Source: an uncultured Clostridia bacterium (GTDB lineage Bacteria; Bacillota; Clostridia; Oscillospirales; Acutalibacteraceae). Taken from it: 64,000 nucleotides of DNA. How positions within the stretch are numbered: the first letter of the stretch is position 1; every line of letters starts with the position of its first letter. Below are positions 1 to 64,000 of this stretch, piece by piece. Below the pieces are notes generated by a model. It ran no database searches. It was not told where the DNA came from and was given only the letters and a program-made list of their open reading frames with translations. Position numbers and translations under genes: made by a program. The stretch spans positions 1 to 64,000 of the forward strand of contig CALWDJ010000004.1 in assembly GCA_944376655.1 (NCBI GenBank), read 5' to 3'.

Positions 1-12
1 ATGGATACTGAC

Positions 13-90
13 GGTCAAAACAAAGGTTTTGACCCATAAAATCGAGATTTTAACTCGATTTTATATAATTGCATTTGATAATGCAATTAT
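13..90. repeat. Three tandem inverted repeats at window start
   Basis: Three consecutive perfect hairpins lie upstream of degV: 13-21 with 26-34 (GGTCAAAAC arms), 37-46 with 54-63 (TAAAATCGAG arms) and 65-74 with 81-90 (ATAATTGCAT arms). The second is followed by a T-rich stretch, so at least part of the cluster may be the terminator of a gene lying left of the window. No coding frame is convincing in 1-109. Confidence 0.6.
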
Positions 91-109
91 TCAGTAGACA
101 TTATTTTAG

Positions 110-138
110 TTGACAAATATGCTAAAAACAAATACAAT
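110..138 (+). promoter_or_regulatory. Sigma-A type promoter of degV
   Basis: TTGACA at 110-115 and TACAAT at 133-138 are separated by 17 bases, a near-consensus vegetative promoter. Transcription would start near 145, giving a leader of about 55 nt that contains a small GC-rich hairpin (about 170-186) just before the ribosome site. Confidence 0.7.
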
Positions 139-199
139 AAATACATTGCTTAAAAATAAAAACAATCAGCCGCCGTAACGGCGCGGAACGGAGATATAT

Positions 200-1051
200 A
201 TGAGCAAAACAGCTATTATGACCGATACAAACAGCGGTATCACGCCCGAAGCGGCCGCCGAAAAGGGACTTTATCTGCTTAAAATGCCTTTTCTCATCGA
301 CGGCGAGGATCATCTTGAGTACGGAGATATTTCTTATGAGGAATTTTTCAGACGTCTTGACAGCGGCGCTGATGTGTCTACCTCACAGCCTTCTCCGGCG
401 TCGCTCACCGATATGTGGGACGGGATACTGAAAAGCCACGATGAGCTGGTTTATATTCCTATGTCAAGCGGATTAAGCGGTACCTGCGAGACAGCGAAGG
501 CGCTTGCCGCCGATTATGACGGCAAAGTATTTGTCGCGGATAACAGGCGCATATCCGTAACGCTTTATATGTCGGTTTATGAGGCTTTGAGGCTTTCTGA
601 AAGCGGTATGAGCGCGGCGGAGATAACCGAAAGGCTTGAAAGCGAAGCCGATTTTCAGAGTATTTATGTTTCGGTAAATACGCTTGAACACCTTAAAAAG
701 AGCGGACGTGTTACCGCGGCGGGAGCGGCGATAGGAACCGTTCTCGGAATAAAGCCGGTGCTTCAGATACAGGGCGGCAAGCTCGACGCGTATAAAAAGG
801 TGCGCGGAATGAAGGCGGCGCAGCAGGCTATGCTTGAGGGAATTGAAAATGATATAAAGGACCGCTTCGCCGGCAAAAAGGTTGACATACGCACGGCTTA
901 TTCAGGCGACCGGGAAACAGGTGAGGCTTGGCGCGCTGAGGTTCAGCGGTATTTTCCGGATTATAATATCGTGCTTGACTCACTGCCGATAAGTATTTCC
1001 TGCCATGTAGGCGGAGGAGCGCTCGGAATAGGTCTTGCCGAGATAAAATAA
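200..1051 (+). CDS. DegV family fatty-acid-binding protein
   Basis: A 283-residue protein of normal length for the DegV family. These are cytoplasmic two-domain proteins that hold a fatty acid; in Firmicutes the FakB members present the fatty acid to the kinase FakA. Visible family marks are DTNSGI at residues 9-14, TSQPS at 61-65 and SSGLSGT at 89-95, which contribute to the lipid head-group pocket, and the SGRV segment in the second half. The start is ATG with an upstream GGAG. It is monocistronic, with its own promoter and a terminator at 1061-1104. No FakA-like kinase is in the window, so assignment as a kinase partner is not possible; the ligand is unknown. Confidence 0.9.
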   Translation: MSKTAIMTDTNSGITPEAAAEKGLYLLKMPFLIDGEDHLEYGDISYEEFFRRLDSGADVSTSQPSPASLTDMWDGILKSHDELVYIPMSSGLSGTCETAKALAADYDGKVFVADNRRISVTLYMSVYEALRLSESGMSAAEITERLESEADFQSIYVSVNTLEHLKKSGRVTAAGAAIGTVLGIKPVLQIQGGKLDAYKKVRGMKAAQQAMLEGIENDIKDRFAGKKVDIRTAYSGDRETGEAWRAEVQRYFPDYNIVLDSLPISISCHVGGGALGIGLAEIK

Positions 1052-1060
1052 AAGTATTGA

Positions 1061-1104
1061 AAAAACGCGGTCTGCCGTATTTTTACGGCGGACCGCGTTT
1101 TTTG
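1061..1104 (+). terminator. Rho-independent terminator after degV
   Basis: A long hairpin (arms 1061-1079 and 1085-1104, one wobble) with a TTTT loop ends in a run of six T, immediately after degV. The A-rich left arm means it could also work on the other strand. Confidence 0.9.
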
Positions 1105-1204
1105 CGTCTTATAAATACCATAAAGCAACATTTTATGAGCATCGGAAACGACATTTTTCGCAGCCGAACAAGCGTATAATTGATTTATGCGGGAGGTGTC
1201 GGAA

Positions 1205-2035
1205 TTGACGGTATATGCGGACATTCTCGTTCTGCTTAATATGACGGTTGATTACTTTATTCTGGCTGTGACGGCGGCGGTGATAAAGAAGAAATGTCCT
1301 GTTTTAAGACAGCTTGCGGCCGCGGGCATCGGCGGCGTTTCATCACTTTACATATTCGCTCCGGAAAACGGAGTACTGGCGGATTTGCTCTTTAATACAG
1401 CGGCCTGCGCTCTGATGACGCTCGCGGCGTTCGGCTTCAGGGGAAAAAAACAGTTTTTAAAGGCGTCAGGAGTGCTGCTGCTTGTTACCTGCGTTTACGG
1501 CGGCATAATGACCGCGCTTTGCACTCTTTTCTCTCCGCGCGGAATGACCGTCTCAAACTCGGTGGTTTATTTCAATATCACGCCCGGCATACTCATCGGC
1601 TGCTCGGTTGCAGCGTATCTGTTTTACTTTGTTTTTTCCGCGGTTTTTTCCTCTGCGTCAAAGCTCGCGGGAAGATGCAGAATAACCGTTAAAGCCGGCG
1701 GCAGAAGCGTGGATATGAACGGAATTATAGATACGGGAAACTCAATAAAGGACGTTTTCGGGGAATCCGAGGTTATAATCGCTGATAAGGAGTGTGTCAA
1801 AAGGCTTTTCGGCGGAACCGACCCGACAGAAAACGACACGCTTAAAAGCCGATACCGGCTTATGCCGTGCAGGACGGTGTCGGGCGACGGCGCGCTTGAC
1901 GGCTTCAGGTGCGACAGCGCTACCGTGAGCGACGGAAAAAAGAGCGTAACGCTTGAAAAGCCTATACTTGCCGTATCGGGCACGCCGCTTAACGACGATT
2001 ATCAGGCGATAGTCAATCCCGTAATTTTTATGTAA
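1205..2035 (+). CDS. spoIIGA: Sporulation sigma-E factor processing peptidase SpoIIGA
   Basis: Membrane-embedded aspartic protease that removes the pro-sequence of sigma-E during asymmetric-septum signalling. The N-terminal half has about five hydrophobic segments beginning VYADILVLLNM, the family hallmark; the C-terminal cytosolic domain carries IIDTGNS with the catalytic Asp (residue 176 with the start used here). An in-frame ATG at 1187 exists, but GGGAGGTG at 1191-1198 lies inside that extension and is ideally spaced from TTG 1205, and family members begin at this point; TTG is therefore chosen (276 residues). The gene is 24 nt upstream of its substrate gene sigE. A TATAAT at 1175-1180 and an imperfect Spo0A-like box near 1147-1153 fit the Spo0A-activated promoter known for this operon, but the match is weak. 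Confidence 0.92.
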   Translation: MTVYADILVLLNMTVDYFILAVTAAVIKKKCPVLRQLAAAGIGGVSSLYIFAPENGVLADLLFNTAACALMTLAAFGFRGKKQFLKASGVLLLVTCVYGGIMTALCTLFSPRGMTVSNSVVYFNITPGILIGCSVAAYLFYFVFSAVFSSASKLAGRCRITVKAGGRSVDMNGIIDTGNSIKDVFGESEVIIADKECVKRLFGGTDPTENDTLKSRYRLMPCRTVSGDGALDGFRCDSATVSDGKKSVTLEKPILAVSGTPLNDDYQAIVNPVIFM

Positions 2036-2059
2036 AAGGGCGCAGGGGGTAATGGTGTT

Positions 2060-2752
2060 ATGAAAATAAAAAAATTTATATATTTTTTGCTTGTAAAGCT
2101 CGGCGCTGTAAAGCCGACGTTTTACATAAACGGGGCGGAGACTCTCCCGCCGCCGCTGTCTGCTGAGGAGGAGCAGCTGCTTTTGAACGGAGGCGACGAG
2201 AAAAGCCGCGACAAGCTGATAGTGCATAATCTGCGGCTTGTGGTATATATAGCGCGCAAATTTGATTCCGCCGCCGCGAGCATAGAGGACCTTATTTCGA
2301 TAGGCACGATAGGGCTTATAAAAGCGGTAAATACCTTCTGCCCCGAACGCAACATAAAGCTAGCCACATATGCGTCAAGATGTATTGAAAACGAGATTCT
2401 CATGTATCTGCGCAAAAACTCGGCTCAGAAAAACGAGGTTTCAATCGACGAGCCGCTCAATATAGACTGGGACGGCAACGAGCTTCTTTTGTCAGATGTG
2501 CTCGGCAGCGACGGCGACGAGGTCGGCAGGGGAATAGAACAGGAGGACGAGCGCTTTCAGCTTATGGGATTTGTCTGCGAGCTGCCGCCGAGAGAAAAGC
2601 AGATAATGGAAATGCGTTTCGGTATGAACGGATATCAGGAATACACACAGAAGGAAGTCGCGGATACACTGGGAATTTCACAGTCGTACATTTCAAGGCT
2701 TGAGAAACGAATAATAGTGAAGCTGAAAAAACAGATTGAAAAAGCGGTGTGA
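2060..2752 (+). CDS. sigE: RNA polymerase sporulation-specific sigma factor sigma-E
   Basis: Mother-cell sigma factor of early sporulation. The first ~30 residues form the inhibitory pro-sequence: a basic, hydrophobic start followed by [13 protein letters not shown], the expected SpoIIGA cleavage neighbourhood. Region 2 ([36 protein letters not shown]) and region 4 ([12 protein letters not shown], then [20 protein letters not shown]) are intact. Length 230 is near the usual 239. It forms an operon with spoIIGA. In Bacillus sigG follows sigE; here a DUF1294 gene follows instead and no sigG is in the window. Confidence 0.95.
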
Positions 2753-2780
2753 AAATGATAAAATCAAAGCGGTGATTGCT

Positions 2781-3062
2781 TTGGATATTCGTTATAAGGC
2801 GACTTTGATTTATTTCGCGGCTGTAAGTATAATATCGGCTGTCGTATGCACTGCGGATAAGCGGCGGGCGGTTAAGGGAAAATGGCGTGTCAAGGAAAGC
2901 ACGCTGTTTTTGCTCTGCGCGCTCGGAGGCTCTGCCGCTATGTATATAACTATGCGCCTGATAAGGCATAAAACACTTCATAAGCGCTTTATGATAGGAA
3001 TACCGCTTATAGTTGTGGTACAGGTTGTTCTCCTCATTGGACTGATATATTATTTTAAGTAA
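2781..3062 (+). CDS. DUF1294 family small membrane protein
   Basis: A short protein with three hydrophobic segments and the DUF1294 signature: DKRRAVKGKWRVKE, then LGGS and RHKTLHKRFMIGIP. Function is unknown. The frame is open from 2736, inside sigE, but no ribosome site serves that start; TTG 2781 has GGTGA at 2771-2775 and gives the usual length (about 93 residues), and GTG 2772 is an alternative. It follows sigE by 28 nt and is probably co-transcribed, but a sporulation role is inference only. An integral membrane location is likely. Confidence 0.72.
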   Translation: MDIRYKATLIYFAAVSIISAVVCTADKRRAVKGKWRVKESTLFLLCALGGSAAMYITMRLIRHKTLHKRFMIGIPLIVVVQVVLLIGLIYYFK

Positions 3063-3126
3063 TGCTTGAAAAAAAGCATCAGAAATGATAAAATCAAAGT
3101 ATAAAACACAGGGGGAGGAAAAATAA

Positions 3127-3780
3127 ATGGCATTTTGCAGTTATTGCGGAAAAAAACTTAATGAAGGCGCAAAGTTTTGCCCCGGTTGCGGAAGACCGGT
3201 ACAGGAGCAGACTTCTGATGCTGCCGTCGAAAACAATGTGATAAATCAGGCTGTGCCGCAAGAACAAAAATTTGAAAACGGCACACAGCAAACAACGCAA
3301 CAGGGTACATATGTACCGCCGGCAGGAAGCGGCTTTTCGTCGAAAACTGCTCAGTTTACAAAAATGGATGATAAAACTGCCGAATTTGACACAAAGGATA
3401 TTTCGGAAAACAAGGTATACGGTGTTCTGTCGTATCTTTCGTTCTTGGTGCTTGTTCCGATTATAGCGGCTCCCGGCTCAAAATTTGCGAAATTTCACGC
3501 TAATCAGGGTCTTGTACTGCTTATAGCGGAAGCTGCCGGGGTAATCATACGTTTTATTATTTCTGCCGTTATAGGAGTAATTATCAGAACAATAGCTTTC
3601 AATTTATATAATATGTATTTTTTGATTTCCGTTCTGAATGTTTTTTCTGTAATAATAAATATAATATTTACGCTTCTTTTCATTGTGCTCGCAGTACTGT
3701 CGATTATAGGAATTATTGATGCGGCGCAGGGAAAAGCCAGAAATCTTCCGTTTATATCAAAGTTTAAAATACTTAAATGA
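3127..3780 (+). CDS. Zinc-ribbon membrane protein (DUF4870-like)
   Basis: The 217-residue protein starts with a zinc ribbon, CSYCGKKLNEGAKFCPGCG (residues 4-22, two CxxC knuckles), followed by a Gln/Thr-rich linker to about residue 95. Three to four transmembrane segments then resemble DUF4870 proteins (KVYGVLSYLSFLVLVPII, FAKFHANQGLVLLI, and a C-terminal pair). FHANQGL is a family marker. The function is unknown; proteins of this layout are common in clostridia and may sense or organise the membrane. It has a strong GGGGGAGG ribosome site and its own terminator at 3783-3811. Confidence 0.75.
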   Translation: MAFCSYCGKKLNEGAKFCPGCGRPVQEQTSDAAVENNVINQAVPQEQKFENGTQQTTQQGTYVPPAGSGFSSKTAQFTKMDDKTAEFDTKDISENKVYGVLSYLSFLVLVPIIAAPGSKFAKFHANQGLVLLIAEAAGVIIRFIISAVIGVIIRTIAFNLYNMYFLISVLNVFSVIINIIFTLLFIVLAVLSIIGIIDAAQGKARNLPFISKFKILK

Positions 3781-3782
3781 TT

Positions 3783-3812
3783 AAAAATCACCGGGTGACC
3801 GGTGATTTTTTT
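3783..3812 (+). terminator. Rho-independent terminator after zinc-ribbon gene
   Basis: AAAAATCACCGG at 3783-3794 pairs with CCGGTGATTTTT from 3799, with a GTGA loop and a run of T. Confidence 0.92.
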
Positions 3813-3821
3813 GTAATATGC

Positions 3822-3878
3822 TTGACAAACGTATGATATTAGTGTATTATTGTATTAGTTCAATGGCACACTAATACA
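3822..3878 (+). promoter_or_regulatory. Promoter and operator of the GntR/ABC operon
   Basis: TTGACA (3822-3827), 17-base spacer and TATTAT (3845-3850) form a strong promoter. A perfect 9-bp inverted repeat, TGTATTAGT (3851-3859) and ACTAATACA (3870-3878) with a 10-base spacer, covers the expected transcription start. This is the position and shape expected for autorepression by the YtrA-type GntR protein encoded immediately downstream. Confidence 0.82.
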
Positions 3879-3891
3879 AAGGAGTGATGAA

Positions 3892-4260
3892 ATGTCCTGG
3901 AGCTTTTCAAACGACAAGCCTATTTTCCAGCAGCTTGAGGAGAGAATAGTACTTGAAATAATAAGCGGAAGATATGAGCCGGGCAGTAAGCTCGAGCCGG
4001 TGCGTGAACTTGCTATGACAGCGGGAGTAAATCCCAATACCATGCAGCGGGCTCTGGCGGATATAGAGAACACCGGAATTATCTATACCAAAAGGGGCGA
4101 CGGGAGATATATTACGGAAAACACGGAAATAATCAATGAAATCAGAAACCGTTACGTCCTGAAAAAAACGGAAGACTTCATTGCGTCTGTAAAGGCGCTC
4201 GGTCTTGATGAGGACGGTATAGTAAAAGCGGTGCGCGAAGCACTTGAACAAGGGGGTTAA
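3892..4260 (+). CDS. GntR family transcriptional regulator, YtrA subfamily
   Basis: A 122-residue regulator: winged helix-turn-helix at about residues 8-75 (PIFQQLEERIVLEIISGRYEPGSKLEPVRELA, then NPNTMQRALADIENTGIIYTKRGDG) and a short helical tail of about 40 residues, the size that defines the YtrA subgroup, which lacks a large ligand domain. YtrA proteins usually repress their own operon with linked ABC transporter genes, which is the arrangement here (3 nt to the ATPase gene). The start has GGAGTGATG upstream. The inverted repeat at 3851-3878 is the probable operator. The inducer is unknown; cell-wall-active antibiotics induce some homologues. Confidence 0.92.
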   Translation: MSWSFSNDKPIFQQLEERIVLEIISGRYEPGSKLEPVRELAMTAGVNPNTMQRALADIENTGIIYTKRGDGRYITENTEIINEIRNRYVLKKTEDFIASVKALGLDEDGIVKAVREALEQGG

Positions 4261-4263
4261 TTT

Positions 4264-4962
4264 ATGGACAATATAATGGAATGCACCGGACTTTCAAAGG
4301 TATACAAAAACGCCGTTGCGCTCAGCGGAATCAATCTGCAGATAAAAAAGGGCAGAATCGTAGGGCTTTTAGGCCCCAACGGAAGCGGAAAAACCACGCT
4401 GATAAAGCTGGCTAACGGACTTCTTACTCCGACAATGGGTAACATTCTTATAGACGGAATGCCGGTCGGTACAGAAACCAAGAAAATAGTGTCGTATCTT
4501 CCAGACCACAATTTTCTTACCCAGTGGATGTCGGTAGACCAGATGATAAATTATTTTTCGGATTTTTACGCCGATTTTAATTTTGACAGAGCCGACGCAA
4601 TGCTTAAAAATCTCGGCATTGACCGGACAAAGAAAATCAAGACGCTTTCAAAGGGCACACAGGAAAAGGTAGCGCTTATTCTTGTGATGAGCAGGGAAGC
4701 GCAGCTTTATCTGCTTGACGAGCCGATAGCCGGAGTTGACCCGGCTACAAGGGACTATATTTTAAGAACGATTATCTCCAATTATAACGAAGACGCCACA
4801 ATAATTATTTCCACGCACCTTATTTCAGACGTTGAGCAGATATTAAGCGATGTTGTTTTCATAAACAACGGAAATATTGTACTCTGCGATTCGGTTGACG
4901 ATATCCGCCAGCGCGAGGGCAAAAGCGTCGACGAGCTTTTCAGGGAGGTATTCAGATGTTAA
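4264..4962 (+). CDS. ABC transporter ATP-binding protein
   Basis: The 232-residue ATPase carries Walker A GPNGSGKT at 37-44, the signature LSKGTQ at 128-133, Walker B LYLLDEP at 148-154 and switch His 185 in STHL. The replacement of the usual LSGGQ by LSKGTQ is common in YtrB-type and related exporter ATPases. It pairs with the permease that overlaps its 3' end by 7 nt and is controlled by the upstream GntR protein. The cargo is unknown; the complex probably acts in efflux or cell-envelope stress defence. Confidence 0.93.
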   Translation: MDNIMECTGLSKVYKNAVALSGINLQIKKGRIVGLLGPNGSGKTTLIKLANGLLTPTMGNILIDGMPVGTETKKIVSYLPDHNFLTQWMSVDQMINYFSDFYADFNFDRADAMLKNLGIDRTKKIKTLSKGTQEKVALILVMSREAQLYLLDEPIAGVDPATRDYILRTIISNYNEDATIIISTHLISDVEQILSDVVFINNGNIVLCDSVDDIRQREGKSVDELFREVFRC

Positions 4963-5753
4963 AAAAGCTGTATAAATATGAGTTTTACGCCCTTTTCAGA
5001 AATCTTCTGCCGATTTACGCGGCGGTAGTGGGATTTGCCTTGCTGAGCAGGCTTACCTCTCTTGTGGATATAAAAAAAGATATATTCAATGTGCTTATAG
5101 GATTTATCGGCACATTCTATGTCATTTCAATAATAGCGGCGTTTATTGTCAGCTTTGTCGTTGTGGTAATGCGGTTTTATAAAAATCTGCTTTCGCACGA
5201 GGGATATCTTACGTTTACGCTGCCTTTTACGCCTACACAGCATATTGTCTGCAAGCTGCTGTGCGGAGTTGCGGTGATAATTATCAGCTTTGTGATTGTT
5301 CTGTTATCTCTCGGTATACTCGGCGCCGGAACTGAACTGATGAGCGAAATAATAAAAATAATCAAAACGGCTTTTTCGTCTGCGGAGCAGCTTTATGCTT
5401 CAGCGCGTCTCGCATCATTTTTTGCGCAGCTGGGAATAATGATAATTGTTGCTCTTTTCCAGTCTCTGCTTATGTTCTATGCCGCCATCGCGATAGGGCA
5501 GCAGTTCAGAAGTAAGATAGGCGGCGCGGTAGTGGCGTTCATTTGCCTTTATGCCGCTTCACAGGTTATCTCAACGCTTGAGCTGACGGTTTTTGCGCTC
5601 TTCAATATTGAGAACATAGACAATTATTTTGACAGCGGACTTGACGCGGTGCAGTCGTTCCTGATTATGCCGTTTATTGTATCCCTTATTTTCAGTACAG
5701 CCTACTTTATTATTACAAGACATTTTCTTACCAAAAAGCTGAATCTCGAGTAA
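4956..5753 (+). CDS. ABC-2 type transporter permease
   Basis: A 265-residue integral membrane protein with about six hydrophobic segments, starting MLKKLYKYEFYALFRNLLPIY, the amphipathic opening typical of ABC-2 permeases. The segment FYKNLLSHEGYLTFTLP between helices is a recurrent feature of clostridial permeases of this type. It is translationally coupled to the ATPase (7-nt overlap) and is the last gene of the operon before the terminator at 5770-5795. Its substrate cannot be read from sequence. Confidence 0.88.
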   Translation: MLKKLYKYEFYALFRNLLPIYAAVVGFALLSRLTSLVDIKKDIFNVLIGFIGTFYVISIIAAFIVSFVVVVMRFYKNLLSHEGYLTFTLPFTPTQHIVCKLLCGVAVIIISFVIVLLSLGILGAGTELMSEIIKIIKTAFSSAEQLYASARLASFFAQLGIMIIVALFQSLLMFYAAIAIGQQFRSKIGGAVVAFICLYAASQVISTLELTVFALFNIENIDNYFDSGLDAVQSFLIMPFIVSLIFSTAYFIITRHFLTKKLNLE

Positions 5754-5769
5754 TTTGGCAAAGATATCT

Positions 5770-5795
5770 GCCGCCGGATTTCCGGCGGCTTTTTT
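5770..5795 (+). terminator. Rho-independent terminator of the GntR/ABC operon
   Basis: GCCGCCGG (5770-5777), ATTT loop, CCGGCGGC (5782-5789) and six T. Confidence 0.95.
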
Positions 5796-5866
5796 ATGCG
5801 TATCATACGGAAATATTAACAAATTGTAAAAGGTCAGGAAAAGTCAAAAAAATTTTCAAAAAAGTA

Positions 5867-5894
5867 TTGACTTTTTGAATTTCCGGCATATAAT
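5867..5894 (+). promoter_or_regulatory. Promoter of the hrcA-grpE-dnaK-dnaJ operon
   Basis: TTGACT (5867-5872) and TATAAT (5889-5894) with a 16-base spacer; the CIRCE element follows 8 bases downstream, over the transcription start. Confidence 0.85.
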
Positions 5895-5902
5895 AATAAT
5901 CG

Positions 5903-5929
5903 TTAGCACTCTTAATGTTCGAGTGCTAA
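5903..5929 (+). promoter_or_regulatory. CIRCE operator (HrcA binding site)
   Basis: TTAGCACTC (5903-5911), 9-base spacer, GAGTGCTAA (5921-5929): an exact match to the CIRCE consensus. It sits between promoter and hrcA, so HrcA should repress its own operon and release it on heat shock, when GroEL is titrated. Confidence 0.98.
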
Positions 5930-5961
5930 AGTTAAATTATAAAAATTAGAGGTGAGTTCCG

Positions 5962-6996
5962 ATGGAGCTGTCGCCCAGAAAACAGGCGGTGCTGGCAGCG
6001 GTCACAAAAGCGTATATCGCCACCGGTGAGCCGGTCGGCTCAAAAACGCTCGCGGCTATGCTTAAAAACGCTCCGTCATCGGCTACCCTCAGAAATGAAA
6101 TGAGTGAGCTTTGCGAGTTAGGGCTGCTGTCGCAGCCGCACACGTCGGCGGGCAGAGTTCCGACAAGCAGCGGTTTCAGGACATATATCGATACGCTTAT
6201 GAAAACGGATAAGATTTCCGAAACCGACAGGGCTTTTATCGACAGAGGATTCGGAGGACTTTATTCGGCGCCTGAGGAAATACCCGATACCGCCGCTGAA
6301 ATTCTCACATCACTTACGGGACTTCCGGCTCTGACCTGTTTTTTCGCCGAGGCAAGCCCTAAGGTAAGGCGTGTGGAGCTTATTCCGGTCACCAAAGGCT
6401 CGGTGCTGCTTCTGCTTATTACGACGGACGGACGGACGAGAAGCCGGATTTTCAGACCGGGCGCAGGATATGACAGGGAGCTTGACGGCAGGTTTGCAGA
6501 GCTGATTAAGAAACGTGTCGAGGGCAGGCAGGTCGATGAGCTGACAAAGGCGTATATGCAGGGCGTTATCGCGGAAGCCGGTATTGATTCGCTGAGGCTT
6601 ATGCCGCTGCTGTCGGCTGTTTTCGAGATGGCGGACGGAATAGGAAATTCAGGATTAAGGCTGTCAGGCAGACAGGCGCTGTACAATATCTGCGGAAGCG
6701 ACGAAAAGGCAAGAAGCCTGCTTTCGTTTATTGAGCTTGAGGAGCCGATGCTTTCGGTAATGAGAAAAAGCGGAGGCAAATCGGGAGTAATATTCGGCAG
6801 TGAAACCGGATACAGGCAGCTTGCTGATTTTACCGTTGTCTCGGCGGGATACAGCGTCGCCGGAAAATACAGCGGCTCGGTTGCCGTGATAGGACCTAAC
6901 AGGATTTCATACGAGCGGATAATACCGGTCGTTGAATATACAGCATCAAGGCTTTCGGTGCTTATAGCCGGAGCCCAGAAGGATATGGAGGATTGA
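5962..6996 (+). CDS. hrcA: Heat-inducible transcriptional repressor HrcA
   Basis: The 344-residue repressor has an N-terminal winged helix (LSPRKQAVLAAVTKAYIATGEPVGSKTLA, then SSATLRNEMSELCELGLLSQPHTSAGRVPTSSGFRTYID), which is the HrcA signature, and a GAF-like dimerisation core ending FTVVSAGYSVAGKYSGSVAVIGPNRISYERIIPVVEY. Length is typical. It is the first gene of the class I heat-shock operon behind a consensus CIRCE site. GGTGAG precedes the ATG. It overlaps or abuts grpE. Confidence 0.97.
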   Translation: MELSPRKQAVLAAVTKAYIATGEPVGSKTLAAMLKNAPSSATLRNEMSELCELGLLSQPHTSAGRVPTSSGFRTYIDTLMKTDKISETDRAFIDRGFGGLYSAPEEIPDTAAEILTSLTGLPALTCFFAEASPKVRRVELIPVTKGSVLLLLITTDGRTRSRIFRPGAGYDRELDGRFAELIKKRVEGRQVDELTKAYMQGVIAEAGIDSLRLMPLLSAVFEMADGIGNSGLRLSGRQALYNICGSDEKARSLLSFIELEEPMLSVMRKSGGKSGVIFGSETGYRQLADFTVVSAGYSVAGKYSGSVAVIGPNRISYERIIPVVEYTASRLSVLIAGAQKDMED

Positions 6997-7001
6997 GACG
7001 A

Positions 7002-7568
7002 GTGACAGAGGAAACCAGTAAAACGCCGGAATCCGCGGCTGAAGCGCAAGCCGGAGAGGTTAAAGAGGCAGAGGCCGAAAACAGCAAACAGGAAAAGGCG
7101 CCCAAAAAAGAAAAGAAATCAAAAAAGGACGCGGAAATCGAAAAGCTTCAGGCTGAGCTTGAGAAGAAAAACGATCTGCTTTTACGTACCGCTGCGGAAT
7201 TTGACAATTATAAAAAACGCACTGACCGTGAGAAAACCGGTATAGCGGAATATGCCCGCGCCGGTATAATCAAAAAACTGCTTCCGATAATAGATAATAT
7301 CGAAAGGGCAAAAGGGGCGGACAGGGAAAGCCCCGATTATCTTAAGGGAGTAGAGCTTATAATCAAGCAGTTTGAATCGCTTGAGGAAAACCTTGAAATA
7401 ACCGAGATAGCAAAGCCGGGCGATAAATTCGACCCCAATTTTCACGAGGCGGTAATGCATATCGAAGATGAAAATTTAGGTGAGAACGAAATCGCCGAGG
7501 TTTTACAAAAAGGCTATAAAACCGGCGACACGGTAATCCGAGCCGCTATGGTTAAGGTAGCTAATTAA
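7002..7568 (+). CDS. grpE: Nucleotide exchange factor GrpE
   Basis: Co-chaperone that releases ADP from DnaK. The first ~60 residues are a charged Ala/Glu/Lys-rich tail; the long dimerising helix follows (KLQAELEKKNDLLLRTAAEFDNYKKR), then the beta-wing domain ending GYKTGDTVIRAAMVKV, all family hallmarks. GTG 7002 is chosen because GGAGGA at 6987-6992 is 9 nt upstream; TTG 6993, overlapping the hrcA stop, would abut the ribosome site. With this start it is 188 residues and sits 5 nt after hrcA. Confidence 0.96.
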   Translation: MTEETSKTPESAAEAQAGEVKEAEAENSKQEKAPKKEKKSKKDAEIEKLQAELEKKNDLLLRTAAEFDNYKKRTDREKTGIAEYARAGIIKKLLPIIDNIERAKGADRESPDYLKGVELIIKQFESLEENLEITEIAKPGDKFDPNFHEAVMHIEDENLGENEIAEVLQKGYKTGDTVIRAAMVKVAN

Positions 7569-7607
7569 AATAAAAACAATCACAAACATATTCAGGAGGA
7601 ATTTATT

Positions 7608-9449
7608 ATGGGAAAAATTATAGGTATAGACTTGGGAACAACTAACTCATGTGTTGCGGTAATGGAGGGCGGCGAGCCTGTAGTTATCGCTAACGCCGAG
7701 GGCGGCAGAACAACTCCGTCCGTTGTAGCTTTTTCAAAGACAGGCGAGAGAATGGTAGGTCAGGTTGCAAAGCGTCAAGCAATAACCAATCCTGAACGTA
7801 CAATCAGCTCTATTAAGCGTGAAATGGGTACTGCCCACACTGTTGAAATAGACGGCAAAAAATATACCCCTCAGGAAATTTCGGCAATTATACTCCAGAA
7901 GCTCAAGGCCGATGCCGAGGCTTATCTCGGTCAGACCGTAACTGAGGCTGTTATAACCGTTCCGGCATACTTTACGGACGCTCAGCGTCAGGCTACAAAG
8001 GACGCGGGCAAAATCGCCGGTCTTGAGGTAAAGCGTATTATAAACGAGCCTACAGCCGCGGCTCTCGCTTACAGCATTGATAAGGAAGACGACCAGAAGG
8101 TTATGGTATACGACCTCGGCGGCGGCACCTTCGATGTTTCCATAATCGAAATGGGAGACGGCGTTCAGGAGGTTCTCGCTACTGCCGGTAATAACCGTCT
8201 GGGCGGCGATGACTTTGATAAGCGCATAATGGATTATATAGTAAATACCTTCAAGGCTGAGCAGGGCATTGACCTTTCGGGCGATAAAATGGCCATGCAG
8301 CGTATAAAGGAAGCGGCTGAAAAGGCGAAAATCGACCTTTCGGGTATGTCCACCGCGGATATAAACCTACCCTTTATTACTGCCGACTCAACCGGTCCGA
8401 AGCATTTTGAGACCACTCTTACAAGAGCTAAATTCAACGAGCTTACTGCTGACCTTGTAGATGCTACAATGGGTCCGGTACGTCAGGCGCTTTCCGATTC
8501 GGGACTTGACAAGAGTGAAATCAACAAGGTTCTTATGGTCGGCGGTTCTTCAAGAATTCCGGCTGTTCAGGAAGCTATAAAGAACTTCATGGGCAAAGAG
8601 CCTTTCAAGGGCATTAACCCCGATGAGTGCGTCGCGATAGGCGCCGCGCTTCAGGCAGGCGTTCTCGGCGGCGATGTCAAGGGTCTTCTGCTTCTTGATG
8701 TCACACCGCTTTCACTTGGCATTGAGACCATGGGCGGAGTATCCACAAAGGTTATTGACCGCAATACCACTATACCCGCAAAGAAGAGCCAGATATTTTC
8801 TACTGCGGCGGACGGTCAGACCTCGGTTGAGGTTCATGTTCTTCAGGGTGAGCGTGAATTTGCCAAGGATAACAAGACCCTCGGCGTGTTCCATCTTGAC
8901 GGAATAGCTCCGGCTCCGCGCGGAATCCCCCAGATTGAAGTTACCTTTGATATAGACGCGAACGGCATAGTTCACGTTTCCGCAAAAGATTTGGGCACAG
9001 GCAAGGAAAACAATATAACCATAACCTCAAACACCAACATGTCTAAGGACGATATTGATAAGGCCGTCAAGGAAGCCGAGCAGTATGCGGCAGAGGATAA
9101 GAAGCGCCGTGAGGCGGTCGATATCCGCAACAACGCAGACCAGATGATCTACCAGACCGAAAAGACAGTAAACGAATTCGGCGATAAGCTGTCGGCTGAT
9201 GAGAAGTCAAAGATAGACGCCGCCAAGGAAGCGCTTAAGGAAGCGCTCAAGGGCGAGGATATAGACGCTATCAAAGCAAAGCAGGAGGAGCTCCAGAAAG
9301 AGCTGTTCGCGGTAAGTGAAAAGGTTTACAAGGCCGCGAATCCGCAGGGTGCAGCCGGGGCTCAGCCTGACGGCGCAGCTGGTCAGCAGAGTGACCCGAA
9401 TGTTTATGAGGCTGATTATACCGACGTAGACGATAACAACAAGCAGTAA
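7608..9449 (+). CDS. dnaK: Chaperone DnaK (Hsp70)
   Basis: The 613-residue Hsp70. The ATPase domain has [13 protein letters not shown] (5-17), [13 protein letters not shown] and [11 protein letters not shown]; the substrate-binding domain includes the [11 protein letters not shown] linker region and the lid ends in a Gly/Ala/Gln-rich stretch and an acidic EADYTDVDD tail. Like other Gram-positive DnaKs it lacks the ~24-residue loop of Gram-negative members near the N-terminus. AGGAGG precedes the start. Third gene of the CIRCE operon; a hairpin without a T-run separates it from dnaJ. Confidence 0.98.
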
Positions 9450-9465
9450 TAAAAAACAACAAATC

Positions 9466-9492
9466 GGTCATTCCGGCACAGCCGGAATGACC
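9466..9492 (+). other. Intercistronic hairpin between dnaK and dnaJ
   Basis: Perfect 12-bp inverted repeat GGTCATTCCGGC / GCCGGAATGACC with an ACA loop (arms 9466-9477 and 9481-9492). It is followed by mixed sequence rather than a T-run, so it looks like an mRNA processing or stability element, or a leaky attenuator lowering dnaJ relative to dnaK, rather than a full terminator. Confidence 0.8.
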
Positions 9493-9523
9493 TGTGTATT
9501 AACATACAGTAGGGGAAATTGCT

Positions 9524-10672
9524 TTGGCTGACGAAAAAAGAGATTATTATGAGGTATTAGGGGTCGATAAGTCAGTATCCGACGATGACCTTAAAAAAGC
9601 ATACCGTAAAGCGGCAAAAAAATATCATCCCGACCTTAATCCCGGAGATAAGGAAGCCGAACAGAAATTCAAAGAGGTAAACGAGGCTTATGAGGTGCTG
9701 TCCGACAAGGAAAAACGCGCGCGCTACGATCAGTTCGGACACGCCGGTGTTGACCCTAACTTCGGAGCCGGAGGCGGCGGTTACGGCGGCGGATTTACCG
9801 GTGATTTCGGAGATTTAGGCGATATATTCAGCTCATTCTTCGGCGGCGGATTCGGCGGCAGAAGCTCGAACCCGAACGCACCGAGACGCGGCAATGATAC
9901 GGCGGCGACTGTAAATCTGTCTTTTGAGGAAGCGGCAAAGGGCTGCAGAAAGACCGTAAAGGTCACCAAAATAGACAACTGCAAGGAATGCGGCGGCAGC
10001 GGCTCGGAGAAGGGCACAAGTCCAAAAACCTGTCCGGTATGCCACGGAACCGGTCATATCGCCACCACACAGCGCACGCCGTTCGGAGTTATGCAGACAC
10101 AGAAGGTTTGTGATAACTGCCATGGCAGGGGCAAGATAATCGATAAGCCGTGCCACACCTGCGCGGGAAAGGGAAGAATAAGACATACCGTTGAGCAGAC
10201 GGTGGATATTCCCGCCGGTATAGACGACGGTCAGGTGATAAACCTGCGCGGCGGCGGAGACGCCGGAACAAACGGCGGACCGTCGGGAGACCTAAGGATA
10301 AACGTAAACGTCCGTCCGCACCCGATTTTCGAGCGCAGGGGCTATGATGTTTACTGTGAAATACCGATAACATTCACACAGGCGGCTTTAGGCGACGAAA
10401 TAATTGTTCCGACGCTTGACGGCAAGGTGAAATTCACTATTCACGAGGGCACTCAGCCGGGCGATGAGTTCAAGCTGCGCGGAAAGGGAATACAGAGACT
10501 TAATTATTCCGGCAAGGGCGACGAATATGTCAAGATAACGGTTGAGGTTCCTAAAGACCTGTCAAAGGCGCAGAAGGAAAAATTAAAGGAATTTGACAGC
10601 GTGACAGGCGACAGCAACTACAAAAAGCGCAAGAGCTTTACGGATAAAATCAAGGATTTTTTCAATGAATAA
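9524..10672 (+). CDS. dnaJ: Chaperone DnaJ (type I Hsp40)
   Basis: The 382-residue co-chaperone that stimulates DnaK ATPase. J domain at 1-70 with HPD at residues 35-37; Gly/Phe-rich stretch at about 75-130; zinc-finger domain with four CxxCxGxG-type repeats ([32 protein letters not shown]); then the two beta-barrel C-terminal domains. The start is TTG with AGGGGAAATTGC upstream; no better in-frame ATG precedes the J domain. Last gene of the heat-shock operon, ended by a strong terminator. Confidence 0.97.
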
Positions 10673-10715
10673 AACACAGGCGGTCAAAGCAAATGCTTTG
10701 ACCGCCTGTGTTTTT
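10671..10715. terminator. Bidirectional terminator between dnaJ and flotillin gene
   Basis: A 21-bp inverted repeat (10671-10691 and 10694-10714) begins with AAAA and ends with TTTTT, directly after the dnaJ stop and 15 nt before the convergent flotillin gene stop. A- and T-runs on both sides allow termination from either direction. Confidence 0.95.
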
Positions 10716-10729
10716 ATATATTTATATTG

Positions 10730-12154
10730 TTATAAACCGGCTGTTTCATCTTTCGCGGTATCGGTTTCCGGTGCCGGAACGGTTTCCGGTGAATCGGAAA
10801 TATCGCTTCCGAGAAAATCCGGTATTTTCATACCCGCCATTTTAAAGGTCTCGTTAAGCGGAGGTATTGATTTCATCATACTTGAAAGGAAGTTGGAGGT
10901 CGTAGAGGCTCCGTCTTTTCCGCCCATGGAGTCCCATACCGTGACCTTGTCAATCTTAAGGTTCTTGATAGCCTCGACCTGAGTCTTGAGAAGCTCCTCA
11001 ATCTTATCGGCAAGCATAAGCTGCACTGCGCAGTTCGGGTCGCCTCCGGCGGCTTCTACCAGCTTTTTAAAGCCTTCCGCCTGCTTGGCGAGTATTTCCT
11101 GAGCTCCGCGCGCCTGCGCCTCCATTGTGGCATATATTGCGTCCGCCTCACCGCGCGCCCTGCGGCGTGCCTGCTCGGCTTCGGCTTCGGCTTCAAGCTC
11201 CATTCTTTCCTTTTCGATCTTTGCTTTTACGATTATATCGGCCTGCTGGGTCGCGGCGTCACGCTGGGCACGGGCTTCTTCCGCCTGCTGCTGTGCGGCG
11301 TACGCTTCCTCAAGCGCCTTTGCCTCCGCGATTTTCTCGGCGGCTGTCGCGCGGCGGAGCGCGTCCGCCTCCACCTCACGGCGTGTAGCGTCAGACTGCG
11401 CTATCGCGGCTTTTGATTCGTTTTCACCGGCGATTGCGGAAGCGTTTGCTTCTGCGACCTGTATTCTCTGGTCTTTTACTGCCTGAGACTCACCGATGGC
11501 ACCGTCACGGTTCTTTTCGGCGACCGACTTCTTGGCGTCGTTTATCGCCTTTGCGGCGGCTTCCTTACCGAGCGCCTCTATGTATCCCGACTCATCGGTT
11601 ATATCCGTAACGTTAACGTTTATAAGGCGCAGACCTATCTTCTTAAGCTCTGTTTCAACATTGTGGTAAACCGCCTCAACAAACTTGTCACGGTCGGTGT
11701 TTATTTCCTCAATGTCCATTGTCGCGATGACAAGACGGAGCTGACCGAAGATTATGTCTTTCGCGAGCTCCTGAATTTCAGTGAGCTTGAGCCCAAGCAG
11801 GCGCTCGGCAGCGTTCTGCATTGTTCCGGGCTCCGTTGATATGCCTACGGTAAAGCGCGACGGAACATCAACACGGATATTCTGATGCGAAAGCGCGTTC
11901 GCGAGGTCAACGTTAATTGATATCGGTGTCAGGTCAAGGTATTCGTATGCCTGTATGACCGGCCACACGAAAGCGGCGCCGCCGTGTATGCACTTGGCGG
12001 AACGCGCCGAGCCGTCCTTATTTGTGCCGACCTTACCGTATATTACCATTATTTTGTCGGAAGGGCAGCGGCGGTACCTTGACAGCAGTATAAGTATAAG
12101 TGAAAAAATCAGAACGCCTATGACTACAAGAAGTATAACAATATTCTCTGGCAT
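10730..12154 (-). CDS. Flotillin (FloT/YuaG-like) SPFH protein
   Basis: A 474-residue membrane-scaffold protein. One N-terminal hydrophobic segment (about 4-25) is followed by the SPFH/band-7 domain (YGKVGTNKDGSARSAKCIHGG through LRLINVNVTDITDESGY). A long Ala/Glu/Gln-rich coiled coil (about 215-370) with EA-repeat character and a C-terminal tail complete the layout. Flotillins organise ordered membrane domains. It is preceded 28 nt upstream by an NfeD-like gene, the same pairing as yuaF-yuaG(floT) in Bacillus, and by a DUF1836 regulator, likely one operon. The acidic/Thr-rich C-terminal tail is poorly conserved. Confidence 0.93.
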   Translation of the reverse strand: MPENIVILLVVIGVLIFSLILILLSRYRRCPSDKIMVIYGKVGTNKDGSARSAKCIHGGAAFVWPVIQAYEYLDLTPISINVDLANALSHQNIRVDVPSRFTVGISTEPGTMQNAAERLLGLKLTEIQELAKDIIFGQLRLVIATMDIEEINTDRDKFVEAVYHNVETELKKIGLRLINVNVTDITDESGYIEALGKEAAAKAINDAKKSVAEKNRDGAIGESQAVKDQRIQVAEANASAIAGENESKAAIAQSDATRREVEADALRRATAAEKIAEAKALEEAYAAQQQAEEARAQRDAATQQADIIVKAKIEKERMELEAEAEAEQARRRARGEADAIYATMEAQARGAQEILAKQAEGFKKLVEAAGGDPNCAVQLMLADKIEELLKTQVEAIKNLKIDKVTVWDSMGGKDGASTTSNFLSSMMKSIPPLNETFKMAGMKIPDFLGSDISDSPETVPAPETDTAKDETAGL

Positions 12155-12182
12155 AAATAACTCTCCTCTTTTTTATAAAATT

Positions 12183-12872
12183 TTATTTATCGGCGGCGGC
12201 TGCGGCTTCATCGGTAAGCGGCTTTACAACAAGCGTGCTTTGATTGACTATTCCGACAACCTTTACCATCTGGTCGGTGTGAAGCGCGGTATGGGCAGTT
12301 GTAATCGCGCTGAGCTCCACATAGCGCTCCTGAAGTGTAAGCGTAACTTTTCCCGAGCCGTTTCCGTCGGCCGGAATCGGAATATAAACCTGCGCTGTTT
12401 TGCCGATAGCGTTTTTCAGCTCAAGATTGCCCTGATCCTGAAGCTTAAGACTCATTTTCAAGAACAGCGCGATTATCAGAAGCGCAATAAAACCGCCGGC
12501 AAAGGCTATCGCTATGACGGCGGCTGACGGAAGCACCGTATCGCACAGCACTATTCCGAGCCATCCGCCTACCGCGAAAAACGCAACTATTCCTCTTACG
12601 GTGAAAATCCTCAGTCCGGAGGAATGATGCGCCGTGTCGTGGAAAACATCATCGTGGGAATCAAACGCGCCGGAATGGTCCGGAACGTGACCGTCGGCAA
12701 AGTCATGCCCGCCGTCCGAAAACTCACCGTGATCGATGTCGTGCGAACCGCCTATGCCTATCAGCAGAAGAACGGTTTGAAGAAAAAGCACCACAGTCGC
12801 CGGTATTGCAACTGCCGCAAAGCATTGCTGCAAAACACTCATACCGTTCCACCAATCAGATAACCATGTCAT
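12183..12872 (-). CDS. NfeD/YuaF-like membrane protein
   Basis: A 229-residue flotillin partner. The N-terminal hydrophobic segment (about 14-40) is followed by a His/Asp-rich loop at about 43-85 (13 His and many Asp, as in GSHDIDHGEF and DSHDDVFHDTAHHSS). Two further membrane segments follow, then a C-terminal OB-fold (about 150-215, GKTAQVYIPI to VKVVGIVNQSTLVVKPL). The OB domain and genomic pairing identify it. The His/Asp loop resembles metal-binding segments; such a role is inference. GGGGG precedes its ATG. Confidence 0.88.
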   Translation of the reverse strand: MTWLSDWWNGMSVLQQCFAAVAIPATVVLFLQTVLLLIGIGGSHDIDHGEFSDGGHDFADGHVPDHSGAFDSHDDVFHDTAHHSSGLRIFTVRGIVAFFAVGGWLGIVLCDTVLPSAAVIAIAFAGGFIALLIIALFLKMSLKLQDQGNLELKNAIGKTAQVYIPIPADGNGSGKVTLTLQERYVELSAITTAHTALHTDQMVKVVGIVNQSTLVVKPLTDEAAAAADK

Positions 12873-12905
12873 TATATAAACCCCCTTTCTCTGATACGGT
12901 TGCTC

Positions 12906-13484
12906 TTAATCTGTTATGGATTCACTGAAAAGTCCGTTTAAAAGCGTATCCGCTTTTTGCTTCAGGCGTGATGATATCGCGGCTGTAACCATAATATTCA
13001 GCGCCTTTTTAAGACATTCCTTTGAATCGAGCTTCGGACCCTCATAATCGCGCAGCTGACGGTCTATCGCCGCCTGTATATCATTCGCCGAAAAGAAGCT
13101 TTCGTCCAGTTCGGATATAATGGCACACAGCCGGTTATAGAGCTCGCCCTCGTCAATAATGTCGTCTGACACATCGTCTGCGGAGCCGTTTACGTAATCC
13201 ATCAGCCGGATTATTTTTTCAAGCTGGAGACAGTCGCGGAGTATGCTGATAATCAGAATACGCGCAATTTGGCGTTCACCGTATTTTTTCCCGTCAGGAC
13301 GCGGCACAAGACCGCGTTTGACCCAGTTTTGTATAGTGGACGCTTCAAGTCCTGTAATACCTACAATTTGCGAAAGACTGAGGCCTCCCGTGGCGGAGCA
13401 TATTGAGGCTACCGCCGAAAAGGCGTCTGTGTTGCTGCCTTCGCCGCAGGGAAGAACAGTTCCGGGAATTGTTTTCACATTCAT
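12906..13484 (-). CDS. DUF1836 MerR-like regulator
   Basis: A 192-residue protein with a MerR-like winged helix at about 35-80 (LSLSQIVGITGLEASTIQNWVKRGLVPRP, then KKYGERQIARILIISILRDCL) and an all-helical DUF1836 C-terminal part ending in an ISSRLKQKADTLLN helix. DUF1836 proteins are predicted DNA-binding proteins of unknown function. It is the first gene of the operon with the NfeD-like protein and flotillin, suggesting control of that pair. Its promoter carries a perfect 12-bp palindrome in the -35/-10 spacer, so autoregulation is plausible. AGGAGG lies upstream of the ATG. Confidence 0.85.
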   Translation of the reverse strand: MNVKTIPGTVLPCGEGSNTDAFSAVASICSATGGLSLSQIVGITGLEASTIQNWVKRGLVPRPDGKKYGERQIARILIISILRDCLQLEKIIRLMDYVNGSADDVSDDIIDEGELYNRLCAIISELDESFFSANDIQAAIDRQLRDYEGPKLDSKECLKKALNIMVTAAISSRLKQKADTLLNGLFSESITD

Positions 13485-13522
13485 ATTCAGCCTCCTTACC
13501 GATGTTGTCTGAAGATGTTTTA

Positions 13523-13551
13523 ATTATACAACAAGTTCATATGAACGTCAA
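13523..13551 (-). promoter_or_regulatory. Promoter of DUF1836-NfeD-flotillin operon with palindrome in spacer
   Basis: On the minus strand TTGACG (13551-13546), a 17-base spacer and TATAAT (13528-13523) form a strong promoter. The palindrome GTTCATATGAAC occupies 13535-13546, almost filling the spacer, the position used by MerR-type regulators and by simple repressors. Confidence 0.78.
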
Positions 13552-13669
13552 ATATAGACGTGTGACTGTTTAAAATGATTTTGCTCAAAAAAATGATTTA
13601 TATTTGAATATCTTTTAAAATCATAAAAAATCAACGTTTTTCTCGTTTTTTCGCGATTTCTATAAAAAA

Positions 13670-13921
13670 TCAGGCATCTTCAAGCAAAAACTCATAGCTT
13701 ACATTAAATACTTTTTTAAGTGCGATAAGCTCTATATCGGTAACAAAACGTTGACCGCTTTCAATTCGCTGTATCGCGTTTTTATCAACGTCCACTCCTA
13801 AAAGCTGCATTTTATCAGCGAGAATACGCTGTGACATTTTAGGGACGGCGGCTTTGCGAAGCGCTGCAATTTTTTTACCGCAGATATTGTTTTTTCCGTT
13901 TTCGGTTTTGTTTTTAAACAT
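13670..13921 (-). CDS. Small XRE-family helix-turn-helix regulator
   Basis: An 83-residue single-domain Cro/CI-type DNA-binding protein. The HTH covers most of it: GKKIAALRKAAVPKMSQRILADKMQLLGVDVDKNAIQRIESGQRFVTDIELIALKKVFNVSYEFLLED, typical XRE with the DLxALKKxFxV end. ATG 13921 is chosen over GTG 13930 because AGGTGG sits 5 nt before it. It is divergent from spo0A across a 333-nt intergenic region containing repeated TGACATT motifs that may be its operators. The target genes are unknown. Confidence 0.85.
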   Translation of the reverse strand: MFKNKTENGKNNICGKKIAALRKAAVPKMSQRILADKMQLLGVDVDKNAIQRIESGQRFVTDIELIALKKVFNVSYEFLLEDA

Positions 13922-13948
13922 AATAACCACCTTTTTGACATTCAGTGC

Positions 13949-13977
13949 TTGACAAAAGTATTATATGGTGTTATTAT
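13949..13977 (+). promoter_or_regulatory. Strong orphan promoter, plus strand
   Basis: TTGACA (13949-13954), 17-base spacer, TATTAT (13972-13977). It points away from the XRE gene and toward spo0A but is followed within ~110 nt by a hairpin, so it may drive a short transcript. An inverted repeat lies right at the expected start site. Confidence 0.6.
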
Positions 13978-13983
13978 ACGAAT

Positions 13984-14086
13984 AATGACATTTACTGTAT
14001 GTCATTTTAAACAGCGATATGTCGTAAAAGATGATTGATTCTGTTTATATATAAAAAACTCCTTGAGGTCGCCTCAGGGAGTTTTC
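13984..14086 (+). ncRNA. Candidate small RNA upstream of spo0A
   Basis: Predicted only from context: a consensus promoter directly upstream, a 5' hairpin (AATGACAT 13984-13991 with ATGTCATT 13999-14006), and a 14-bp hairpin at 14055-14085 (three-base loop, one wobble) ending in TTTT. The T-run on the plus strand is short (4), while the minus strand would have six, so the hairpin may equally insulate the XRE promoter. No conserved family is recognised and no ribosome site is present. Confidence 0.3.
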
Positions 14087-14121
14087 GTATATAAAGACAC
14101 GCGAATATTCGTTTTTTTAAA

Positions 14122-14221
14122 AGTCGAAAAATAATATTAAATGTCTGTAAATGTAAAAAAATATAAGGTTTACACTATTTTTGTAATTATGCTTGAAATT
14201 AGTGTAAAACCGTGGTAATAT
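14122..14221 (+). promoter_or_regulatory. spo0A promoter region with possible 0A box
   Basis: TTGAAA (14193-14198), 17-base spacer and TAATAT (14216-14221) give a plausible vegetative promoter, with transcription start about 30 nt before the start codon. A GTCGAAAA element at 14123-14130 is close to the Spo0A box TGTCGAA. TTTACACTA (14169-14177) and TAGTGTAAA (14200-14208) form a 9-bp inverted repeat whose right arm lies inside the promoter spacer. Confidence 0.55.
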
Positions 14222-14254
14222 ATGTAAAGCAAAAATGTTGGAGGTAGCAAAATA

Positions 14255-15031
14255 ATGGGAAAAAAGTTAAAAATTGTCATTGCTGATGATTCTACGGAAT
14301 TGGGGCAAAGCTGTTCTAAGGCGCTTAAAAGCTATGGAATGGACGTAATACTGTGTCAGAAGGACGGTCAGGAAGTGCTTTCAAAAATAAAAAGCGAAAA
14401 GCCTGACGTTGTTTTAGCCGATGTATTTATGCCTAATCTTGATATTATAGGTGTTCTGAACAGTATCAAAGGTTTTGACAGCGGCGAAAAACCGATGATT
14501 ATGGCCATGTCGAGCTTTGACAATCAGCGGCTTGAAAAGGAAACGCTTGACGCGGGCGCGAGCTATTACTTTCTTAAACCTTTTGACATAAATACCATGG
14601 CGGAACGCATAATACAGCTTTCGGGCTGGAAAAACGAAATTTCTCCGGTGGTTGTAAAGGACAATGTAGTAACCGATCCGGAGCTCGAGCTTATGGTTAC
14701 TGAAATAATACATCAGATAGGAGTGCCGGCTCATATCAAGGGTTATCATTATCTCCGTGAGGCTATAATTCTTTCGGTTAAAAACAGCGACATAATAAAT
14801 TCGGTCACAAAGGTTCTTTATCCTACGGTGGCAAAGAATCATTCCACTACATCCTCAAGGGTAGAGCGCGCTATACGCCACGCGATAGAGGTGGCATGGG
14901 ACAGGGGAGACATTGACGTACTTAATTCCTATTTCGGTTATACCATTCAAAATGACCGCGGCAAGCCTACCAACAGTGAGTTTATAGCCATGATTAGCGA
15001 TAAGCTGAGGCTCAGGCTTAAAATAAGCTGA
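14255..15031 (+). CDS. spo0A: Sporulation master regulator Spo0A
   Basis: The 258-residue response regulator that commits cells to sporulation when phosphorylated. The receiver domain has D11/D12, phosphoacceptor D56 in VLADVFMP and K108 in FLKPF; the C-terminal DNA-binding domain has the diagnostic [20 protein letters not shown] and [21 protein letters not shown]. Length is typical (about 260). GGAGG is 8 nt upstream. It is monocistronic, ended by a terminator at 15044-15096. Together with spoIIGA and sigE it supports an endospore-forming host. Confidence 0.97.
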
Positions 15032-15043
15032 TTATTTATACAT

Positions 15044-15096
15044 AAAAACGCGCCGCTGGCTGTACAGAAAAACTGCACGCATACGGCGCGTTTTTT
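15044..15096. terminator. Terminator between spo0A and pseudouridine synthase gene
   Basis: AAAAACGCGCCG (15044-15055) pairs with CGGCGCGTTTTT (15084-15095), with a 28-base internal loop that itself contains short complementary segments. A-run on the left allows bidirectional use between the convergent genes. Confidence 0.9.
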
Positions 15097-15098
15097 AT

Positions 15099-16091
15099 TT
15101 ATCGGTTGTTCGGATTTTCAAGCAGCCTGCGGTATCCGCTGCCGAAAAGCTGTTCGGCAAACCATACTTCTTTTACGGTAAAGCGTTTTCCGTTGAGATA
15201 GTTAAGTATACCGGCGTCGGTTTTAAAATCAAATTTAAGGCTGTAAGAATATAAAGCCTGCTTGTCAAAGCCCATTTTTTTATCAGCGGCTGATTTGCCG
15301 TATTTCCCGTCTCCGAGCAGGGGATGGCCTATTGACGCCATGTGCGCGCGGATCTGGTGGGTTCTTCCGGTCAGAAGCTCAACCTCGACAAGTGAGAGAC
15401 CGGCGCGGCTTTCAAGAACGGTGTAGCGGGTTTTTATGGTAAGTGAGGAGTCGGTTTTTCCGGATTTTAAGAAAACCTTGTTTTTATCCTCGTTTTTCTC
15501 GAGATAGCCTTCAAGCAAATCGGACTTTTTCTTCGGTACTCCGTGGATTACGGCGAGATATTTCTTTTCGATTTCTCGGTATTTTATTTTTTCGCACAGG
15601 ATTCTCAGTGATTCCGCGTTTTTCGCGGCTATTACTATACCGCCGGTATTGCGGTCGATACGGTTGGCGAGGGCGGGACGGAAGCTGTTTTCGTCCCGCG
15701 GCCTGTATTCGCCCCTGTCATACAGATAGTGCTGTATTCTCGCGATAAGAGTATCGCCGTATTCGTTTTTGTCGGGGTGGACAAGAAGCCCCTGCTTTTT
15801 GTCCGTGAGAAGTATGTTTTCGTCCTCGTATACTATATCAAGTCTTGCTGGGGCGGAGAGAAAATCGTATTTCGGCTGTACCGATACAAAAAACTCATCG
15901 TTTATATAGGCTTCCACCGTGTCGCCCTCTTGAAGTCTGGTGCTTATTTCCGCACGCTTGCCGTTTACCTTTATGCGCTTTGTCCTGATGTATTTGAACA
16001 TAAGCGAGGAGGGTAGTGCGGGGCAGTTTTTTACAATGAATTTATCAAGTCGCAGCGAGGCGTCGTTTTTTGTCACGGTAAAGGATTTCAT
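15099..16091 (-). CDS. RluA-family (RluC/RluD-like) 23S rRNA pseudouridine synthase
   Basis: A 330-residue enzyme: N-terminal S4 RNA-binding domain (about 10-70, LRLDKFIVKNCP and KRIKVNGKRAEISTRLQEGD) and a C-terminal catalytic domain. The usual HRLDxxTSG active-site motif reads NRIDRNTGG (143-151); the catalytic Asp is residue 146 and is retained, while the first His and the Ser are replaced. The GRTHQIRAHM motif is intact. It therefore looks functional, but the site in rRNA cannot be assigned. Convergent with spo0A. Confidence 0.88.
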   Translation of the reverse strand: MKSFTVTKNDASLRLDKFIVKNCPALPSSLMFKYIRTKRIKVNGKRAEISTRLQEGDTVEAYINDEFFVSVQPKYDFLSAPARLDIVYEDENILLTDKKQGLLVHPDKNEYGDTLIARIQHYLYDRGEYRPRDENSFRPALANRIDRNTGGIVIAAKNAESLRILCEKIKYREIEKKYLAVIHGVPKKKSDLLEGYLEKNEDKNKVFLKSGKTDSSLTIKTRYTVLESRAGLSLVEVELLTGRTHQIRAHMASIGHPLLGDGKYGKSAADKKMGFDKQALYSYSLKFDFKTDAGILNYLNGKRFTVKEVWFAEQLFGSGYRRLLENPNNR

Positions 16092-16137
16092 CTGATATGC
16101 TCCGTTTGATATTTTGATAAAAAAAACTGTATTGTGC

Positions 16138-16166
16138 TTGAAATGACAGGATTTTCATAATATAAT
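16138..16166 (+). promoter_or_regulatory. Promoter of the RadC-like gene
   Basis: TTGAAA (16138-16143), 17-base spacer, TATAAT (16161-16166). Confidence 0.75.
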
Positions 16167-16203
16167 GTAAATCAGCCAATCAGTAACCGAAAGGAATGTG
16201 CAA

Positions 16204-16899
16204 ATGGAAGAGAATGTTCACAGCGGGCATCGTGAGAGAGTGAGAAAAGAGTTTCTGAAAAACGGCTTTGATGAGGACACACCGCCGCATAAAATAATGG
16301 AAATGCTTCTGTTTTACAGCATTCCACGAAAAGATACGAATGAAATAGCTCACGAGCTTGTGAGCAGATTCGGCAGTATAGCCGGCATAATCGACGCTCC
16401 GGTAGATGAGCTGGTCAAAGTGAACGGCGTAAATACCAATACAGCCGCGCTTATCAAACTGATTATGCCTGTGGCGCGCCGCTATATGTTTGATAAGAAA
16501 CGCAGTACCCACAAATATTCCAATATCGATGAAGTGGGCAATTATCTCTTGAGCCGTTATATGGGTTACAGTAAAGAGGTGTTTTCCATTACTTCGTTCA
16601 GCGGCAGCGGAAGCATACTCGGTTTTGATATATTAAGCGAAGGCGACGTGGCAGAGGTAAGCATATCCACAAGAACCGTTATAGAGGCAGTACTCAAAAG
16701 ACAGGCGGTATGCGCAATAATAGCTCACAATCATCCCGACGGAGTAGCTGTTCCGAGTGATAATGATATAGCTGTAACCGAGAACATCAAAAACGCGCTC
16801 GCTCATATAAACGTGCGTCTGCTTGACCATTTGATAATTGCGGACGGGGATTATGTTTCAATGGCGCAGAGCAGGCTTTACAAACAGATTTTTGACTGA
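16204..16899 (+). CDS. RadC-like JAB/MPN domain protein
   Basis: A 231-residue protein of the RadC family. N-terminal UPF0758 helix-hairpin-helix part (HSGHRERVRKEFLKNGFD, LVKVNGVNTNTAALIKL) and a C-terminal JAB metalloprotease-like domain with the zinc motif H175-N-H177-P then PSxxD (Asp 188). RadC is no longer regarded as an established DNA repair protein; its role is unknown. ATG 16204 is used because AAGGA at 16191-16195 is 8 nt away; a GTG at 16198 is too close. It has its own promoter and converges on the response regulator gene. Confidence 0.86.
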   Translation: MEENVHSGHRERVRKEFLKNGFDEDTPPHKIMEMLLFYSIPRKDTNEIAHELVSRFGSIAGIIDAPVDELVKVNGVNTNTAALIKLIMPVARRYMFDKKRSTHKYSNIDEVGNYLLSRYMGYSKEVFSITSFSGSGSILGFDILSEGDVAEVSISTRTVIEAVLKRQAVCAIIAHNHPDGVAVPSDNDIAVTENIKNALAHINVRLLDHLIIADGDYVSMAQSRLYKQIFD

Positions 16900-16917
16900 C
16901 ATTATTAAAAAATAAAA

Positions 16918-17628
16918 CTATTTTTCGGAGCGGCTTTCGGCAATCCGGTAACCGACGCCGTTTTCAGTGAACAGGTACAGGGGATTTGAGCTGTCCTGTT
17001 CTATTTTTTTGCGCAGATTTGTGACATTTACTCTTAAAATACCGTTTCCGCCCGAAATCTGGGGACCCCATACCGATTTGATTATAAAATCGTAGGTGAG
17101 CACTCTGCCGGAATATCTGCAAAGCAGGGAAAGTATCTTGAATTCGTTTTTGGTAAGATGAATATTTTTTCCGGAAACGGTTACAGTATGGCTGTCATAA
17201 TCCACGCGCAGCTCTCCGGAGACATAGCTTTTTTCCGTGTCAGAGCCTTTTGCCCTTTCCACAAGCTCTATTCTGCGCACCGCGGCGCGTACGCGGGACA
17301 GAAGCTCTCCCGGGAAAAACGGCTTTCTGATATAATCATCTGCTCCGGCGTCGAGAATATCGGTTATAGCGCGTTCGGATACGTTTTCCGAAACCGCAAT
17401 AATGGGGCAGGAATTATACTCGTACAGCTTTTTAACGGTTTGTATACCCTCTTTCATAGGATAAAGCGGGTCAATTACAAGTATATCGGGAGGACTTGAT
17501 GTAAAAGCGGTTTTGCATTCCCCGAAGCCTGGAGCGACTGTAACCTCATAGCCTGCGGCGGTGAGAAGATTTTTGAGCAGACGGGAGCTCTGACGGTCAA
17601 TATCAGTCACTATAATTCTGCGTTTCAA
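16918..17628 (-). CDS. OmpR-family response regulator (orphan)
   Basis: A 236-residue two-domain regulator: receiver with acidic pair D9/D11, phosphoacceptor D53 in LVIDP and K102 in IRKPF, and a C-terminal OmpR/PhoB winged helix (HLTKNEFKILSLLCRYSGRVLTYDFIIKSVWG, then LRVNVTNLRKKIEQD and ENGVGYRI). KdpE-like in overall shape. No histidine kinase gene is adjacent, so the partner is encoded elsewhere or absent. It lies 33 nt downstream of the LCP gene on the same strand, so co-transcription with cell-wall polymer attachment is possible. Confidence 0.9.
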   Translation of the reverse strand: MKRRIIVTDIDRQSSRLLKNLLTAAGYEVTVAPGFGECKTAFTSSPPDILVIDPLYPMKEGIQTVKKLYEYNSCPIIAVSENVSERAITDILDAGADDYIRKPFFPGELLSRVRAAVRRIELVERAKGSDTEKSYVSGELRVDYDSHTVTVSGKNIHLTKNEFKILSLLCRYSGRVLTYDFIIKSVWGPQISGGNGILRVNVTNLRKKIEQDSSNPLYLFTENGVGYRIAESRSEK

Positions 17629-17661
17629 GTTTGTTTACCTCCGGTTTAATGTCCGCTTTTG

Positions 17662-18831
17662 TCATTCGTCGCCGCTTTCGGCCTCACGCTCTGCGACCGC
17701 CTCGGGCGAATAGTAATTAAGCTCGTAAATAAAATCGTATATTTCGTTTCTCGCGGTATCAAGATCGTATGTATAATACCATACCCCGCCGATTGTTTTT
17801 CCGGCAGACGGTATGTTTTCGTTCGGTATGCTCAGCTGCTCAAATTCGGGTGAGAAAATAACCGCCCATATACCGAGACTCATTATATCAGAGGTTGAAA
17901 GTGAGGTTTCACACTCGCTTATTACCATTTCCGCGACCTTCGGCAGCTTCAGCGGGTTCATTGATTTCACCTTGGAAAACATAGCCATAAGAACCTCTTT
18001 CTGTCGGTTGCCTCGTTCGACGTCGCTGTCTATATGGCGTATTCTCGCGTAGCATACAGCCTGACCGCCGCATAAAAGCTGCTCGCCAGGAGCGGTAAGG
18101 TCGGGGCACTCGACACCGAGGGAGCGCATCTCCGGAAAAATATTACGGTTCAGTTCGTTCATTTCGTCTTCGTCAACATCTACCGTAACTCCTCCGATAT
18201 AGTCGATGACACGCGCCAGACCGAAGAAATTCATTGTTACATAGTCGGTTATTTCAAGCCCGAAATTCTGATTGAGCGTTTTAACGGCAAGCTGCGACCT
18301 GCCGTAAGCGTACGCGTGGGTCAGCTTGTCCTTTGAATGACCGTCGATTGAGACATATGTGTCCCTCGCTATGGAAGTGAGCTTGAGCTTATTATGCTTC
18401 TTGTCAACTGTAAGAATAACAATCGCGTCGCTTCTTCCGGAACCGCTTTCGTCGCGCGAATCTATTCCCAGCAGCGCGATATTGCGGACCGATGAAAAAT
18501 CAGACGTGGTTATCCCGAGGTCGTTTTCATCAAGCGGTTTGCGCTCTATTTTGTCAATGGTTTTGTAGGCGTAGGCGTAAAACGCCGTACCGGCGGCGAT
18601 GAGCAGACATACAAAAACAACGGCTGTTTTAAGCAGGATATGCTTTTTGCGCTTTTTGTGTGTTTTTGAGCGTATATCCGGCATTTTCTGCTGCGCGGCT
18701 GCCTGCCTTGCCTTAAACTGGGGAGAGCTTGAGGAAATATCCTCAAACGAGTCCTCCGTATTTCTGCCGGAGCTTGAATATATATCTGTTTCGCTGCGGT
18801 TGTCTTCACCGTCATATTCATAGTATTTCAT
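17662..18831 (-). CDS. LytR-CpsA-Psr (LCP) family cell-wall polymer ligase
   Basis: A 389-residue protein with a ~55-residue cytoplasmic Ser/Gln/Lys-rich head, one membrane anchor (about 63-85, HILLKTAVVFVCLLIAAGTAFYAYAY) and an extracellular LCP domain. LCP enzymes transfer teichoic-acid-like or capsular polymers from undecaprenyl carriers to peptidoglycan. Family marks: NIALLGIDSRDESGSGRSDAIVILTVD, LTSIARDTYVSIDG, DKLTHAYAYG and CYARIRHIDSDVERGNRQKEVL, with the key Arg residues present. It is followed by the orphan response regulator gene. Confidence 0.93.
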   Translation of the reverse strand: MKYYEYDGEDNRSETDIYSSSGRNTEDSFEDISSSSPQFKARQAAAQQKMPDIRSKTHKKRKKHILLKTAVVFVCLLIAAGTAFYAYAYKTIDKIERKPLDENDLGITTSDFSSVRNIALLGIDSRDESGSGRSDAIVILTVDKKHNKLKLTSIARDTYVSIDGHSKDKLTHAYAYGRSQLAVKTLNQNFGLEITDYVTMNFFGLARVIDYIGGVTVDVDEDEMNELNRNIFPEMRSLGVECPDLTAPGEQLLCGGQAVCYARIRHIDSDVERGNRQKEVLMAMFSKVKSMNPLKLPKVAEMVISECETSLSTSDIMSLGIWAVIFSPEFEQLSIPNENIPSAGKTIGGVWYYTYDLDTARNEIYDFIYELNYYSPEAVAEREAESGDE

Positions 18832-18893
18832 AATGTTACTTCCTGTTTATGATTGTATAGGTAATAACTATTATACATAATAAGACGGAAAAG

Positions 18894-18918
18894 CGCAAGG
18901 AAAATAAATCTGCTTGCG
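18894..18918 (-). terminator. Possible weak terminator after dinB
   Basis: CGCAAG (18894-18899) and CTTGCG (18913-18918) can form a 6-bp stem on the minus strand, followed by CTTTTCC after the dinB stop at 18936. The stem is short and the T-run broken, so this is uncertain. Confidence 0.35.
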
Positions 18919-18935
18919 TTTTTACCGGCAGTCTT

Positions 18936-20123
18936 TCAATCATTCTTTTTTTCGGAAGCGCGGGTTATGCTCGAGTTTCCGAACTTCTTTCTGAGCATAT
19001 AAATCGAGTCCTCTATTTTTTCCTGGGCGGCAATGGTTTCCGAATTACCGAAAATATCCGACTGAACGGCCGACTCATAGTTTTTAAGGCCGATTGCCCT
19101 TATACCGACCGAGCGCAGCGGCTCTCCGAATGTGTAGTTGGCACGCAGAATTTCCATTCCGCGGCGGGCGATAATGTATCCGCTGTTAGTGGAGTCACGG
19201 TATGTCCGGCTGAATTCTTTTACGGCAAGCGACGCTGTTCTTATATGCACCTGCACGCCGAAGGCATAGAGCCCGTGACTTCTGAGCGTATCGGATACGG
19301 GACGCGAAAGAGTGAGGAAGGTTGCCCAAACATCATCGTAGGAGGTAAAATCCTTTGAGCCGGTCACAGACCTTCCCACGCTTTTCGGCAGGTCCTCTGC
19401 CGTAGGCGTGGACACCGGTGAAGAATCAAGTCCCTGCGCCCATCTTTTAAGCTCAGTGCCGTTTTTTCCGAGCAGACGTATAAGGGTTTCATCGGAGCAG
19501 ACAACTATATCGCCGACCGTGTAAACACCGCAGGAGCGCAGCTTTTCAGTGGTTTTCCTGCCTGCGAACAAAAGGTCTGAAACGGGCAGGGGCCATACCT
19601 TTTCCTTATAATTTTCACGTGAAATTACCGTAACCGCGTCCGGTTTTTTCATATCCGAGCCTAACTTTGCGAAAACTTTATTAAAGCTGACTCCCACTGA
19701 AACGGTTATCCCAAGCTCGTTTTTGATATCTTTTCTTATCCGTTCGGCTATCTGCTCTCCGCTTCCGAAAAGCAGTGTGCTTCCCGTGACATCAAGCCAG
19801 CATTCGTCTATGCCGAACGGCTCTATCATATCGGTGTAGCGCTCGTAAACCGAGTGAGCCTTTTTTGAGTACTCCCTGTATTTGTCCATAAGGGGAGGCA
19901 GAATCACAAGGTCGGGACATTTGCGGCGCGCGTCGGAAATTGTTTCCGCGGTTTTAACGCCGAATTTTTTCGCGTTTTCGTTTTTTGCCAGCACAATTCC
20001 GTGACGGTTTTCCCTGTCGCCGCATACCGCAACGGGGAGGAATTTAAGGGTCGGGTTAAAGAGCAGCGAAACCGACGCGAAAAAGTTATTTAGGTCACAG
20101 TGAAGTATTATGCGGTCGCCCAC
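18936..20123 (-). CDS. dinB: Y-family DNA polymerase (DNA polymerase IV, DinB)
   Basis: A 395-residue translesion polymerase. Catalytic carboxylates: D10 in CDLNNFFASV and the IDE triad at 105-107 in GIDECWLDVTG. Fingers/palm, thumb (helix-hairpin-helix around LLFAGRKTTEKLRSCGVYTVGDI) and little-finger domain are all present; length fits DinB. The GTG start follows GGAGGTGA by 7 nt. A LexA-type palindrome lies 14-27 nt upstream of the start, so SOS induction is expected. Divergent from alaS. Confidence 0.92.
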   Translation of the reverse strand: MGDRIILHCDLNNFFASVSLLFNPTLKFLPVAVCGDRENRHGIVLAKNENAKKFGVKTAETISDARRKCPDLVILPPLMDKYREYSKKAHSVYERYTDMIEPFGIDECWLDVTGSTLLFGSGEQIAERIRKDIKNELGITVSVGVSFNKVFAKLGSDMKKPDAVTVISRENYKEKVWPLPVSDLLFAGRKTTEKLRSCGVYTVGDIVVCSDETLIRLLGKNGTELKRWAQGLDSSPVSTPTAEDLPKSVGRSVTGSKDFTSYDDVWATFLTLSRPVSDTLRSHGLYAFGVQVHIRTASLAVKEFSRTYRDSTNSGYIIARRGMEILRANYTFGEPLRSVGIRAIGLKNYESAVQSDIFGNSETIAAQEKIEDSIYMLRKKFGNSSITRASEKKND

Positions 20124-20136
20124 GGCGGCTCACCTC

Positions 20137-20150
20137 CGAACAATTGTTCT
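20137..20150 (-). promoter_or_regulatory. LexA (DinR) SOS box upstream of dinB
   Basis: CGAACAATTGTTCT: the core GAAC-AATT-GTTC (20138-20149) is a perfect palindrome matching the Gram-positive LexA consensus CGAACNNNNGTTCG at 13 of 14 non-degenerate-plus-spacer positions. It sits directly upstream of the dinB ribosome site, where it would block transcription initiation. Confidence 0.88.
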
Positions 20151-20210
20151 TAAAGTGAATTATACCACAGAAAAACCGCCTTGTAAAGCGGAAAAAACAG
20201 GCTTCGGTGA

Positions 20211-20239
20211 TTGACAAATTTCTGTAATGAGTATATAAT
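20211..20239 (+). promoter_or_regulatory. Consensus promoter of alaS
   Basis: TTGACA (20211-20216), 17-base spacer, TATAAT (20234-20239): a perfect sigma-A promoter. The leader is only about 33 nt, too short for a T-box. Confidence 0.92.
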
Positions 20240-20278
20240 AACAAGGTATGTTTAAATTCAGTTTAAGGATGTAGATTT

Positions 20279-22906
20279 ATGGAGTGGACTTCATTAAACG
20301 ACCTGAGGGAAAAATACCTTTCATTCTTTGAGTCTAAGGGTCATCTGCGGCTCAAGAGCTTTTCGCTCGTTCCGAACGGGGACAAGTCGTTGCTACTTAT
20401 CAATTCCGGTATGGCGCCTATGAAAAAGTATTTTACCGGCGAGGTTACGCCGCCGTCGGTGCGTGTTACCACCTGTCAGAAGTGCATACGCACGCCGGAT
20501 CTTGAGCGTGTGGGTCATACCGCGCGTCACGGCACATATTTTGAAATGCTCGGCAACTTCTCGTTCGGCGATTACTTTAAGGAGCAGGCTATCGAGTGGG
20601 CGTGGGAGTTCCTTACAAAGGTGCTTGAAATACCGTCAGAGCTTTTATGGCCGTCGGTTTACGAGCAGGACGATGAAGCCTATGCCATATGGCGCGATAA
20701 AATAGGAGTGCCTGAGGAGCATATAGTCCGTCTCGGCAAGGAGGATAATTTCTGGGAGCACGGCACGGGTCCCTGCGGACCGTGCAGCGAGATATATTTT
20801 GACCGCGGCGAGAAGTACGGCTGCGGCTCTCCTGACTGCAAGCCGGGCTGTGACTGCGACCGTTATATGGAAATATGGAACAACGTGTTTTCACAGTTCA
20901 ACAATATGGGCGACGGGACATATACCGAGCTTGAACACAAGAATATCGATACCGGAATGGGCCTTGAGCGCCTTGCCTGCGTAATGCAGGGGGTCGACAA
21001 TATGTTCGAGGTCGATACAATAAGGAATATACTCAACAAGGTATGCGAAATATCGGGTAAGGAATACGGAAATGACGATAAGTCCGATATTTCGATACGC
21101 GCCGTTACAGACCATATAAGAGCCTCGACATTTATGATTAGCGACGGTATCATTCCCTCAAACGAGGGCAGGGGATACGTTCTCCGCAGGCTTATAAGGC
21201 GCGCCGCGAGACACGGAAAGCTGTTGGGAATAGACAGGCCGTTCCTGTCGGAGCTGTGTGATACCGTGATAGCCGAGAACAAGGGGGGCTATCCTGAGCT
21301 TGTCGAAAAAGAGCAGCTTATCAAAAAAGTAATCTCAAACGAAGAAAGCAATTTCAACAAGACGATAGATCAGGGTCTTAATATGTTAGGCAGCCTTATG
21401 TCAGGCGGCGGGGTACTGTCGGGAGAGGACGCTTTCAGGCTTTACGACACATACGGTTTCCCGCTCGACCTTACAAAGGATATCCTTGCCGAAAAGAATA
21501 TGACGGTGGACGAGGAAACCTTTAAAGAGCTTATGGAAAAGCAGCGCAAGCTCGCGCGCTCCTCGCGCAAATCGGCTGACGCCGAGAGCTGGAAGAGCGA
21601 CGGTATCAGCTTTGACGGTGTTCCGGCAACCGTGTTCGACGGCTATACGGAAAACAGCTGCCAGGCAAAAATACTTGATATAGTGGTTGACGGCGAGCAT
21701 ACCGTTGCGGCGTCTGAAGGCGCAAAGGCGGTAATCGTGCTTGACCGAACGGTGTTTTACGGCGAGAGCGGCGGACAGGTGGGAGACACCGGCGTAATAA
21801 CGGCTGACGGCGCGGAATTTACAGTCACCGATACCAAAAAGACCGTCGGAGGGGTATTCACCCATTTCGGAACGGTGTCAAAGGGTACGCTTTCCACCGA
21901 TATGACAGTCACCGCGCAGATAAATACCGAAAGACGTGAGGCGATACGCCGCAACCATACGGCGGCTCACCTTTTGCAGGCGGGGCTCCGCAAGGTGCTC
22001 GGCACCCATGTCGAGCAGGCGGGACAGCTTGTAAACGAGAATACCGTGCGTTTTGACTTTACCCATTTTTCGGCGCTTACTCCGGAAGAGCTTGATATGG
22101 TCAGCGGTTTTGTGAACGACGCTGTTTTAAGCGGTATCAGCGTTGAAAATACCGAAATGCCGATTGACGAGGCGAGAAAGCTCGGCGCTATGGCGCTGTT
22201 CGGAGAAAAGTACGGCGATATCGTAAGGGTCGTAAACGTAAAGGATAAATCGATAGAGCTTTGCGGCGGCACCCATATTGACAATACGGCGAAAATCGGA
22301 CTTTTCCATATTATCTCGGAATCAAGCGTAGCCGCAGGCGTAAGACGAATAGAAGCCGTGACCGGATATAATGTTTTAAAGGTTATAGCCGATTATAAAA
22401 ATCTGGCGGCTGATACCGCTGAGGCGATGAAGGCCTCTTCCGAAAAGGATATCGCAAGGCGTGCGGCACAGCTTATGAGCGAGCTTAAGGATACGCAGAA
22501 GCAGCTTGAAAAAGCCGAGGCGCAGATTGCGGCCGGAAAGATAGGCGGTCTGCTTGAAAAAGCCGCCGCGGTAAACGGACTCCGTGTTGTCTCTGCGGTG
22601 CTTGAGAATACGCCGGCGGAAGAATTAAGGAAAACCGCCGAAACCCTGAAAGCCGACAATGCCGATGTTATAGCGCTGCTCGCGGCAGTAAACGACGGTA
22701 AGCTGACCTTCTGCGCCGCCTGCGGAAAAGACGCAGTCGGCAAGGGCGCGCACGCTGGAAACCTTGTAAAGGAAGCAGCGAAAATTGCCGGAGGAAACGG
22801 CGGCGGCAAGCCCGATATCGCCATGGCCGGCGGCAAGGATATAAGCAAAATAAAAGAGGCTCTCGCGGCGGTGGAGGATATCGCGCGAAGCCAGACAGGA
22901 GAGTGA
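20279..22906 (+). CDS. alaS: Alanine--tRNA ligase
   Basis: The 875-residue class II aminoacyl-tRNA synthetase charges tRNA-Ala. Catalytic core from residue 1 (motif 2 region TTCQKCIRTPDLERVGHTARHGTYFEMLGNFSFGDYFK), with the zinc-like cluster insert CGSPDCKPGCDCDRYMEIWN. The editing domain has HTAAHLLQ and the CGGTH motif. The C-terminal coiled coil and DHHA1-type C-Ala domain (end GGNGGGKPDIAMAGGKD) complete it. Full length. Followed after 4 nt by the HIT gene, so likely co-transcribed. Confidence 0.98.
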   Translation: MEWTSLNDLREKYLSFFESKGHLRLKSFSLVPNGDKSLLLINSGMAPMKKYFTGEVTPPSVRVTTCQKCIRTPDLERVGHTARHGTYFEMLGNFSFGDYFKEQAIEWAWEFLTKVLEIPSELLWPSVYEQDDEAYAIWRDKIGVPEEHIVRLGKEDNFWEHGTGPCGPCSEIYFDRGEKYGCGSPDCKPGCDCDRYMEIWNNVFSQFNNMGDGTYTELEHKNIDTGMGLERLACVMQGVDNMFEVDTIRNILNKVCEISGKEYGNDDKSDISIRAVTDHIRASTFMISDGIIPSNEGRGYVLRRLIRRAARHGKLLGIDRPFLSELCDTVIAENKGGYPELVEKEQLIKKVISNEESNFNKTIDQGLNMLGSLMSGGGVLSGEDAFRLYDTYGFPLDLTKDILAEKNMTVDEETFKELMEKQRKLARSSRKSADAESWKSDGISFDGVPATVFDGYTENSCQAKILDIVVDGEHTVAASEGAKAVIVLDRTVFYGESGGQVGDTGVITADGAEFTVTDTKKTVGGVFTHFGTVSKGTLSTDMTVTAQINTERREAIRRNHTAAHLLQAGLRKVLGTHVEQAGQLVNENTVRFDFTHFSALTPEELDMVSGFVNDAVLSGISVENTEMPIDEARKLGAMALFGEKYGDIVRVVNVKDKSIELCGGTHIDNTAKIGLFHIISESSVAAGVRRIEAVTGYNVLKVIADYKNLAADTAEAMKASSEKDIARRAAQLMSELKDTQKQLEKAEAQIAAGKIGGLLEKAAAVNGLRVVSAVLENTPAEELRKTAETLKADNADVIALLAAVNDGKLTFCAACGKDAVGKGAHAGNLVKEAAKIAGGNGGGKPDIAMAGGKDISKIKEALAAVEDIARSQTGE

Positions 22907-22910
22907 AAAA

Positions 22911-23252
22911 ATGTCTGATTGTCTTTTCTGCAAAATAGCAGCGGGGGAGGTTCCCAGTACAAAGGTCTATGAGGACGAGTATGTTTACGCGTTTAACGAC
23001 ATAGATCCAAAAGCCCCGTTCCACGTTATTGTTATACCAAAAAAGCATATCGGCTCGGCGGACGAGATTGATTCGTCCAACAGCGCGGAAATAGCTCACG
23101 TTTTTGAAGCGATAGCGAAAATCGCGAAGCAGGAAAAGCTTGAAAACGGCTACCGTGTTGTAAACAACTGCGGCGAGGACGGCGGACAGACCGTCCATCA
23201 TATCCATTTTCATCTGCTCGCGCGCCGCAATCTCGCGTGGCCTCCCGGCTGA
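22911..23252 (+). CDS. HIT family (HinT-like) nucleotide-binding protein
   Basis: A 113-residue histidine-triad hydrolase of the HINT type, acting on purine nucleoside phosphoramidates. N-terminal CLFCKIAAGEVPSTKVYEDE with CxxC and the C-terminal catalytic HIHFHLL triad followed by the WPPG end are diagnostic. Full length. GGAG precedes ATG, and it sits 4 nt after alaS. A link to aminoacyl-adenylate hydrolysis, known for HINT proteins, would fit the alaS neighbourhood but is inference. Confidence 0.95.
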   Translation: MSDCLFCKIAAGEVPSTKVYEDEYVYAFNDIDPKAPFHVIVIPKKHIGSADEIDSSNSAEIAHVFEAIAKIAKQEKLENGYRVVNNCGEDGGQTVHHIHFHLLARRNLAWPPG

Positions 23253-23308
23253 TTTTTCAAACGCCGTAAAAGCGGCAAAAATATGCCGTATAAAAAAGGG
23301 GTATCATT

Positions 23309-23851
23309 ATGTCAGAATATTATACAATGAAAATAGCCGGACTTGAGAGACATCTTGAAAAGTTTCCGGTAAGCGACAAGCTCGATATAGCCGCCTTTAT
23401 AATTTTCGGCGATGTGGAGCTTACCATAGCCGGCTGTGAGGCGCTGAGAAAAAAGCTGCCGGAGTTTGACGTTATAATCACTCCTGAAGCCAAAAGCATA
23501 CCGATAGCGTACGAAATGGCGCGTCAGACCGGAAAGCCTTACATAATCGCGCGCAAGGGTATGAAGGTTTATATGCGTAATCCTCTTGAGGTTGACGTTA
23601 CTTCCATCACCACCAAGAATGAGCAGCACCTGTTTTTAGGCGAATCGGAGACAGCGCTGTTAAAGGACAAGCGTGTGCTTATAATCGACGACGTAATAAG
23701 CACGGGCGAATCGCTTGCCGCTGTCCGCAAGCTCGTTGAGGAGGCGGGTGGAAAGGAGGCTGCCGCCTGCGCTTTCCTCGCAGAGGGCGACGCCGCCGAC
23801 CGTAAAGACATTATTTTTCTTGAGAAGCTGCCGCTTTTCTTTAAAGACTGA
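23309..23851 (+). CDS. Phosphoribosyltransferase family protein (Apt-like)
   Basis: A 180-residue type I phosphoribosyltransferase. The PRPP-binding motif VLIIDDVISTGESL (about 130-143) and the ITPEAKSIPIAYEMARQTGKPYIIARKG segment resemble adenine phosphoribosyltransferases and PurR-type proteins, but an N-terminal adenine-specificity motif is not recognisable, so the base is uncertain. It may serve purine salvage or act in regulation. GGGG precedes ATG; separated from the HIT gene by 56 nt; ended by the terminator at 23851-23896. Confidence 0.82.
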   Translation: MSEYYTMKIAGLERHLEKFPVSDKLDIAAFIIFGDVELTIAGCEALRKKLPEFDVIITPEAKSIPIAYEMARQTGKPYIIARKGMKVYMRNPLEVDVTSITTKNEQHLFLGESETALLKDKRVLIIDDVISTGESLAAVRKLVEEAGGKEAAACAFLAEGDAADRKDIIFLEKLPLFFKD

Positions 23852-23896
23852 AAAAAAGCCGTTCCCCGATCAGAAAATCGGGGAACGGCTTTTTTT
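23851..23896. terminator. Bidirectional terminator between phosphoribosyltransferase and zinc-ribbon genes
   Basis: A 20-bp perfect stem (23851-23870 with 23877-23896), six-base loop, beginning with seven A and ending with seven T; the right end overlaps the stop of the convergent gene. Confidence 0.96.
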
Positions 23897-24701
23897 ACTG
23901 TGAATATTGAGTGTTGTCGGTAATGATCTCAAAATCACGAATACTGTAATTATACAGGAAATCGTTTTTATCGGTATATATAAAGCTGCTGTCAAGCCCT
24001 TCGATTTCGCGAACAGCCTGCATCATAAGAATTTCTTTCAGACCGGTCTCGGCTGACTTTTCAAGCTCGTCAATAAATACCGAAACGGTATAATCGCCGC
24101 CGTCTATTATTTTTCCCCATAAATCCGGATTGGAATTTATTACCTCCTCGGCGGTTTCTGTTCCGGTGTGTCCTGCGGCAATCGTATTTATGTATTTCAC
24201 CACCGGAGGACGGGAAACAGCAAATATTCCTACGGCAAGAACCGCAATACCGGCTGCGCACAGAATAACTTCTGTCAGCTTCCGCATTATACGGTAAAAG
24301 TCACTCGGTTCTGCGTCATCGGGGTTTGAGATGCGGAAACTCAGCCGGAATTTTTCTATCGCCCAGTTGAATTTAGGAAAAAAAGCCTCGACGGCTGAAA
24401 GAATAAGGCAGAGAAAGCCGTAAACCGAGAATATAACGCTTTGCTGTCTGAATAAAGCTGCCGCGCAGATTATAAAAAGGAGCAGCAGGCATACCAGTGA
24501 TACCGTTCCCACGGCTTTGTCAAAAACCGAGACATACAGCGGGTCGGTCTTATTGTACATTTTTTCAGATACCTCGTTTATCTTACGGTCAAGCTCTTTT
24601 TCCGCTTTTTCGGATATTTTATCCCCGAGCTTTTCTCCGCAGTCTACGCAGAATCCTCTGTCGTCGGAGTTATAGGCGCCGCAGCTGTCACATATTTTCA
24701 T
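23895..24701 (-). CDS. Zinc-ribbon multi-spanning membrane protein of unknown function
   Basis: A 268-residue protein. The N-terminal zinc ribbon CDSCGAYNSDDRGFCVDCG (two CxxC) is followed by a charged helix and four hydrophobic segments (about 65-90, 92-115, 150-172). The extracytoplasmic C-terminal domain (about 175-268) is rich in acidic residues and I do not recognise it. ATG 24701 is used since GGGGG at 24711-24717 lies 9 nt upstream. It follows the lipoprotein gene by 16 nt on the same strand, so the two are probably co-expressed. Function unknown. Confidence 0.75.
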   Translation of the reverse strand: MKICDSCGAYNSDDRGFCVDCGEKLGDKISEKAEKELDRKINEVSEKMYNKTDPLYVSVFDKAVGTVSLVCLLLLFIICAAALFRQQSVIFSVYGFLCLILSAVEAFFPKFNWAIEKFRLSFRISNPDDAEPSDFYRIMRKLTEVILCAAGIAVLAVGIFAVSRPPVVKYINTIAAGHTGTETAEEVINSNPDLWGKIIDGGDYTVSVFIDELEKSAETGLKEILMMQAVREIEGLDSSFIYTDKNDFLYNYSIRDFEIITDNTQYSQ

Positions 24702-24717
24702 ATATGCGAATCCCCCT

Positions 24718-26208
24718 TTATTCTGTTTTGACAATAAATGAAAAATCTATATAACCGTTGCCTGGATTGGTGAAAACATCATTAAGCGCTTTTGAATACG
24801 CGATTGTAGTATTCTGAAATGCTATCGGGTAAATATTGTTTGATTTGAGAATCTGAGACTGTATTTCTGACAATGAGCCGCCTTTGTAAACAATTCCAAA
24901 ATTGGCGAGGTATTCAGCCATATTGCTGCTTCCCGCTCTGAGCGGGAAAATTGCCATTGTAAGCGTTTGCTCCTTAAGCTCCGCAATCATTGTCTCGTAA
25001 TTGGTTGTCGCCTCTATATTTACAAACGCTCCGAGATTGTTCTGCCAGTGACCTACAATATCGGTGACGACTGACTTTATTCCGCTGCTGTCATAATAGT
25101 ACAGCTTTACGCCGGAGGGGAATTTTTTGTCCTCGAGCTTATCGGTTTCAGAAGAGAACAGCTTTTTTCCGTTCTGAAGGTCATAAGGCGTCATACCTGA
25201 CGAGTCTGCGTTATCACAGATTTCAGACGGAAAAACAGATGTGGCTACGGTATAGCCGCAGGGAAGATTAGCGCCGTAAACCTCGCCGCCCGTGAGCATT
25301 CCGAACGCCTTGCGCATATTCTGCGAGAATTCCGGGCTGATTGTGAGGAACCAGCAGATGTTCTGATAATTTACGGTTTTAAGTCCGGACTGTTCCGCCG
25401 TGTCGGAAAGTGAAGAGTCTATGAAGGCGATATCAACATTATTGTCGGAAAGGCGCTGCATCGCGGTTTCTTCTTCGTCCTTGGTGATGTAAACGGCAGA
25501 ATTTTTTGCCGTAAAAGTACCGGTGTATAAATCGTTGGCGTAAAGGCGTATACCGAAGGTCTTGCTTTCGCGGTTCCATTTGGTAAGCTCGTAGCTGCCG
25601 CAGGAAAGAGTGTGCTCCGCTGTCAGGCCGTATTTTCCGGCCGATTCCGTAAAGAATTTCTCGTTGCAGGGCATGGCTACCGAGGTGGTAAGGGTTTCCT
25701 CAAAATCCTCGTCTGCGTAGGCGAGCTTTATAATAAGGGTGGTGTCATCGGGGGCGGAGACGCCGAGCGTGTCGGCAGAAGCCTTGCCGTTATAGATGTC
25801 CTGCGCGTTCTGAATGCTGAAAAGACGTGATACGAACGGAGCTTTTGTCTGCGGGGAAACAGCGCGCCTAAAGGCGAAAAGAAAATCCGCCGAGGTAACA
25901 GGCTCCTTGTTGCTCCATACAGCGTCGTCACGCAGCTTGAATGTGTATGTTAAGCCTTCAGCCGAAAAACTCTCGCATATCCCGCATACAATGGCGCCCG
26001 ATGCGTTTTTACGCAGCAGTCCCTCGTAGATATTCGCTACGACCGAAAGCTCAGAATCCGTCGATGCGGTCTGAGGGTCAAGCGTAGACGGTCTTTCGGG
26101 TATTTCAAAATATATTATCGCGTCCTGATACGTGTCGTTGCAGCCGGCGGACAACAGTGTGATCAAAGCGGCAATAATTACTGCCGCCGCTTTTTTAAAG
26201 CGGGTCAT
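24718..26208 (-). CDS. Extracellular solute-binding lipoprotein, family 5 (peptide type)
   Basis: A 496-residue exported lipoprotein with signal peptide and lipobox LSAGC (Cys 23). It resembles family 5 binding proteins (OppA/DppA): the mature start has IYFEIPERPSTLDPQTA, then VVANIYEGLLR and FKLRDDAVWSNKEPVTSADFLFAFRRAVSP, the segment conserved in the family. No permease or ATPase genes are adjacent, so this is an orphan binding protein whose partner would be elsewhere. The ligand is unknown. It is upstream of the zinc-ribbon membrane gene. Confidence 0.88.
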   Translation of the reverse strand: MTRFKKAAAVIIAALITLLSAGCNDTYQDAIIYFEIPERPSTLDPQTASTDSELSVVANIYEGLLRKNASGAIVCGICESFSAEGLTYTFKLRDDAVWSNKEPVTSADFLFAFRRAVSPQTKAPFVSRLFSIQNAQDIYNGKASADTLGVSAPDDTTLIIKLAYADEDFEETLTTSVAMPCNEKFFTESAGKYGLTAEHTLSCGSYELTKWNRESKTFGIRLYANDLYTGTFTAKNSAVYITKDEEETAMQRLSDNNVDIAFIDSSLSDTAEQSGLKTVNYQNICWFLTISPEFSQNMRKAFGMLTGGEVYGANLPCGYTVATSVFPSEICDNADSSGMTPYDLQNGKKLFSSETDKLEDKKFPSGVKLYYYDSSGIKSVVTDIVGHWQNNLGAFVNIEATTNYETMIAELKEQTLTMAIFPLRAGSSNMAEYLANFGIVYKGGSLSEIQSQILKSNNIYPIAFQNTTIAYSKALNDVFTNPGNGYIDFSFIVKTE

Positions 26209-26335
26209 AAGCGCACCTCACGGATAAAATTCCTCTACATTATACTATATTGCTCATATTTTTGCAATAATTTCCCTTGCCTTCAATATGTGCAAAAATA
26301 AATATAAACATTCGACAAAAAAAGACTACAAAAAT

Positions 26336-26389
26336 TTGTTAAAAAATTATCTTAAAGGTCTTTTCAAAGCAAAAAATATGTGGTATACT
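26336..26389 (+). promoter_or_regulatory. Hydrogenase operon promoter with Rex-like site
   Basis: TTTTCA (26361-26366), 17-base spacer and TATACT (26384-26389) with an extended TGG upstream of the -10 form the likely promoter. Just before it, TTGTTAA-AAAA-TTATCTT (26336-26353) matches a complete half-site of the redox repressor Rex consensus TTGTTAANNNNTTAACAA and 4 of 7 bases of the other half. The leader (about 26395-26477) contains a small hairpin at about 26418-26433. Confidence 0.5.
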
Positions 26390-26477
26390 ACATAAGTATA
26401 TGTAGATTTGGATATAACTCCGCCTATACGGAGGACAGGCAAACCGCTATACAAAATTTTGTAGGAGGATTCGGTTC

Positions 26478-26972
26478 ATGCAAAAGAAAATCAGTAAGCT
26501 GCCTTTCAGGGGAACCGCTGAACAGGAGAAAAAGCTGAGGGAAGTAATCGACGCCAATAAGCATGACAAAAGCCTTTTGATGGCAGTTATGCAGCAAGCT
26601 CAGGATATTTACGGTTATCTTCCCATGGAAGTACAGACCATAATAGCCGAGGGAATGAATGTACCGCTTGAAAAGGTTTACGGCGTAGCTACTTTTTACG
26701 CTCAGTTCTCGCTTTCGCCGAAAGGTGAATACAATATTTCTGTATGTCTCGGCACAGCATGTTACGTAAAAGGCTCGGGTGATATTTTCAACCGCCTGAG
26801 CGAGAAATTAGGTATCGGCGCGGACGAATGCACGCCGGACGGAAGGTTTTCTCTTACTGCCTGCCGCTGCATCGGCGCCTGCGGTCTTGCCCCTGTTCTT
26901 ACGGTCAACGACGAGGTTTACGGAAGACTTACCGTCGACGATGTGGACGATATACTCGCAAAGTACCAATAA
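26478..26972 (+). CDS. hydC: NuoE-like [2Fe-2S] subunit of electron-bifurcating hydrogenase (HydC)
   Basis: A 164-residue thioredoxin-fold protein with the NuoE pattern of four cysteines: C90 and C95 in CLGTAC, then C131 and C135 in CIGAC. ATFYAQFSLSPKGEYNISVC is the conserved lead-in. In trimeric bifurcating [FeFe]-hydrogenases this is the HydC subunit, passing electrons between the NADH module HydB and others. It opens the operon that ends with hydB and hydA, but is separated from them by seven other genes. AGGAGG precedes the ATG. Confidence 0.9.
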   Translation: MQKKISKLPFRGTAEQEKKLREVIDANKHDKSLLMAVMQQAQDIYGYLPMEVQTIIAEGMNVPLEKVYGVATFYAQFSLSPKGEYNISVCLGTACYVKGSGDIFNRLSEKLGIGADECTPDGRFSLTACRCIGACGLAPVLTVNDEVYGRLTVDDVDDILAKYQ

Positions 26973-27024
26973 TATTTACATAATCCGGAAATCCGAACAA
27001 ATCTGTCCGAAAGGATAAATCTGT

Positions 27025-27381
27025 ATGAAAATCAGTACTATAAAGGAATTGCTTGGCGCGAAGGTCATATGCTGTGCTGACGAACTCGACAAACACGTTT
27101 ACTCCGCGTGCGGCAGCGATATGATGAGCGATGTTCTGGCGTATGTCAAGGATCAGGCGGTGCTGCTTACGGGGCTTGTGAACTCACAGGTCATTCGCAC
27201 TGCGGAAATGATGGATATGAACTGTATCGTATTTGTCCGCTCGAAAATGCCTACTGCCGAAATGATCGAGCTTGCCGAGGAATGCGGTATAGTGATTTTA
27301 GCCACCGATAAAAGAATGTATGAGGCGTGCGGTCTGCTTTACAGCAACGGACTTCACGGCAACAGGGTCAAAAATGTCTGA
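27025..27381 (+). CDS. DRTGG-like domain protein 1
   Basis: A 118-residue single-domain protein of alternating alpha/beta character with the DRTGG-like pattern GAKVICCADELDKHVYSACGSDMMSDVLAYV and a C-terminal segment ATDKRMYEACGLLYSNG. DRTGG domains occur beside CBS and BioD-like domains and in clostridial hydrogenase loci; function unknown. It overlaps the next gene by 8 nt, so it is translationally coupled to the ATPase. Operon context suggests a regulatory or ligand-sensing role for the hydrogenase; this is inference. Confidence 0.72.
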   Translation: MKISTIKELLGAKVICCADELDKHVYSACGSDMMSDVLAYVKDQAVLLTGLVNSQVIRTAEMMDMNCIVFVRSKMPTAEMIELAEECGIVILATDKRMYEACGLLYSNGLHGNRVKNV

Positions 27382-27796
27382 GGAACTGAAGTTTCATTTT
27401 GTGGTTGACGGCGACGATTTTACTTCGGCAGGAAAAGCGTCGGTACAGGTCAAAAAGAACCTGCGTCAGCTGGGACTGTCACCTGAGACCATACGCAGGG
27501 TATCGATCGCCATGTATGAGGGCGAGATAAATATGGTTATCCACGCGGGCGGCGGCGTTGCCGACGTTACGGTCACCGAGGAATATATCGAGATACTTTT
27601 AAGCGATAAGGGTCCGGGAATAAAGGATATCGAGCAGGCAATGCAGGAGGGCTTTTCCACAGCGTCGGACAATATAAGGTCGCTTGGCTTCGGCGCGGGA
27701 ATGGGACTTCCGAATATGAAACGGTATACAGATTATATGGATATAAAATCCACGGTAGGTGTCGGGACAGACATCACCATGAGGGTAAATATTTAA
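27374..27796 (+). CDS. RsbW/SpoIIAB-like GHKL ATPase
   Basis: A 140-residue stand-alone ATP-binding domain of the anti-sigma/serine-kinase type. N box YEGEINMVIHA, G1 box SDKGPGIKD and G2 box GFGAGMGLPNMKRYTD are present; there is no dimerisation or sensor domain. ATG 27374 is used: it overlaps the preceding gene by 8 nt and has an AGGGT ribosome site. Within the hydrogenase operon it may phosphorylate or bind a partner in a signalling relay; the partner is not identifiable. Confidence 0.82.
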   Translation: MSEELKFHFVVDGDDFTSAGKASVQVKKNLRQLGLSPETIRRVSIAMYEGEINMVIHAGGGVADVTVTEEYIEILLSDKGPGIKDIEQAMQEGFSTASDNIRSLGFGAGMGLPNMKRYTDYMDIKSTVGVGTDITMRVNI

Positions 27797-27817
27797 AAAT
27801 TCCGGCAGGTTTTCACT

Positions 27818-29101
27818 ATGAATACATACGAGCATTCGGTTTATCTTGATGTTGAAAAATGCTGCGGCTGCACCACTTGCCTTAAGCACTGCCCGACCGA
27901 AGCGATCAGAATACGCGACGGTCACGCCGTCATAAATCAGGACAGGTGCATCGACTGCGGCGAATGTATAAGAGTGTGCCCGCATAACGCCAAAAAGGCG
28001 GTTTGCGGAAAGCTCTCTGCAATGGATAAGTTCAAATGGAAAATTGCGCTTCCGGCGCCCACACTTTACGGTCAGTTTGAAAATCTGGACGATGTTGACT
28101 ATGTGCTGGACGGACTTTTGAAAATCGGTTTTGACGATGTGTTTGAGGTGGCTGCCGCCGCAGAGCTTGTAAGCGCCTACACCCGTCTGTATCTAAAAAC
28201 CGAGGGGGTTAAAAAGCCGGCGATAAGCTCTGCCTGTCCGGTTGTTATCAGACTTATAGGGCTGCGTTTTCCGTCGCTTACAGACAATATAATACATATG
28301 CTGCCTCCGATGGAGGTTGCGGCGGCTCTTGCGAGGGAAAAGGCGGAAAAGGAGCATCCCGAGCTTAAGCCGGAGGAGATAGGCGTATGCTTTATTTCTC
28401 CGTGTCCTGCTAAAGTGAGCTATGTTAAAAACGGCTTCGCCGGTTATAAAAGCAAGGTTGATACGGTCGTTTCCATAAACGATATTTATCTTCAGCTTAT
28501 AGCCAAAATGAAGCCGGATAACGATGTAAAGCCGCTCTCAAATTCCGGTGTTATAGGAATAGGCTGGGCAACCAGCGGCGGCGAGGCGACTGCCATATTT
28601 AATGAAAATTATCTTGCGGCGGACGGTATAGATAACGTGATACGCGTTCTCGATCAGGTTGAGAACGGAAATATCCCGCCGCTTGAGTTTATCGAGCTCA
28701 ACGCCTGCACGGGCGGCTGTGTGGGCGGGGTTATGACCATGCAGAACCCGTTTATTGCGAAGGCGAGACTTCAGTCTCTGCGGCGTTATCTTCCGGTATC
28801 GCAGAATTCCCCCTCAAAGGAGGAGAGCGGATATATTCCGGACGGGTATATTTTCAACGAAATACCCACCTATAAGCCGATTTCAAGACTGTCTGACAGT
28901 ATGGCGGAATCTATGCGTATGATGGCTGATATACAGCGCTTGCGCGATACTCTTCCGGGGATAGACTGCGGCTCCTGCGGCGCTCCGAACTGCCGGGCGC
29001 TTGCCGAGGATATCGTAAAGAAGCACGCCTGTCTTGAGGATTGCCTTATAAGGCTGAAAAAAGACAGCGGAAAGGACGGCGAAGAGGAAAATGACGGTTG
29101 A
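27818..29101 (+). CDS. Sensory-type [FeFe]-hydrogenase-like protein (HydS/HfsB-like)
   Basis: A 427-residue iron-sulfur protein. Two N-terminal [4Fe-4S] ferredoxin motifs (CCGCTTCLKHCP from 15, CIDCGECIRVCP from 44) precede an H-cluster domain and a C-terminal FeS domain (DCGSCGAPNCRALAEDI at 383-399). All four H-cluster ligand cysteines are present: C140 (SSACP), C196 (SPCPAK), C297 and C301 (NACTGGC). The proton-relay Cys next to C140 is Ala139, as described for putative sensory group C/D enzymes. It has no PAS domain. A hydrogen- or redox-sensor role is the best reading; catalytic turnover would be low. Confidence 0.85.
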   Translation: MNTYEHSVYLDVEKCCGCTTCLKHCPTEAIRIRDGHAVINQDRCIDCGECIRVCPHNAKKAVCGKLSAMDKFKWKIALPAPTLYGQFENLDDVDYVLDGLLKIGFDDVFEVAAAAELVSAYTRLYLKTEGVKKPAISSACPVVIRLIGLRFPSLTDNIIHMLPPMEVAAALAREKAEKEHPELKPEEIGVCFISPCPAKVSYVKNGFAGYKSKVDTVVSINDIYLQLIAKMKPDNDVKPLSNSGVIGIGWATSGGEATAIFNENYLAADGIDNVIRVLDQVENGNIPPLEFIELNACTGGCVGGVMTMQNPFIAKARLQSLRRYLPVSQNSPSKEESGYIPDGYIFNEIPTYKPISRLSDSMAESMRMMADIQRLRDTLPGIDCGSCGAPNCRALAEDIVKKHACLEDCLIRLKKDSGKDGEEENDG

Positions 29102-29414
29102 AGCGCTTACAGAGTACGGCTTTGAGCCTCTTTGCGTGCCTGACCCAGACCGGGAAATTACGGGCGTATATATAGGCGATCTTTTAAGCTGGGTAATGGG
29201 AAGAGCTAAAAGCGGAGACGCGTGGCTTACCATTATGTCAAATATAAATATTGTGGCGGTAGCTTCGCTGGCGGACACCTCGTGCATAATTCTTGCCGAG
29301 GGAGTAACCATTGAAAGTGATGTTATAAAAACTGCCGATGCAAAGGATATAAATATATTTTCCTTTTCGGGCAGCTGCTATGACGCGGCGGTGCTTTTAA
29401 GCGGACTGTTATGA
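29091..29414 (+). CDS. DRTGG-like domain protein 2
   Basis: A 107-residue protein with a DRTGG-like fold pattern (ITGVYIGDLLSWVMGRAKSGDAWLTIMSNINIVAVASLADTSCIILAEG). It overlaps the sensory hydrogenase gene by 11 nt and the PHP gene by 4 nt, so the three are tightly coupled. It is only loosely similar to the other DRTGG-like protein of the operon (27025-27381). Function unknown; small-molecule or protein binding is likely by domain analogy. Confidence 0.72.
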   Translation: MTVEALTEYGFEPLCVPDPDREITGVYIGDLLSWVMGRAKSGDAWLTIMSNINIVAVASLADTSCIILAEGVTIESDVIKTADAKDINIFSFSGSCYDAAVLLSGLL

Positions 29415-30133
29415 GGTATTATTACGACCTTCATATTCATTCCTGTCTTTCTCCCTGCGGCGGGGATGATTCCACGCCGGACAGTATAGCGGGAATGGGA
29501 GAGCTCAACGGTCTTGATATAATGGCGCTTACCGACCATAACACGGCGAAGAACTGTCCCGCTTTTTTTAAGGCGGCTGAACGTCACGGTATCATACCGG
29601 TCGCCGGTATGGAGCTTACCACGGCGGAGGACATACACGCGGTATGCCTTTTCGGCAGCCTTGAGGGCGCTATGGAGTTTGACCGGCTGATAGAAAGCAG
29701 AAGGGTGCTTGTTGAAAACCGTCCCGATATTTTCGGTGTGCAGATTATGTGCGACGATGCCGATAATCCTATCGAAACGGAAAAATTTCTCCTGACCAAC
29801 GCCACCACCGTTTCGCTTGACGAGGCGCCGGCGATGGCGGAACGCTTCGGCGGGGTTTGCTTTCCGGCGCATATCGACCGGCAGGCTAACGGGATTATCG
29901 CGGTGCTCGGCGTTTTTCCGGAAAGTCCCGCGTTTACCTGCGCGGAGCTTCACGACCGTGAAAAGGCTGCGAAATACGCTCCATTATGCGGAAAGGCGGG
30001 AAAAAGGCTTATAATAAGCTCGGATGCGCATTATATCTGGGACATAAAGGAAAAAACAGACTTTATAGAGCTTGAATGTGAAAGGCGCGATGCCGCCGTT
30101 CAGCTTATCAGGTATCTCAGAGGTGAGTTATGA
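29411..30133 (+). CDS. PHP-domain metal-dependent phosphoesterase (TrpH-like)
   Basis: A 240-residue PHP domain protein. Metal-binding motifs are visible: DLHIHSCLSPCG (residues 6-17), LTDHN, GMELTT, and C-terminal ISSDAHY. PHP enzymes hydrolyse phosphoesters, including short RNAs, histidinol phosphate and 3',5'-nucleotides; the substrate here is unknown. The start ATG overlaps the preceding gene (ATGA) and its stop overlaps the following ATPase gene, so it belongs to the embedded signalling cluster of the hydrogenase operon. Confidence 0.88.
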   Translation: MRYYYDLHIHSCLSPCGGDDSTPDSIAGMGELNGLDIMALTDHNTAKNCPAFFKAAERHGIIPVAGMELTTAEDIHAVCLFGSLEGAMEFDRLIESRRVLVENRPDIFGVQIMCDDADNPIETEKFLLTNATTVSLDEAPAMAERFGGVCFPAHIDRQANGIIAVLGVFPESPAFTCAELHDREKAAKYAPLCGKAGKRLIISSDAHYIWDIKEKTDFIELECERRDAAVQLIRYLRGEL

Positions 30134-30672
30134 AGGAATTATCGCTAAATATTCTTGATATCGCGGAAAATTCCGTTAAAGCCGGAGCCGCGCTTACAAG
30201 GATAACGGTTAACGAAACCGAGGAAACACTCACGCTGACTATTGAGGACGACGGCTGCGGAATGACCGATGAAATACTCAAATCAGTTACAGACCCGTTT
30301 TATACCACAAGGACGACCAGAAAGGTCGGCATGGGTATACCGCTGCTTAAGATGGCGGCGGAAATGACCGGCGGGGGAGTTGAGATAACCTCACGGCATA
30401 AGGACGAATTTCCCGATTCCCACGGTACAACGGTTACGGCGCGTTTCAATAAGAAGCATATTGATTTCACGCCGCTGGGCGATGTTACCGAGAGTATAGC
30501 CACGCTTATACAGGGTCATCCGGATACGGATTTTCTTTTCACTCACCGCACAGGCGGAAAAACGGTGACGCTTGATACAAGAGAAATGAGGGCTGTTCTC
30601 GGAGATGTGCCTCTTAACAGCTATGAGGTCATCTGCTGGATTAAGGAGTATCTTAAAGAACAGTATTCTTAA
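30130..30672 (+). CDS. Histidine-kinase-type ATPase (HATPase_c) without sensor or phosphoacceptor domain
   Basis: A 180-residue protein whose first ~110 residues form a GHKL ATPase: N box LNILDIAENSVKAGA, G1 DDGCGM, G2 TRKVGMGIPLL. The C-terminal ~65 residues are a small unrecognised domain. There is no DHp helix with a phosphoacceptor His, so it is not a conventional sensor kinase. It overlaps the PHP gene and precedes the ferredoxin gene by 17 nt. Its job, presumably in signalling from the sensory hydrogenase, is inference. Confidence 0.82.
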   Translation: MKELSLNILDIAENSVKAGAALTRITVNETEETLTLTIEDDGCGMTDEILKSVTDPFYTTRTTRKVGMGIPLLKMAAEMTGGGVEITSRHKDEFPDSHGTTVTARFNKKHIDFTPLGDVTESIATLIQGHPDTDFLFTHRTGGKTVTLDTREMRAVLGDVPLNSYEVICWIKEYLKEQYS

Positions 30673-30689
30673 ATATAACTTTTATAACT

Positions 30690-31079
30690 TTGAAAGGAAG
30701 AAACAATATGAAGTCATTGGCTGAATTACAGGCAATAAAGGACAGAATGAAGGACAAGGTAATACTCCGTGAGGGAGTAAATGATATCCGTGTCGTAGTA
30801 GGTATGGCGACCTGCGGTATAGCGGCTGGAGCAAGACCTGTTCTTGCCACGCTGGTTGAGGAAGTAAACGCTGCCGGACTTTCGGACAAGGTTACCGTTT
30901 CCCAGACAGGCTGTATCGGAATCTGCCAGTATGAGCCTATCGTTGAGGTTTTCGAGGCCGGCAAGGATAAGGTTACATATGTAAAGATGACGCCGGAAAA
31001 GGCAAAGCGTGTTGTTGAAGAGCATCTTAAGGGCGGCAATGTTGTAAACGAATACACAATCGCCGGTCATAAAGAATAA
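30690..31079 (+). CDS. Thioredoxin-like [2Fe-2S] ferredoxin-type protein
   Basis: A 129-residue member of the thioredoxin-like ferredoxin family, related to the N-terminal domain of NuoF-type HydB subunits. It has ATCGIAAGARPVL and QTGCIGICQYEP. Only three cysteines exist in the whole protein (C36, C69, C73), where four are expected to hold a [2Fe-2S] cluster, as in the first domain of the next gene product. The cluster may use a non-Cys ligand or be bridged. It lies 14 nt before hydB and is likely an auxiliary redox partner. Confidence 0.85.
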   Translation: MKGRNNMKSLAELQAIKDRMKDKVILREGVNDIRVVVGMATCGIAAGARPVLATLVEEVNAAGLSDKVTVSQTGCIGICQYEPIVEVFEAGKDKVTYVKMTPEKAKRVVEEHLKGGNVVNEYTIAGHKE

Positions 31080-31093
31080 TTGGAGGTAAAAAA

Positions 31094-32893
31094 ATGGTTC
31101 GTGCACATGTGTTGATTTGCGGCGGTACGGGTTGTACCTCTTCGGGAAGTCAGGATATTCAGAAAGCGTTCCGGGAGAATATCGAAAGCTACGGACTTGC
31201 CGACGAGGTAAAGCTGGTACAGACCGGATGCTTCGGTCTTTGCGCGCTGGGACCTGTTGTAATTGTCTATCCCGACGGTACTTTTTACAGCAGGGTAACA
31301 CCTGAAGATGTAAAGGAAATAGTTGAGGAGCATCTGCTCAAGGGCAGAATAGTAGAGCGTCTTGTATATAACGATACAGGAAACGATAAGGAAGAGGTTA
31401 CCGGCAATGTGGCTCTCGGCGATACCGCATTTTATAAGTCACAGAACCGTGTGGTGCTCCGCAACTGCGGTGTTATAAATCCTGAGAATATCGATGAATA
31501 TATTGCTATGGACGGTTATGCCGCGCTCGGTAAGGTGCTTACCGAAATGACGCCGGAGGACGTTATTAAGTGCGTTACCGATTCAGGTCTGCGCGGGAGA
31601 GGCGGCGGCGGATTCCCGACCGGACGCAAATGGGCGCTCTGCGCGCCTAATAAGGCTCCGCAGAAATATGTGGTCTGCAATGCCGACGAGGGCGACCCGG
31701 GCGCGTTTATGGACCGTTCCGTACTCGAGGGCGACCCCCACTCTGTAATCGAGGCTATGGCTATTGCCGGTTACGCTATCGGTGCCACACAAGGTTATGT
31801 CTATGTACGCGCCGAATATCCGATTGCGGTTAAGCGTCTCCAGATAGCTATTGACCAGGCTCGTGAATACGGACTGCTTGGCAAGAATATATTTGATTCC
31901 GGATTTGATTTTGACCTTCATATCCGTCTTGGCGCAGGCGCATTTGTGTGCGGCGAGGAAACCGCTCTTATGACTTCTATCGAGGGCAACCGCGGCGAGC
32001 CGCGTCCGCGTCCGCCGTACCCGGCTGTTAAGGGACTTTACAATTCTCCGACAGTGGAAAATAATGTCGAGACCTTCGCTAACATTCCGCAGATTATTCT
32101 CCGCGGTGCTGAATGGTTCGCTTCAATGGGTACCGAGAAGTCAAAGGGTACAAAGGTGTTCGCGCTCGGCGGAAAGATAAAGCATACCGGACTTGTCGAG
32201 ATTCCCATGGGAACGACTCTCCGCCATATAATTGAGGATATAGGCGGCGGAATACCGGGCGGTAAGAAGTTCAAGGCGGCGCAGACCGGCGGACCTTCGG
32301 GCGGCTGTATACCCGCAAGCCTTATCGATACCGAGGTTGATTACGATAACCTTACCGCTATCGGCTGTATGATGGGTTCGGGCGGTCTTATCGTAATGGA
32401 CGAGGACACCTGTATGGTGGATATGGCTAAATTCTTCCTTGAGTTTACGGTTGACGAGTCCTGCGGCAAGTGTACACCCTGCCGTGTAGGCACAAAGCGT
32501 TTGCTTGAGCTGCTCGATAAGATAACAAAGGGCAACGGCACGCTTGAGGACCTTGACAGAATGGAAGAGCTCTGCCTTTACATAAAGCAGAACTCGCTCT
32601 GCGGTCTCGGTCAGACTGCTCCTAACCCGGTACTGGCAACGCTTAAATTCTTCCGTGACGAGTATGTGGCTCACGTCAAGGATAAGGTATGTCCCGCCGG
32701 AGTATGTAAGGATCTTGTTTCTTACTCGATTATCGCCGACAAGTGCAAGGGTTGCACAAAGTGCGCCCGTAACTGTCCGGTCGGCGCTATCACCGGTACT
32801 ATCAAGAATCCGCATGAGATCAATCAGGCAGCCTGCATTAAGTGCGGCGCATGTATAGATAACTGCCCGTTCGGCGCCATTGTCAGAAAGTAA
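31094..32893 (+). CDS. hydB: NuoF-like NADH/FMN subunit of bifurcating hydrogenase (HydB)
   Basis: A 599-residue flavoprotein. Order of domains: thioredoxin-like [2Fe-2S] (1-100, CGGTGC and QTGCFGLC), NADH- and FMN-binding core (SGLRGRGGGGFPTGRKW about 165-181, NADEGDPGAFMDRS), SLBB domain, a four-Cys [4Fe-4S] module (ESCGKCTPCRVGT) and two C-terminal [4Fe-4S] ferredoxin motifs (CKGCTKCARNCP, CIKCGACIDNCP). This is the layout of HydB in trimeric electron-bifurcating hydrogenases, where NADH and ferredoxin oxidation are coupled to H2 production. GGAGG precedes the ATG; hydA follows by 18 nt. Confidence 0.95.
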   Translation: MVRAHVLICGGTGCTSSGSQDIQKAFRENIESYGLADEVKLVQTGCFGLCALGPVVIVYPDGTFYSRVTPEDVKEIVEEHLLKGRIVERLVYNDTGNDKEEVTGNVALGDTAFYKSQNRVVLRNCGVINPENIDEYIAMDGYAALGKVLTEMTPEDVIKCVTDSGLRGRGGGGFPTGRKWALCAPNKAPQKYVVCNADEGDPGAFMDRSVLEGDPHSVIEAMAIAGYAIGATQGYVYVRAEYPIAVKRLQIAIDQAREYGLLGKNIFDSGFDFDLHIRLGAGAFVCGEETALMTSIEGNRGEPRPRPPYPAVKGLYNSPTVENNVETFANIPQIILRGAEWFASMGTEKSKGTKVFALGGKIKHTGLVEIPMGTTLRHIIEDIGGGIPGGKKFKAAQTGGPSGGCIPASLIDTEVDYDNLTAIGCMMGSGGLIVMDEDTCMVDMAKFFLEFTVDESCGKCTPCRVGTKRLLELLDKITKGNGTLEDLDRMEELCLYIKQNSLCGLGQTAPNPVLATLKFFRDEYVAHVKDKVCPAGVCKDLVSYSIIADKCKGCTKCARNCPVGAITGTIKNPHEINQAACIKCGACIDNCPFGAIVRK

Positions 32894-32911
32894 GAAAGGA
32901 GCCTTATACAG

Positions 32912-34663
32912 ATGGATATGTTAAATGTTAAAATAAACGGTATTTCGGTCAGCGTGCCGAAAGGCTCTACCATACTTGACGCTGCGCGTATGGCGGGAGT
33001 TGAAATACCGACACTCTGCTTTATGAAGGAGAAAAACGAGATCGGCGCCTGCCGTATCTGCGTTGTTGAAGCCAACGAGGGCAGAGGCTTCAGAATAGTT
33101 ACCGCCTGCGTATACCCTGTAACAGAGGGTATGGAGGTACTCACTAACACTGAAAAGATACAGAAGGCAAGAAGAACAACGCTTGAGCTTATACTTTCGG
33201 TTCATAATAAGAACTGTCTTTCCTGCGTTCGTTCCACAAACTGCGAGCTTCAGAAGCTCTGCCGCGATTACGGTGTTGACTCTACCGCGTTCGAGGGCTT
33301 TAAGCCGGTGTATGAAATAGACGATTCAACTCCGCACCTTGTAAGGGACAATAATAAGTGCGTCCTCTGCCGCCGCTGTGTTGCCGCGTGCAATGAGCAG
33401 TATGTCGGAGTTATAGGCGCGAACAACCGCGGTATAGACACCGCTATCGGTACTCCGTTTGAGGTGGGTCTTGCCAATGTTCCGTGTATTTCCTGCGGCC
33501 AGTGTACAGTTGTATGTCCGACCGGCGCCCTTGTGGAAAAGGACGATACCGATAAGGTTTGGGAGGCTCTCGCTGACCCGAATAAGCACGTCGTGGTTCA
33601 GACCGCTCCTTCTATAAGAGCTACTCTCGGCGAGTGCTTCGGTATGCCGATAGGCACAAATGTCGAGGGCAAAATGGTCGCCGCCTTAAGAAGACTCGGA
33701 TTTGACAAGGTGTTCGATACCGACTTTGCCGCGGACCTTACGATAGTGGAAGAGGCAAACGAGCTTGTTGAGCGTATCAAAAACGGCGGAACGCTCCCGA
33801 TGATAACCTCCTGCTCACCCGGCTGGGTAAAATTCTGCGAGTACTATTATCCGGATATGCTTGATCATCTTTCAACCTGCAAATCACCGCAGCAGATGGC
33901 GGGCGCGGTTATAAAGACATATTATGCCGATAAAATGGGTATCGACCCGAAGGATATAGTTTCGGTATCGGTTATGCCCTGTACCGCGAAGAAATTTGAA
34001 ATCGGACGTGACGATCAGAGCGCCGCGGGAGTTCCCGATGTGGATATTGCTATTACCACACGTGAGCTTTCACGTATGATAATGCGCGCCGGAATACATT
34101 TTGACTGGCTGCCTGACGAGGAGTTTGACAGTCCTCTCGGAGAGGATACCGGTGCGGCGGTAATATTCGGAGCTACCGGCGGCGTTATGGAGGCGGCGCT
34201 CAGAACCGCTAACGACTGGCTTACCGGAAAAGACAATACCGAGATTGACTTTAACGCCGTAAGAGGCACTCAGGGTCTTAAAGAAGCTGCCGTAAATATC
34301 AACGGCAGCGATATCAAGGTTGCCGTTGCGTCCGGCGCTGCCGCAGCAAAATGCGTTATGGATATGATGAAAAACGGAAATCCGCACGGCTGGACATTTG
34401 TCGAGATAATGGGCTGCCCCGGCGGCTGCGTAAACGGCGGCGGACAGCCGATACAGCCGCAGTATGTAAGGGACACGGTTGACATTAAGGCGAAGCGCGC
34501 AAAGGCGCTCTACGATCAGGACGCGTCAATGCCGCTGAGAAAATCGCATGAGTCTCCGGTTATAAAAGCGCTTTACAGCGAGTGGTATGACGGCTTCGGC
34601 GGTCACAAGGCGCATCATGATTTGCATACCTCTTATGTTCCTCGCAAAAAATACACAAAATAA
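32912..34663 (+). CDS. hydA: Catalytic [FeFe]-hydrogenase subunit (HydA, bifurcating)
   Basis: A 583-residue catalytic subunit. N-terminal [2Fe-2S] domain (C36, C47, C50, C66), His/Cys [4Fe-4S] motif (H98 to C111), two [4Fe-4S] motifs (C150-C160, C192-C202), H-cluster domain and C-terminal small-subunit-like domain (about 540-583). H-cluster motifs: TSCSPGW (299-305), MPCTAKKFE with C357, and EIMGCPGGCVNGGG with C502 and C506. The first motif reads C301-S302 where the textbook form is CC; this variation is recorded among hydrogenases. Last gene of the operon; terminator at 34678-34716. No HydE/F/G maturases are in the window. Confidence 0.95.
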   Translation: MDMLNVKINGISVSVPKGSTILDAARMAGVEIPTLCFMKEKNEIGACRICVVEANEGRGFRIVTACVYPVTEGMEVLTNTEKIQKARRTTLELILSVHNKNCLSCVRSTNCELQKLCRDYGVDSTAFEGFKPVYEIDDSTPHLVRDNNKCVLCRRCVAACNEQYVGVIGANNRGIDTAIGTPFEVGLANVPCISCGQCTVVCPTGALVEKDDTDKVWEALADPNKHVVVQTAPSIRATLGECFGMPIGTNVEGKMVAALRRLGFDKVFDTDFAADLTIVEEANELVERIKNGGTLPMITSCSPGWVKFCEYYYPDMLDHLSTCKSPQQMAGAVIKTYYADKMGIDPKDIVSVSVMPCTAKKFEIGRDDQSAAGVPDVDIAITTRELSRMIMRAGIHFDWLPDEEFDSPLGEDTGAAVIFGATGGVMEAALRTANDWLTGKDNTEIDFNAVRGTQGLKEAAVNINGSDIKVAVASGAAAAKCVMDMMKNGNPHGWTFVEIMGCPGGCVNGGGQPIQPQYVRDTVDIKAKRAKALYDQDASMPLRKSHESPVIKALYSEWYDGFGGHKAHHDLHTSYVPRKKYTK

Positions 34664-34677
34664 TTTTTGCATTTTTT

Positions 34678-34716
34678 CAAATAAAAGCAGCCGCCTTAAG
34701 CAGCTGCTTTTTATTT
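34678..34716 (+). terminator. Terminator of the hydrogenase operon
   Basis: CAAATAAAAGCAGC pairs with GCTGCTTTTTATTTG (one bulged base), with a T-rich right arm; 14 nt after the hydA stop. A-rich left arm may also serve the convergent membrane-protein gene. Confidence 0.85.
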
Positions 34717-34731
34717 GAAAATATCTTAAGA

Positions 34732-35235
34732 TTATGCAGGGGAAATAAACATGGCGATATCAGGCGGGTAAAAGCTCCATATGCCGAACAATACTGCGGT
34801 GACAGCTGAAAGGATTATTGAAATAATCTTTGCCGTTGGCGATAAAAGACAACCGTTTTGTATAATCAGATGCTTTACAAGCAGCATAATAAAGATACCG
34901 AGGAAAAAGCTGAAAATATCAAGCACGGTATAATTTTTACCTATTATGCCGGTATAGGTATAGAAAAACACGGTTATTGCCGCCATACCCGCGAAAATAC
35001 CCGTAAGTGAAGCGGCAATATAATTTTCCGGCTTTTCCCGCACTGTAAAGTATTCGGCCGCGCTGTAAATAAGGGACGGAAAGAAAAGCAGCTTAAGATG
35101 CTCCCACGTGCTTTCGTTTACCGGCGCGATAACGCCTGTTACGGGTGATTTTCCGCTCCATTCGTATAAAAAATGCCAGAGAGTACCGCATATTCCGATA
35201 ATTATAAATTCTGTTATATAATATTTTGTTCTCAT
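34732..35235 (-). CDS. DUF6512-like integral membrane protein
   Basis: A 167-residue protein with about five membrane segments. The first loop holds PVTGVIAPVNESTWEHLKLLFFP, a segment conserved in this small family of uncharacterised clostridial membrane proteins. ATG 35235 is used because AAGGAAG lies 5-12 nt upstream; an ATG further upstream at 35257 has no ribosome site. It is monocistronic and convergent with the hydrogenase operon. Function unknown. Confidence 0.75.
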   Translation of the reverse strand: MRTKYYITEFIIIGICGTLWHFLYEWSGKSPVTGVIAPVNESTWEHLKLLFFPSLIYSAAEYFTVREKPENYIAASLTGIFAGMAAITVFFYTYTGIIGKNYTVLDIFSFFLGIFIMLLVKHLIIQNGCLLSPTAKIISIILSAVTAVLFGIWSFYPPDIAMFISPA

Positions 35236-35324
35236 ATTTTTCTTCCTTTTTTGTGGCATATATATTATTATATTATGCTTTTTTGTAACGATAATAACTT
35301 ATTTTATTGAAACGGGGCTCTTAT

Positions 35325-36044
35325 ATGGATACTGTGAAAATTATAAAAGGAAAAACAAAGCTGATTGCGCACAGGGGACTCAGCGGCATAGAAACCGAAA
35401 ATACGGCTGCGGCATTTGTGGCGGCGGGGAACCGCGATTACTACGGAATAGAGACAGATGTCCATAAGACCGCGGACGGGAAATATATAATCATTCACGA
35501 TGATAATACGGGAAGGGTTGCCAATGAGAACCTATCGGTTGAGAAAAGCGATTTTTCCGTCCTGCGTTCTCTTCGCCTTGCCGACAAGAGCGGAAAAGCA
35601 AGACAGGATCTTTGTCTTCCGACACTTGAGGAATATCTGAGAATCTGCCGCACTTACGGTAAAGAATGTGTGCTTGAGCTTAAAAATCCTTTTGAAAAGG
35701 ACGATATAAAGGCAATACTTAAAACCGTGAAAAACGAATACGCGGCCGAGCATACAATATTTATTTCCTTTGATTACGGCAATCTTGTCACGCTGCGCGG
35801 ACTTGATAAAAAAGCCGTGATACAGTATCTGTATTCGGATTCTGTCGATGATAAGCTGATAGAAAAGCTGAAAAAGTATAATTTCGGACTGGATATCCAT
35901 TACGGAAGGCTTACGGAAAAAAATATAGCGTTGCTTCATGAAAGCGGAACGGCGGTTAACTGCTGGACGGTTGATGACAAAAAAACCGCGGAAAAGCTCG
36001 CGGGCTGGGGCGTCGATTATATTACCACCAATATTCTTGAGTAA
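35325..36044 (+). CDS. Glycerophosphodiester phosphodiesterase
   Basis: A 239-residue cytosolic GDPD-family enzyme that splits glycerophosphodiesters into sn-glycerol 3-phosphate and an alcohol. Active-site marks: IAHRGLSGIETENTAAAF (HR and ENT), GIETDVHKTADGKYIIIHDD (metal-binding E/D and catalytic H), and LELKNP. The C-terminal NCWTVDD and DYITTN motifs are typical. ATG 35325 has a GGGG ribosome site; an upstream TTG is ignored. No signal peptide. Confidence 0.92.
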   Translation: MDTVKIIKGKTKLIAHRGLSGIETENTAAAFVAAGNRDYYGIETDVHKTADGKYIIIHDDNTGRVANENLSVEKSDFSVLRSLRLADKSGKARQDLCLPTLEEYLRICRTYGKECVLELKNPFEKDDIKAILKTVKNEYAAEHTIFISFDYGNLVTLRGLDKKAVIQYLYSDSVDDKLIEKLKKYNFGLDIHYGRLTEKNIALLHESGTAVNCWTVDDKKTAEKLAGWGVDYITTNILE

Positions 36045-36113
36045 AAAAGAATTGCATAAAATGTATTTTTATGTTAAAATAATTTGTATTTTTGTTCATC
36101 GGGAGGGGTTTTG

Positions 36114-37646
36114 ATGAGCAGAACGGATATTTATATTCTTATATCCATTTTTGTTTATCTTATCGCAATGGTTATCATCGGAGCCGTTTGTTCAAAAAGG
36201 AACAAAAATTCCGACGATTTTTATCTCGGCGGACGTAAATTAGGTCCGCTTGTAACCGCGATGAGCGCGGAGGCTTCGGATATGAGCTCGTGGCTCCTTA
36301 TGGGACTTCCGGGCGTCGCGATAATCGGCGGTTTCGCCGAAGCGTCATGGACGGCCATAGGCCTCGCTGTAGGTACATATGTAAACTGGCTTATAGTAGC
36401 GAAGCGTATACGGCATTATTCAAGCCATATCGACGCGTCAACTATTCCGGAGTTTTTCTCAAAAAGATATAAGGACGATAAAAATATTTTAAGTCTTATA
36501 GCGGCTCTTATAATAATAATATTCTTTGTACCTTATACCGCGTCTGGCTTTTCGGCGTGCGGCAAGCTGTTCAATACGATTTTCGGCATAGACTATGTTA
36601 CGGCGATGATTTTAAGCGCCGTTGTAATCGTGGCATACACCACGCTCGGAGGCTTTCTGGCGGCTTCAACAACCGACCTCATACAGAGTATCGTTATGAC
36701 AGTCGCGCTTGTTGTCGTGCTTTTCTTCGGAATAAGCAGCGCGGGCGGCTGGGATCAGGTTGTGGATAATGTGAAGTCTCTGCCGGGATTTATCAGCTTT
36801 AATTCCGTGCATGACCTTGAAACGGGAAAGGAAATTTCCTATAACGCGCTTACTATCGCGTCCAATTTTGCGTGGGGCCTCGGTTATTTCGGTATGCCGC
36901 ATATTCTTCTCAGATTTATGGCTATTAAGGACGCCCGCAAGCTCAAGGTTTCGCGCAGAATCGCGAGCGTCTGGGTTGTAATTTCAATGGCGGTAGCTAT
37001 TATTATCGGTATAGTGGGATTCGGTATGCTGCAGAACGGAAGCATCGCCGAGCTGTCTGACGGCGAGCGTATTATTATAGAGATCGCGAGACTGCTCAGC
37101 ACTAACGGTGTTTTGCCGGCACTGCTAGCCGGAATAATACTTGCCGGTATTCTCGCCGCTACAATGTCAACGGCGGACTCGCAGCTTCTGGCGGCGTCTT
37201 CAAGCGCTTCGCAGAACATTCTCTGTGAGTTTTTCGGAGTGAAGCTGTCAGAGAAAAAGACAATGATTATAGCGCGCTTGTCTGTTATAGTAATATCGGT
37301 TATCGCGGTATTTATGTCGCTTGATGAAAACAGCTCTGTTTTCCGCATAGTTTCTTTCGCGTGGGCAGGCTTTGGTGCTTCTTTCGGACCGGTGGTTCTC
37401 TTCGCGCTTTTCTGGAAACGCTCAAATAAGTGGGGAGCTCTTGCCGGAATAATCACCGGCGGCGCAATGGTATTTGTCTGGAAATTTGTGATCCATGAGC
37501 TTTTTGCCGGAACGATACTTGATATATATGAGCTTTTGCCGGCATTTGTTTTCGCGTCTCTGGCGATAGTGATAGTAAGTCTTCTCACAAAAGCGCCTGA
37601 CAGTGAGGTTACCGAAACCTTCGACGAAGTAAAGGCAATGAAATAA
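36114..37646 (+). CDS. Sodium/proline symporter-like transporter (SSS family, PutP-like)
   Basis: A 510-residue protein with about 12-13 membrane segments. Family marks: SDDFYLGGRKLGPLVTAMSAEASDMSSWLLMGLPG, the region binding Na+ in SSS transporters, and AATMSTADSQLLAASS. Closest resemblance is to PutP proline symporters; substrate not proved. GGGAGGGG precedes ATG 36114. It is followed by a terminator at 37651-37680. Codes for a membrane transport function separate from its neighbours. Confidence 0.9.
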   Translation: MSRTDIYILISIFVYLIAMVIIGAVCSKRNKNSDDFYLGGRKLGPLVTAMSAEASDMSSWLLMGLPGVAIIGGFAEASWTAIGLAVGTYVNWLIVAKRIRHYSSHIDASTIPEFFSKRYKDDKNILSLIAALIIIIFFVPYTASGFSACGKLFNTIFGIDYVTAMILSAVVIVAYTTLGGFLAASTTDLIQSIVMTVALVVVLFFGISSAGGWDQVVDNVKSLPGFISFNSVHDLETGKEISYNALTIASNFAWGLGYFGMPHILLRFMAIKDARKLKVSRRIASVWVVISMAVAIIIGIVGFGMLQNGSIAELSDGERIIIEIARLLSTNGVLPALLAGIILAGILAATMSTADSQLLAASSSASQNILCEFFGVKLSEKKTMIIARLSVIVISVIAVFMSLDENSSVFRIVSFAWAGFGASFGPVVLFALFWKRSNKWGALAGIITGGAMVFVWKFVIHELFAGTILDIYELLPAFVFASLAIVIVSLLTKAPDSEVTETFDEVKAMK

Positions 37647-37650
37647 AATT

Positions 37651-37680
37651 GAGGATATCCGTTTCGGATATCCTCTTTTT
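37651..37680 (+). terminator. Terminator after symporter gene
   Basis: GAGGATATCCG (37651-37661), TTT loop, CGGATATCCTC (37665-37675), then TTTTT. It lies only 14 nt before the phosphatase start codon, so the phosphatase may depend on readthrough or on its own promoter. Confidence 0.93.
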
Positions 37681-37693
37681 ACAGGGAGAGTCT

Positions 37694-38167
37694 ATGGAAA
37701 AAATATCTGTTCTTTTTGTCTGCCTCGGTAATATATGCCGCTCGCCTATGGCGGAATTTGTTATGAAAAAAATAGTGTCTGACAGGAATATGAGCGAACG
37801 TTTTTTTATTGCTTCTGCTGCCACGAGCAGGGAGGAAGAGGGAAATCAAATGCATTACGGTACACGCAGAAAACTGTCCGAGAAAGGAGTGCCGTTTGAA
37901 CAGCACTTCGCCACGGTAATAAAACGCTCTGATTACGAAAAATACGATTACATAATCGGAATGGACAGCAGTAATATCAGAAATATGCTTTCTTTCTTCG
38001 GAGGCGACCGTGAAGGTAAGATAAAGCTGCTTTTGAGCTTTACCGATGATGAACGCAGTGTCGCCGATCCGTGGTACACCGGAGATTTCGAAAAAACCTA
38101 CGATGATATTATTCTCGGTTGCACGGCGCTTGCCGACCGGTTTGAGAAGAAACACGGAATAAAATAA
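37694..38167 (+). CDS. Low-molecular-weight protein tyrosine phosphatase
   Basis: A 157-residue phosphatase. The P-loop VCLGNICRSPMAE (residues 8-20, CxxxxxR with Cys 9 and Arg 15) and the general-acid motif DPWYTGDFEKTYDDI near the C-terminus are complete. It may dephosphorylate protein tyrosine or arginine residues. ATG 37694 with AGGGAGAG upstream is chosen; an earlier TTG lies inside the preceding terminator. Ended by the shared terminator at 38175-38232. Confidence 0.95.
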   Translation: MEKISVLFVCLGNICRSPMAEFVMKKIVSDRNMSERFFIASAATSREEEGNQMHYGTRRKLSEKGVPFEQHFATVIKRSDYEKYDYIIGMDSSNIRNMLSFFGGDREGKIKLLLSFTDDERSVADPWYTGDFEKTYDDIILGCTALADRFEKKHGIK

Positions 38168-38174
38168 AACTATA

Positions 38175-38232
38175 AAAAAGCATACCGGAAGATGTCTGGC
38201 TTATCAGCCTTCACTCTTCCGGTATGCTTTTT
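38175..38232. terminator. Bidirectional terminator between phosphatase and lysC
   Basis: An 18-bp stem AAAAAGCATACCGGAAGA (38175-38192) and its complement (38215-38232) with an internal hairpin-forming loop; A- and T-runs on both ends. lysC converges from the right. Confidence 0.95.
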
Positions 38233-38245
38233 ATTTGCAGATTTA

Positions 38246-39454
38246 TTATGATATAAAAGCGTCGTGTACGGCTCTTACTGCCTTATCGGCGTATTCAGCG
38301 TCGATAAGTACGGAAATTTTAATTTCGCTTGTGGAAATCATACGGATATTTATTCCTGCGTCGTAAAGCGCCTCAAACATCTTTGACGCAACACCCGGAT
38401 GGCTTTCCATACCGGCTCCCACAACGGAAACCTTCGCTACCGACTCATCAAGTGTAACTTCTTTATAATTGAGACTGTCCTTAAGTGAGTTTATAGACTG
38501 TACTGCAGTTTTGCTATCACTTTTCGGAACGGTAAAGGTTATGTCCTTTGTGCCGTCGCGGCCGACTGACTGAAGTATAATGTCAACATTTATTTTGTGC
38601 TGCGCGAGCTTGTTGAAGATTTTGAATGCTACACCGGGAGTGTCCTGAAGTCCTACTACCGATATAGTCGCAACATTGCTGTCCTTGGCTACGCCTCTTA
38701 TTAAAGTTTTTTCCATTTTTACCGTCTCCTTTACGATTGTTCCGGGTTTGTTTTCGAGACTTGAAAGCACTTCAAGCTCCACATTGTATTTTTTAGCCAT
38801 TTCCACCGAACGGTTGTTGAGCACCTGCGCGCCGAGGGTGGCGAGCTCAAGCATTTCGTCGTATGTTATTGAGTCGAGCTTTTTCGCGGTCGGCACCTTT
38901 CTCGGATCGGCGGTGTAAACACCGTCAACGTCCGTGTATATCTGGCAGACATCGGCTTTCATCGAAGCTGCAATAGCTACCGCGCTTGTATCCGAACCGC
39001 CTCTTCCGAGAGTGGTTATGTCATCGTACTTGTTAAGACCCTGGAACCCGGCGACTATAACTATATTGCGCTTTGCGATCTCATTGCGGATACGCTCCGA
39101 ATTAACATTTTTAATGCGGGCGATTCCGTGGTTGGAATCGGTTGAAAAGCCCGCCTGCCAGCCGAGCAGGGAAATTACCGGAAAACCGAGCTTTTCAATA
39201 GCCATGGCAAGCAGAGCTATTGAAATCTGTTCGCCTGCGGAGAGCAGCATATCAAGCTCACGCTTTGAGCCGCCGTCCGGATTTATTTCGTTTGCCTTGT
39301 CGATAAGGTCGTCTGTCGTGTCGCCCTGAGCAGAAACAACAACAACGACATCGTTTCCTTTTTTGTAGTCTTCTATAATTATATTGGCAACATTGAAGAC
39401 TCTTTCGGCGTTGGCGACCGATGAACCGCCGAATTTTTTTACTATGAGTGACAT
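38246..39454 (-). CDS. lysC: Aspartate kinase
   Basis: The 402-residue enzyme phosphorylates aspartate, the first step to lysine, threonine and methionine. N-terminal kinase motifs KKFGGSSVANAERV, FQGLNKYDDITTLGRGGSDTSAVA and TDVDGVYTADPR; two C-terminal ACT domains (from about 255, SVVGLQDTPGVAFKIFNKLAQHKINVDII and KVSVVGAGMESHPGVASKMFEAL), implying feedback inhibition. It follows hom by 21 nt on the same strand. No lysine riboswitch is seen because the gene is internal to the operon. Confidence 0.97.
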   Translation of the reverse strand: MSLIVKKFGGSSVANAERVFNVANIIIEDYKKGNDVVVVVSAQGDTTDDLIDKANEINPDGGSKRELDMLLSAGEQISIALLAMAIEKLGFPVISLLGWQAGFSTDSNHGIARIKNVNSERIRNEIAKRNIVIVAGFQGLNKYDDITTLGRGGSDTSAVAIAASMKADVCQIYTDVDGVYTADPRKVPTAKKLDSITYDEMLELATLGAQVLNNRSVEMAKKYNVELEVLSSLENKPGTIVKETVKMEKTLIRGVAKDSNVATISVVGLQDTPGVAFKIFNKLAQHKINVDIILQSVGRDGTKDITFTVPKSDSKTAVQSINSLKDSLNYKEVTLDESVAKVSVVGAGMESHPGVASKMFEALYDAGINIRMISTSEIKISVLIDAEYADKAVRAVHDAFIS

Positions 39455-39475
39455 TGTTAAAAACCCCCTGATTTA

Positions 39476-40705
39476 TCAGAACAAGGTGTGGAGCACCTTA
39501 ACAGAATCTGCGTTTTGTATTTTTGATATTTTTGAGCGCAGCACGCTTTCGGGCTCTTCGTCCGTAATAAAAGCGATTTCACCGCGGAATTTGTTTTTTA
39601 CACATGAAATTCCGGGGAAGATGCTCTTAATCTGCTTTACAAGACCCTCAAAGTCTGATGAAACTGCGCGGACGTAAAGCTTTGTTGCAAGGTCGGCGGT
39701 GTTGTCTACAAAGTCTGCCGAGCCGTCCTCCCATGAAAGGTATTTCCGCGCGCCTATGTGTTTGACGCAGTCGATTACATCGGCGACAACAGCGCTTGCG
39801 GTAGCCTCTTTTCCGGCGCCTTTGCCGTAAAACATTACGTCGCCCGTTTGGTCGCCGTGAACCATAATTGCGTTGAAAACACCGTTGACACCGGAAAGAA
39901 TACAGTCGCGGCTTACAAGCGTGGGACGCACGGAAGCGGTGATTCTGCCGTTGCTGAGCTTGCGTGCGCTGCCTATCAGCTTTATTACACAGCCGAAATT
40001 ATCGGCCGACTCAACATCGTCAAGCGTAATGTCGGTTATTCCCTCGGTGGAGACCTGTTCGGGATAAACGTGCTTGCCGAAGCTCAGAGCCGCCAGTATG
40101 CAGACCTTGCGGCAGGCGTCGTGACCCTCAATGTCGGCCGCAGGATTGCGTTCGGCAAAGCCTTTTTCCTGCGCGAGGGCAAGCGCCGAGGAAAAGTCCA
40201 TATTATCTACTATCATTTTATTTAAAATGTAGTTTGTTGTGCCGTTTAAAATTCCCGTGACTGCGGTAATTTCATTCGCGGCAAGACACTGCGCTATCGG
40301 GCGGAGCACAGGTATTCCGCCGCCGACCGAGGCTTCAAAAAGAAAATTCACATTATGCTCCTCGGCGAGCTTGATAAGCTCTGCGCCCTTTGCGGCGACA
40401 AGCTCCTTGTTTGATGTAACAACGCTTTTGTCAGCACAGATACATTTTTTCGCAAAGTCATATGCCGGATTTATTCCGCCCATAACCTCAACGACAACCT
40501 TCACATCGCCGTCATTAAGGATAGTGTTGAAATCCTTTATAAATTTATCGCTGTACGAAAGACCGGGGAAATCACGTAAATCAAGAATATATTTGACGTT
40601 TACCGGCGTTTTGGTTTTTGAGGCGATGCGGTCGGCGTGACCGATAAGTATCTCGGCGACTCCCGATCCGACAACTCCGTGACCCATTATAGCAACATTT
40701 ATCAT
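39476..40705 (-). CDS. hom: Homoserine dehydrogenase
   Basis: A 409-residue NAD(P)-dependent enzyme reducing aspartate semialdehyde to homoserine. N-terminal Rossmann fold VAIMGHGVVGSGVAE (4-18), catalytic core (SNKELVAAKGAELI, NGTTNYIL, AERNPAADIEGHDACRK) and a C-terminal ACT domain (about 335-409) for threonine feedback. Overlaps the upstream HTH-ACT gene by 4 nt and is followed by lysC. Threonine synthase and homoserine kinase genes are not in the window. Confidence 0.97.
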   Translation of the reverse strand: MINVAIMGHGVVGSGVAEILIGHADRIASKTKTPVNVKYILDLRDFPGLSYSDKFIKDFNTILNDGDVKVVVEVMGGINPAYDFAKKCICADKSVVTSNKELVAAKGAELIKLAEEHNVNFLFEASVGGGIPVLRPIAQCLAANEITAVTGILNGTTNYILNKMIVDNMDFSSALALAQEKGFAERNPAADIEGHDACRKVCILAALSFGKHVYPEQVSTEGITDITLDDVESADNFGCVIKLIGSARKLSNGRITASVRPTLVSRDCILSGVNGVFNAIMVHGDQTGDVMFYGKGAGKEATASAVVADVIDCVKHIGARKYLSWEDGSADFVDNTADLATKLYVRAVSSDFEGLVKQIKSIFPGISCVKNKFRGEIAFITDEEPESVLRSKISKIQNADSVKVLHTLF

Positions 40706-41145
40706 TTTTTACCTCCGTCAATAATTTTTACGGATATGACGCCGTCTGTTTTCATCAGCCTGTCAAGCAGGTCTGAACGGGATATTCCGGCCGATGAGGT
40801 GTCAACCGTGAGAGATACATTGGCTATTCCGTTTTCGGGCAGTCCCTGCGATACGGTAACGATATTTACGCCGCAGCTGTAAAGACCCGCTGTAAGCGCT
40901 GAAAAAACGCCCGCGCGGTCAGAAAGAAGAGCGTTGATATTGAGAGTATCCGCGCTTCCGGCTGAATATTTAAAAACAAAATCCTTATACTTATAAAAGG
41001 CGCTGCGTGAAATGCCTGCGGCCTTTGCCGCTGCCGCGGCGCTGGTGACCTGACCTGACGCCAAAAGCTCCTTGGCGCGTATGACGCCCTCAAATACCGG
41101 CGGCAACACTTTAGGGTCGACAAGCAGATATCTGTTTTCTTCCAT
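40702..41145 (-). CDS. HTH-ACT domain protein (UPF0735/PheB-like)
   Basis: A 147-residue protein. Residues ~33-58 (VTSAAAAAKAAGISRSAFYKYKDFVF) read like a helix-turn-helix, and residues ~70-145 form an ACT domain (LSDRAGVFSALTAGLYSCGVNIVTVSQ). This combination is the UPF0735 family, once called PheB; its function is unsettled. As the first gene of the operon with hom and lysC it may sense an aspartate-family amino acid and regulate the operon; an inverted repeat flanks the -10 box. Overlaps hom by 4 nt. Confidence 0.87.
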   Translation of the reverse strand: MEENRYLLVDPKVLPPVFEGVIRAKELLASGQVTSAAAAAKAAGISRSAFYKYKDFVFKYSAGSADTLNINALLSDRAGVFSALTAGLYSCGVNIVTVSQGLPENGIANVSLTVDTSSAGISRSDLLDRLMKTDGVISVKIIDGGKK

Positions 41146-41169
41146 AACTGTCCTCCGTACGCGAACTGT

Positions 41170-41206
41170 TGTACTCTATTATAGTACACTTTAAGGCTCT
41201 TTGCAA
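41170..41206 (-). promoter_or_regulatory. Promoter of the HTH-ACT/hom/lysC operon
   Basis: Minus strand TTGCAA (41206-41201), 17-base spacer, TATAAT (41183-41178). TGTACT (41170-41175) and AGTACA (41183-41188) form a 6-bp inverted repeat bracketing the -10 box, a possible operator. Confidence 0.6.
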
Positions 41207-41273
41207 CCGATTTTTGCCTGTCTTTTACATAACTGTCATAGTATATAATTTTTATGCAACTGAGGGGATATGT

Positions 41274-42338
41274 TTGAAACAGGAAGCACGAAAGGATTTT
41301 CTCATAAGCACGTTATATTTTTTTACGGTTTCAGCTATTGTGTTTATTGTATGCAGGTTCCTTTTAAAATATCTTACCCCTTTTGTCATAGGCGGCGCCA
41401 TAGCGTGGCTTGTGCAAAAACCGGCAAAATTTATATCCGGTAAAACAAGGATAAAGCGAAAGCTCGCCGCGGCGGGACTTGCTCTGGCGGTTTTTCTGCT
41501 CGCTGCCGGTTTATGTGTTTTTTTGGTTTTAAGAATATCTTCCGGAATAAGCAATTTTGCCGGAGAAATCAGCGGATACGCCGAAGAAATATCCGCGTTT
41601 TTCGAGAAAATCAAAAAAAGCACTGAATTGTTTTTCAGCGATATGCCCGAGGAGCTTTCTGTGCTTGCCGACAGCTTTTTCAAAAAGGCTTCCGACACGA
41701 TGATAAGCGCCGTAACGGGATTTGTTTCTGATTCGGCGGCGTATATTGCAGGACGAATGCCCGGAATACTTTTGAGCTGTATTGTCTCTGCCGTGGCAGC
41801 ATGTTATATTGCGGCTGATTTTCCTTCGCTTATACGGTTCGCCAGGGGAGTTATCGGACCGCGCGTTTACGGCAATATTCGAAAAGTAAAGGAAATATTT
41901 GTTACGAGTGTTTTTAAACTCGGAAAGGGCTACGCGATACTTATGCTGATGACTTTTGCCGAATTGCTTGCCGGTTTTTATCTGCTCGGTATAAAGCACG
42001 CCTTGCTGCTTGCGGCGCTTACGGCGATGATAGATATTCTTCCGGTGCTCGGTACGGGAACGGTGCTGGTGCCGTGGGCGGCGGTGCTTTTTATTTTAGG
42101 TGATATAGGAACGGCGGGCGGGATTATCGTGCTGTACGCGGTTATTACGGTTATAAGGAATTTTGCGGAGCCGAGGATAATCGGCGGACAGATGGGCATA
42201 AACCCGCTTTTTACCCTCCTTGCAATGTTTATAGGAATAAAGCTGTTCGGAGTAGCCGGCATATTTCTTCTGCCGGTGGCGCTTATAGTAACGGTAAAAT
42301 ACTATAAAGACGAAATGGAAAGCGAGACGGAAAAATAA
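41274..42338 (+). CDS. AI-2E family transporter (YtvI-like)
   Basis: A 354-residue membrane protein of the AI-2E/PerM family with about seven to eight membrane segments; KYLTPFVIGGAIAWLVQKPAKF near the start and DILPVLGTGTVLVPWAA, GIKHALLLAAL and EPRIIGGQMGINPLFTLL late are family marks. It resembles the sporulation-associated YtvI branch, but function and cargo are unknown. TTG 41274 is used: GAGGGG is 6 nt upstream, and the longer open frame to 41169 has no ribosome site. Divergent from the lysC operon. Confidence 0.84.
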   Translation: MKQEARKDFLISTLYFFTVSAIVFIVCRFLLKYLTPFVIGGAIAWLVQKPAKFISGKTRIKRKLAAAGLALAVFLLAAGLCVFLVLRISSGISNFAGEISGYAEEISAFFEKIKKSTELFFSDMPEELSVLADSFFKKASDTMISAVTGFVSDSAAYIAGRMPGILLSCIVSAVAACYIAADFPSLIRFARGVIGPRVYGNIRKVKEIFVTSVFKLGKGYAILMLMTFAELLAGFYLLGIKHALLLAALTAMIDILPVLGTGTVLVPWAAVLFILGDIGTAGGIIVLYAVITVIRNFAEPRIIGGQMGINPLFTLLAMFIGIKLFGVAGIFLLPVALIVTVKYYKDEMESETEK

Positions 42339-42434
42339 ATGTTTGTCACAGCCGTAAAAAAAGCATATGATGTAATATAAATATGTCCGCCGTAAAAAAA
42401 CTATTTGCGGCGGCTGTTTTACGGAGTGAAAACG

Positions 42435-42653
42435 ATGAAGAGGTATATTATATCAACAGGTACGGTGACCTACGCTATAAAGGGGCGCGACCTGTTAAGG
42501 CAAAAAGGATATAACGTGAAAATTGAGAGAATAACCTCCGGCAAGGGGAGCGCCGGATGCGGATACAGCATAATCCTTACGGGTGATATCGCTCCGGCGG
42601 AGAAGCTTCTGAGAGACGCGGGCGTAAAAATTCTCGAAATAAACGAAAAATAA
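42435..42653 (+). CDS. DUF3343 family protein
   Basis: A 72-residue protein: the pattern TVTYAIKGRDLLRQKGYNVKIERITSGKGSAGCGYSIIL with a single internal Cys is the DUF3343 family, which commonly neighbours cysteine-desulfurase-like aminotransferases, and in some bacteria the selenium-metabolism genes. Here such an enzyme starts 72 nt downstream. The function is unknown; a sulfur/selenium carrier or accessory role is inference. GGAGTGAA precedes ATG 42435. Confidence 0.82.
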   Translation: MKRYIISTGTVTYAIKGRDLLRQKGYNVKIERITSGKGSAGCGYSIILTGDIAPAEKLLRDAGVKILEINEK

Positions 42654-42724
42654 CGAAACAGACGGGGTTGTTGTATAATACAATAGCCCCGTTATCTTTG
42701 AACCGGTTTACGGAGGTGTTTTTT

Positions 42725-43852
42725 ATGATTTATCTTGATAACGCGGCGACAACCGGCAGAAAGCCTTACAGCGTGATAAACGCGGTCGCTGCGGCTCTAA
42801 GGGAACATTCCGCCAACCCGGGCAGAAGCGGTCACAGCGATTCGCTTCGCGCGGCGTCGGCGGTTTATGCCGTGAGGGAAAAAACGGCGGCGTTTTTCGG
42901 GGCGTCAGGTCCCGAAAACGTAATATTCACTCTTAACTGTACCCAAAGTCTGAACACTGTTATCAAAGGCGTATTGCATAAGGGCGACCGTGCGGTCACA
43001 TCATCGCTCGAACATAATTCGGTTATACGTCCGCTTGTTAAAACAGGGGTTCAGTATGAGACAGCGAGGGTTTCGCTTTACGATGACAGGGAAACTCTCG
43101 CCGAATTTGAAAGGAAAATAAAGTACGGCACCAAGCTCGTAATATGCTCAGGCGCCTCAAACGTGCTCGGCAAGACGCTGCCGATTGCCGATATAGGCGC
43201 GCTATGCAGGGAGAGGGGAGCGCTTTTTGCAGTCGATGCGGCGCAGACAGCCGGTGTGATACCGATAAATATGAAGGAAATGAATATAGATTTTCTCTGT
43301 GCGGCACCTCATAAGGGACTTTACGCGCCCATGGGCCTCGGCGTGCTTATATGTGAAAAAATGCCGGAAGACACTCTTGTCGAAGGCGGCACGGGCACAA
43401 ATTCGCTTGAGCCGGTACAGCCCGATTCCATGCCTGAAAGATTTGAGAGCGGTACGGTGGCACTGCCGGCGATAATGGGAATGTCCGCCGGAATTGATTA
43501 TGTGAACAGAATCGGAATGAACAAGCTGTATGAGCATGAGATGAGTCTATGCAGATATCTTTACAGAGAGCTTGCGAAAATTGACCGCATAGAGCTTTAT
43601 ACGCCTGAACCCTCATACGGTAAATATGTTCCGGTACTGTCTTTTAATGTATTCGGCAGGGATTCCTCGGAAATAGCTCAGCTTCTCAGCGATAAAGGCA
43701 TAGCGGTAAGAGGAGGACTTCACTGCGCGCCTTCCGCTCACAGGCAGGCCGGCACGCTTGAAAAGGGTATGGTTAGGGTCTCAGTCGCGTCTTTCAACAC
43801 GCAGGCGGATATTAAAAGCCTTGTCGCTGCGGTAAAGAGCATTTTGAGATAA
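42725..43852 (+). CDS. Cysteine desulfurase family aminotransferase class V protein
   Basis: A 375-residue PLP enzyme of the NifS-like EF2568-type subgroup. MIYLDNAATT opens the protein; PLP-Lys in CAAPHKGLYAPMG (about 200-212) and the loop Cys in RGGLHCAPSAHR (about 338-349) are present, consistent with cysteine desulfurase or selenocysteine lyase chemistry. ATG 42725 has GGAGG 7 nt upstream. The neighbour DUF3343 protein suggests sulfur or selenium handling. No IscU or SufU scaffold gene follows, so it is not an iscS operon. Confidence 0.9.
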   Translation: MIYLDNAATTGRKPYSVINAVAAALREHSANPGRSGHSDSLRAASAVYAVREKTAAFFGASGPENVIFTLNCTQSLNTVIKGVLHKGDRAVTSSLEHNSVIRPLVKTGVQYETARVSLYDDRETLAEFERKIKYGTKLVICSGASNVLGKTLPIADIGALCRERGALFAVDAAQTAGVIPINMKEMNIDFLCAAPHKGLYAPMGLGVLICEKMPEDTLVEGGTGTNSLEPVQPDSMPERFESGTVALPAIMGMSAGIDYVNRIGMNKLYEHEMSLCRYLYRELAKIDRIELYTPEPSYGKYVPVLSFNVFGRDSSEIAQLLSDKGIAVRGGLHCAPSAHRQAGTLEKGMVRVSVASFNTQADIKSLVAAVKSILR

Positions 43853-43879
43853 AAAAATTCCGAAAATGTGAATTTACTA

Positions 43880-43908
43880 TTGAACGGAAAAAACATTTAT
43901 GCTAAAAT
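43880..43908 (+). promoter_or_regulatory. Promoter of cdaA-cdaR
   Basis: TTGAAC (43880-43885), 17-base spacer, TAAAAT (43903-43908). Confidence 0.7.
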
Positions 43909-43945
43909 ATACGATGAATCAAAGTATGTTGAAAAGGAATGTTAA

Positions 43946-44878
43946 GTGGTGGGCAGCGTATTAACCGCGATTTACGCATTTTTCAATCAGATAATATATG
44001 CTGTTGCGAGTATGAGGATACCGTTTGATATAATCGATATCCTTCTGGTGGCGTATATCATATATAAGGCGATAGGATTTATGAGAGAGACCAGGGCAGG
44101 TCAGCTTGCCAAGGGTCTTATAATACTGTTCGCGATTTACTTTATCGCTAACTGGTGGAACCTTACCACTATGAAGTGGGTGCTCTCAAGATTTGTGGAT
44201 TATATTATTATAGCTGTCGCTATAATTTTTCAGCCCGAGCTTCGCCGTATACTTGAGAGGGTCGGTCATACCAAGCTCGTGGGCACACAGGGTGCTAACA
44301 ATGAAGACGATCCGATGATTGAGTGTATCGATCAGGTGAGCCGTGCCGCCGGAATAATGCAGGAAAATAAGGTCGGCGCGCTTATAGTATTTGAGAGAAC
44401 CACACAGCTGGGTGAGATTATCGATACCGGTACGGTTATAAACGCCACTCCGTCTGTTTCAATGGTCAATAATATTTTCTTTCCGAAGTCTCCGTTGCAT
44501 GACGGAGCCATGATAATAAGAGACGGCCGCCTTTACGCCGCCGGCTGCATACTTCCGCTAACCCAGCGCGAGGATATTTCCTCACAGCTCGGAACACGTC
44601 ACAGAGCCGCTATCGGTATGAGCGAAAATTCAGACGCGGTTGTGCTGGTCGTATCAGAGGAAACAGGCAACATTTCAATAGTTACCAACGGTCAGATTAA
44701 AAGAAACTATAACGGTATTTCGGCCTGCGCGGAGCTTCGCCGTCTGCTTATTGACAGCAATAAAACCGATTCCGGAAATAGTTTTATTGACGCGATAAAG
44801 AATATGAATCCATTTAAAAAAGCAAACGGAAAGGACGCTGCTGAAAACGATGAAGTGGAAAATAAAAATTCCAAATAG
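43946..44878 (+). CDS. cdaA: Diadenylate cyclase CdaA
   Basis: A 310-residue membrane enzyme making c-di-AMP from two ATP, essential for potassium and turgor control in Firmicutes. Three membrane segments (about 5-100, IDILLVAYIIYKAI, GLIILFAIYFIANWW, FVDYIIIAVAIIFQPE) precede the DAC domain with SPLHDGAMIIRDGR (DGA) and LGTRHRAAIGMSE (RHR). The C-terminal tail is Lys/Asn-rich. A GTG start (GTGGTG) with AAAGGAA upstream. Overlaps cdaR by 29 nt, the usual pairing. A glmM gene, often third in Firmicutes, does not follow. Confidence 0.96.
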   Translation: MVGSVLTAIYAFFNQIIYAVASMRIPFDIIDILLVAYIIYKAIGFMRETRAGQLAKGLIILFAIYFIANWWNLTTMKWVLSRFVDYIIIAVAIIFQPELRRILERVGHTKLVGTQGANNEDDPMIECIDQVSRAAGIMQENKVGALIVFERTTQLGEIIDTGTVINATPSVSMVNNIFFPKSPLHDGAMIIRDGRLYAAGCILPLTQREDISSQLGTRHRAAIGMSENSDAVVLVVSEETGNISIVTNGQIKRNYNGISACAELRRLLIDSNKTDSGNSFIDAIKNMNPFKKANGKDAAENDEVENKNSK

Positions 44879-46127
44879 TCTTTCGCTCAGAAAGCTGCTT
44901 TACAATAAGCGTTTTACCATTCCGTTTTCGCTTGTGGCCGCGTTTATATTCTGGCTGATTATTATGATAAACCAGAATCCCGATGCGGACAGGACTTTTA
45001 CCGATGTCCCTGTGACAATCAATCTTGAAAACACTTTCGCAGCAGAAAACGGTATGGAAATTATAGGCGATATTTCTTCCCAGAAATTTACCGTAACAAT
45101 CAAAGGCCCGCGTTATGTTGTATCGGCTCTTCAGTCGGACGATATTTACGTTTACGCCTCAGCCGCCGCAATAAACGCCCCCGGTGAATATCAGCTTGAG
45201 GTTTCAGGCGGCAGGAACACGGTAGTGTCTGATTATGAGTTTATCAGCATTTCGCCGTCAACCGTAAACGTCACCCTCGATTATGTTGATACAAAGGAAT
45301 TCACTATTAAGGCGAGAGCCGAGGGTGCCAGCGCTGCGGAAGGTTTGATTGCCGAAACGGCTGTTGTGAGCGGTACAGAGAGCGATACTATTACAATTAA
45401 GGGCCCAAGAACCGTAATAAACACAATAGATTCCGTTGTCGCTTATGCTCAAGTAAATGAAACCTTGAGCGAAAGCACCACTTTTGATGCGGAAATTCAG
45501 CTTTTTGATGAAAACGGCGAGCAAATTGATGCCTCTGTCCTTACTTTGAGCGAGTCCGCCGTTAAGGTTACAGTGCCGATATCAAAGAGTAAATCGGTGC
45601 CGGTTGTGGCGGATTTCTCGAATCTTCCGAGCGGATTTTCAAAGAGCAGTATTTCATATAAGGTAAATCACGGAACCGTTACGGTAATAGGTACGCCGGA
45701 CGCTATTGACAAGATAACTCAGGTGACACTGTCGGCGATAGATATAACAACGGTTTCAAAGTCGTCTTACAGCTTTGATGTTTCGCCGAGGCTGCCTGAG
45801 GGAGTAAGGCTCCTCGATTCGATTGAGGATTTCACGGTTACGGTGGATGTTTCGGATTATTCGGAGCGTTCGTTTACGGTTTCCGAAATCAGATATAAGG
45901 GACTTTCTTCGGGACTTTCAGCAAGCTCAGGCACTGTTATCAGAAATGTTAAGATATGCGGACCGCGTTCGGTTATAAATAAGCTGACAGCCGATATGCT
46001 TTACGCAGAGACCGACCTTACCGATATGGCGGCCGGAGAGCATACGGTGTTTGTGACAGTAAGGTGCGACGAGTACAATAATATATGGCAGGTCGGTTCT
46101 TACAGTACTACTGTTAAAATTCAATAA
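44850..46127 (+). CDS. cdaR: CdaR/YbbR domain regulator of diadenylate cyclase
   Basis: A 425-residue protein with one N-terminal membrane anchor (about 20-41, IPFSLVAAFIFWLIIMINQN) and four extracytoplasmic YbbR-type domains of ~85 residues (repeated pattern GPRxVV...I.A.V.VN). CdaR modulates CdaA activity at the membrane. Length fits four YbbR repeats. Start ATG 44850 inside cdaA; terminator at 46131-46163 follows. Confidence 0.92.
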   Translation: MKWKIKIPNSLSLRKLLYNKRFTIPFSLVAAFIFWLIIMINQNPDADRTFTDVPVTINLENTFAAENGMEIIGDISSQKFTVTIKGPRYVVSALQSDDIYVYASAAAINAPGEYQLEVSGGRNTVVSDYEFISISPSTVNVTLDYVDTKEFTIKARAEGASAAEGLIAETAVVSGTESDTITIKGPRTVINTIDSVVAYAQVNETLSESTTFDAEIQLFDENGEQIDASVLTLSESAVKVTVPISKSKSVPVVADFSNLPSGFSKSSISYKVNHGTVTVIGTPDAIDKITQVTLSAIDITTVSKSSYSFDVSPRLPEGVRLLDSIEDFTVTVDVSDYSERSFTVSEIRYKGLSSGLSASSGTVIRNVKICGPRSVINKLTADMLYAETDLTDMAAGEHTVFVTVRCDEYNNIWQVGSYSTTVKIQ

Positions 46128-46130
46128 ATT

Positions 46131-46163
46131 CAAAATAAAGGGCTTATTAAGCCCTTTATTTTG
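46131..46163 (+). terminator. Terminator after cdaR
   Basis: Inverted repeat CAAAATAAAGGGCTTA (46131-46146) / TAAGCCCTTTATTTTG (46148-46163), right arm T-rich. Confidence 0.88.
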
Positions 46164-46228
46164 AATTTCAGGGATATTTTGGCACATCTTAACCTTCCGG
46201 CATATAATATGGTACGGAGGTGTTCAGA

Positions 46229-46579
46229 ATGATTGCTGAATATATTATTATAGCGCTCGGAATGTGTTTTGCGCTGTTCGGACTGGCGGAGCTTATGCAT
46301 GGTATACGGCTCAAGCTGATGCTGACCGGAAAAAAGCCGTTTACATACACAGTAATTTATCTGTCCGGCAGCGACCCTGCCGGACAGATAAGATTTGCGT
46401 ATGAACAGAGAAGGTGGCACGGCAGCGCTTATTCGGACAGGATTATAGCTGTGAATAACGGAATTTCACCTGCGCAGGAAAATGAATGCAGGTTTGCAGC
46501 AACGCAGTGCGGAGTGTTATATTTGTCAGCCGAGAAGCTGCCGGAGGCTCTTGTCTTTTCGGCAAATATCGAAAAATAA
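46229..46579 (+). CDS. Small membrane-anchored protein of unknown function
   Basis: A 116-residue protein with one N-terminal hydrophobic segment (about 3-24, AEYIIIALGMCFALFGLAELM), then a ~90-residue hydrophilic domain. I do not recognise it; the GISPAQENECRFAATQCGVLYLS segment is distinctive. ATG 46229 has ACGGAGGTG 6 nt before it. It sits 23 nt before recD2, probably co-transcribed. Confidence 0.68.
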   Translation: MIAEYIIIALGMCFALFGLAELMHGIRLKLMLTGKKPFTYTVIYLSGSDPAGQIRFAYEQRRWHGSAYSDRIIAVNNGISPAQENECRFAATQCGVLYLSAEKLPEALVFSANIEK

Positions 46580-46602
46580 TAAGGACTGGACGGATTTTTC
46601 AG

Positions 46603-48843
46603 ATGCAGGACTCCATATCGGGTACAACCGCCGAAATAAGCGGAACCGTTGAAAAAATAACATACAGAAACGACTCTAACGGTTATACTGTGGCTGAAAT
46701 AAAAGCGGAAGATGAGCCGGTAACGGTCGTGGGAATCATGCCTTTTCTTTCCGAGGGCGATTCTGCGGTTTTTTACGGGGAATACACCTTCCACGCTTCA
46801 TACGGAAGACAGTTCAGGGCGGAGGGATTTGAGAGGAAAACCCCGCAGAACGCCGCGGCTATTCTCAAATATCTTTCGTCGGGCGCGATAAAGGGGATAG
46901 GTCCGGCGACAGCCCAGCGCATAGTCGAAAAGTTCGGTGCGGAATCGCTCGATGTTATACAGAACGAGCCCGAGCGCCTTTCGGCTCTTAAGGGTATTTC
47001 GCTTTCAAAGGCAAAGGCAATATCCGAGGAATACGCGAAGCAGTACGGCGTAAGGGATATAATGCTCATGCTTTCAAAATACGGGGTCTCGCCCGATAAA
47101 TGCCTTTTGATTTTCAGGCATTTCGGGACAAGGGCAAAGGAAATTATAAAAAGCAATCCTTACGCTCTTTGCGAGGAGGGCATCGATTTAAGGTTCGAAG
47201 TAGCGGAAGATATAGCGCGGGATATGTCCTTTGACATGGAAAGCGATATGAGAATATCCGCCGGAGTGGAATATGTGCTGCGCAAAAATCTGGCGAACGG
47301 TCATACCTGCCTTCCGGAAAACAAACTCGCGGAGGTTTCGGCGAAGCTGCTTGGGTGTGACGCTCAGTCCGCCAAGTCTTGCTGCGGACGTCTTGCGGAC
47401 TGCTTCAGATTATGCCGAAAAACAATAGACGGAACGGTTTTTTATTCAATACCTGCCTATTATTCGGCGGAAGAGCATATAGCGGCGAGACTTATTTCGG
47501 TAAAGCAGTACATAAGCAATGCGGTGACGGTTGACGCTCTTGAGATAGACCATGTTGAGCATAAGCTCGGAATTAAATTCGAGGAGCTTCAGCGCAAGGC
47601 TATTTTTGAGGCGTTTGAGGGCGGCGTGCTTGTGCTGACCGGAGGGCCGGGAACCGGCAAGACCACCACATTAAACGCGATAATCAAGCTGTTCGAGAAC
47701 CGTGACCTTGAAATCGAGCTTGCGGCGCCGACCGGCAGGGCGGCGAAGCGTATGACCGAGCTTACCGGCAGAGAAGCCAAAACAATACACAGGCTTCTTG
47801 AGGTCGAGTGGGGAGAGGGCGAGGAGCAGCACTTTGCAAGAAACGAAAAGAATCCTTTGAACTGTGATGTTATTATTGTCGATGAGTCGTCAATGATTGA
47901 CGTTCTGCTTTTTGACAGTCTGCTTAAGGCTTTAAGGCTTTCCTGCCGTATAATACTTGTGGGCGATTCCGACCAGCTTCCGTCTATCGGAGCCGGCAAT
48001 CTGCTCAACGATATACTGACATCGGGAATTTTCCCGTCTATTCGTCTCAAAAAGGTTTTCAGACAGGCGGGCAGGAGCCGTATTATCACAAACGCTCACG
48101 CCATAATCAACGGTATGAAGCCCGATTTTTCCGCAAAGGACTCTGACTGCTTCTTTATGCACAGAGCAGACAGGTATTCAGTAAGCCGCACGGTGCTTGA
48201 GCTTGTCTGCGAGCGGCTTCCCGCGGCTTACGGCTTTGACCCGGTAAAAGATATTCAGGTGCTCTGCCCGTCAAGACTGCTTGAAACCGGCACGGTGAAT
48301 CTCAACAATATGCTCCAGAGCGCGCTTAACCCCCATACCTCAGATAAGCCGCAGCTTCCGTTCAAGGGGATTTTTTTCCGTGAAGGCGATAAGGTTATGC
48401 AGGTCAAAAACAATTACGATTTGCAGTACAGAAAGGATAACGGCGAATACGGCACGGGAGTGTTCAACGGCGATGTGGGCTACATAACGGATATAGACCG
48501 TCGCGGCGGCATACTGAAGGTAAGGTTTGACGACCGCGTTGTGACCTACTTCTCGGAAGATTTGTCGCAGCTCGAGCAGGCGTATGCGGTTACGGTGCAT
48601 AAAAGTCAGGGCAGCGAATACGACTGCGTTGTGCTGCCGCTTTTCGACGTACCCTCAAAGCTGAAATACAGAAACCTGCTTTATACCGCGGTGACAAGGG
48701 CAAAAAAGCTGCTTGTCGCGGTAGGAAGCGAGGCTGTCTGGAACGAGATGGCGGCAAACGACCGGAAAACTCTCAGATATACTCTGCTCGGACAGTTTTT
48801 AAAGGAGGGCGGCTCTGTTGTCAACGGCTTTATCCCTTATTAG
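46603..48843 (+). CDS. recD2: ATP-dependent DNA helicase RecD2
   Basis: A 746-residue 5'-3' helicase without RecBC partners. N-terminal RecD2-specific OB and helix-hairpin-helix region (SGTVEKITYRNDSNGYTVAEI, GAIKGIGPATAQRIVEKFG), then the helicase motor: Walker A GGPGTGKTT (about 353-361), motif II VDESSMID, motif III LVGDSDQLPSIG, motif VI YTAVTRAKKL. Length matches RecD2. ATG 46603 is chosen as the protein begins there by family comparison; a weak GGAC ribosome site is the only one near. Overlaps the ComF gene by 26 nt. Confidence 0.95.
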   Translation: MQDSISGTTAEISGTVEKITYRNDSNGYTVAEIKAEDEPVTVVGIMPFLSEGDSAVFYGEYTFHASYGRQFRAEGFERKTPQNAAAILKYLSSGAIKGIGPATAQRIVEKFGAESLDVIQNEPERLSALKGISLSKAKAISEEYAKQYGVRDIMLMLSKYGVSPDKCLLIFRHFGTRAKEIIKSNPYALCEEGIDLRFEVAEDIARDMSFDMESDMRISAGVEYVLRKNLANGHTCLPENKLAEVSAKLLGCDAQSAKSCCGRLADCFRLCRKTIDGTVFYSIPAYYSAEEHIAARLISVKQYISNAVTVDALEIDHVEHKLGIKFEELQRKAIFEAFEGGVLVLTGGPGTGKTTTLNAIIKLFENRDLEIELAAPTGRAAKRMTELTGREAKTIHRLLEVEWGEGEEQHFARNEKNPLNCDVIIVDESSMIDVLLFDSLLKALRLSCRIILVGDSDQLPSIGAGNLLNDILTSGIFPSIRLKKVFRQAGRSRIITNAHAIINGMKPDFSAKDSDCFFMHRADRYSVSRTVLELVCERLPAAYGFDPVKDIQVLCPSRLLETGTVNLNNMLQSALNPHTSDKPQLPFKGIFFREGDKVMQVKNNYDLQYRKDNGEYGTGVFNGDVGYITDIDRRGGILKVRFDDRVVTYFSEDLSQLEQAYAVTVHKSQGSEYDCVVLPLFDVPSKLKYRNLLYTAVTRAKKLLVAVGSEAVWNEMAANDRKTLRYTLLGQFLKEGGSVVNGFIPY

Positions 48844-49519
48844 TTCGGTATTGCATCCGTACACCTGTCCCTGCTGCGGAACGATTACCGGCGCCGAGGA
48901 CGAGCTGTGCGATTACTGCCACGAGATGATTGAACGGTGCGACCCGGCGGTGAGGTGTATGCGCTGCGGTCTTGATAAAAAGCTGTGCCAGTGCAAAAGG
49001 CATGTCTTTCATTTTGACGGCTGTGTAGCTCCTTTCAAAAACAGCGGCATTGTCAGAAAGGCGATGCACCGCTTCAAATTCCGCAGGAAGCTGTCGTCAG
49101 CCGGATTTTTCGCAAAGAATATGGCTTTCTGCGTAAAGAACGAATACCGGGATATAAAATTTGACGGAGTATGCTTTGTGCCCATGCACCTAAAGAACCG
49201 TCTTATGCGCGGTTATAATCAGAGCCGGATTCTTGCGGAGGGCGTGGCTAAACTGTTAAGACTGCCGGTGTATGATTTGCTTTGCTGCAAAAGGTCAGGT
49301 GTTTCCCAGCATAACCTGAACGAAAAGCAGCGTTTCAAAAACGTTAAGGGACTTTACAGCGCAAAGTGTGATCTTTCCGGTAAGGTGCTTCTGCTTGTCG
49401 ATGATATAAAAACTACCGGCGCTACGCTTGACGCCTGCGCGAAACAGCTTCTCGCCGCGGGCGCCGACGGTGTTTACTGCGTTACAGCCCTCATGTCGGG
49501 AAAAGAGAAACGGAAATAA
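48818..49519 (+). CDS. ComF family phosphoribosyltransferase-like protein
   Basis: A 233-residue ComF-type protein. The N-terminal Cys-rich zinc region (CPCCGTITGAEDELCDYC, CMRCGLDKKLCQC) precedes a PRTase domain with the PRPP loop LLLVDDIKTTGATLDAC (about 190-206). ComF contributes to DNA uptake in competent Firmicutes; outside competence its role is unclear. The TTG start lies within the recD2 end but has AAGGAGG 9 nt upstream, so it is well supported. Confidence 0.88.
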   Translation: MSTALSLISSVLHPYTCPCCGTITGAEDELCDYCHEMIERCDPAVRCMRCGLDKKLCQCKRHVFHFDGCVAPFKNSGIVRKAMHRFKFRRKLSSAGFFAKNMAFCVKNEYRDIKFDGVCFVPMHLKNRLMRGYNQSRILAEGVAKLLRLPVYDLLCCKRSGVSQHNLNEKQRFKNVKGLYSAKCDLSGKVLLLVDDIKTTGATLDACAKQLLAAGADGVYCVTALMSGKEKRK

Positions 49520-49584
49520 TACTGGTAAAACGCGCGATGATATGATAGAATATTATAAAATATGATTTTTTCGGAAGGAACGTT

Positions 49585-50607
49585 ATGGCGACAGATATAG
49601 GAATAGATTTAGGTTCATCAAAAACGGTTATATTCTCAAGCTCAAAGGTTGTTCTCGAACTGCCTAATGTCGTCACGGTTGACAGTGAGACATGGGAGCC
49701 GGTGTATTTCGGCGAAAAGGCGAAGCAGACCATAGGCAGAACGCCGGACAGTCTTGTATGTGTTTTTCCGATTGAGCGCGGGATTATATCTGATTACGAC
49801 ATAGCCGAAATAATGCTTAAAAACTATATGCAGCAGGCATTCGGCAGCAGGATTATGCGTCCGCGCATAATGGCAACGCTTCCGGCGGGACTTACCGAGC
49901 TTCAGCATCACTCGCTTTCAAACGTTGTAGAGTCGGCAGGAGGAAGGAACATATCGGTAATAGAGGGGCCGCTCGCGGTCGCATTCGGACTCGGACTTGA
50001 TTTCTCAAAGCCGAGAGGCTCGCTTATTGTTGATATCGGAGCGGGTACGACCGATATCGCCGTTATATCCCTCGGCGGAATAGCGGTCTGCGAGTCGTTT
50101 AAAACCGCTTCTTCCGACCTTGATACACAGATAATAAGATATGTCCGTAAGGAGTATAACATAGAAATAGGACCTCTTACCGCTGAAATGATAAAAATAA
50201 AGGTTGGCTCCGCGGTAAAAAGAGATATTGAAATCGCTATTGTCGCAAAGGGAAGAAATGTGTTTTCCGGACTGCCGGAGAGCTTTGAAATATCCTCGGG
50301 CGAGGTTTTTGATGCTATTAACGAAACGGTGGAAACCATCTGCAACGCGGTAAGGCAGGTGCTGAACCGCACCGACCCCGACCTTGTTGCCGACATAACC
50401 GAGGACGGTATGTATCTTACTGGCGGCGGCTCGCAGTTAAGCGGAATGGAAGCGAGACTTCAGAAATACCTCGGGATAGAGGTTCATGCGCTTGACGACC
50501 CGTCGCACAGCGTTGTAAAGGGCGCGGCGGTGGCGCTGAAAAATCCGCAGCTGCTTAAGAACGTCGATTATCAGCTCCGCTCAATCAAGGAGCTTGCCGT
50601 TGAATAA
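49585..50607 (+). CDS. mreB: MreB-family cell-shape actin homologue
   Basis: A 340-residue actin-like ATPase that guides cell elongation. GIDLGSSKTV (phosphate 1), PLAVAFGLGLDF, LIVDIGAGTTDIAVISLG (phosphate 2) and LTGGGSQLSGM (adenosine) are intact. No mreC/mreD follow, so it could be an Mbl/MreBH-type paralogue instead of the mreBCD gene. GGAAGGA precedes the ATG. The aromatic operon leader starts 25 nt downstream. Confidence 0.9.
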   Translation: MATDIGIDLGSSKTVIFSSSKVVLELPNVVTVDSETWEPVYFGEKAKQTIGRTPDSLVCVFPIERGIISDYDIAEIMLKNYMQQAFGSRIMRPRIMATLPAGLTELQHHSLSNVVESAGGRNISVIEGPLAVAFGLGLDFSKPRGSLIVDIGAGTTDIAVISLGGIAVCESFKTASSDLDTQIIRYVRKEYNIEIGPLTAEMIKIKVGSAVKRDIEIAIVAKGRNVFSGLPESFEISSGEVFDAINETVETICNAVRQVLNRTDPDLVADITEDGMYLTGGGSQLSGMEARLQKYLGIEVHALDDPSHSVVKGAAVALKNPQLLKNVDYQLRSIKELAVE

Positions 50608-50632
50608 GCTGGCGGATAAGCAAAGATTTTTG

Positions 50633-50661
50633 TTGACAAAATAAAGATAATGTTATAAAAT
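50633..50661 (+). promoter_or_regulatory. Promoter of the aromatic amino acid operon
   Basis: TTGACA (50633-50638), 17-base spacer, TAAAAT (50656-50661). The TSS is expected near 50668, giving an untranslated/leader region of about 190 nt before the first structural gene. Confidence 0.75.
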
Positions 50662-50692
50662 GATAAGAGACTTTAAGGAAAGGGTGGGCAAT

Positions 50693-50758
50693 ATGTCCGT
50701 ATACGCTATGTATCGATTTTATTACTTTAATACGGACTGCCTGTATACCAGAGCTTAA
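50693..50758 (+). CDS. Leader peptide rich in Tyr and Phe (aromatic operon attenuator)
   Basis: A 21-codon ORF beginning MSVYAMYRFYYFN and ending before TAA at 50756-50758. Five Tyr (codons 4, 7, 10, 11, 18) and two Phe (9, 12) make up a third of it; six of the seven lie within codons 4-12, including the run Tyr-Arg-Phe-Tyr-Tyr-Phe (50711-50728). The GGGTGGG ribosome site is well spaced (about 5 nt). It follows a strong promoter and precedes a terminator, in front of a complete Phe/Tyr biosynthesis operon. Role by analogy: ribosome stalling on uncharged tRNA-Tyr/Phe favours antitermination. Experimental evidence is lacking. Confidence 0.85.
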   Translation: MSVYAMYRFYYFNTDCLYTRA

Positions 50759-50840
50759 GGTTTTCTTTCAGCTTTAAGATGTACGGACAGCCCGCAATCG
50801 CTCATGCAATTAAGCAGGAACGTATTGCGGGCTTATTTTA
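50733..50840 (+). promoter_or_regulatory. Attenuator RNA with antiterminator and terminator structures
   Basis: Terminator: AGCCCGCAAT (50789-50798) pairs with ATTGCGGGCT (50824-50833), followed by TATTTTAT. Antiterminator: 50733-50746 can pair with 50781-50794 (12 of 14 positions, two wobbles), with a nested 7-bp hairpin 50754-50760/50772-50778, occupying six bases of the terminator left arm. Early leader codons (50695-50701, GTCCGTA) can pair with 50731-50737 and also with 50782-50789, competing with the antiterminator. Confidence 0.75.
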
Positions 50841-50858
50841 TGGAAATGGGTGATTTGA

Positions 50859-52043
50859 ATGATCAACGGAAGAATGACCGAACTCGGAAAAAAGCGCTCG
50901 GTCATAAGGGAAATTTTCGAGTATGCCAAGACAAGAAAGGCAGAAATAGGCGACAGCAAAGTATTTGATTTCAGCATAGGAAACCCGAGCGTTCCGGCTC
51001 CCGCCGCCGTTACCGAGGCAATGAAAAGGCTTATAAACGAGACTGACCCGGTGCAGCTTCACGGGTACACCTCCGCTCAGGGCGACGCCGGAGTAAGAAA
51101 GGCGATTGCCGATAACGTAAAGTCGCGCTTTGATTTTGACGCCGACCCGAATCTTATTTATATGACCTGCGGCGCCGCGGCCTCGCTTACGGTAACGCTT
51201 AACGCAATCGTAAACAGCGGAGATGAAATAGTGGTGCTGGCGCCTTATTTCCCGGAATACCGTGTTTTCGCCGAAAAAGCGGGCGCGGCGGTTGTCGAGT
51301 CTCCATGCAGAGAGGGCGATTTTCAGATTGACTTTGAGGCGCTTAAAAAGGCGGTTACCTCAAAAACAAAGGCGGTTATAGTAAACTCACCGAACAATCC
51401 CACCGGCGCTGTTTTTTCGGAGGATACAATCAGAGAGCTTGCGCTGCTGCTTGAAAACCGTCAGCGTGAGTACGGAACCGATATATACATAATAGCGGAC
51501 GAGCCGTACAGGGAGCTTGTTTACGGTGCCGATGTTCCTTATATTCCAAAGTTTTATAAAAACACCGTTGTCTGCTATTCGTACAGCAAGTCGTTCTCAC
51601 TGCCCGGCGAGCGTATAGGCTATATACTTGTTTCGCCTGAATGTAAGGACTGCGGCGAGCTTTACGCCGCGGTCTGCGGAGCGGGCAGGGCTCTCGGCTT
51701 TGTCTGCGCGCCGAGCCTTCTTCAGTATACTGTAAGAGACTGTGTAGATGTAAAGCCCGACCTTGAAACCTATAAGACGAACCGTGATATATTTTACGGC
51801 GCGCTTACTTCATACGGATATACCGTAGTACCGCCGGACGGCGCGTTTTACCTTTTTGTAAAATCACCCGAGCCGGACGCCTACGCTTTCTGCGAGCGCG
51901 CAAAGAAATATGAGCTTCTGCTCGTTCCGGGCGATGATTTCGGATGTAAGGGCTATGTGCGCATATGCTACTGCGTATCGCGCGAGCAGATAGAAAACTC
52001 TCTTCCGGCGTTCAAGGCGCTTATCGAAGAATATAATAAATAA
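50859..52043 (+). CDS. Class I/II PLP aminotransferase (probable aromatic aminotransferase)
   Basis: A 394-residue fold-type I aminotransferase. PLP-Lys in SYSKSFSLPGERIGY (about 245-259), NSPNNPTGAVF and IIADEPYRELVYG are conserved, and the C-terminal Arg region RICYC lies near the end. As first gene of an operon that makes prephenate and arogenate-pathway intermediates, it likely transaminates phenylpyruvate and 4-hydroxyphenylpyruvate (or prephenate). Aspartate aminotransferase is the alternative name. It follows the attenuator terminator by about 19 nt; GGGTGA is the ribosome site. Confidence 0.88.
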   Translation: MINGRMTELGKKRSVIREIFEYAKTRKAEIGDSKVFDFSIGNPSVPAPAAVTEAMKRLINETDPVQLHGYTSAQGDAGVRKAIADNVKSRFDFDADPNLIYMTCGAAASLTVTLNAIVNSGDEIVVLAPYFPEYRVFAEKAGAAVVESPCREGDFQIDFEALKKAVTSKTKAVIVNSPNNPTGAVFSEDTIRELALLLENRQREYGTDIYIIADEPYRELVYGADVPYIPKFYKNTVVCYSYSKSFSLPGERIGYILVSPECKDCGELYAAVCGAGRALGFVCAPSLLQYTVRDCVDVKPDLETYKTNRDIFYGALTSYGYTVVPPDGAFYLFVKSPEPDAYAFCERAKKYELLLVPGDDFGCKGYVRICYCVSREQIENSLPAFKALIEEYNK

Positions 52044-52055
52044 CCGGTGGTAAAT

Positions 52056-53159
52056 ATGACTGAACTGGAAAAGGCAAGAAATGAGATAAACAGGATCGAC
52101 AGCCGCATGGCGGAGCTTTTTGAAGAGCGTATGGCGGCTGTAAAGACCGTCGCGGAGTACAAAAGGAAAAACGGAATAAGGGTCACCGACCAGGCGCGTG
52201 AGGCTGAGGTCATAGCGCGCAATTCGGCACTTGTGAAAAGCGAGACCGTAAGGCCTTATTATGTCAGCTTTCTTCAGAATAATATGGAGCTGTCGAAGGC
52301 GTATCAGCACCGTCTGCTTGAGGGTATGCGGGTAGCTTACAGCGGCGTGGAGGGCGCGTTTGCCAATATCGCCGCCAGCCGTATTTTTCCTGACGCTAAA
52401 GCGGTCTCCCATTCCGATTTCAAAACAGCGTACGATTCGGTCGTCAACGGCGAATGTGACTGCGCCGTTCTTCCGATTGAAAACAGCCATAACGGCGACG
52501 TGGCTCAGGTAATGGATCTTACCTTTTTCGGAACGCTCTATATAAACGGAATTTACGATATTGAGGTAGTTCAGAACCTTCTCGCCGTAAAAGGTACGAC
52601 TATGGACGAGGTAAAGCGTGTAATAAGTCACCCGCAGGCGCTCGGCCAGTGCGCGAAATATATAAGAGAGCACGGCTTTGAGCCGGTCGAGGCGGTCAAT
52701 ACCGCCGTTGCGGCAAAGCAGGTAGCGGAGTTCGGCAGACACGATACCGCGGCGATAGGAAGCGACGAGGCGGCGGCAAAGTTCGGCCTTAAAAAGCTCG
52801 AGGCACATATAAACGAAAGCGGAAACAATACGACGCGCTTCGCCGTTTTCTCGAAAACGCCGAAGACCTCCGCCGAAAAGGACAATCAGTTTATAATGCT
52901 CTTTACCGTATCAAATGAGGCGGGCGCGCTCGGCAAGGCGATAAACACGATAGGAAAGCACGGCTTTAACCTGCGCGCGCTTAAATCCCGCCCCACAAAG
53001 GAGCTTATCTGGAGCTATTATTTCTACGCTGAGGGCGAGGGCAATATAAACAGCGAAAAAGGCAGAGAAATGATAGAGGAGCTCAAGGAAAACTGCAGCA
53101 CCCTGCGGATTGCCGGCAGCTTTGAAAAGGAAATTATACTTAGGGGGAGCGAAAAGTGA
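52056..53159 (+). CDS. pheA: Bifunctional chorismate mutase/prephenate dehydratase (P-protein)
   Basis: A 367-residue fusion. Residues 1-~90: AroQ-type chorismate mutase (NEINRIDSRMAELFEERMAAVKTVAEYKRKNG); ~95-285: prephenate dehydratase (AYSGVEGAFANIAASRIFP, SHPQALGQC and NTTRFAVF); ~290-367: ACT domain with LKSRPTKELIWSYYFYAEGEG (ESRP-type), for phenylalanine feedback inhibition. ATG 52056 is chosen with CCGGTGG upstream. Catalyses chorismate to phenylpyruvate. Its end overlaps aroB by 4 nt. Confidence 0.96.
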   Translation: MTELEKARNEINRIDSRMAELFEERMAAVKTVAEYKRKNGIRVTDQAREAEVIARNSALVKSETVRPYYVSFLQNNMELSKAYQHRLLEGMRVAYSGVEGAFANIAASRIFPDAKAVSHSDFKTAYDSVVNGECDCAVLPIENSHNGDVAQVMDLTFFGTLYINGIYDIEVVQNLLAVKGTTMDEVKRVISHPQALGQCAKYIREHGFEPVEAVNTAVAAKQVAEFGRHDTAAIGSDEAAAKFGLKKLEAHINESGNNTTRFAVFSKTPKTSAEKDNQFIMLFTVSNEAGALGKAINTIGKHGFNLRALKSRPTKELIWSYYFYAEGEGNINSEKGREMIEELKENCSTLRIAGSFEKEIILRGSEK

Positions 53160-54166
53160 TTTTACCCGTAAAAACCTCGTCGGGCGGATATAATATTTAT
53201 CTTGAACGGGGCGCTCTTTTAAAAGCAGGGGAATATTTCAACCTTGACCGCAGAGTGCTTGTCGTGACCGACAGCGGAGTGCCCAGCCAATATTCAGAAA
53301 CAGTCGCAAAGCAGTGCAAAACCCCTTTTATCGTGACCGTGCCTGAGGGAGAGACCTCGAAATGCTTTGATGAGTATAAAACACTTTTGTCCGCGCTTGT
53401 GGATAACGGCTTTACCCGCAGCGACTGCGTTGTGGCGGTAGGCGGCGGCGTTGTCGGCGATATGGCGGGCTTCGCCGCGGCAAGCTATATGCGCGGAATT
53501 TGCTTTTACAATATCCCAACGACTGTGCTTTCGCAGGTCGATTCATCGGTCGGGGGCAAGGTGGCGATTGATTTTGGCGGGTACAAGAATATTGTTGGCG
53601 CGTTTTATCCGCCGTCCGGCGTAATTATTGACCCCGATACGCTTAAAACGCTTCCCGCGAGACAGATTTCAAACGGGCTTGCTGAGGCGCTTAAAATGGC
53701 GCTGACCTCTGACCCGGAGCTTTTTGAGATATTTGAAAAAGGAAATGCGGTAAAGGAAATAGATACCGTAATAGAGCGTTCGCTTAAAATAAAGCGCTCT
53801 GTTGTTGAGCAGGACGAAAAAGAGGGCGGTCTCCGCAAAATACTTAATTTCGGTCATACTCTGGCTCACGCGATTGAGAGCCAGAACGGTATGCAGAACC
53901 TTTACCACGGCGAGTGCGTGGCGCTCGGTATGCTGCCGATGTGTTCGGAAAAAGTGCGGAAAAGACTGGCGCCTGTTCTTGAAAGCCTTAACCTTCCTGT
54001 CAGCACCGATATTGACGCGAAGGCGGTTATCGACGCGGTGCGGCATGACAAGAAAATGTCCGGCGATAAGATAACCGTTATTTATGTTCCGGAAATAGGC
54101 AGCTATGAAATGAAAAAAATGCCGTTCGGCGAATTTGCGGACGGAATCAAGGAGACATTCGCATGA
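53156..54166 (+). CDS. aroB: 3-dehydroquinate synthase
   Basis: The 336-residue NAD- and metal-dependent second shikimate enzyme. VAVGGGVVGDMAGFAAASYMRGI, PTTVLSQVDSSVGGKVAIDFGGYKNIVGAFY and LNFGHTLAHAIE (metal His) are diagnostic. GTG start overlaps the pheA stop; GGGGAG upstream. Overlaps aroC by 4 nt (ATGA). Confidence 0.97.
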   Translation: MILPVKTSSGGYNIYLERGALLKAGEYFNLDRRVLVVTDSGVPSQYSETVAKQCKTPFIVTVPEGETSKCFDEYKTLLSALVDNGFTRSDCVVAVGGGVVGDMAGFAAASYMRGICFYNIPTTVLSQVDSSVGGKVAIDFGGYKNIVGAFYPPSGVIIDPDTLKTLPARQISNGLAEALKMALTSDPELFEIFEKGNAVKEIDTVIERSLKIKRSVVEQDEKEGGLRKILNFGHTLAHAIESQNGMQNLYHGECVALGMLPMCSEKVRKRLAPVLESLNLPVSTDIDAKAVIDAVRHDKKMSGDKITVIYVPEIGSYEMKKMPFGEFADGIKETFA

Positions 54167-55254
54167 AAAATACGTTCGGCAGCTCAGTGTCGTTAACTCT
54201 GTTCGGGGAAAGTCACGGCGCCGCGATAGGAGCGGTTATCGACGGAATCGCTCCCGGAATAAAAATAGATGAGGATTTTATCCGCAGTCAGCTTTCCTTG
54301 CGCCGCCCGGTAGGGTTGATTTCCACTCCGAGGGTCGAGCCTGACGAGTTTGTTATCGAAAGCGGAGTTTTTGAGGGGAAAACCACCGGAACGCCGATAT
54401 GTATTTTGATTCCGAACGTCAATACAAAATCAGAGGATTACAGCGAGATAAGAAGCAAGGCGCGCCCGGGACACGCCGATTATACGGCGTATGAAAAGTA
54501 CCACGGGTTTGAGGATTACCGCGGAGGCGGTCATTTCAGCGGCAGGTTAACAGCCGCTGTCGTGGCGGCGGGCGCGGTAGCGCTTTCGGCGCTTAAAGGA
54601 AAAGGCATAAATATAGGCACTCATATCGCAAGGCTCGCCGGAATTGCCGACAGAGGCTTTAAAGATTACGAAAGTGATATTAAAAAACTTTCGGAAATGC
54701 AGTTTGCTGTATTTGATACGGCGGCGGCCGAAAAAATGAAAGAGGAAATTATTGCCGCTAAAAATGTCGGGGACAGTGTGGGCGGAGTGCTTGAGACCGC
54801 TGTTACGGGACTTCCCGCCGGAGTGGGCGAGCCGTGGTTTGACAGTGTGGAAAGCCTTTTGTCGCACGCGCTCTTTTCTGTTCCCGCCGTAAAAGGCGTG
54901 GAATTCGGCGGCGGCTTTTCGCTCTGCAATATGCGCGGAAGTCAGGCAAACGACCCGTTAAGAACCGAAAACGGTAAAATATTTACCCTTACAAACAACA
55001 ACGGCGGTATAAACGGCGGCATCACCAACGGTATGCCGGTTGTTTTCCGCTGCGCGGTAAAGCCTACTTCCACAATACACATCAGTCAGCAGACGGTTGA
55101 TTTTATAAATATGGAAAATGTCGATTTTCTCGCCGGCGGACGGCACGACCCCTGTATTGTTCACCGTGCGAGGATAGTGGTTGACAGTATTACGGCGCTT
55201 ACCTTATGCGATATTTTAAGCGCGAGATTCGGAACGGATTGGTTGGCGGAATAA
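54163..55254 (+). CDS. aroC: Chorismate synthase
   Basis: The 363-residue FMN-dependent last enzyme of the common pathway. GESHGAAIGAVIDG at the start (residues 14-27), RPGHADYTAYEKYHGFEDYRGGGHFSGR and the C-terminal RHDPCIVHRARIV are family signatures. Start overlaps aroB stop as ATGA; ends one base before the aroE-aroK start (TAATG overlap). Confidence 0.97.
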   Translation: MKNTFGSSVSLTLFGESHGAAIGAVIDGIAPGIKIDEDFIRSQLSLRRPVGLISTPRVEPDEFVIESGVFEGKTTGTPICILIPNVNTKSEDYSEIRSKARPGHADYTAYEKYHGFEDYRGGGHFSGRLTAAVVAAGAVALSALKGKGINIGTHIARLAGIADRGFKDYESDIKKLSEMQFAVFDTAAAEKMKEEIIAAKNVGDSVGGVLETAVTGLPAGVGEPWFDSVESLLSHALFSVPAVKGVEFGGGFSLCNMRGSQANDPLRTENGKIFTLTNNNGGINGGITNGMPVVFRCAVKPTSTIHISQQTVDFINMENVDFLAGGRHDPCIVHRARIVVDSITALTLCDILSARFGTDWLAE

Positions 55255-56507
55255 TGGAATACGGTTGCATTGGGGAAAAGCTGTCGCACAGCTTTTCAAA
55301 AATAATTCATTCGCAGCTTGCCGATTATGATTATGAGCTTTGTGAAATACCGAAAGACGGGCTTGATTCATTTATGCGAAAAGCCGATTTTAAGGCGATA
55401 AATGTGACAATACCTTATAAGCAGGCGGTAATACCGTATCTTCACGTTATAAGCGATACGGCGCATAAAATAGGCGCGGTAAACACGATTGTCAATAACG
55501 GCGGTAAGCTGTACGGCTATAACACCGATTTTTCGGGTATGCGCTCCCTTATAAAAAAGCAGGGGGCGGAGCTTGAAGGCAAAAAGGTGCTGGTTTTAGG
55601 CAGCGGAGGCACCTCAAAAACGGCGGCTGCGGTTGCTGAAAGTCTCGGTGCGGCAGAGGTTTACAGGGTATCGAGAAGCGGACGGGACGGCGCGGTTACT
55701 TACGGAATCGCTCTTTCCGAGCATATTGACGCACAGGCAATAATAAATACCACGCCCTGCGGAATGTATCCGAATATAGGAGCTTCGGCGGTTGATATAT
55801 CCCTTTTCAAAAATCTTTACTCCGTGACCGACGCGGTTTATAACCCGCTTTGCTCGGAGCTTGTCATATCAGCAAGGCAAAAGGGGATAAATGCACGGGG
55901 CGGACTTTATATGCTGGTGGCGCAGGCGGCTTTTGCGGTCGAGAAGTTCACCGGCGAGACAGTTTCGGAGGATAAAATTCAGTCGGTCTATGAGAAAATA
56001 CTCCGTGATAAAAAGAATATCGTACTGATAGGCATGCCGGGCTGCGGGAAAACAACAATAGGTAAAAAGGCGGCTGAAAGACTCGGTAAGAAATTCGTTG
56101 ATACTGACGATGTGATAGTCAAGACTGCCGGAATGTCAATTCCCGATATTTTTTCAAGGTACGGCGAGGAAAAATTCAGGGATATTGAATCCGAAGTTAT
56201 CAAAAAGGTTTCCGGAATGCAGTCCGCAGTGATAGCCACAGGCGGCGGAGCGATTTTGAGAGAAAATAATGTTTCGCTTTTGAAGGAAAACGGATTCGTG
56301 GTCTTTATCGACCGACCGGTTGAAAAGCTGGTTACAACAGATGACCGTCCGCTTTCGTCGAACCGTGAGCTGCTTTTAAAGCGGTACACTGAAAGATACG
56401 GAATATACTGCGGCGCGGCTCAGGCAAAAATTGAAGCGGCTGATGACCTTCTGAAGAATATAAACACGGTAACAGAGGTTTTTCTTAATGAAAATTTTAG
56501 TGATTAA
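55254..56507 (+). CDS. Shikimate dehydrogenase-shikimate kinase fusion (AroE-AroK)
   Basis: A 417-residue bifunctional protein. Residues ~1-258: shikimate dehydrogenase (IGEKLSHSFSKIIHSQL, VTIPYKQAVIPYL, GAVNTIVN, NTDFSGM, VLGSGGTSKTA). Residues ~262-417: shikimate kinase with Walker A GMPGCGKTT (about 266-274), FVDTDDVIVK and RDIESEVI, ending in the RPLSSNR lid region. Separate genes are more common; this fusion catalyses two consecutive steps, dehydroshikimate to shikimate to shikimate 3-phosphate. ATG 55254 shares a base with the aroC stop. Confidence 0.95.
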   Translation: MEYGCIGEKLSHSFSKIIHSQLADYDYELCEIPKDGLDSFMRKADFKAINVTIPYKQAVIPYLHVISDTAHKIGAVNTIVNNGGKLYGYNTDFSGMRSLIKKQGAELEGKKVLVLGSGGTSKTAAAVAESLGAAEVYRVSRSGRDGAVTYGIALSEHIDAQAIINTTPCGMYPNIGASAVDISLFKNLYSVTDAVYNPLCSELVISARQKGINARGGLYMLVAQAAFAVEKFTGETVSEDKIQSVYEKILRDKKNIVLIGMPGCGKTTIGKKAAERLGKKFVDTDDVIVKTAGMSIPDIFSRYGEEKFRDIESEVIKKVSGMQSAVIATGGGAILRENNVSLLKENGFVVFIDRPVEKLVTTDDRPLSSNRELLLKRYTERYGIYCGAAQAKIEAADDLLKNINTVTEVFLNENFSD

Positions 56508-56943
56508 CGGACCGAATATAAATATGCTCGGTATAAGAGAGCCGGGAATTTACGGAAAAGACAGCTACGAGACGCTTTGCGCCAATATAAGACAATACGC
56601 GGACAAAAACGGTGCCGTTGTAAAGCTGTACCAGTCGAACCACGAGGGCTGTCTTGTTGATGAAATACAGGCGGCATACGGGGTGTTTGACGGAATAGTC
56701 ATAAATCCCGGCGCCTATACTCATACGAGCGTCGCCCTGCTTGACGCTGTAAAGGCTGTTTCGATTCCAACGGTCGAGGTGCATATATCCGATATTTCCT
56801 CGCGCGAGGAATTCAGGCAGATAAGCTATATCCGCGCCGCCTGCGTCAAAACAATAAGCGGACACGGCATAGACGGCTATACCGAGGCGATACAATTCCT
56901 TATAGATAATTACGGTAAAAAAAATGATAGTCACGGTCGGTAA
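56488..56943 (+). CDS. aroQ: Type II 3-dehydroquinate dehydratase
   Basis: A 151-residue dodecameric type II dehydroquinase. INGPNINMLGIREPGIYG with catalytic Tyr 23, YQSNHEGCLVDEI, INPGAYTHTSVALLDAV and VEVHISDISSREEFR are all present. It catalyses dehydroquinate to dehydroshikimate. Overlaps the AroE-AroK gene by 20 nt and aroA by 20 nt, indicating coupled translation. Confidence 0.96.
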   Translation: MKILVINGPNINMLGIREPGIYGKDSYETLCANIRQYADKNGAVVKLYQSNHEGCLVDEIQAAYGVFDGIVINPGAYTHTSVALLDAVKAVSIPTVEVHISDISSREEFRQISYIRAACVKTISGHGIDGYTEAIQFLIDNYGKKNDSHGR

Positions 56944-58135
56944 GAGCGCGGCGGCGGGCTCTGTAAAGGCGCCGCCCTCAAAAAGTATGGCGCACAGGTA
57001 TCTTATCTGCGGCGCCCTGTCGTCGGGCAGTGAAATCAAAGGTGTTGATTTTTCCGAGGATATTAAGGCTACCCTCGGCTGCCTTGAATCGCTCGGAGCC
57101 CGTGTGAAAATTGAAGACAATTCTGTTTTTATCGGCGGCGTCGCGACAGCAGGGAAAACGGTTAAAGAAAATCTATTCTGCGGAGAAAGCGGCAGCACAC
57201 TGCGCTTTATGATTCCGCTTTGCCTGCTTGAGGATAAAAAATTCACCCTTTCGGGCACGGAGAGGCTCTTCAGCCGCTCTCTTTCGGTGTATGACGATAT
57301 CTGCCGCTCGCAGGGTATAGAGTTCAAGCAGGATAAAAAAAGCGTCACGCTCAAAGGAAGGCTTGCCTGCGGCGGTTACGCTGTGCGGGGAGATATATCG
57401 AGCCAGTTCATAAGCGGACTGATGTTTGCTCTGCCGCTGCTTGCCGGCGACAGTACTGTTGATATTACCGGCGCGCTTGAGAGCGCCTCTTATCTAGGTA
57501 TGACGGTAAAGGCGCTTGCTGATTTCGGTGTGCGTGTAAAAAGGGCGGACGAGCATACCTTTTACATAAAAGGCTCACAAAGCTATAAGCCGAGAGAGCT
57601 TGCGGTTGAGGGTGATTATTCAAACGCCGCGTTTTTCTCCGCGCTTAATTTGACCGGCGGCAACGTTTCGGTAAGGGGACTCAGCAAAAAAACTTCGCAG
57701 GGAGATGCGGTTTATCCGGAGCTTTTTGAAAAAATTGCAAAAGGTACGCCGGATATTGATATATCTGACTGTCCGGATTTAGGTCCGGTGCTTATGGCGG
57801 CTGCCGCTGTTAAAAACGGTGCGCACTTTACCGGAACGCACCGCCTTAAAATTAAGGAAAGCGACCGCGGTGCGGCAATGGCTGAGGAGCTTTTAAAGTT
57901 CGGCTGCCATACAGATGTCGGTGAGAACGAGATAACAGTTCATAAATGCGATTTGAAAACTCCGGAACTTCCGCTCTACGGTCATAATGACCACAGAATT
58001 GTAATGTCGCTCGCCGTGCTCTGTACTCTTACGGGCGGCACCATATACGGCGCTGAAGCGGTTGCAAAAAGCCTGCCGGACTTTTTTGACCGTCTCAGCT
58101 TACTCGGCGTTGATATTAAGGTGGAAAATAAATGA
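56924..58135 (+). CDS. aroA: 3-phosphoshikimate 1-carboxyvinyltransferase (EPSP synthase)
   Basis: A 403-residue EPSP synthase. PPSKSMAHRYLICGAL (residues ~14-29), LFCGESGSTLRFMIPL, DISSQFISGLMFALPLL and KIKESDRGAAMAEEL are conserved. It lies in the coupled cluster: overlaps aroQ by 20 nt and tyrA by 4 nt (ATGA). Sensitivity to glyphosate cannot be judged with certainty. Confidence 0.96.
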   Translation: MIVTVGKSAAAGSVKAPPSKSMAHRYLICGALSSGSEIKGVDFSEDIKATLGCLESLGARVKIEDNSVFIGGVATAGKTVKENLFCGESGSTLRFMIPLCLLEDKKFTLSGTERLFSRSLSVYDDICRSQGIEFKQDKKSVTLKGRLACGGYAVRGDISSQFISGLMFALPLLAGDSTVDITGALESASYLGMTVKALADFGVRVKRADEHTFYIKGSQSYKPRELAVEGDYSNAAFFSALNLTGGNVSVRGLSKKTSQGDAVYPELFEKIAKGTPDIDISDCPDLGPVLMAAAAVKNGAHFTGTHRLKIKESDRGAAMAEELLKFGCHTDVGENEITVHKCDLKTPELPLYGHNDHRIVMSLAVLCTLTGGTIYGAEAVAKSLPDFFDRLSLLGVDIKVENK

Positions 58136-58992
58136 AATTAAGTAAGGATATGAATATTCTGATTGTCGGTCTGGGGCTTCTCGGCGGCAGCTATGCGGAA
58201 GGATTAAAAAAGCAGGGATTTAAAGTAAGTGCGATTACAAAGGAAGAGTCGTCTGTTGATTTTGCTCTGGAAAAAGGAATTATTGATTACGGCACTGTAA
58301 AAATTGAGCCTGAACTGATAGCAAACGCCGACCTTACGGTGTTCGCGCTTTATCCGCATATTTTTATAGAATGGATAAAGGAAAATCAGCAGTATTTTAA
58401 AAGCGGGGCGGTAATAACCGATGTAACGGGAGTAAAAGGCTGTATCGTAGGAAAAATACAGAGCATTTTAAGGGAAGACGTGGAATTTATCGCCGCTCAC
58501 CCTATGGCGGGACGTGAAGTCTGCGGCGTTGAAAACAGTACCTCTGAAATATTTAAGGGCGCTAACTATATAGTCGTTCCTACCGAGAAGAACACACCTG
58601 ATGCAATCGAGCTTTGCAGGGATTTGGGTGAGAAGCTCGGTTTTTATCAGGTGGCAGAGCTTTCGGTTGAAATGCACGACCGTATGATAGGCTTTTTATC
58701 ACAGCTGACTCATTGTATTGCCGTATCGCTTATGTGCTGCAACAGTACGCCTGATCTTGAAAAGTATACCGGCGACTCATTCAGGGATTTAACAAGGATT
58801 GCACGCATAAACGATGAAATGTGGAGCGAGCTTTTTCTTGACAATAAAAATGTTTTGCTTGCCGAGATGGAGCGCTTCAGAAGCTCTTTTGACGAGCTGT
58901 ACGAAAAGATAAATACAGGTGACCGTGAAGGAATGCGGGAAATGATGCGGCTTTCCACAAGTCGCCGCAAGCTTTTTGATAAAATATTGTAA
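58132..58992 (+). CDS. tyrA: Prephenate/arogenate dehydrogenase
   Basis: A 286-residue NAD(P)-dependent dehydrogenase. N-terminal Rossmann motif IVGLGLLGGSYAEGL (residues ~10-24), catalytic region AHPMAGREVCGVENS with the conserved His, and the all-helical C-terminal domain. It makes 4-hydroxyphenylpyruvate (or tyrosine from arogenate). It lacks an ACT domain, so tyrosine control probably acts through the DAHP synthase or at transcription. Follows aroA by overlap and precedes the DAHP synthase by 12 nt. Confidence 0.95.
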   Translation: MKLSKDMNILIVGLGLLGGSYAEGLKKQGFKVSAITKEESSVDFALEKGIIDYGTVKIEPELIANADLTVFALYPHIFIEWIKENQQYFKSGAVITDVTGVKGCIVGKIQSILREDVEFIAAHPMAGREVCGVENSTSEIFKGANYIVVPTEKNTPDAIELCRDLGEKLGFYQVAELSVEMHDRMIGFLSQLTHCIAVSLMCCNSTPDLEKYTGDSFRDLTRIARINDEMWSELFLDNKNVLLAEMERFRSSFDELYEKINTGDREGMREMMRLSTSRRKLFDKIL

Positions 58993-59004
58993 GGTGAAAC
59001 AGTT

Positions 59005-60036
59005 ATGAATCTTAAATTTTCAAGAAAGCTGCCGATACCGCAGCAGATAAAAACCCGCTATCCTGTGACTGAGGAGCTGGCACGTGTTAAGGCGGAGAGA
59101 GACGAGGAGCTTAAAAAAATATTTTCAGGTGAATCGGAGAAATTCATTCTGATAATAGGTCCATGCTCAGCGGACAGCCGGGAACCGGTGCTTGACTATA
59201 TTTCACGTCTGCGTAAAGTGCAGGATGAAGTAAAAGATAAAATAATTATAGTTCCTCGTATTTACACAAACAAACCACGCACCACCGGTGACGGTTACAA
59301 AGGAATGCTTCATCAGCCGGATCCTGATGAGAAGCCTGATATGCTGCAAGGTATAGTGGCAATAAGAGACCTCCATATGGCGGCGCTCAGAGACTATGGC
59401 TTTACCTGCGCCGATGAGATGCTATATCCTGACAATCACCGATATCTTTCGGATTTGCTCGCTTATGTCGCTGTCGGCGCTAGATCTGTTGAGAATCAGC
59501 AGCACAGGCTTACCGCAAGCGGTCTTGATATTCCGGTCGGAATGAAAAATCCCACAAGCGGCGACCTTTCGATAATGATGAATTCAATAACCGCGGCACA
59601 GCACCCGCATACATTTATATACCGCGGCTGGGAGGTTACAAGCGAGGGAAATCCGTATGCTCACGCGATACTTAGGGGATATATTGATTTTGCCGGAAAA
59701 AGCGTATCAAACTATCATTATGAAGACCTTTTGAAGCTGTATAATCTTTATGCCGAAAGCGGCCTTAAAAATCCGGCGGCGATAGTTGATACTAATCATG
59801 CCAATTCCGGAAAACAGTATCTTGAACAGATACGGATAGCTAAAGACGTTGTTTACAGCCGCAATCATAATAACGATATCCGCTCGCTTGTCAAAGGACT
59901 GATGATTGAAAGCTATATCGAGGACGGAGCGCAGAAAATCGGTGAGCATATATACGGAAAGTCAATAACAGACCCGTGTCTCGGCTGGGAAAAATCCAAA
60001 AAACTGATTTGTAAGATTGCGGATACACTTAAATAA
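59005..60036 (+). CDS. aroF: 3-deoxy-7-phosphoheptulonate synthase (class I, AroG type)
   Basis: The 343-residue first enzyme of the pathway, condensing PEP and erythrose 4-phosphate. Class I AroG-type marks: KFILIIGPCSADSREPVLDYISRL, PRTTGDGYKGMLHQPDP, GARSVENQQHRLTASGLDIPVGMKNPTSG, and IVDTNHANSGKQYLEQ. It is the last biosynthetic gene of the operon, giving the operon all seven common-pathway activities. Feedback by Phe or Tyr is expected by class but the isoform cannot be told from sequence here. Confidence 0.95.
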   Translation: MNLKFSRKLPIPQQIKTRYPVTEELARVKAERDEELKKIFSGESEKFILIIGPCSADSREPVLDYISRLRKVQDEVKDKIIIVPRIYTNKPRTTGDGYKGMLHQPDPDEKPDMLQGIVAIRDLHMAALRDYGFTCADEMLYPDNHRYLSDLLAYVAVGARSVENQQHRLTASGLDIPVGMKNPTSGDLSIMMNSITAAQHPHTFIYRGWEVTSEGNPYAHAILRGYIDFAGKSVSNYHYEDLLKLYNLYAESGLKNPAAIVDTNHANSGKQYLEQIRIAKDVVYSRNHNNDIRSLVKGLMIESYIEDGAQKIGEHIYGKSITDPCLGWEKSKKLICKIADTLK

Positions 60037-60080
60037 TAAAACACATAATTGAACCGGATTAACCGGCGGAGGAAAAAGAT

Positions 60081-60491
60081 ATGGAAGTATACAGGCATAA
60101 GGTGCATTATTACGAAACAGACAAAATGGGATTTGTTCACCATTCAAACTATATCAGATGGTTTGAGGAGGCGAGAACCGATTTTTTCGATAAAGTTGGC
60201 GCACCATACACTCTTACAGAATCGCTTGGTCTTATAAGTCCGGTACTTACCGTACAGTGCGAATATAAAAAATCCTGCTATTTCGGTGAAATAGTGCTTA
60301 TATATGTAACGCTTGAAAAGGTTGAAAATGTACGTTTTTATGTAAGCTACCGCGTTACTTCGGTGGACGGTGAATTAAGAGCAACGGGTACCTCATCACA
60401 CTGTTTTTTGAATGAAGAGGGTAAGGTTACATCGCTGAAAAAAGTGCAGCCGGAGCTTTATAAAAAGCTCGAGGACGCGCTGGGAAAATAA
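60081..60491 (+). CDS. Acyl-CoA thioesterase, 4HBT/YbgC type
   Basis: A 136-residue hotdog-fold thioesterase: HKVHYYETDKMGFVHHSNYIRWFEEARTDFF (residues ~5-35, with the catalytic Asp in TDKMG), typical of YbgC/FadM. It follows the DAHP synthase gene by 44 nt and precedes the operon terminator, so it may be co-transcribed. A role in aromatic metabolism is not evident; an acyl-CoA or hydroxybenzoyl-CoA thioesterase is the alternative. Confidence 0.86.
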   Translation: MEVYRHKVHYYETDKMGFVHHSNYIRWFEEARTDFFDKVGAPYTLTESLGLISPVLTVQCEYKKSCYFGEIVLIYVTLEKVENVRFYVSYRVTSVDGELRATGTSSHCFLNEEGKVTSLKKVQPELYKKLEDALGK

Positions 60492-60504
60492 AGTATAAAT
60501 ATTA

Positions 60505-60561
60505 AAAAAGCATATCCGTTTCGGTCGGGCAAAATTCGCCGGACTGTCGGATATGCTTTTT
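60505..60561. terminator. Terminator after the aromatic operon
   Basis: AAAAAGCATATCCG (60505-60518) pairs with CGGATATGCTTTTT (60548-60561); the loop holds a second GC-rich hairpin. It lies between convergent operons and has A/T runs on both sides. Confidence 0.93.
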
Positions 60562-60579
60562 ATTTTTTTAGAATTAAAA

Positions 60580-62112
60580 TCAGAGTATAATTGACTCTCC
60601 GGTCATTTCCTCAGGCTGTTTCAGACCTAAAAGTTTTATGATAGTGGGGGAGATGTCACAGAGTCTTCCGCCATTACGCAGCTTGCAATCCTTTCCTATA
60701 ACGGCGAAAGGAACCGGATTAGTGGTATGAGCGGTGAAGGGGGAACCGTCGGTATCAATCATACGGTCGGCATTGCCGTGGTCGGCTGTAAGAAGCATTA
60801 CTCCGCCCATCTTAACAGTGCTGTCAGCCACTCTGCCTACGCAGTTGTCAACAGTCTCGACTGCTTTGACGGCTGCCTCAAATACGCCGGTGTGTCCCAC
60901 CATATCGCAGTTTGCGAAATTGAGTATAACAACATCGTATTTCCCGCTTTCGATAGCCTCACATACCTTGTCACATACTTCATTGGCGCTCATTTCAGGC
61001 TTCAGGTCATAGGTGGCGACTTTAGGTGAATTAACGAGTATCCTGTCCTCTCCCTCGAAAGAAACCTCTCTGCCGCCGTTAAAGAAGAAGGTGACGTGGG
61101 CGTATTTTTCGGTTTCAGCGATACGAAGCTGAGTAAGACCGTTTTTAGCAATATATTCACCGAGCGTGTTTTCAAGCGACTCTGGCTTGAAAGCAACCTC
61201 AACATTAGGCATTGAGGCGTCATACTGGGTCATACATACGTAAAATACTTTCTGTCTTCCGCCTTTGCGCTCAAAGCCTGCGAAATCATCATCGGCAAAG
61301 GTGCGTGTTATCTCTCTCGCGCGGTCGGGACGGAAATTGAAGAATATTACACTGTCTCCGGTTTTGATTCGCTCTGTCCCTGAAACGACTGTCGGAAGTA
61401 CAAACTCATCGGTTATATGCTTGCCGTCGGCGTCGATTTCGGTGTAGGATTTTCTTACTGCGGCGGCGGCGTCATCGGTTTGTATACCCTCACCGTAAAC
61501 AAGCGCGGCGTAGGCTTTTTCAACACGCTCCCAGCGGTTGTCTCTGTCCATACCGTAAAATCTGCCCATTACCGTGGCGAGCTTTCCGCAGCCGATTTCC
61601 GCAAGCCTCGTGTTAAGCTGGTCAATATAGTCGGCAGCGCTTGCAGGCGGAACGTCCCTTCCGTCAAGAAGAGCGTGAATATATACTTTGGTAAGACCGT
61701 TCTTCTTTGCCATTTCAACAAGTCCGTAAAGGTGCTCGATATGGCTGTGTACGCCGCCGTCGGAAAGAAGTCCCATAAGATGAAGCGCGCTGCCGTTCTT
61801 CCTGCAGTTGTCCATTGCGTCAAGCAATGCTTTATTCGCAAAGAAATCGCCGTCTTTTATGGATTTTGTTATTCTGGTAAGCTCCTGATAAACAACTCTG
61901 CCGGCGCCGATGTTTGTGTGACCGACTTCGCTGTTGCCCATCTGTCCGTCGGGAAGACCGACGTCCATACCCGACGCGCCTATCTGAGTGTGGGGACATT
62001 CGGCAAATATTTTGTCAAGTCTCGGGGTATTTGCGGAATATATAGCGTTTCCGACAGTGTCCGGATTTATTCCGAAACCGTCCATTATCGTTAAAACAAT
62101 AGGTTTTTTCAT
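60580..62112 (-). CDS. gpmI: 2,3-bisphosphoglycerate-independent phosphoglycerate mutase
   Basis: The 510-residue di-manganese glycolytic enzyme. MDGFGINPDTVGNAI, GQMGNSEVGHTNIGAGRVVYQ (catalytic Ser), NFRPDRAREITR and VMLLTADHGNADRMID are diagnostic. Third gene of the pgk-tpiA-gpmI group, interconverting 3- and 2-phosphoglycerate. Separated from tpiA by a 51-nt spacer with a perfect 8-bp hairpin. Confidence 0.97.
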   Translation of the reverse strand: MKKPIVLTIMDGFGINPDTVGNAIYSANTPRLDKIFAECPHTQIGASGMDVGLPDGQMGNSEVGHTNIGAGRVVYQELTRITKSIKDGDFFANKALLDAMDNCRKNGSALHLMGLLSDGGVHSHIEHLYGLVEMAKKNGLTKVYIHALLDGRDVPPASAADYIDQLNTRLAEIGCGKLATVMGRFYGMDRDNRWERVEKAYAALVYGEGIQTDDAAAAVRKSYTEIDADGKHITDEFVLPTVVSGTERIKTGDSVIFFNFRPDRAREITRTFADDDFAGFERKGGRQKVFYVCMTQYDASMPNVEVAFKPESLENTLGEYIAKNGLTQLRIAETEKYAHVTFFFNGGREVSFEGEDRILVNSPKVATYDLKPEMSANEVCDKVCEAIESGKYDVVILNFANCDMVGHTGVFEAAVKAVETVDNCVGRVADSTVKMGGVMLLTADHGNADRMIDTDGSPFTAHTTNPVPFAVIGKDCKLRNGGRLCDISPTIIKLLGLKQPEEMTGESIIL

Positions 62113-62136
62113 AAGTTCGCTCCTGTTATAAAGTCA

Positions 62137-62155
62137 GGGCGGGCATTGCCCGCCC
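62137..62155 (-). other. Intercistronic GC hairpin between tpiA and gpmI
   Basis: GGGCGGGC / GCCCGCCC (62137-62144 and 62148-62155) with a three-base loop, perfect, no following T-run: an mRNA processing or stability element rather than a terminator. Confidence 0.8.
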
Positions 62156-62163
62156 GATGGTTT

Positions 62164-62931
62164 TTATTTGCTTGCGGCTTTAACGATTACCGAAAAGTCC
62201 TCAGCCTTGAGTGAAGCGCCGCCGATAAGTCCGCCGTCAACATTTGTTTTGGCGACAAGCTCATCGCAGTTTTTGGCGTTCATGGAACCGCCGTACTGTA
62301 TTGTCATCGCCTCGGCTGTATCTGTATCATAAATATCCGCTACAACGTTTCTGATTATAGCGCAAACCTCTTCTGCCTGTTCGGCAGTAGCGGTTTTGCC
62401 GGTTCCGATAGCCCATACCGGCTCGTAAGCGATTATGACGTTAGCAGCGTCTTCCTTTGAAATGCCGCCTAAGGCGATTTTTGTCTGCATGGCGACAAGC
62501 TCAGCGGTGATGTTCTGCTCACGCTGCTCAAGAGTTTCGCCTACGCAGAGAATTACCTTGAGACCTTCGGCAAGAGCCGCCTTTGTGCGCAAATTAACCG
62601 TAACATCGGTTTCGCCGAAATACTGTCTTCTTTCAGAGTGACCGATTATAACGTATTTTACGCCCATTTCCTTAAGCATCGGAGCGGACACCTCTCCGGT
62701 GTAAGCGCCGGATTTCTCAAAGTGGCAGTTCTCGGCGCCGATTTCGATATTCGAGCCCTCGCTTGCCTTTAAAGCGGCGTCAAGGTCAACAAAGGGAACG
62801 CAGAGGACAACCTTGCAGTCTGCTCCGGCAACAAGCGGCTTCATTTCATTTATAAGCGCGGTTGTTTCAGACGGGGTTTTATTCATTTTCCAGTTGCCGG
62901 CAATTATCGCGTCTCTTTTAGCTTTGTTCAT
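62164..62931 (-). CDS. tpiA: Triosephosphate isomerase
   Basis: The 255-residue glycolytic isomerase. [11 protein letters not shown] at the start (Lys), [14 protein letters not shown] (electrophilic His), [15 protein letters not shown] (catalytic Glu) and [13 protein letters not shown] phosphate-loop region are complete. AAGGAG precedes the ATG (minus strand). Between pgk (upstream, 64 nt) and gpmI (downstream, 51 nt). Confidence 0.98.
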
Positions 62932-62963
62932 TTTTAAAACTCCTTATATTATATTACACAATC

Positions 62964-62987
62964 AAGGGCTGCCGAAAGGCAACCCCT
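62964..62987 (-). other. Intercistronic hairpin between pgk and tpiA
   Basis: On the minus strand AGGGGTTGCC and GGCAGCCCTT can pair (8 bp, one C/A mismatch) around a TTTC loop; a short AT-rich leader and the tpiA ribosome site follow. No T-run typical of terminators is present. Confidence 0.65.
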
Positions 62988-62995
62988 GAAGAAAA

Positions 62996-64000
62996 TTATT
63001 TATCGTTGAGTGCCGCGATGCCGGGAAGCTCCTTACCCTCAAGGAACTCAAGCGAAGCGCCGCCGCCTGTGGAAATATGGGTCATCTTGTCTCCGAAGCC
63101 GAGAGTGTTTACGGCAGCCGCCGAATCACCTCCGCCTATAATTGTAACGGCGTCAGTCTCAGCGAGGCTCTTCGCGACAGCTATTGTGCCTTTAGCGAGA
63201 GTCGGGTTCTCGAATACGCCCATAGGTCCGTTCCATACAACGGTCTTGGCTGATTTAACAGCGTCGGCAAAAAGCTCCGCGGTCTTCGGACCGATATCGA
63301 GACCCTGATAATCGTCGGGAATCTTGTCAGCGTCAACAACAGTTACATCGATAGGTCCGTCGATCGGATCGGGGAATTCCTTGGCTATTGTGCAGTCAAC
63401 AGGGAGAAGAATTTTAACGCCTTTTTCCTCTGCCTTTTTAAGCATATCGCCGCAGTAGCCGATTTTCTCGCTGTCAAGCAGCGATTTACCTACGCTGTAA
63501 CCTTTAGCGGCAAGGAAGGTGTAAGCCATACCGCCGCCGATAATAAGCGTATCAGCCTTGTTAAGCAGGTTTTCTATAACAGAGAGCTTATCCGCAACCT
63601 TAGCGCCGCCCAGAATGGTGACAAACGGACGAACCGGATTGTCAACAGCGTTTCCGAGATATTTGAGCTCCTTGCCGATAAGGTATCCGGCAACAGCTTC
63701 CTTAACATAGGATACAACGCCTACGGTTGAGCAGTGAGCTCTGTGGGCAGTACCGAACGCATCGTTTACAAAAATATCGGCAAGTGAGCCGAGCTCTGCG
63801 GAGAAAGCCTCGCCGTTCTTGGTCTCTTCGGCGCGGTAACGGGTGTTTTCAAGAAGAACAACATCTCCGTCCTTCATCGCTGCAACAGCGGCTTTGGCGT
63901 TTTCGCCTACAACGTTATCGTCAGCCGCGAAAACCACTTCTTTGCCGAGAAGCTCGGAAAGACGCTTTGCAACCGGAGCCAGAGAAAGCTCGGGCTTGGG
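62996..64000 (-). CDS. pgk: Phosphoglycerate kinase, partial (5' end outside window)
   Basis: An open frame runs through the window edge; the visible 335 residues begin around the [10 protein letters not shown] segment and include [38 protein letters not shown] and the C-terminal half ([79 protein letters not shown]). The missing N-terminal part would be about 80 residues. First visible gene of pgk-tpiA-gpmI; a gap gene further right is likely but unseen. Confidence 0.97.

Follow-up and report, generated by a model that had tools for sequence, protein, structure and literature searches.

A candidate leader peptide attenuator ahead of phenylalanine and tyrosine synthesis genes in uncultured Clostridia

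Positions 50633–50858 of the window (i.e. the whole 64,000-nucleotide stretch of DNA analyzed) are situated between an mreB-like gene (49585–50607) and an operon of nine genes for phenylalanine and tyrosine synthesis (50859–60036). The gene order of the operon is aminotransferase, chorismate mutase-prephenate dehydratase, AroB, AroC, AroE-AroK, AroQ, AroA, prephenate dehydrogenase and class I DAHP synthase, and none of the nine is a trp gene. An earlier note on this DNA had placed a leader peptide and a terminator directly upstream of an operon that makes Phe and Tyr, and the content of the nine genes bears this out. The aminotransferase is of the PRK06836 type and may function as an aromatic or prephenate aminotransferase. 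AroE-AroK is a fusion of shikimate dehydrogenase with shikimate kinase in one protein of 433 aa (55206–56507). The DAHP synthase (59005–60036) is a class I enzyme of the E. coli AroFGH type (TIGR00034).

Table 1. Positions of the leader elements and of the downstream operon genes in the window
Feature	Position	Strand	Remarks
Promoter-like site TTGACA-17-TAAAAT	50633..50661	+	11/12 consensus matches
Leader ribosome site and start region, containing segment 1	50681..50701	+	
Leader peptide ORF, 21 codons, 5 Tyr and 2 Phe	50693..50758	+	MSVYAMYRFYYFNTDCLYTRA
Aromatic codon cluster Y4 to F12, proposed stalling region	50702..50728	+	
Segment 2, putative antiterminator 5′ arm, inside leader ORF (codons 14–18)	50734..50746	+	
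Segment 3, putative antiterminator 3′ arm	50781..50793	+	
Intrinsic terminator, stem and U-rich tail	50789..50839	+	
PLP aminotransferase, PRK06836 type, operon gene 1	50859..52043	+	
Chorismate mutase-prephenate dehydratase (pheA)	52053..53159	+	
aroB, aroC, aroE-aroK fusion, aroQ, aroA, tyrA, class I DAHP synthase	53156..60036	+	

The leader region displays each of the parts that had been described from the sequence alone. A promoter-like site is present; sites of this kind occur by chance at a mean of 0.8 in shuffles of the 341-base region and the site is weak evidence by itself. A promoter-like site is also found less than 85 nt from the leader start in all 41 leaders aligned from related genomes, at a permissive threshold and without a chance control. 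A well-placed ribosome site is seen by eye as the purine-rich sequence AGGGTGG at 50681–50687. The leader ORF runs from an ATG at 50693 to a TAA ending at 50758, and its translation, MSVYAMYRFYYFNTDCLYTRA, has Tyr at codons 4, 7, 10, 11 and 18 and Phe at codons 9 and 12. The count of five Tyr and two Phe in 21 codons, with six of the seven in codons 4–12, is exact, and codons for the end products of the operon are thus clustered in the leader. The in-frame conservation described below suggests that the ORF is translated.

Downstream of the ORF, an intrinsic terminator lies between the leader and the first gene of the operon. Its stem is formed by AGCCCGCAAT (50789–50798) and ATTGCGGGCT (50824–50833), is followed by a U-rich tail and has a hairpin dG of −24.1, which agrees with the Rho-independent terminator claimed earlier. 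A simple terminator scan lists no terminator at 50789–50839, probably because the arms are more than 8 nt apart. Segment 2, within the ORF, can pair with segment 3, and the last five nucleotides of segment 3 (50789–50793) are shared with the 5′ arm of the terminator; the two helices are therefore mutually exclusive. Segment 1 consists of GGGC (50686–50689) and GTCCGTA (50695–50701) and is complementary to segment 2. The predicted fold of the RNA at 50663–50842 has an energy of −54.7 kcal/mol (z = −3.99), and none of 200 shuffled sequences folds as well. The 1:2 helix is present in this fold.

Relatives were gathered by means of the first operon gene and consist of 43 named metagenome-genome loci and 61 genomes of the same genus, with extra upstream stretches. 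An orthologous aminotransferase is found, as we read the matches, in 51 of the 61 genomes; 50 of these loci were fetched and two begin at a contig end. A leader rich in Tyr and Phe precedes the same gene in 39 of the 48 genus genomes with readable upstream DNA and is absent in nine. Among the named loci the leader is present in seven of 43 (L002–L008), the closest being L008, whose aminotransferase protein is 96% identical. It is absent in the other 36 (proteins 54%–63% identical), with fewer than 135 nt available upstream in two of these. Automatic picking gave 53 leaders, of which twelve had no segment 2 motif and were discarded by eye before counting; all twelve belong to the 36 named loci that have no leader. 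Removal of duplicates left 41 distinct leaders, which were aligned. L066 (a near-duplicate) and L070 (misaligned) are retained in alignment A1 and excluded from A2, the alignment used for the model.

The leader peptides range from MSVYSAYRFYYYNTDCLHA to MFGKEFYFYYYFSTDCLPSFKNAAE and MKTNYFFYYFIVDCPYAL. Codons of the form T[A/T][C/T] make up 313 of 950 (0.329) in the reading frame of the leader, as compared with 92 of 909 (0.101) and 129 of 909 (0.142) in the other two frames, and there are no Trp codons among the 950. At alignment columns 64–75, T occupies the first codon position in 40, 41, 41 and 39 of the 41 leaders; at least 40 have A or T at the second position, and at least 40 have T or C at the third. 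This pattern means that Phe and Tyr exchange for each other and that synonymous changes occur. Aromatic codons in frame together with the lack of Trp codons are what would be expected of a sensor of Tyr and Phe that does not sense Trp. The start codons as picked are 25 ATG, 10 GTG and 6 TTG, and the peptide ends drift. The comparison in relatives that the earlier note had called for thus shows Tyr/Phe codons and a terminator that are conserved while other sequence drifts. The occurrence in 39 of 48 genus genomes speaks strongly for function.

The leader is also linked to pheA. Within L045–L074, from which three further loci were excluded because the contig ends beside the gene, pheA is the next gene in 21 of 21 loci with a leader and in two of six without one (Fisher p = 0.0009). 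L052 and L063, of the same genus, have pheA adjoining the aminotransferase gene and no leader; in L052, inspection by eye shows a promoter-like site near the gene. In L053, L054, L058 and L059, also of the genus, the aminotransferase gene directly follows the mreB-like gene, the leader is absent and pheA is not within the fetched DNA. A SAM riboswitch is located in L058 at 2883–2977, about 200 nt past the leaderless aminotransferase gene.

Both helices are conserved by pairing across the 41 leaders. For the antiterminator, 76.0% of cells are paired (71.0% in shuffles) and the covariation score is 0.242 (0.157 in shuffles); for the terminator the values are 87.6% (82.5%) and 0.316 (0.229). The proportion of cells paired, the number of double-change cells and the covariation score each exceed 500 of 500 shuffles for both helices, although the shuffles ignore relatedness and beating all 500 is not a probability. 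Cells paired and covariation also exceed every slid version of both alignments, with 24%–42% of cells paired in the slid antiterminator alignments. Three of five measures for the antiterminator thus beat all 500 shuffles and two do not: the number of 2:3 pairs with double changes is reached by 208 of 500 shuffles, and the number of pair types by 135 of 500. Sliding by −2 gives 35 double-change cells as against 32 at the true register, and sliding by −1 gives eight pairs with double changes as against seven. At five of the 13 antiterminator pairs, between 14 and 34 of the 41 sequences lack pairing (columns 86:166, 90:162, 94:158, 95:157 and 96:156, in 21, 34, 18, 14 and 22 sequences, respectively), and two of these five are also unpaired in the window's own RNA. 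The 2:3 duplex has z < −1.64 in 35 of 41 leaders. Pairing is perfect in L078 (GGACTGTCTT with AAGACAGTCC), in L086 (GGGCTGTCTT with AAGACAGCCC) and in L007 (GCGGACC with GGTCCGC).

These features suggest the following sequence of events. RNA polymerase would start a few bases past position 50661 and a ribosome would translate the leader. When Tyr or Phe is short, the ribosome would stall in codons 4–12 and leave segment 2 free; segment 2 would pair with segment 3 as it emerges, and the resulting antiterminator would capture the 5′ arm of the terminator, with the operon being transcribed. When Tyr and Phe are both plentiful, the ribosome would reach the stop codon and cover or pass segment 2, and the terminator would then form and end transcription. 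In untranslated RNA, segment 2 could pair with the leader start region (1:2), which would also favor termination. It is highly probable that the element is a ribosome-mediated transcription attenuator of the pheL/trpL type that senses charged tRNA-Tyr and tRNA-Phe, and it would very probably turn on the Phe/Tyr genes only at a shortage of Phe/Tyr. Translation, stalling, the switch and the direction of its response are here read from the anatomy and evolution of the region.

The spacing of the leader is consistent with this scheme. The last aromatic codon ends 5, 6 or 8 nt 5′ of segment 2 in 41 of 41 leaders, L070 being misaligned there, and this fits a stalled ribosome that halts short of segment 2. 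A ribosome was placed on the leader with an assumed footprint whose 3′ edge is 16 nt past the first base of the P-site codon, and the RNA downstream of it was folded up to the end of segment 3. With the ribosome on some aromatic codon, the predicted fold has at least six 2:3 pairs in 41 of 41 leaders, and the best aromatic codon gives 8 to 12. If the ribosome is placed such that the last aromatic codon occupies the A site, most leaders have fewer 2:3 pairs. For a ribosome at the stop codon, zero 2:3 pairs are built in, as segment 2 is excluded from the fold. In long leaders segment 2 would then lie behind the ribosome and could meet segment 1. The 1:2 helix is weaker, its duplex having z < −1.64 in 31 of 41 leaders, with ten failing this cut, and the protector step is the least certain part of the scheme.

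The ORF might instead encode a small peptide with a function of its own, apart from the switch. A DCL-like stretch is conserved and 39 of the 41 leaders read segment 2 in the same phase, which agrees with this explanation. However, L065 and L071 (perhaps through one event) read segment 2 in a different phase and keep the aromatic cluster in frame, the bases of segment 2 change together with their pairing partners, the start codons vary and the peptide ends drift. Such a peptide is very improbable, and conservation of the DCL peptide for its own sake is disfavored. We give equally little credence to a metabolite riboswitch or a protein-bound leader in which the ORF is incidental. Stable alternative structures are present, but the spacer that separates segments 2 and 3 is variable both in length and in sequence, unlike an aptamer, and T[A/T][C/T] codons in frame, with Phe and Tyr exchanging at fixed places, point to translation.

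The usual clostridial device, a tRNA-binding T-box antiterminator, could have diverged past recognition at this locus. The same genome displays ten T-box matches, seven over the cut-off, and T-boxes precede DAHP synthase genes in other Clostridia. The next gene can be named for five of the ten: leuA, pheS, asnS, thrS and asnB, the last having a match below the cut-off. Yet the covariance model of the T-box leader (RF00230) has no match at the leader even at E = 10, while other T-boxes of the genome reach E = 2.5e-30; this is in accord with the earlier statement that no T-box stem I or T-box sequence is visible. A scan of 50560–50920 down to E = 10 gives four chance-level matches, none of them a T-box, and no match at gathering score to the Rfam 15 families (RF01743 included) is found in the 64,000-base window. 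A T-box also needs no translated ORF, yet the aromatic codons are conserved in frame. A diverged T-box is hence most improbable. That the ORF arose by chance over an ordinary terminator of the mreB-like gene is exceedingly improbable, since the element is conserved across genera having different first genes and shows covariation, even though short ORFs are common and the terminator could also end mreB-like transcription. The own-genome locus L096, on contig 2, has a T-box ahead of pheS, and the same genome has the leader peptide at the Phe/Tyr operon. Charging of tRNA-Phe would be read by the predicted T-box at pheS and by the ribosome at the biosynthetic operon.

A covariance model of the attenuator was built from 39 leaders. 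It matches 10 of 150 sampled genomes of the family, 31 of 295 of the order, 13 of 391 of the class and 4 of 348 of the phylum, and each of the four counts contains the own genome; the filters applied in scoring these samples were stricter and miss weak matches. In family members of other genera, the leader is located ahead of aminotransferase-pheA in L111, L112 and L114, ahead of DAHP synthase-pheA in L107, L108, L109 and L113, and ahead of pheA in L110. Thirty order hits were fetched (G317 was left out) and 29 of the 30, spread over seven families, are followed by Phe/Tyr genes; outside the genus the count is 26 of 27. The downstream genes in the order are aminotransferase-pheA, DAHP synthase-pheA, pheA-aroB or DAHP synthase-tyrA. 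L141 (E = 6.7e-4) was set aside, its fetched DNA having no relatives of the window's operon proteins. Leaders of the order loci were sought at a fixed offset; because of contig ends this offset does not hold for L115, L127 and L137, whose peptides were left unread. L134, L138 and L140 show weak aromatic clusters of four, four and three in nine.

In the class outside the order, L143–L146 (E < 1e-8) lie ahead of DAHP synthase-pheA or pheA-aroB. There are six weaker class hits. Five (L147–L151, E > 1e-3) have no visible aromatic neighbor and were set aside, no relatives of the operon proteins being present in the fetched DNA; the sixth is L152. The phylum hits L153–L155 (E = 6.7e-4 to 8.4e-4) look false on the same grounds. 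The leader thus persists while the first gene of the operon changes. The window element would represent a new sequence family of a known attenuator mechanism, common to relatives in several families.

At L152 the leader peptide reads MRHDSYYYAYSFYYFSPKD, and it is followed by genes for a DAHP synthase of the B. subtilis type and a prephenate dehydrogenase-like protein. This locus prompted a survey of 120 loci of the DAHP synthase family PF00793 (L156–L275), of which 30 were taken automatically (167 of 196 genomes matched), 30 were chosen handles and 60 were chosen places; the sample is not random and five of the 30 chosen handles are of the genus of L152. A leader was scored as a short ORF with at least five Phe/Tyr in nine codons and a ribosome site. 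It is found ahead of 29 of the 120 clostridial loci in this partly chosen sample, and two of the 120 have almost no upstream DNA; the same test is passed by two reverse complements out of 120 and, on average, by 0.7 of 120 mononucleotide shuffles. Examples are L186, L188, L190, L240, L242 and L263, and within the genus of L152 the peptides resemble one another (L186, L188, L190, L191 and L193). The 866 codons of the 29 leaders include 161 Phe, 130 Tyr and 4 Trp, with one Trp codon each in L268, L272, L273 and L274. A terminator follows the leader in 27 of 29 loci, and one is also present in 59 of 91 regions without a leader.

Of the 120 loci, 100 were scanned against Rfam, and eleven of these show a T-box upstream, on the strand of the gene (L159, L160, L163, L166, L170, L173, L182, L184, L232, L239 and L266), at the place taken by an aromatic leader in other species. 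Of the 29 leader loci, 23 were scanned and the only T-box is at L159, a doubtful case. The leader call at L159 is probably false: the gene has a T-box ahead of it, and the ORF has no terminator behind it. The window's model at E = 0.01 matches one of the 29 leaders (L152, E = 0.005). Because of this and of the different sequence, the leaders at DAHP synthase genes seemingly form a family unrelated to the window element. The second family accompanies the B. subtilis type of DAHP synthase, and the enzyme of the window's operon is of the AroFGH type instead.

E. coli pheL-pheA and pheM-pheST are attenuators, and in the textbook attenuator the 1:2 arm is not generally described as surrounding the ribosome site and start of the leader itself. 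The window element resembles the E. coli systems in having a short leader rich in the relevant residues ahead of pheA, and an antiterminator and a terminator that exclude each other. It differs from pheL and pheM in that its leader mixes Tyr and Phe codons that exchange with each other, has Phe/Tyr pathway genes downstream and matches no Rfam leader, and in that segment 1 surrounds the leader ribosome site and start. The pheL/trpL-like layout recognized in the earlier note is upheld overall, by conservation and by a covarying antiterminator that the note did not contain; the position of the 1:2 arm departs from that layout.

The same note held leader attenuators to be rare in Firmicutes. The occurrence of aromatic leaders at 29 of 120 partly chosen DAHP synthase loci speaks against this, as do earlier reports or proposals for His, ilv, Leu/phe and shikimate genes, in so far as the sources cited here describe them. 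His leader attenuators are proposed for Bacillus hisZ and hisS* (PMC2965389) and for Peptostreptococcaceae, Erysipelotrichales and the B. cereus group (PMC9413887). As described there, these likewise use leader peptide attenuation where others use T-boxes; the amino acid, genes and lineages differ, and the likeness noted is one of description. A Leu-rich attenuator peptide of the S. aureus ilv-leu operon, with genetic evidence, is described in PMC5794164; it is also a Firmicute leader peptide with terminator and antiterminator, but it senses Leu and precedes another operon. The Leu/phe leader of Lactococcus lactis (RF01743, as given in PMC2864571) is a leader RNA in a Firmicute whose model has no match at the window leader.

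Closest in kind, by description only, are aromatic uORFs that precede shikimate genes. One is uORFC-13-1 of Acholeplasma, located upstream of aroF (PMC8632094); two more are F/Y uORFs from a set of five genomes that includes Clostridium novyi (PMC6429828, legend of Fig. 6). From these descriptions, they may belong to the second family, at DAHP synthase genes, rather than to that of the window. The tyrosine operon of the B. cereus group is described as having a T-box (PMC2494555), and a 2005 study of Actinobacteria reports that no conserved RNA element was seen upstream of operons for Phe or Tyr (PMC1262725). A published description of the window element was not found in searches of the open-licence PMC literature.

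A broader reading is offered tentatively, as one that may well be right but that we would not yet favor over its contrary: ribosome-mediated sensing of aromatic amino acids may be a general clostridial alternative to the T-box that arose at least twice. Under it, the Phe/Tyr element would occur in at least seven families of one order and beyond; a seemingly unrelated Phe/Tyr(/Trp) leader would serve, in other families, the DAHP synthase of the B. subtilis type; a T-box and a leader would take each other's place at the same genes; and the start region would double as a protector arm, such that untranslated RNA terminates. The two leader families make replacement between T-box and leader peptide testable by comparison. 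The window element could be proposed as a new Rfam family. With a predicted T-box at pheS and a leader at the operon, two sensors of tRNA-Phe charging may coexist in one genome. Several of the named relatives come from animal guts, as judged by record titles, and for uncultured Clostridia the element would provide a concrete and testable control of Phe and Tyr synthesis.
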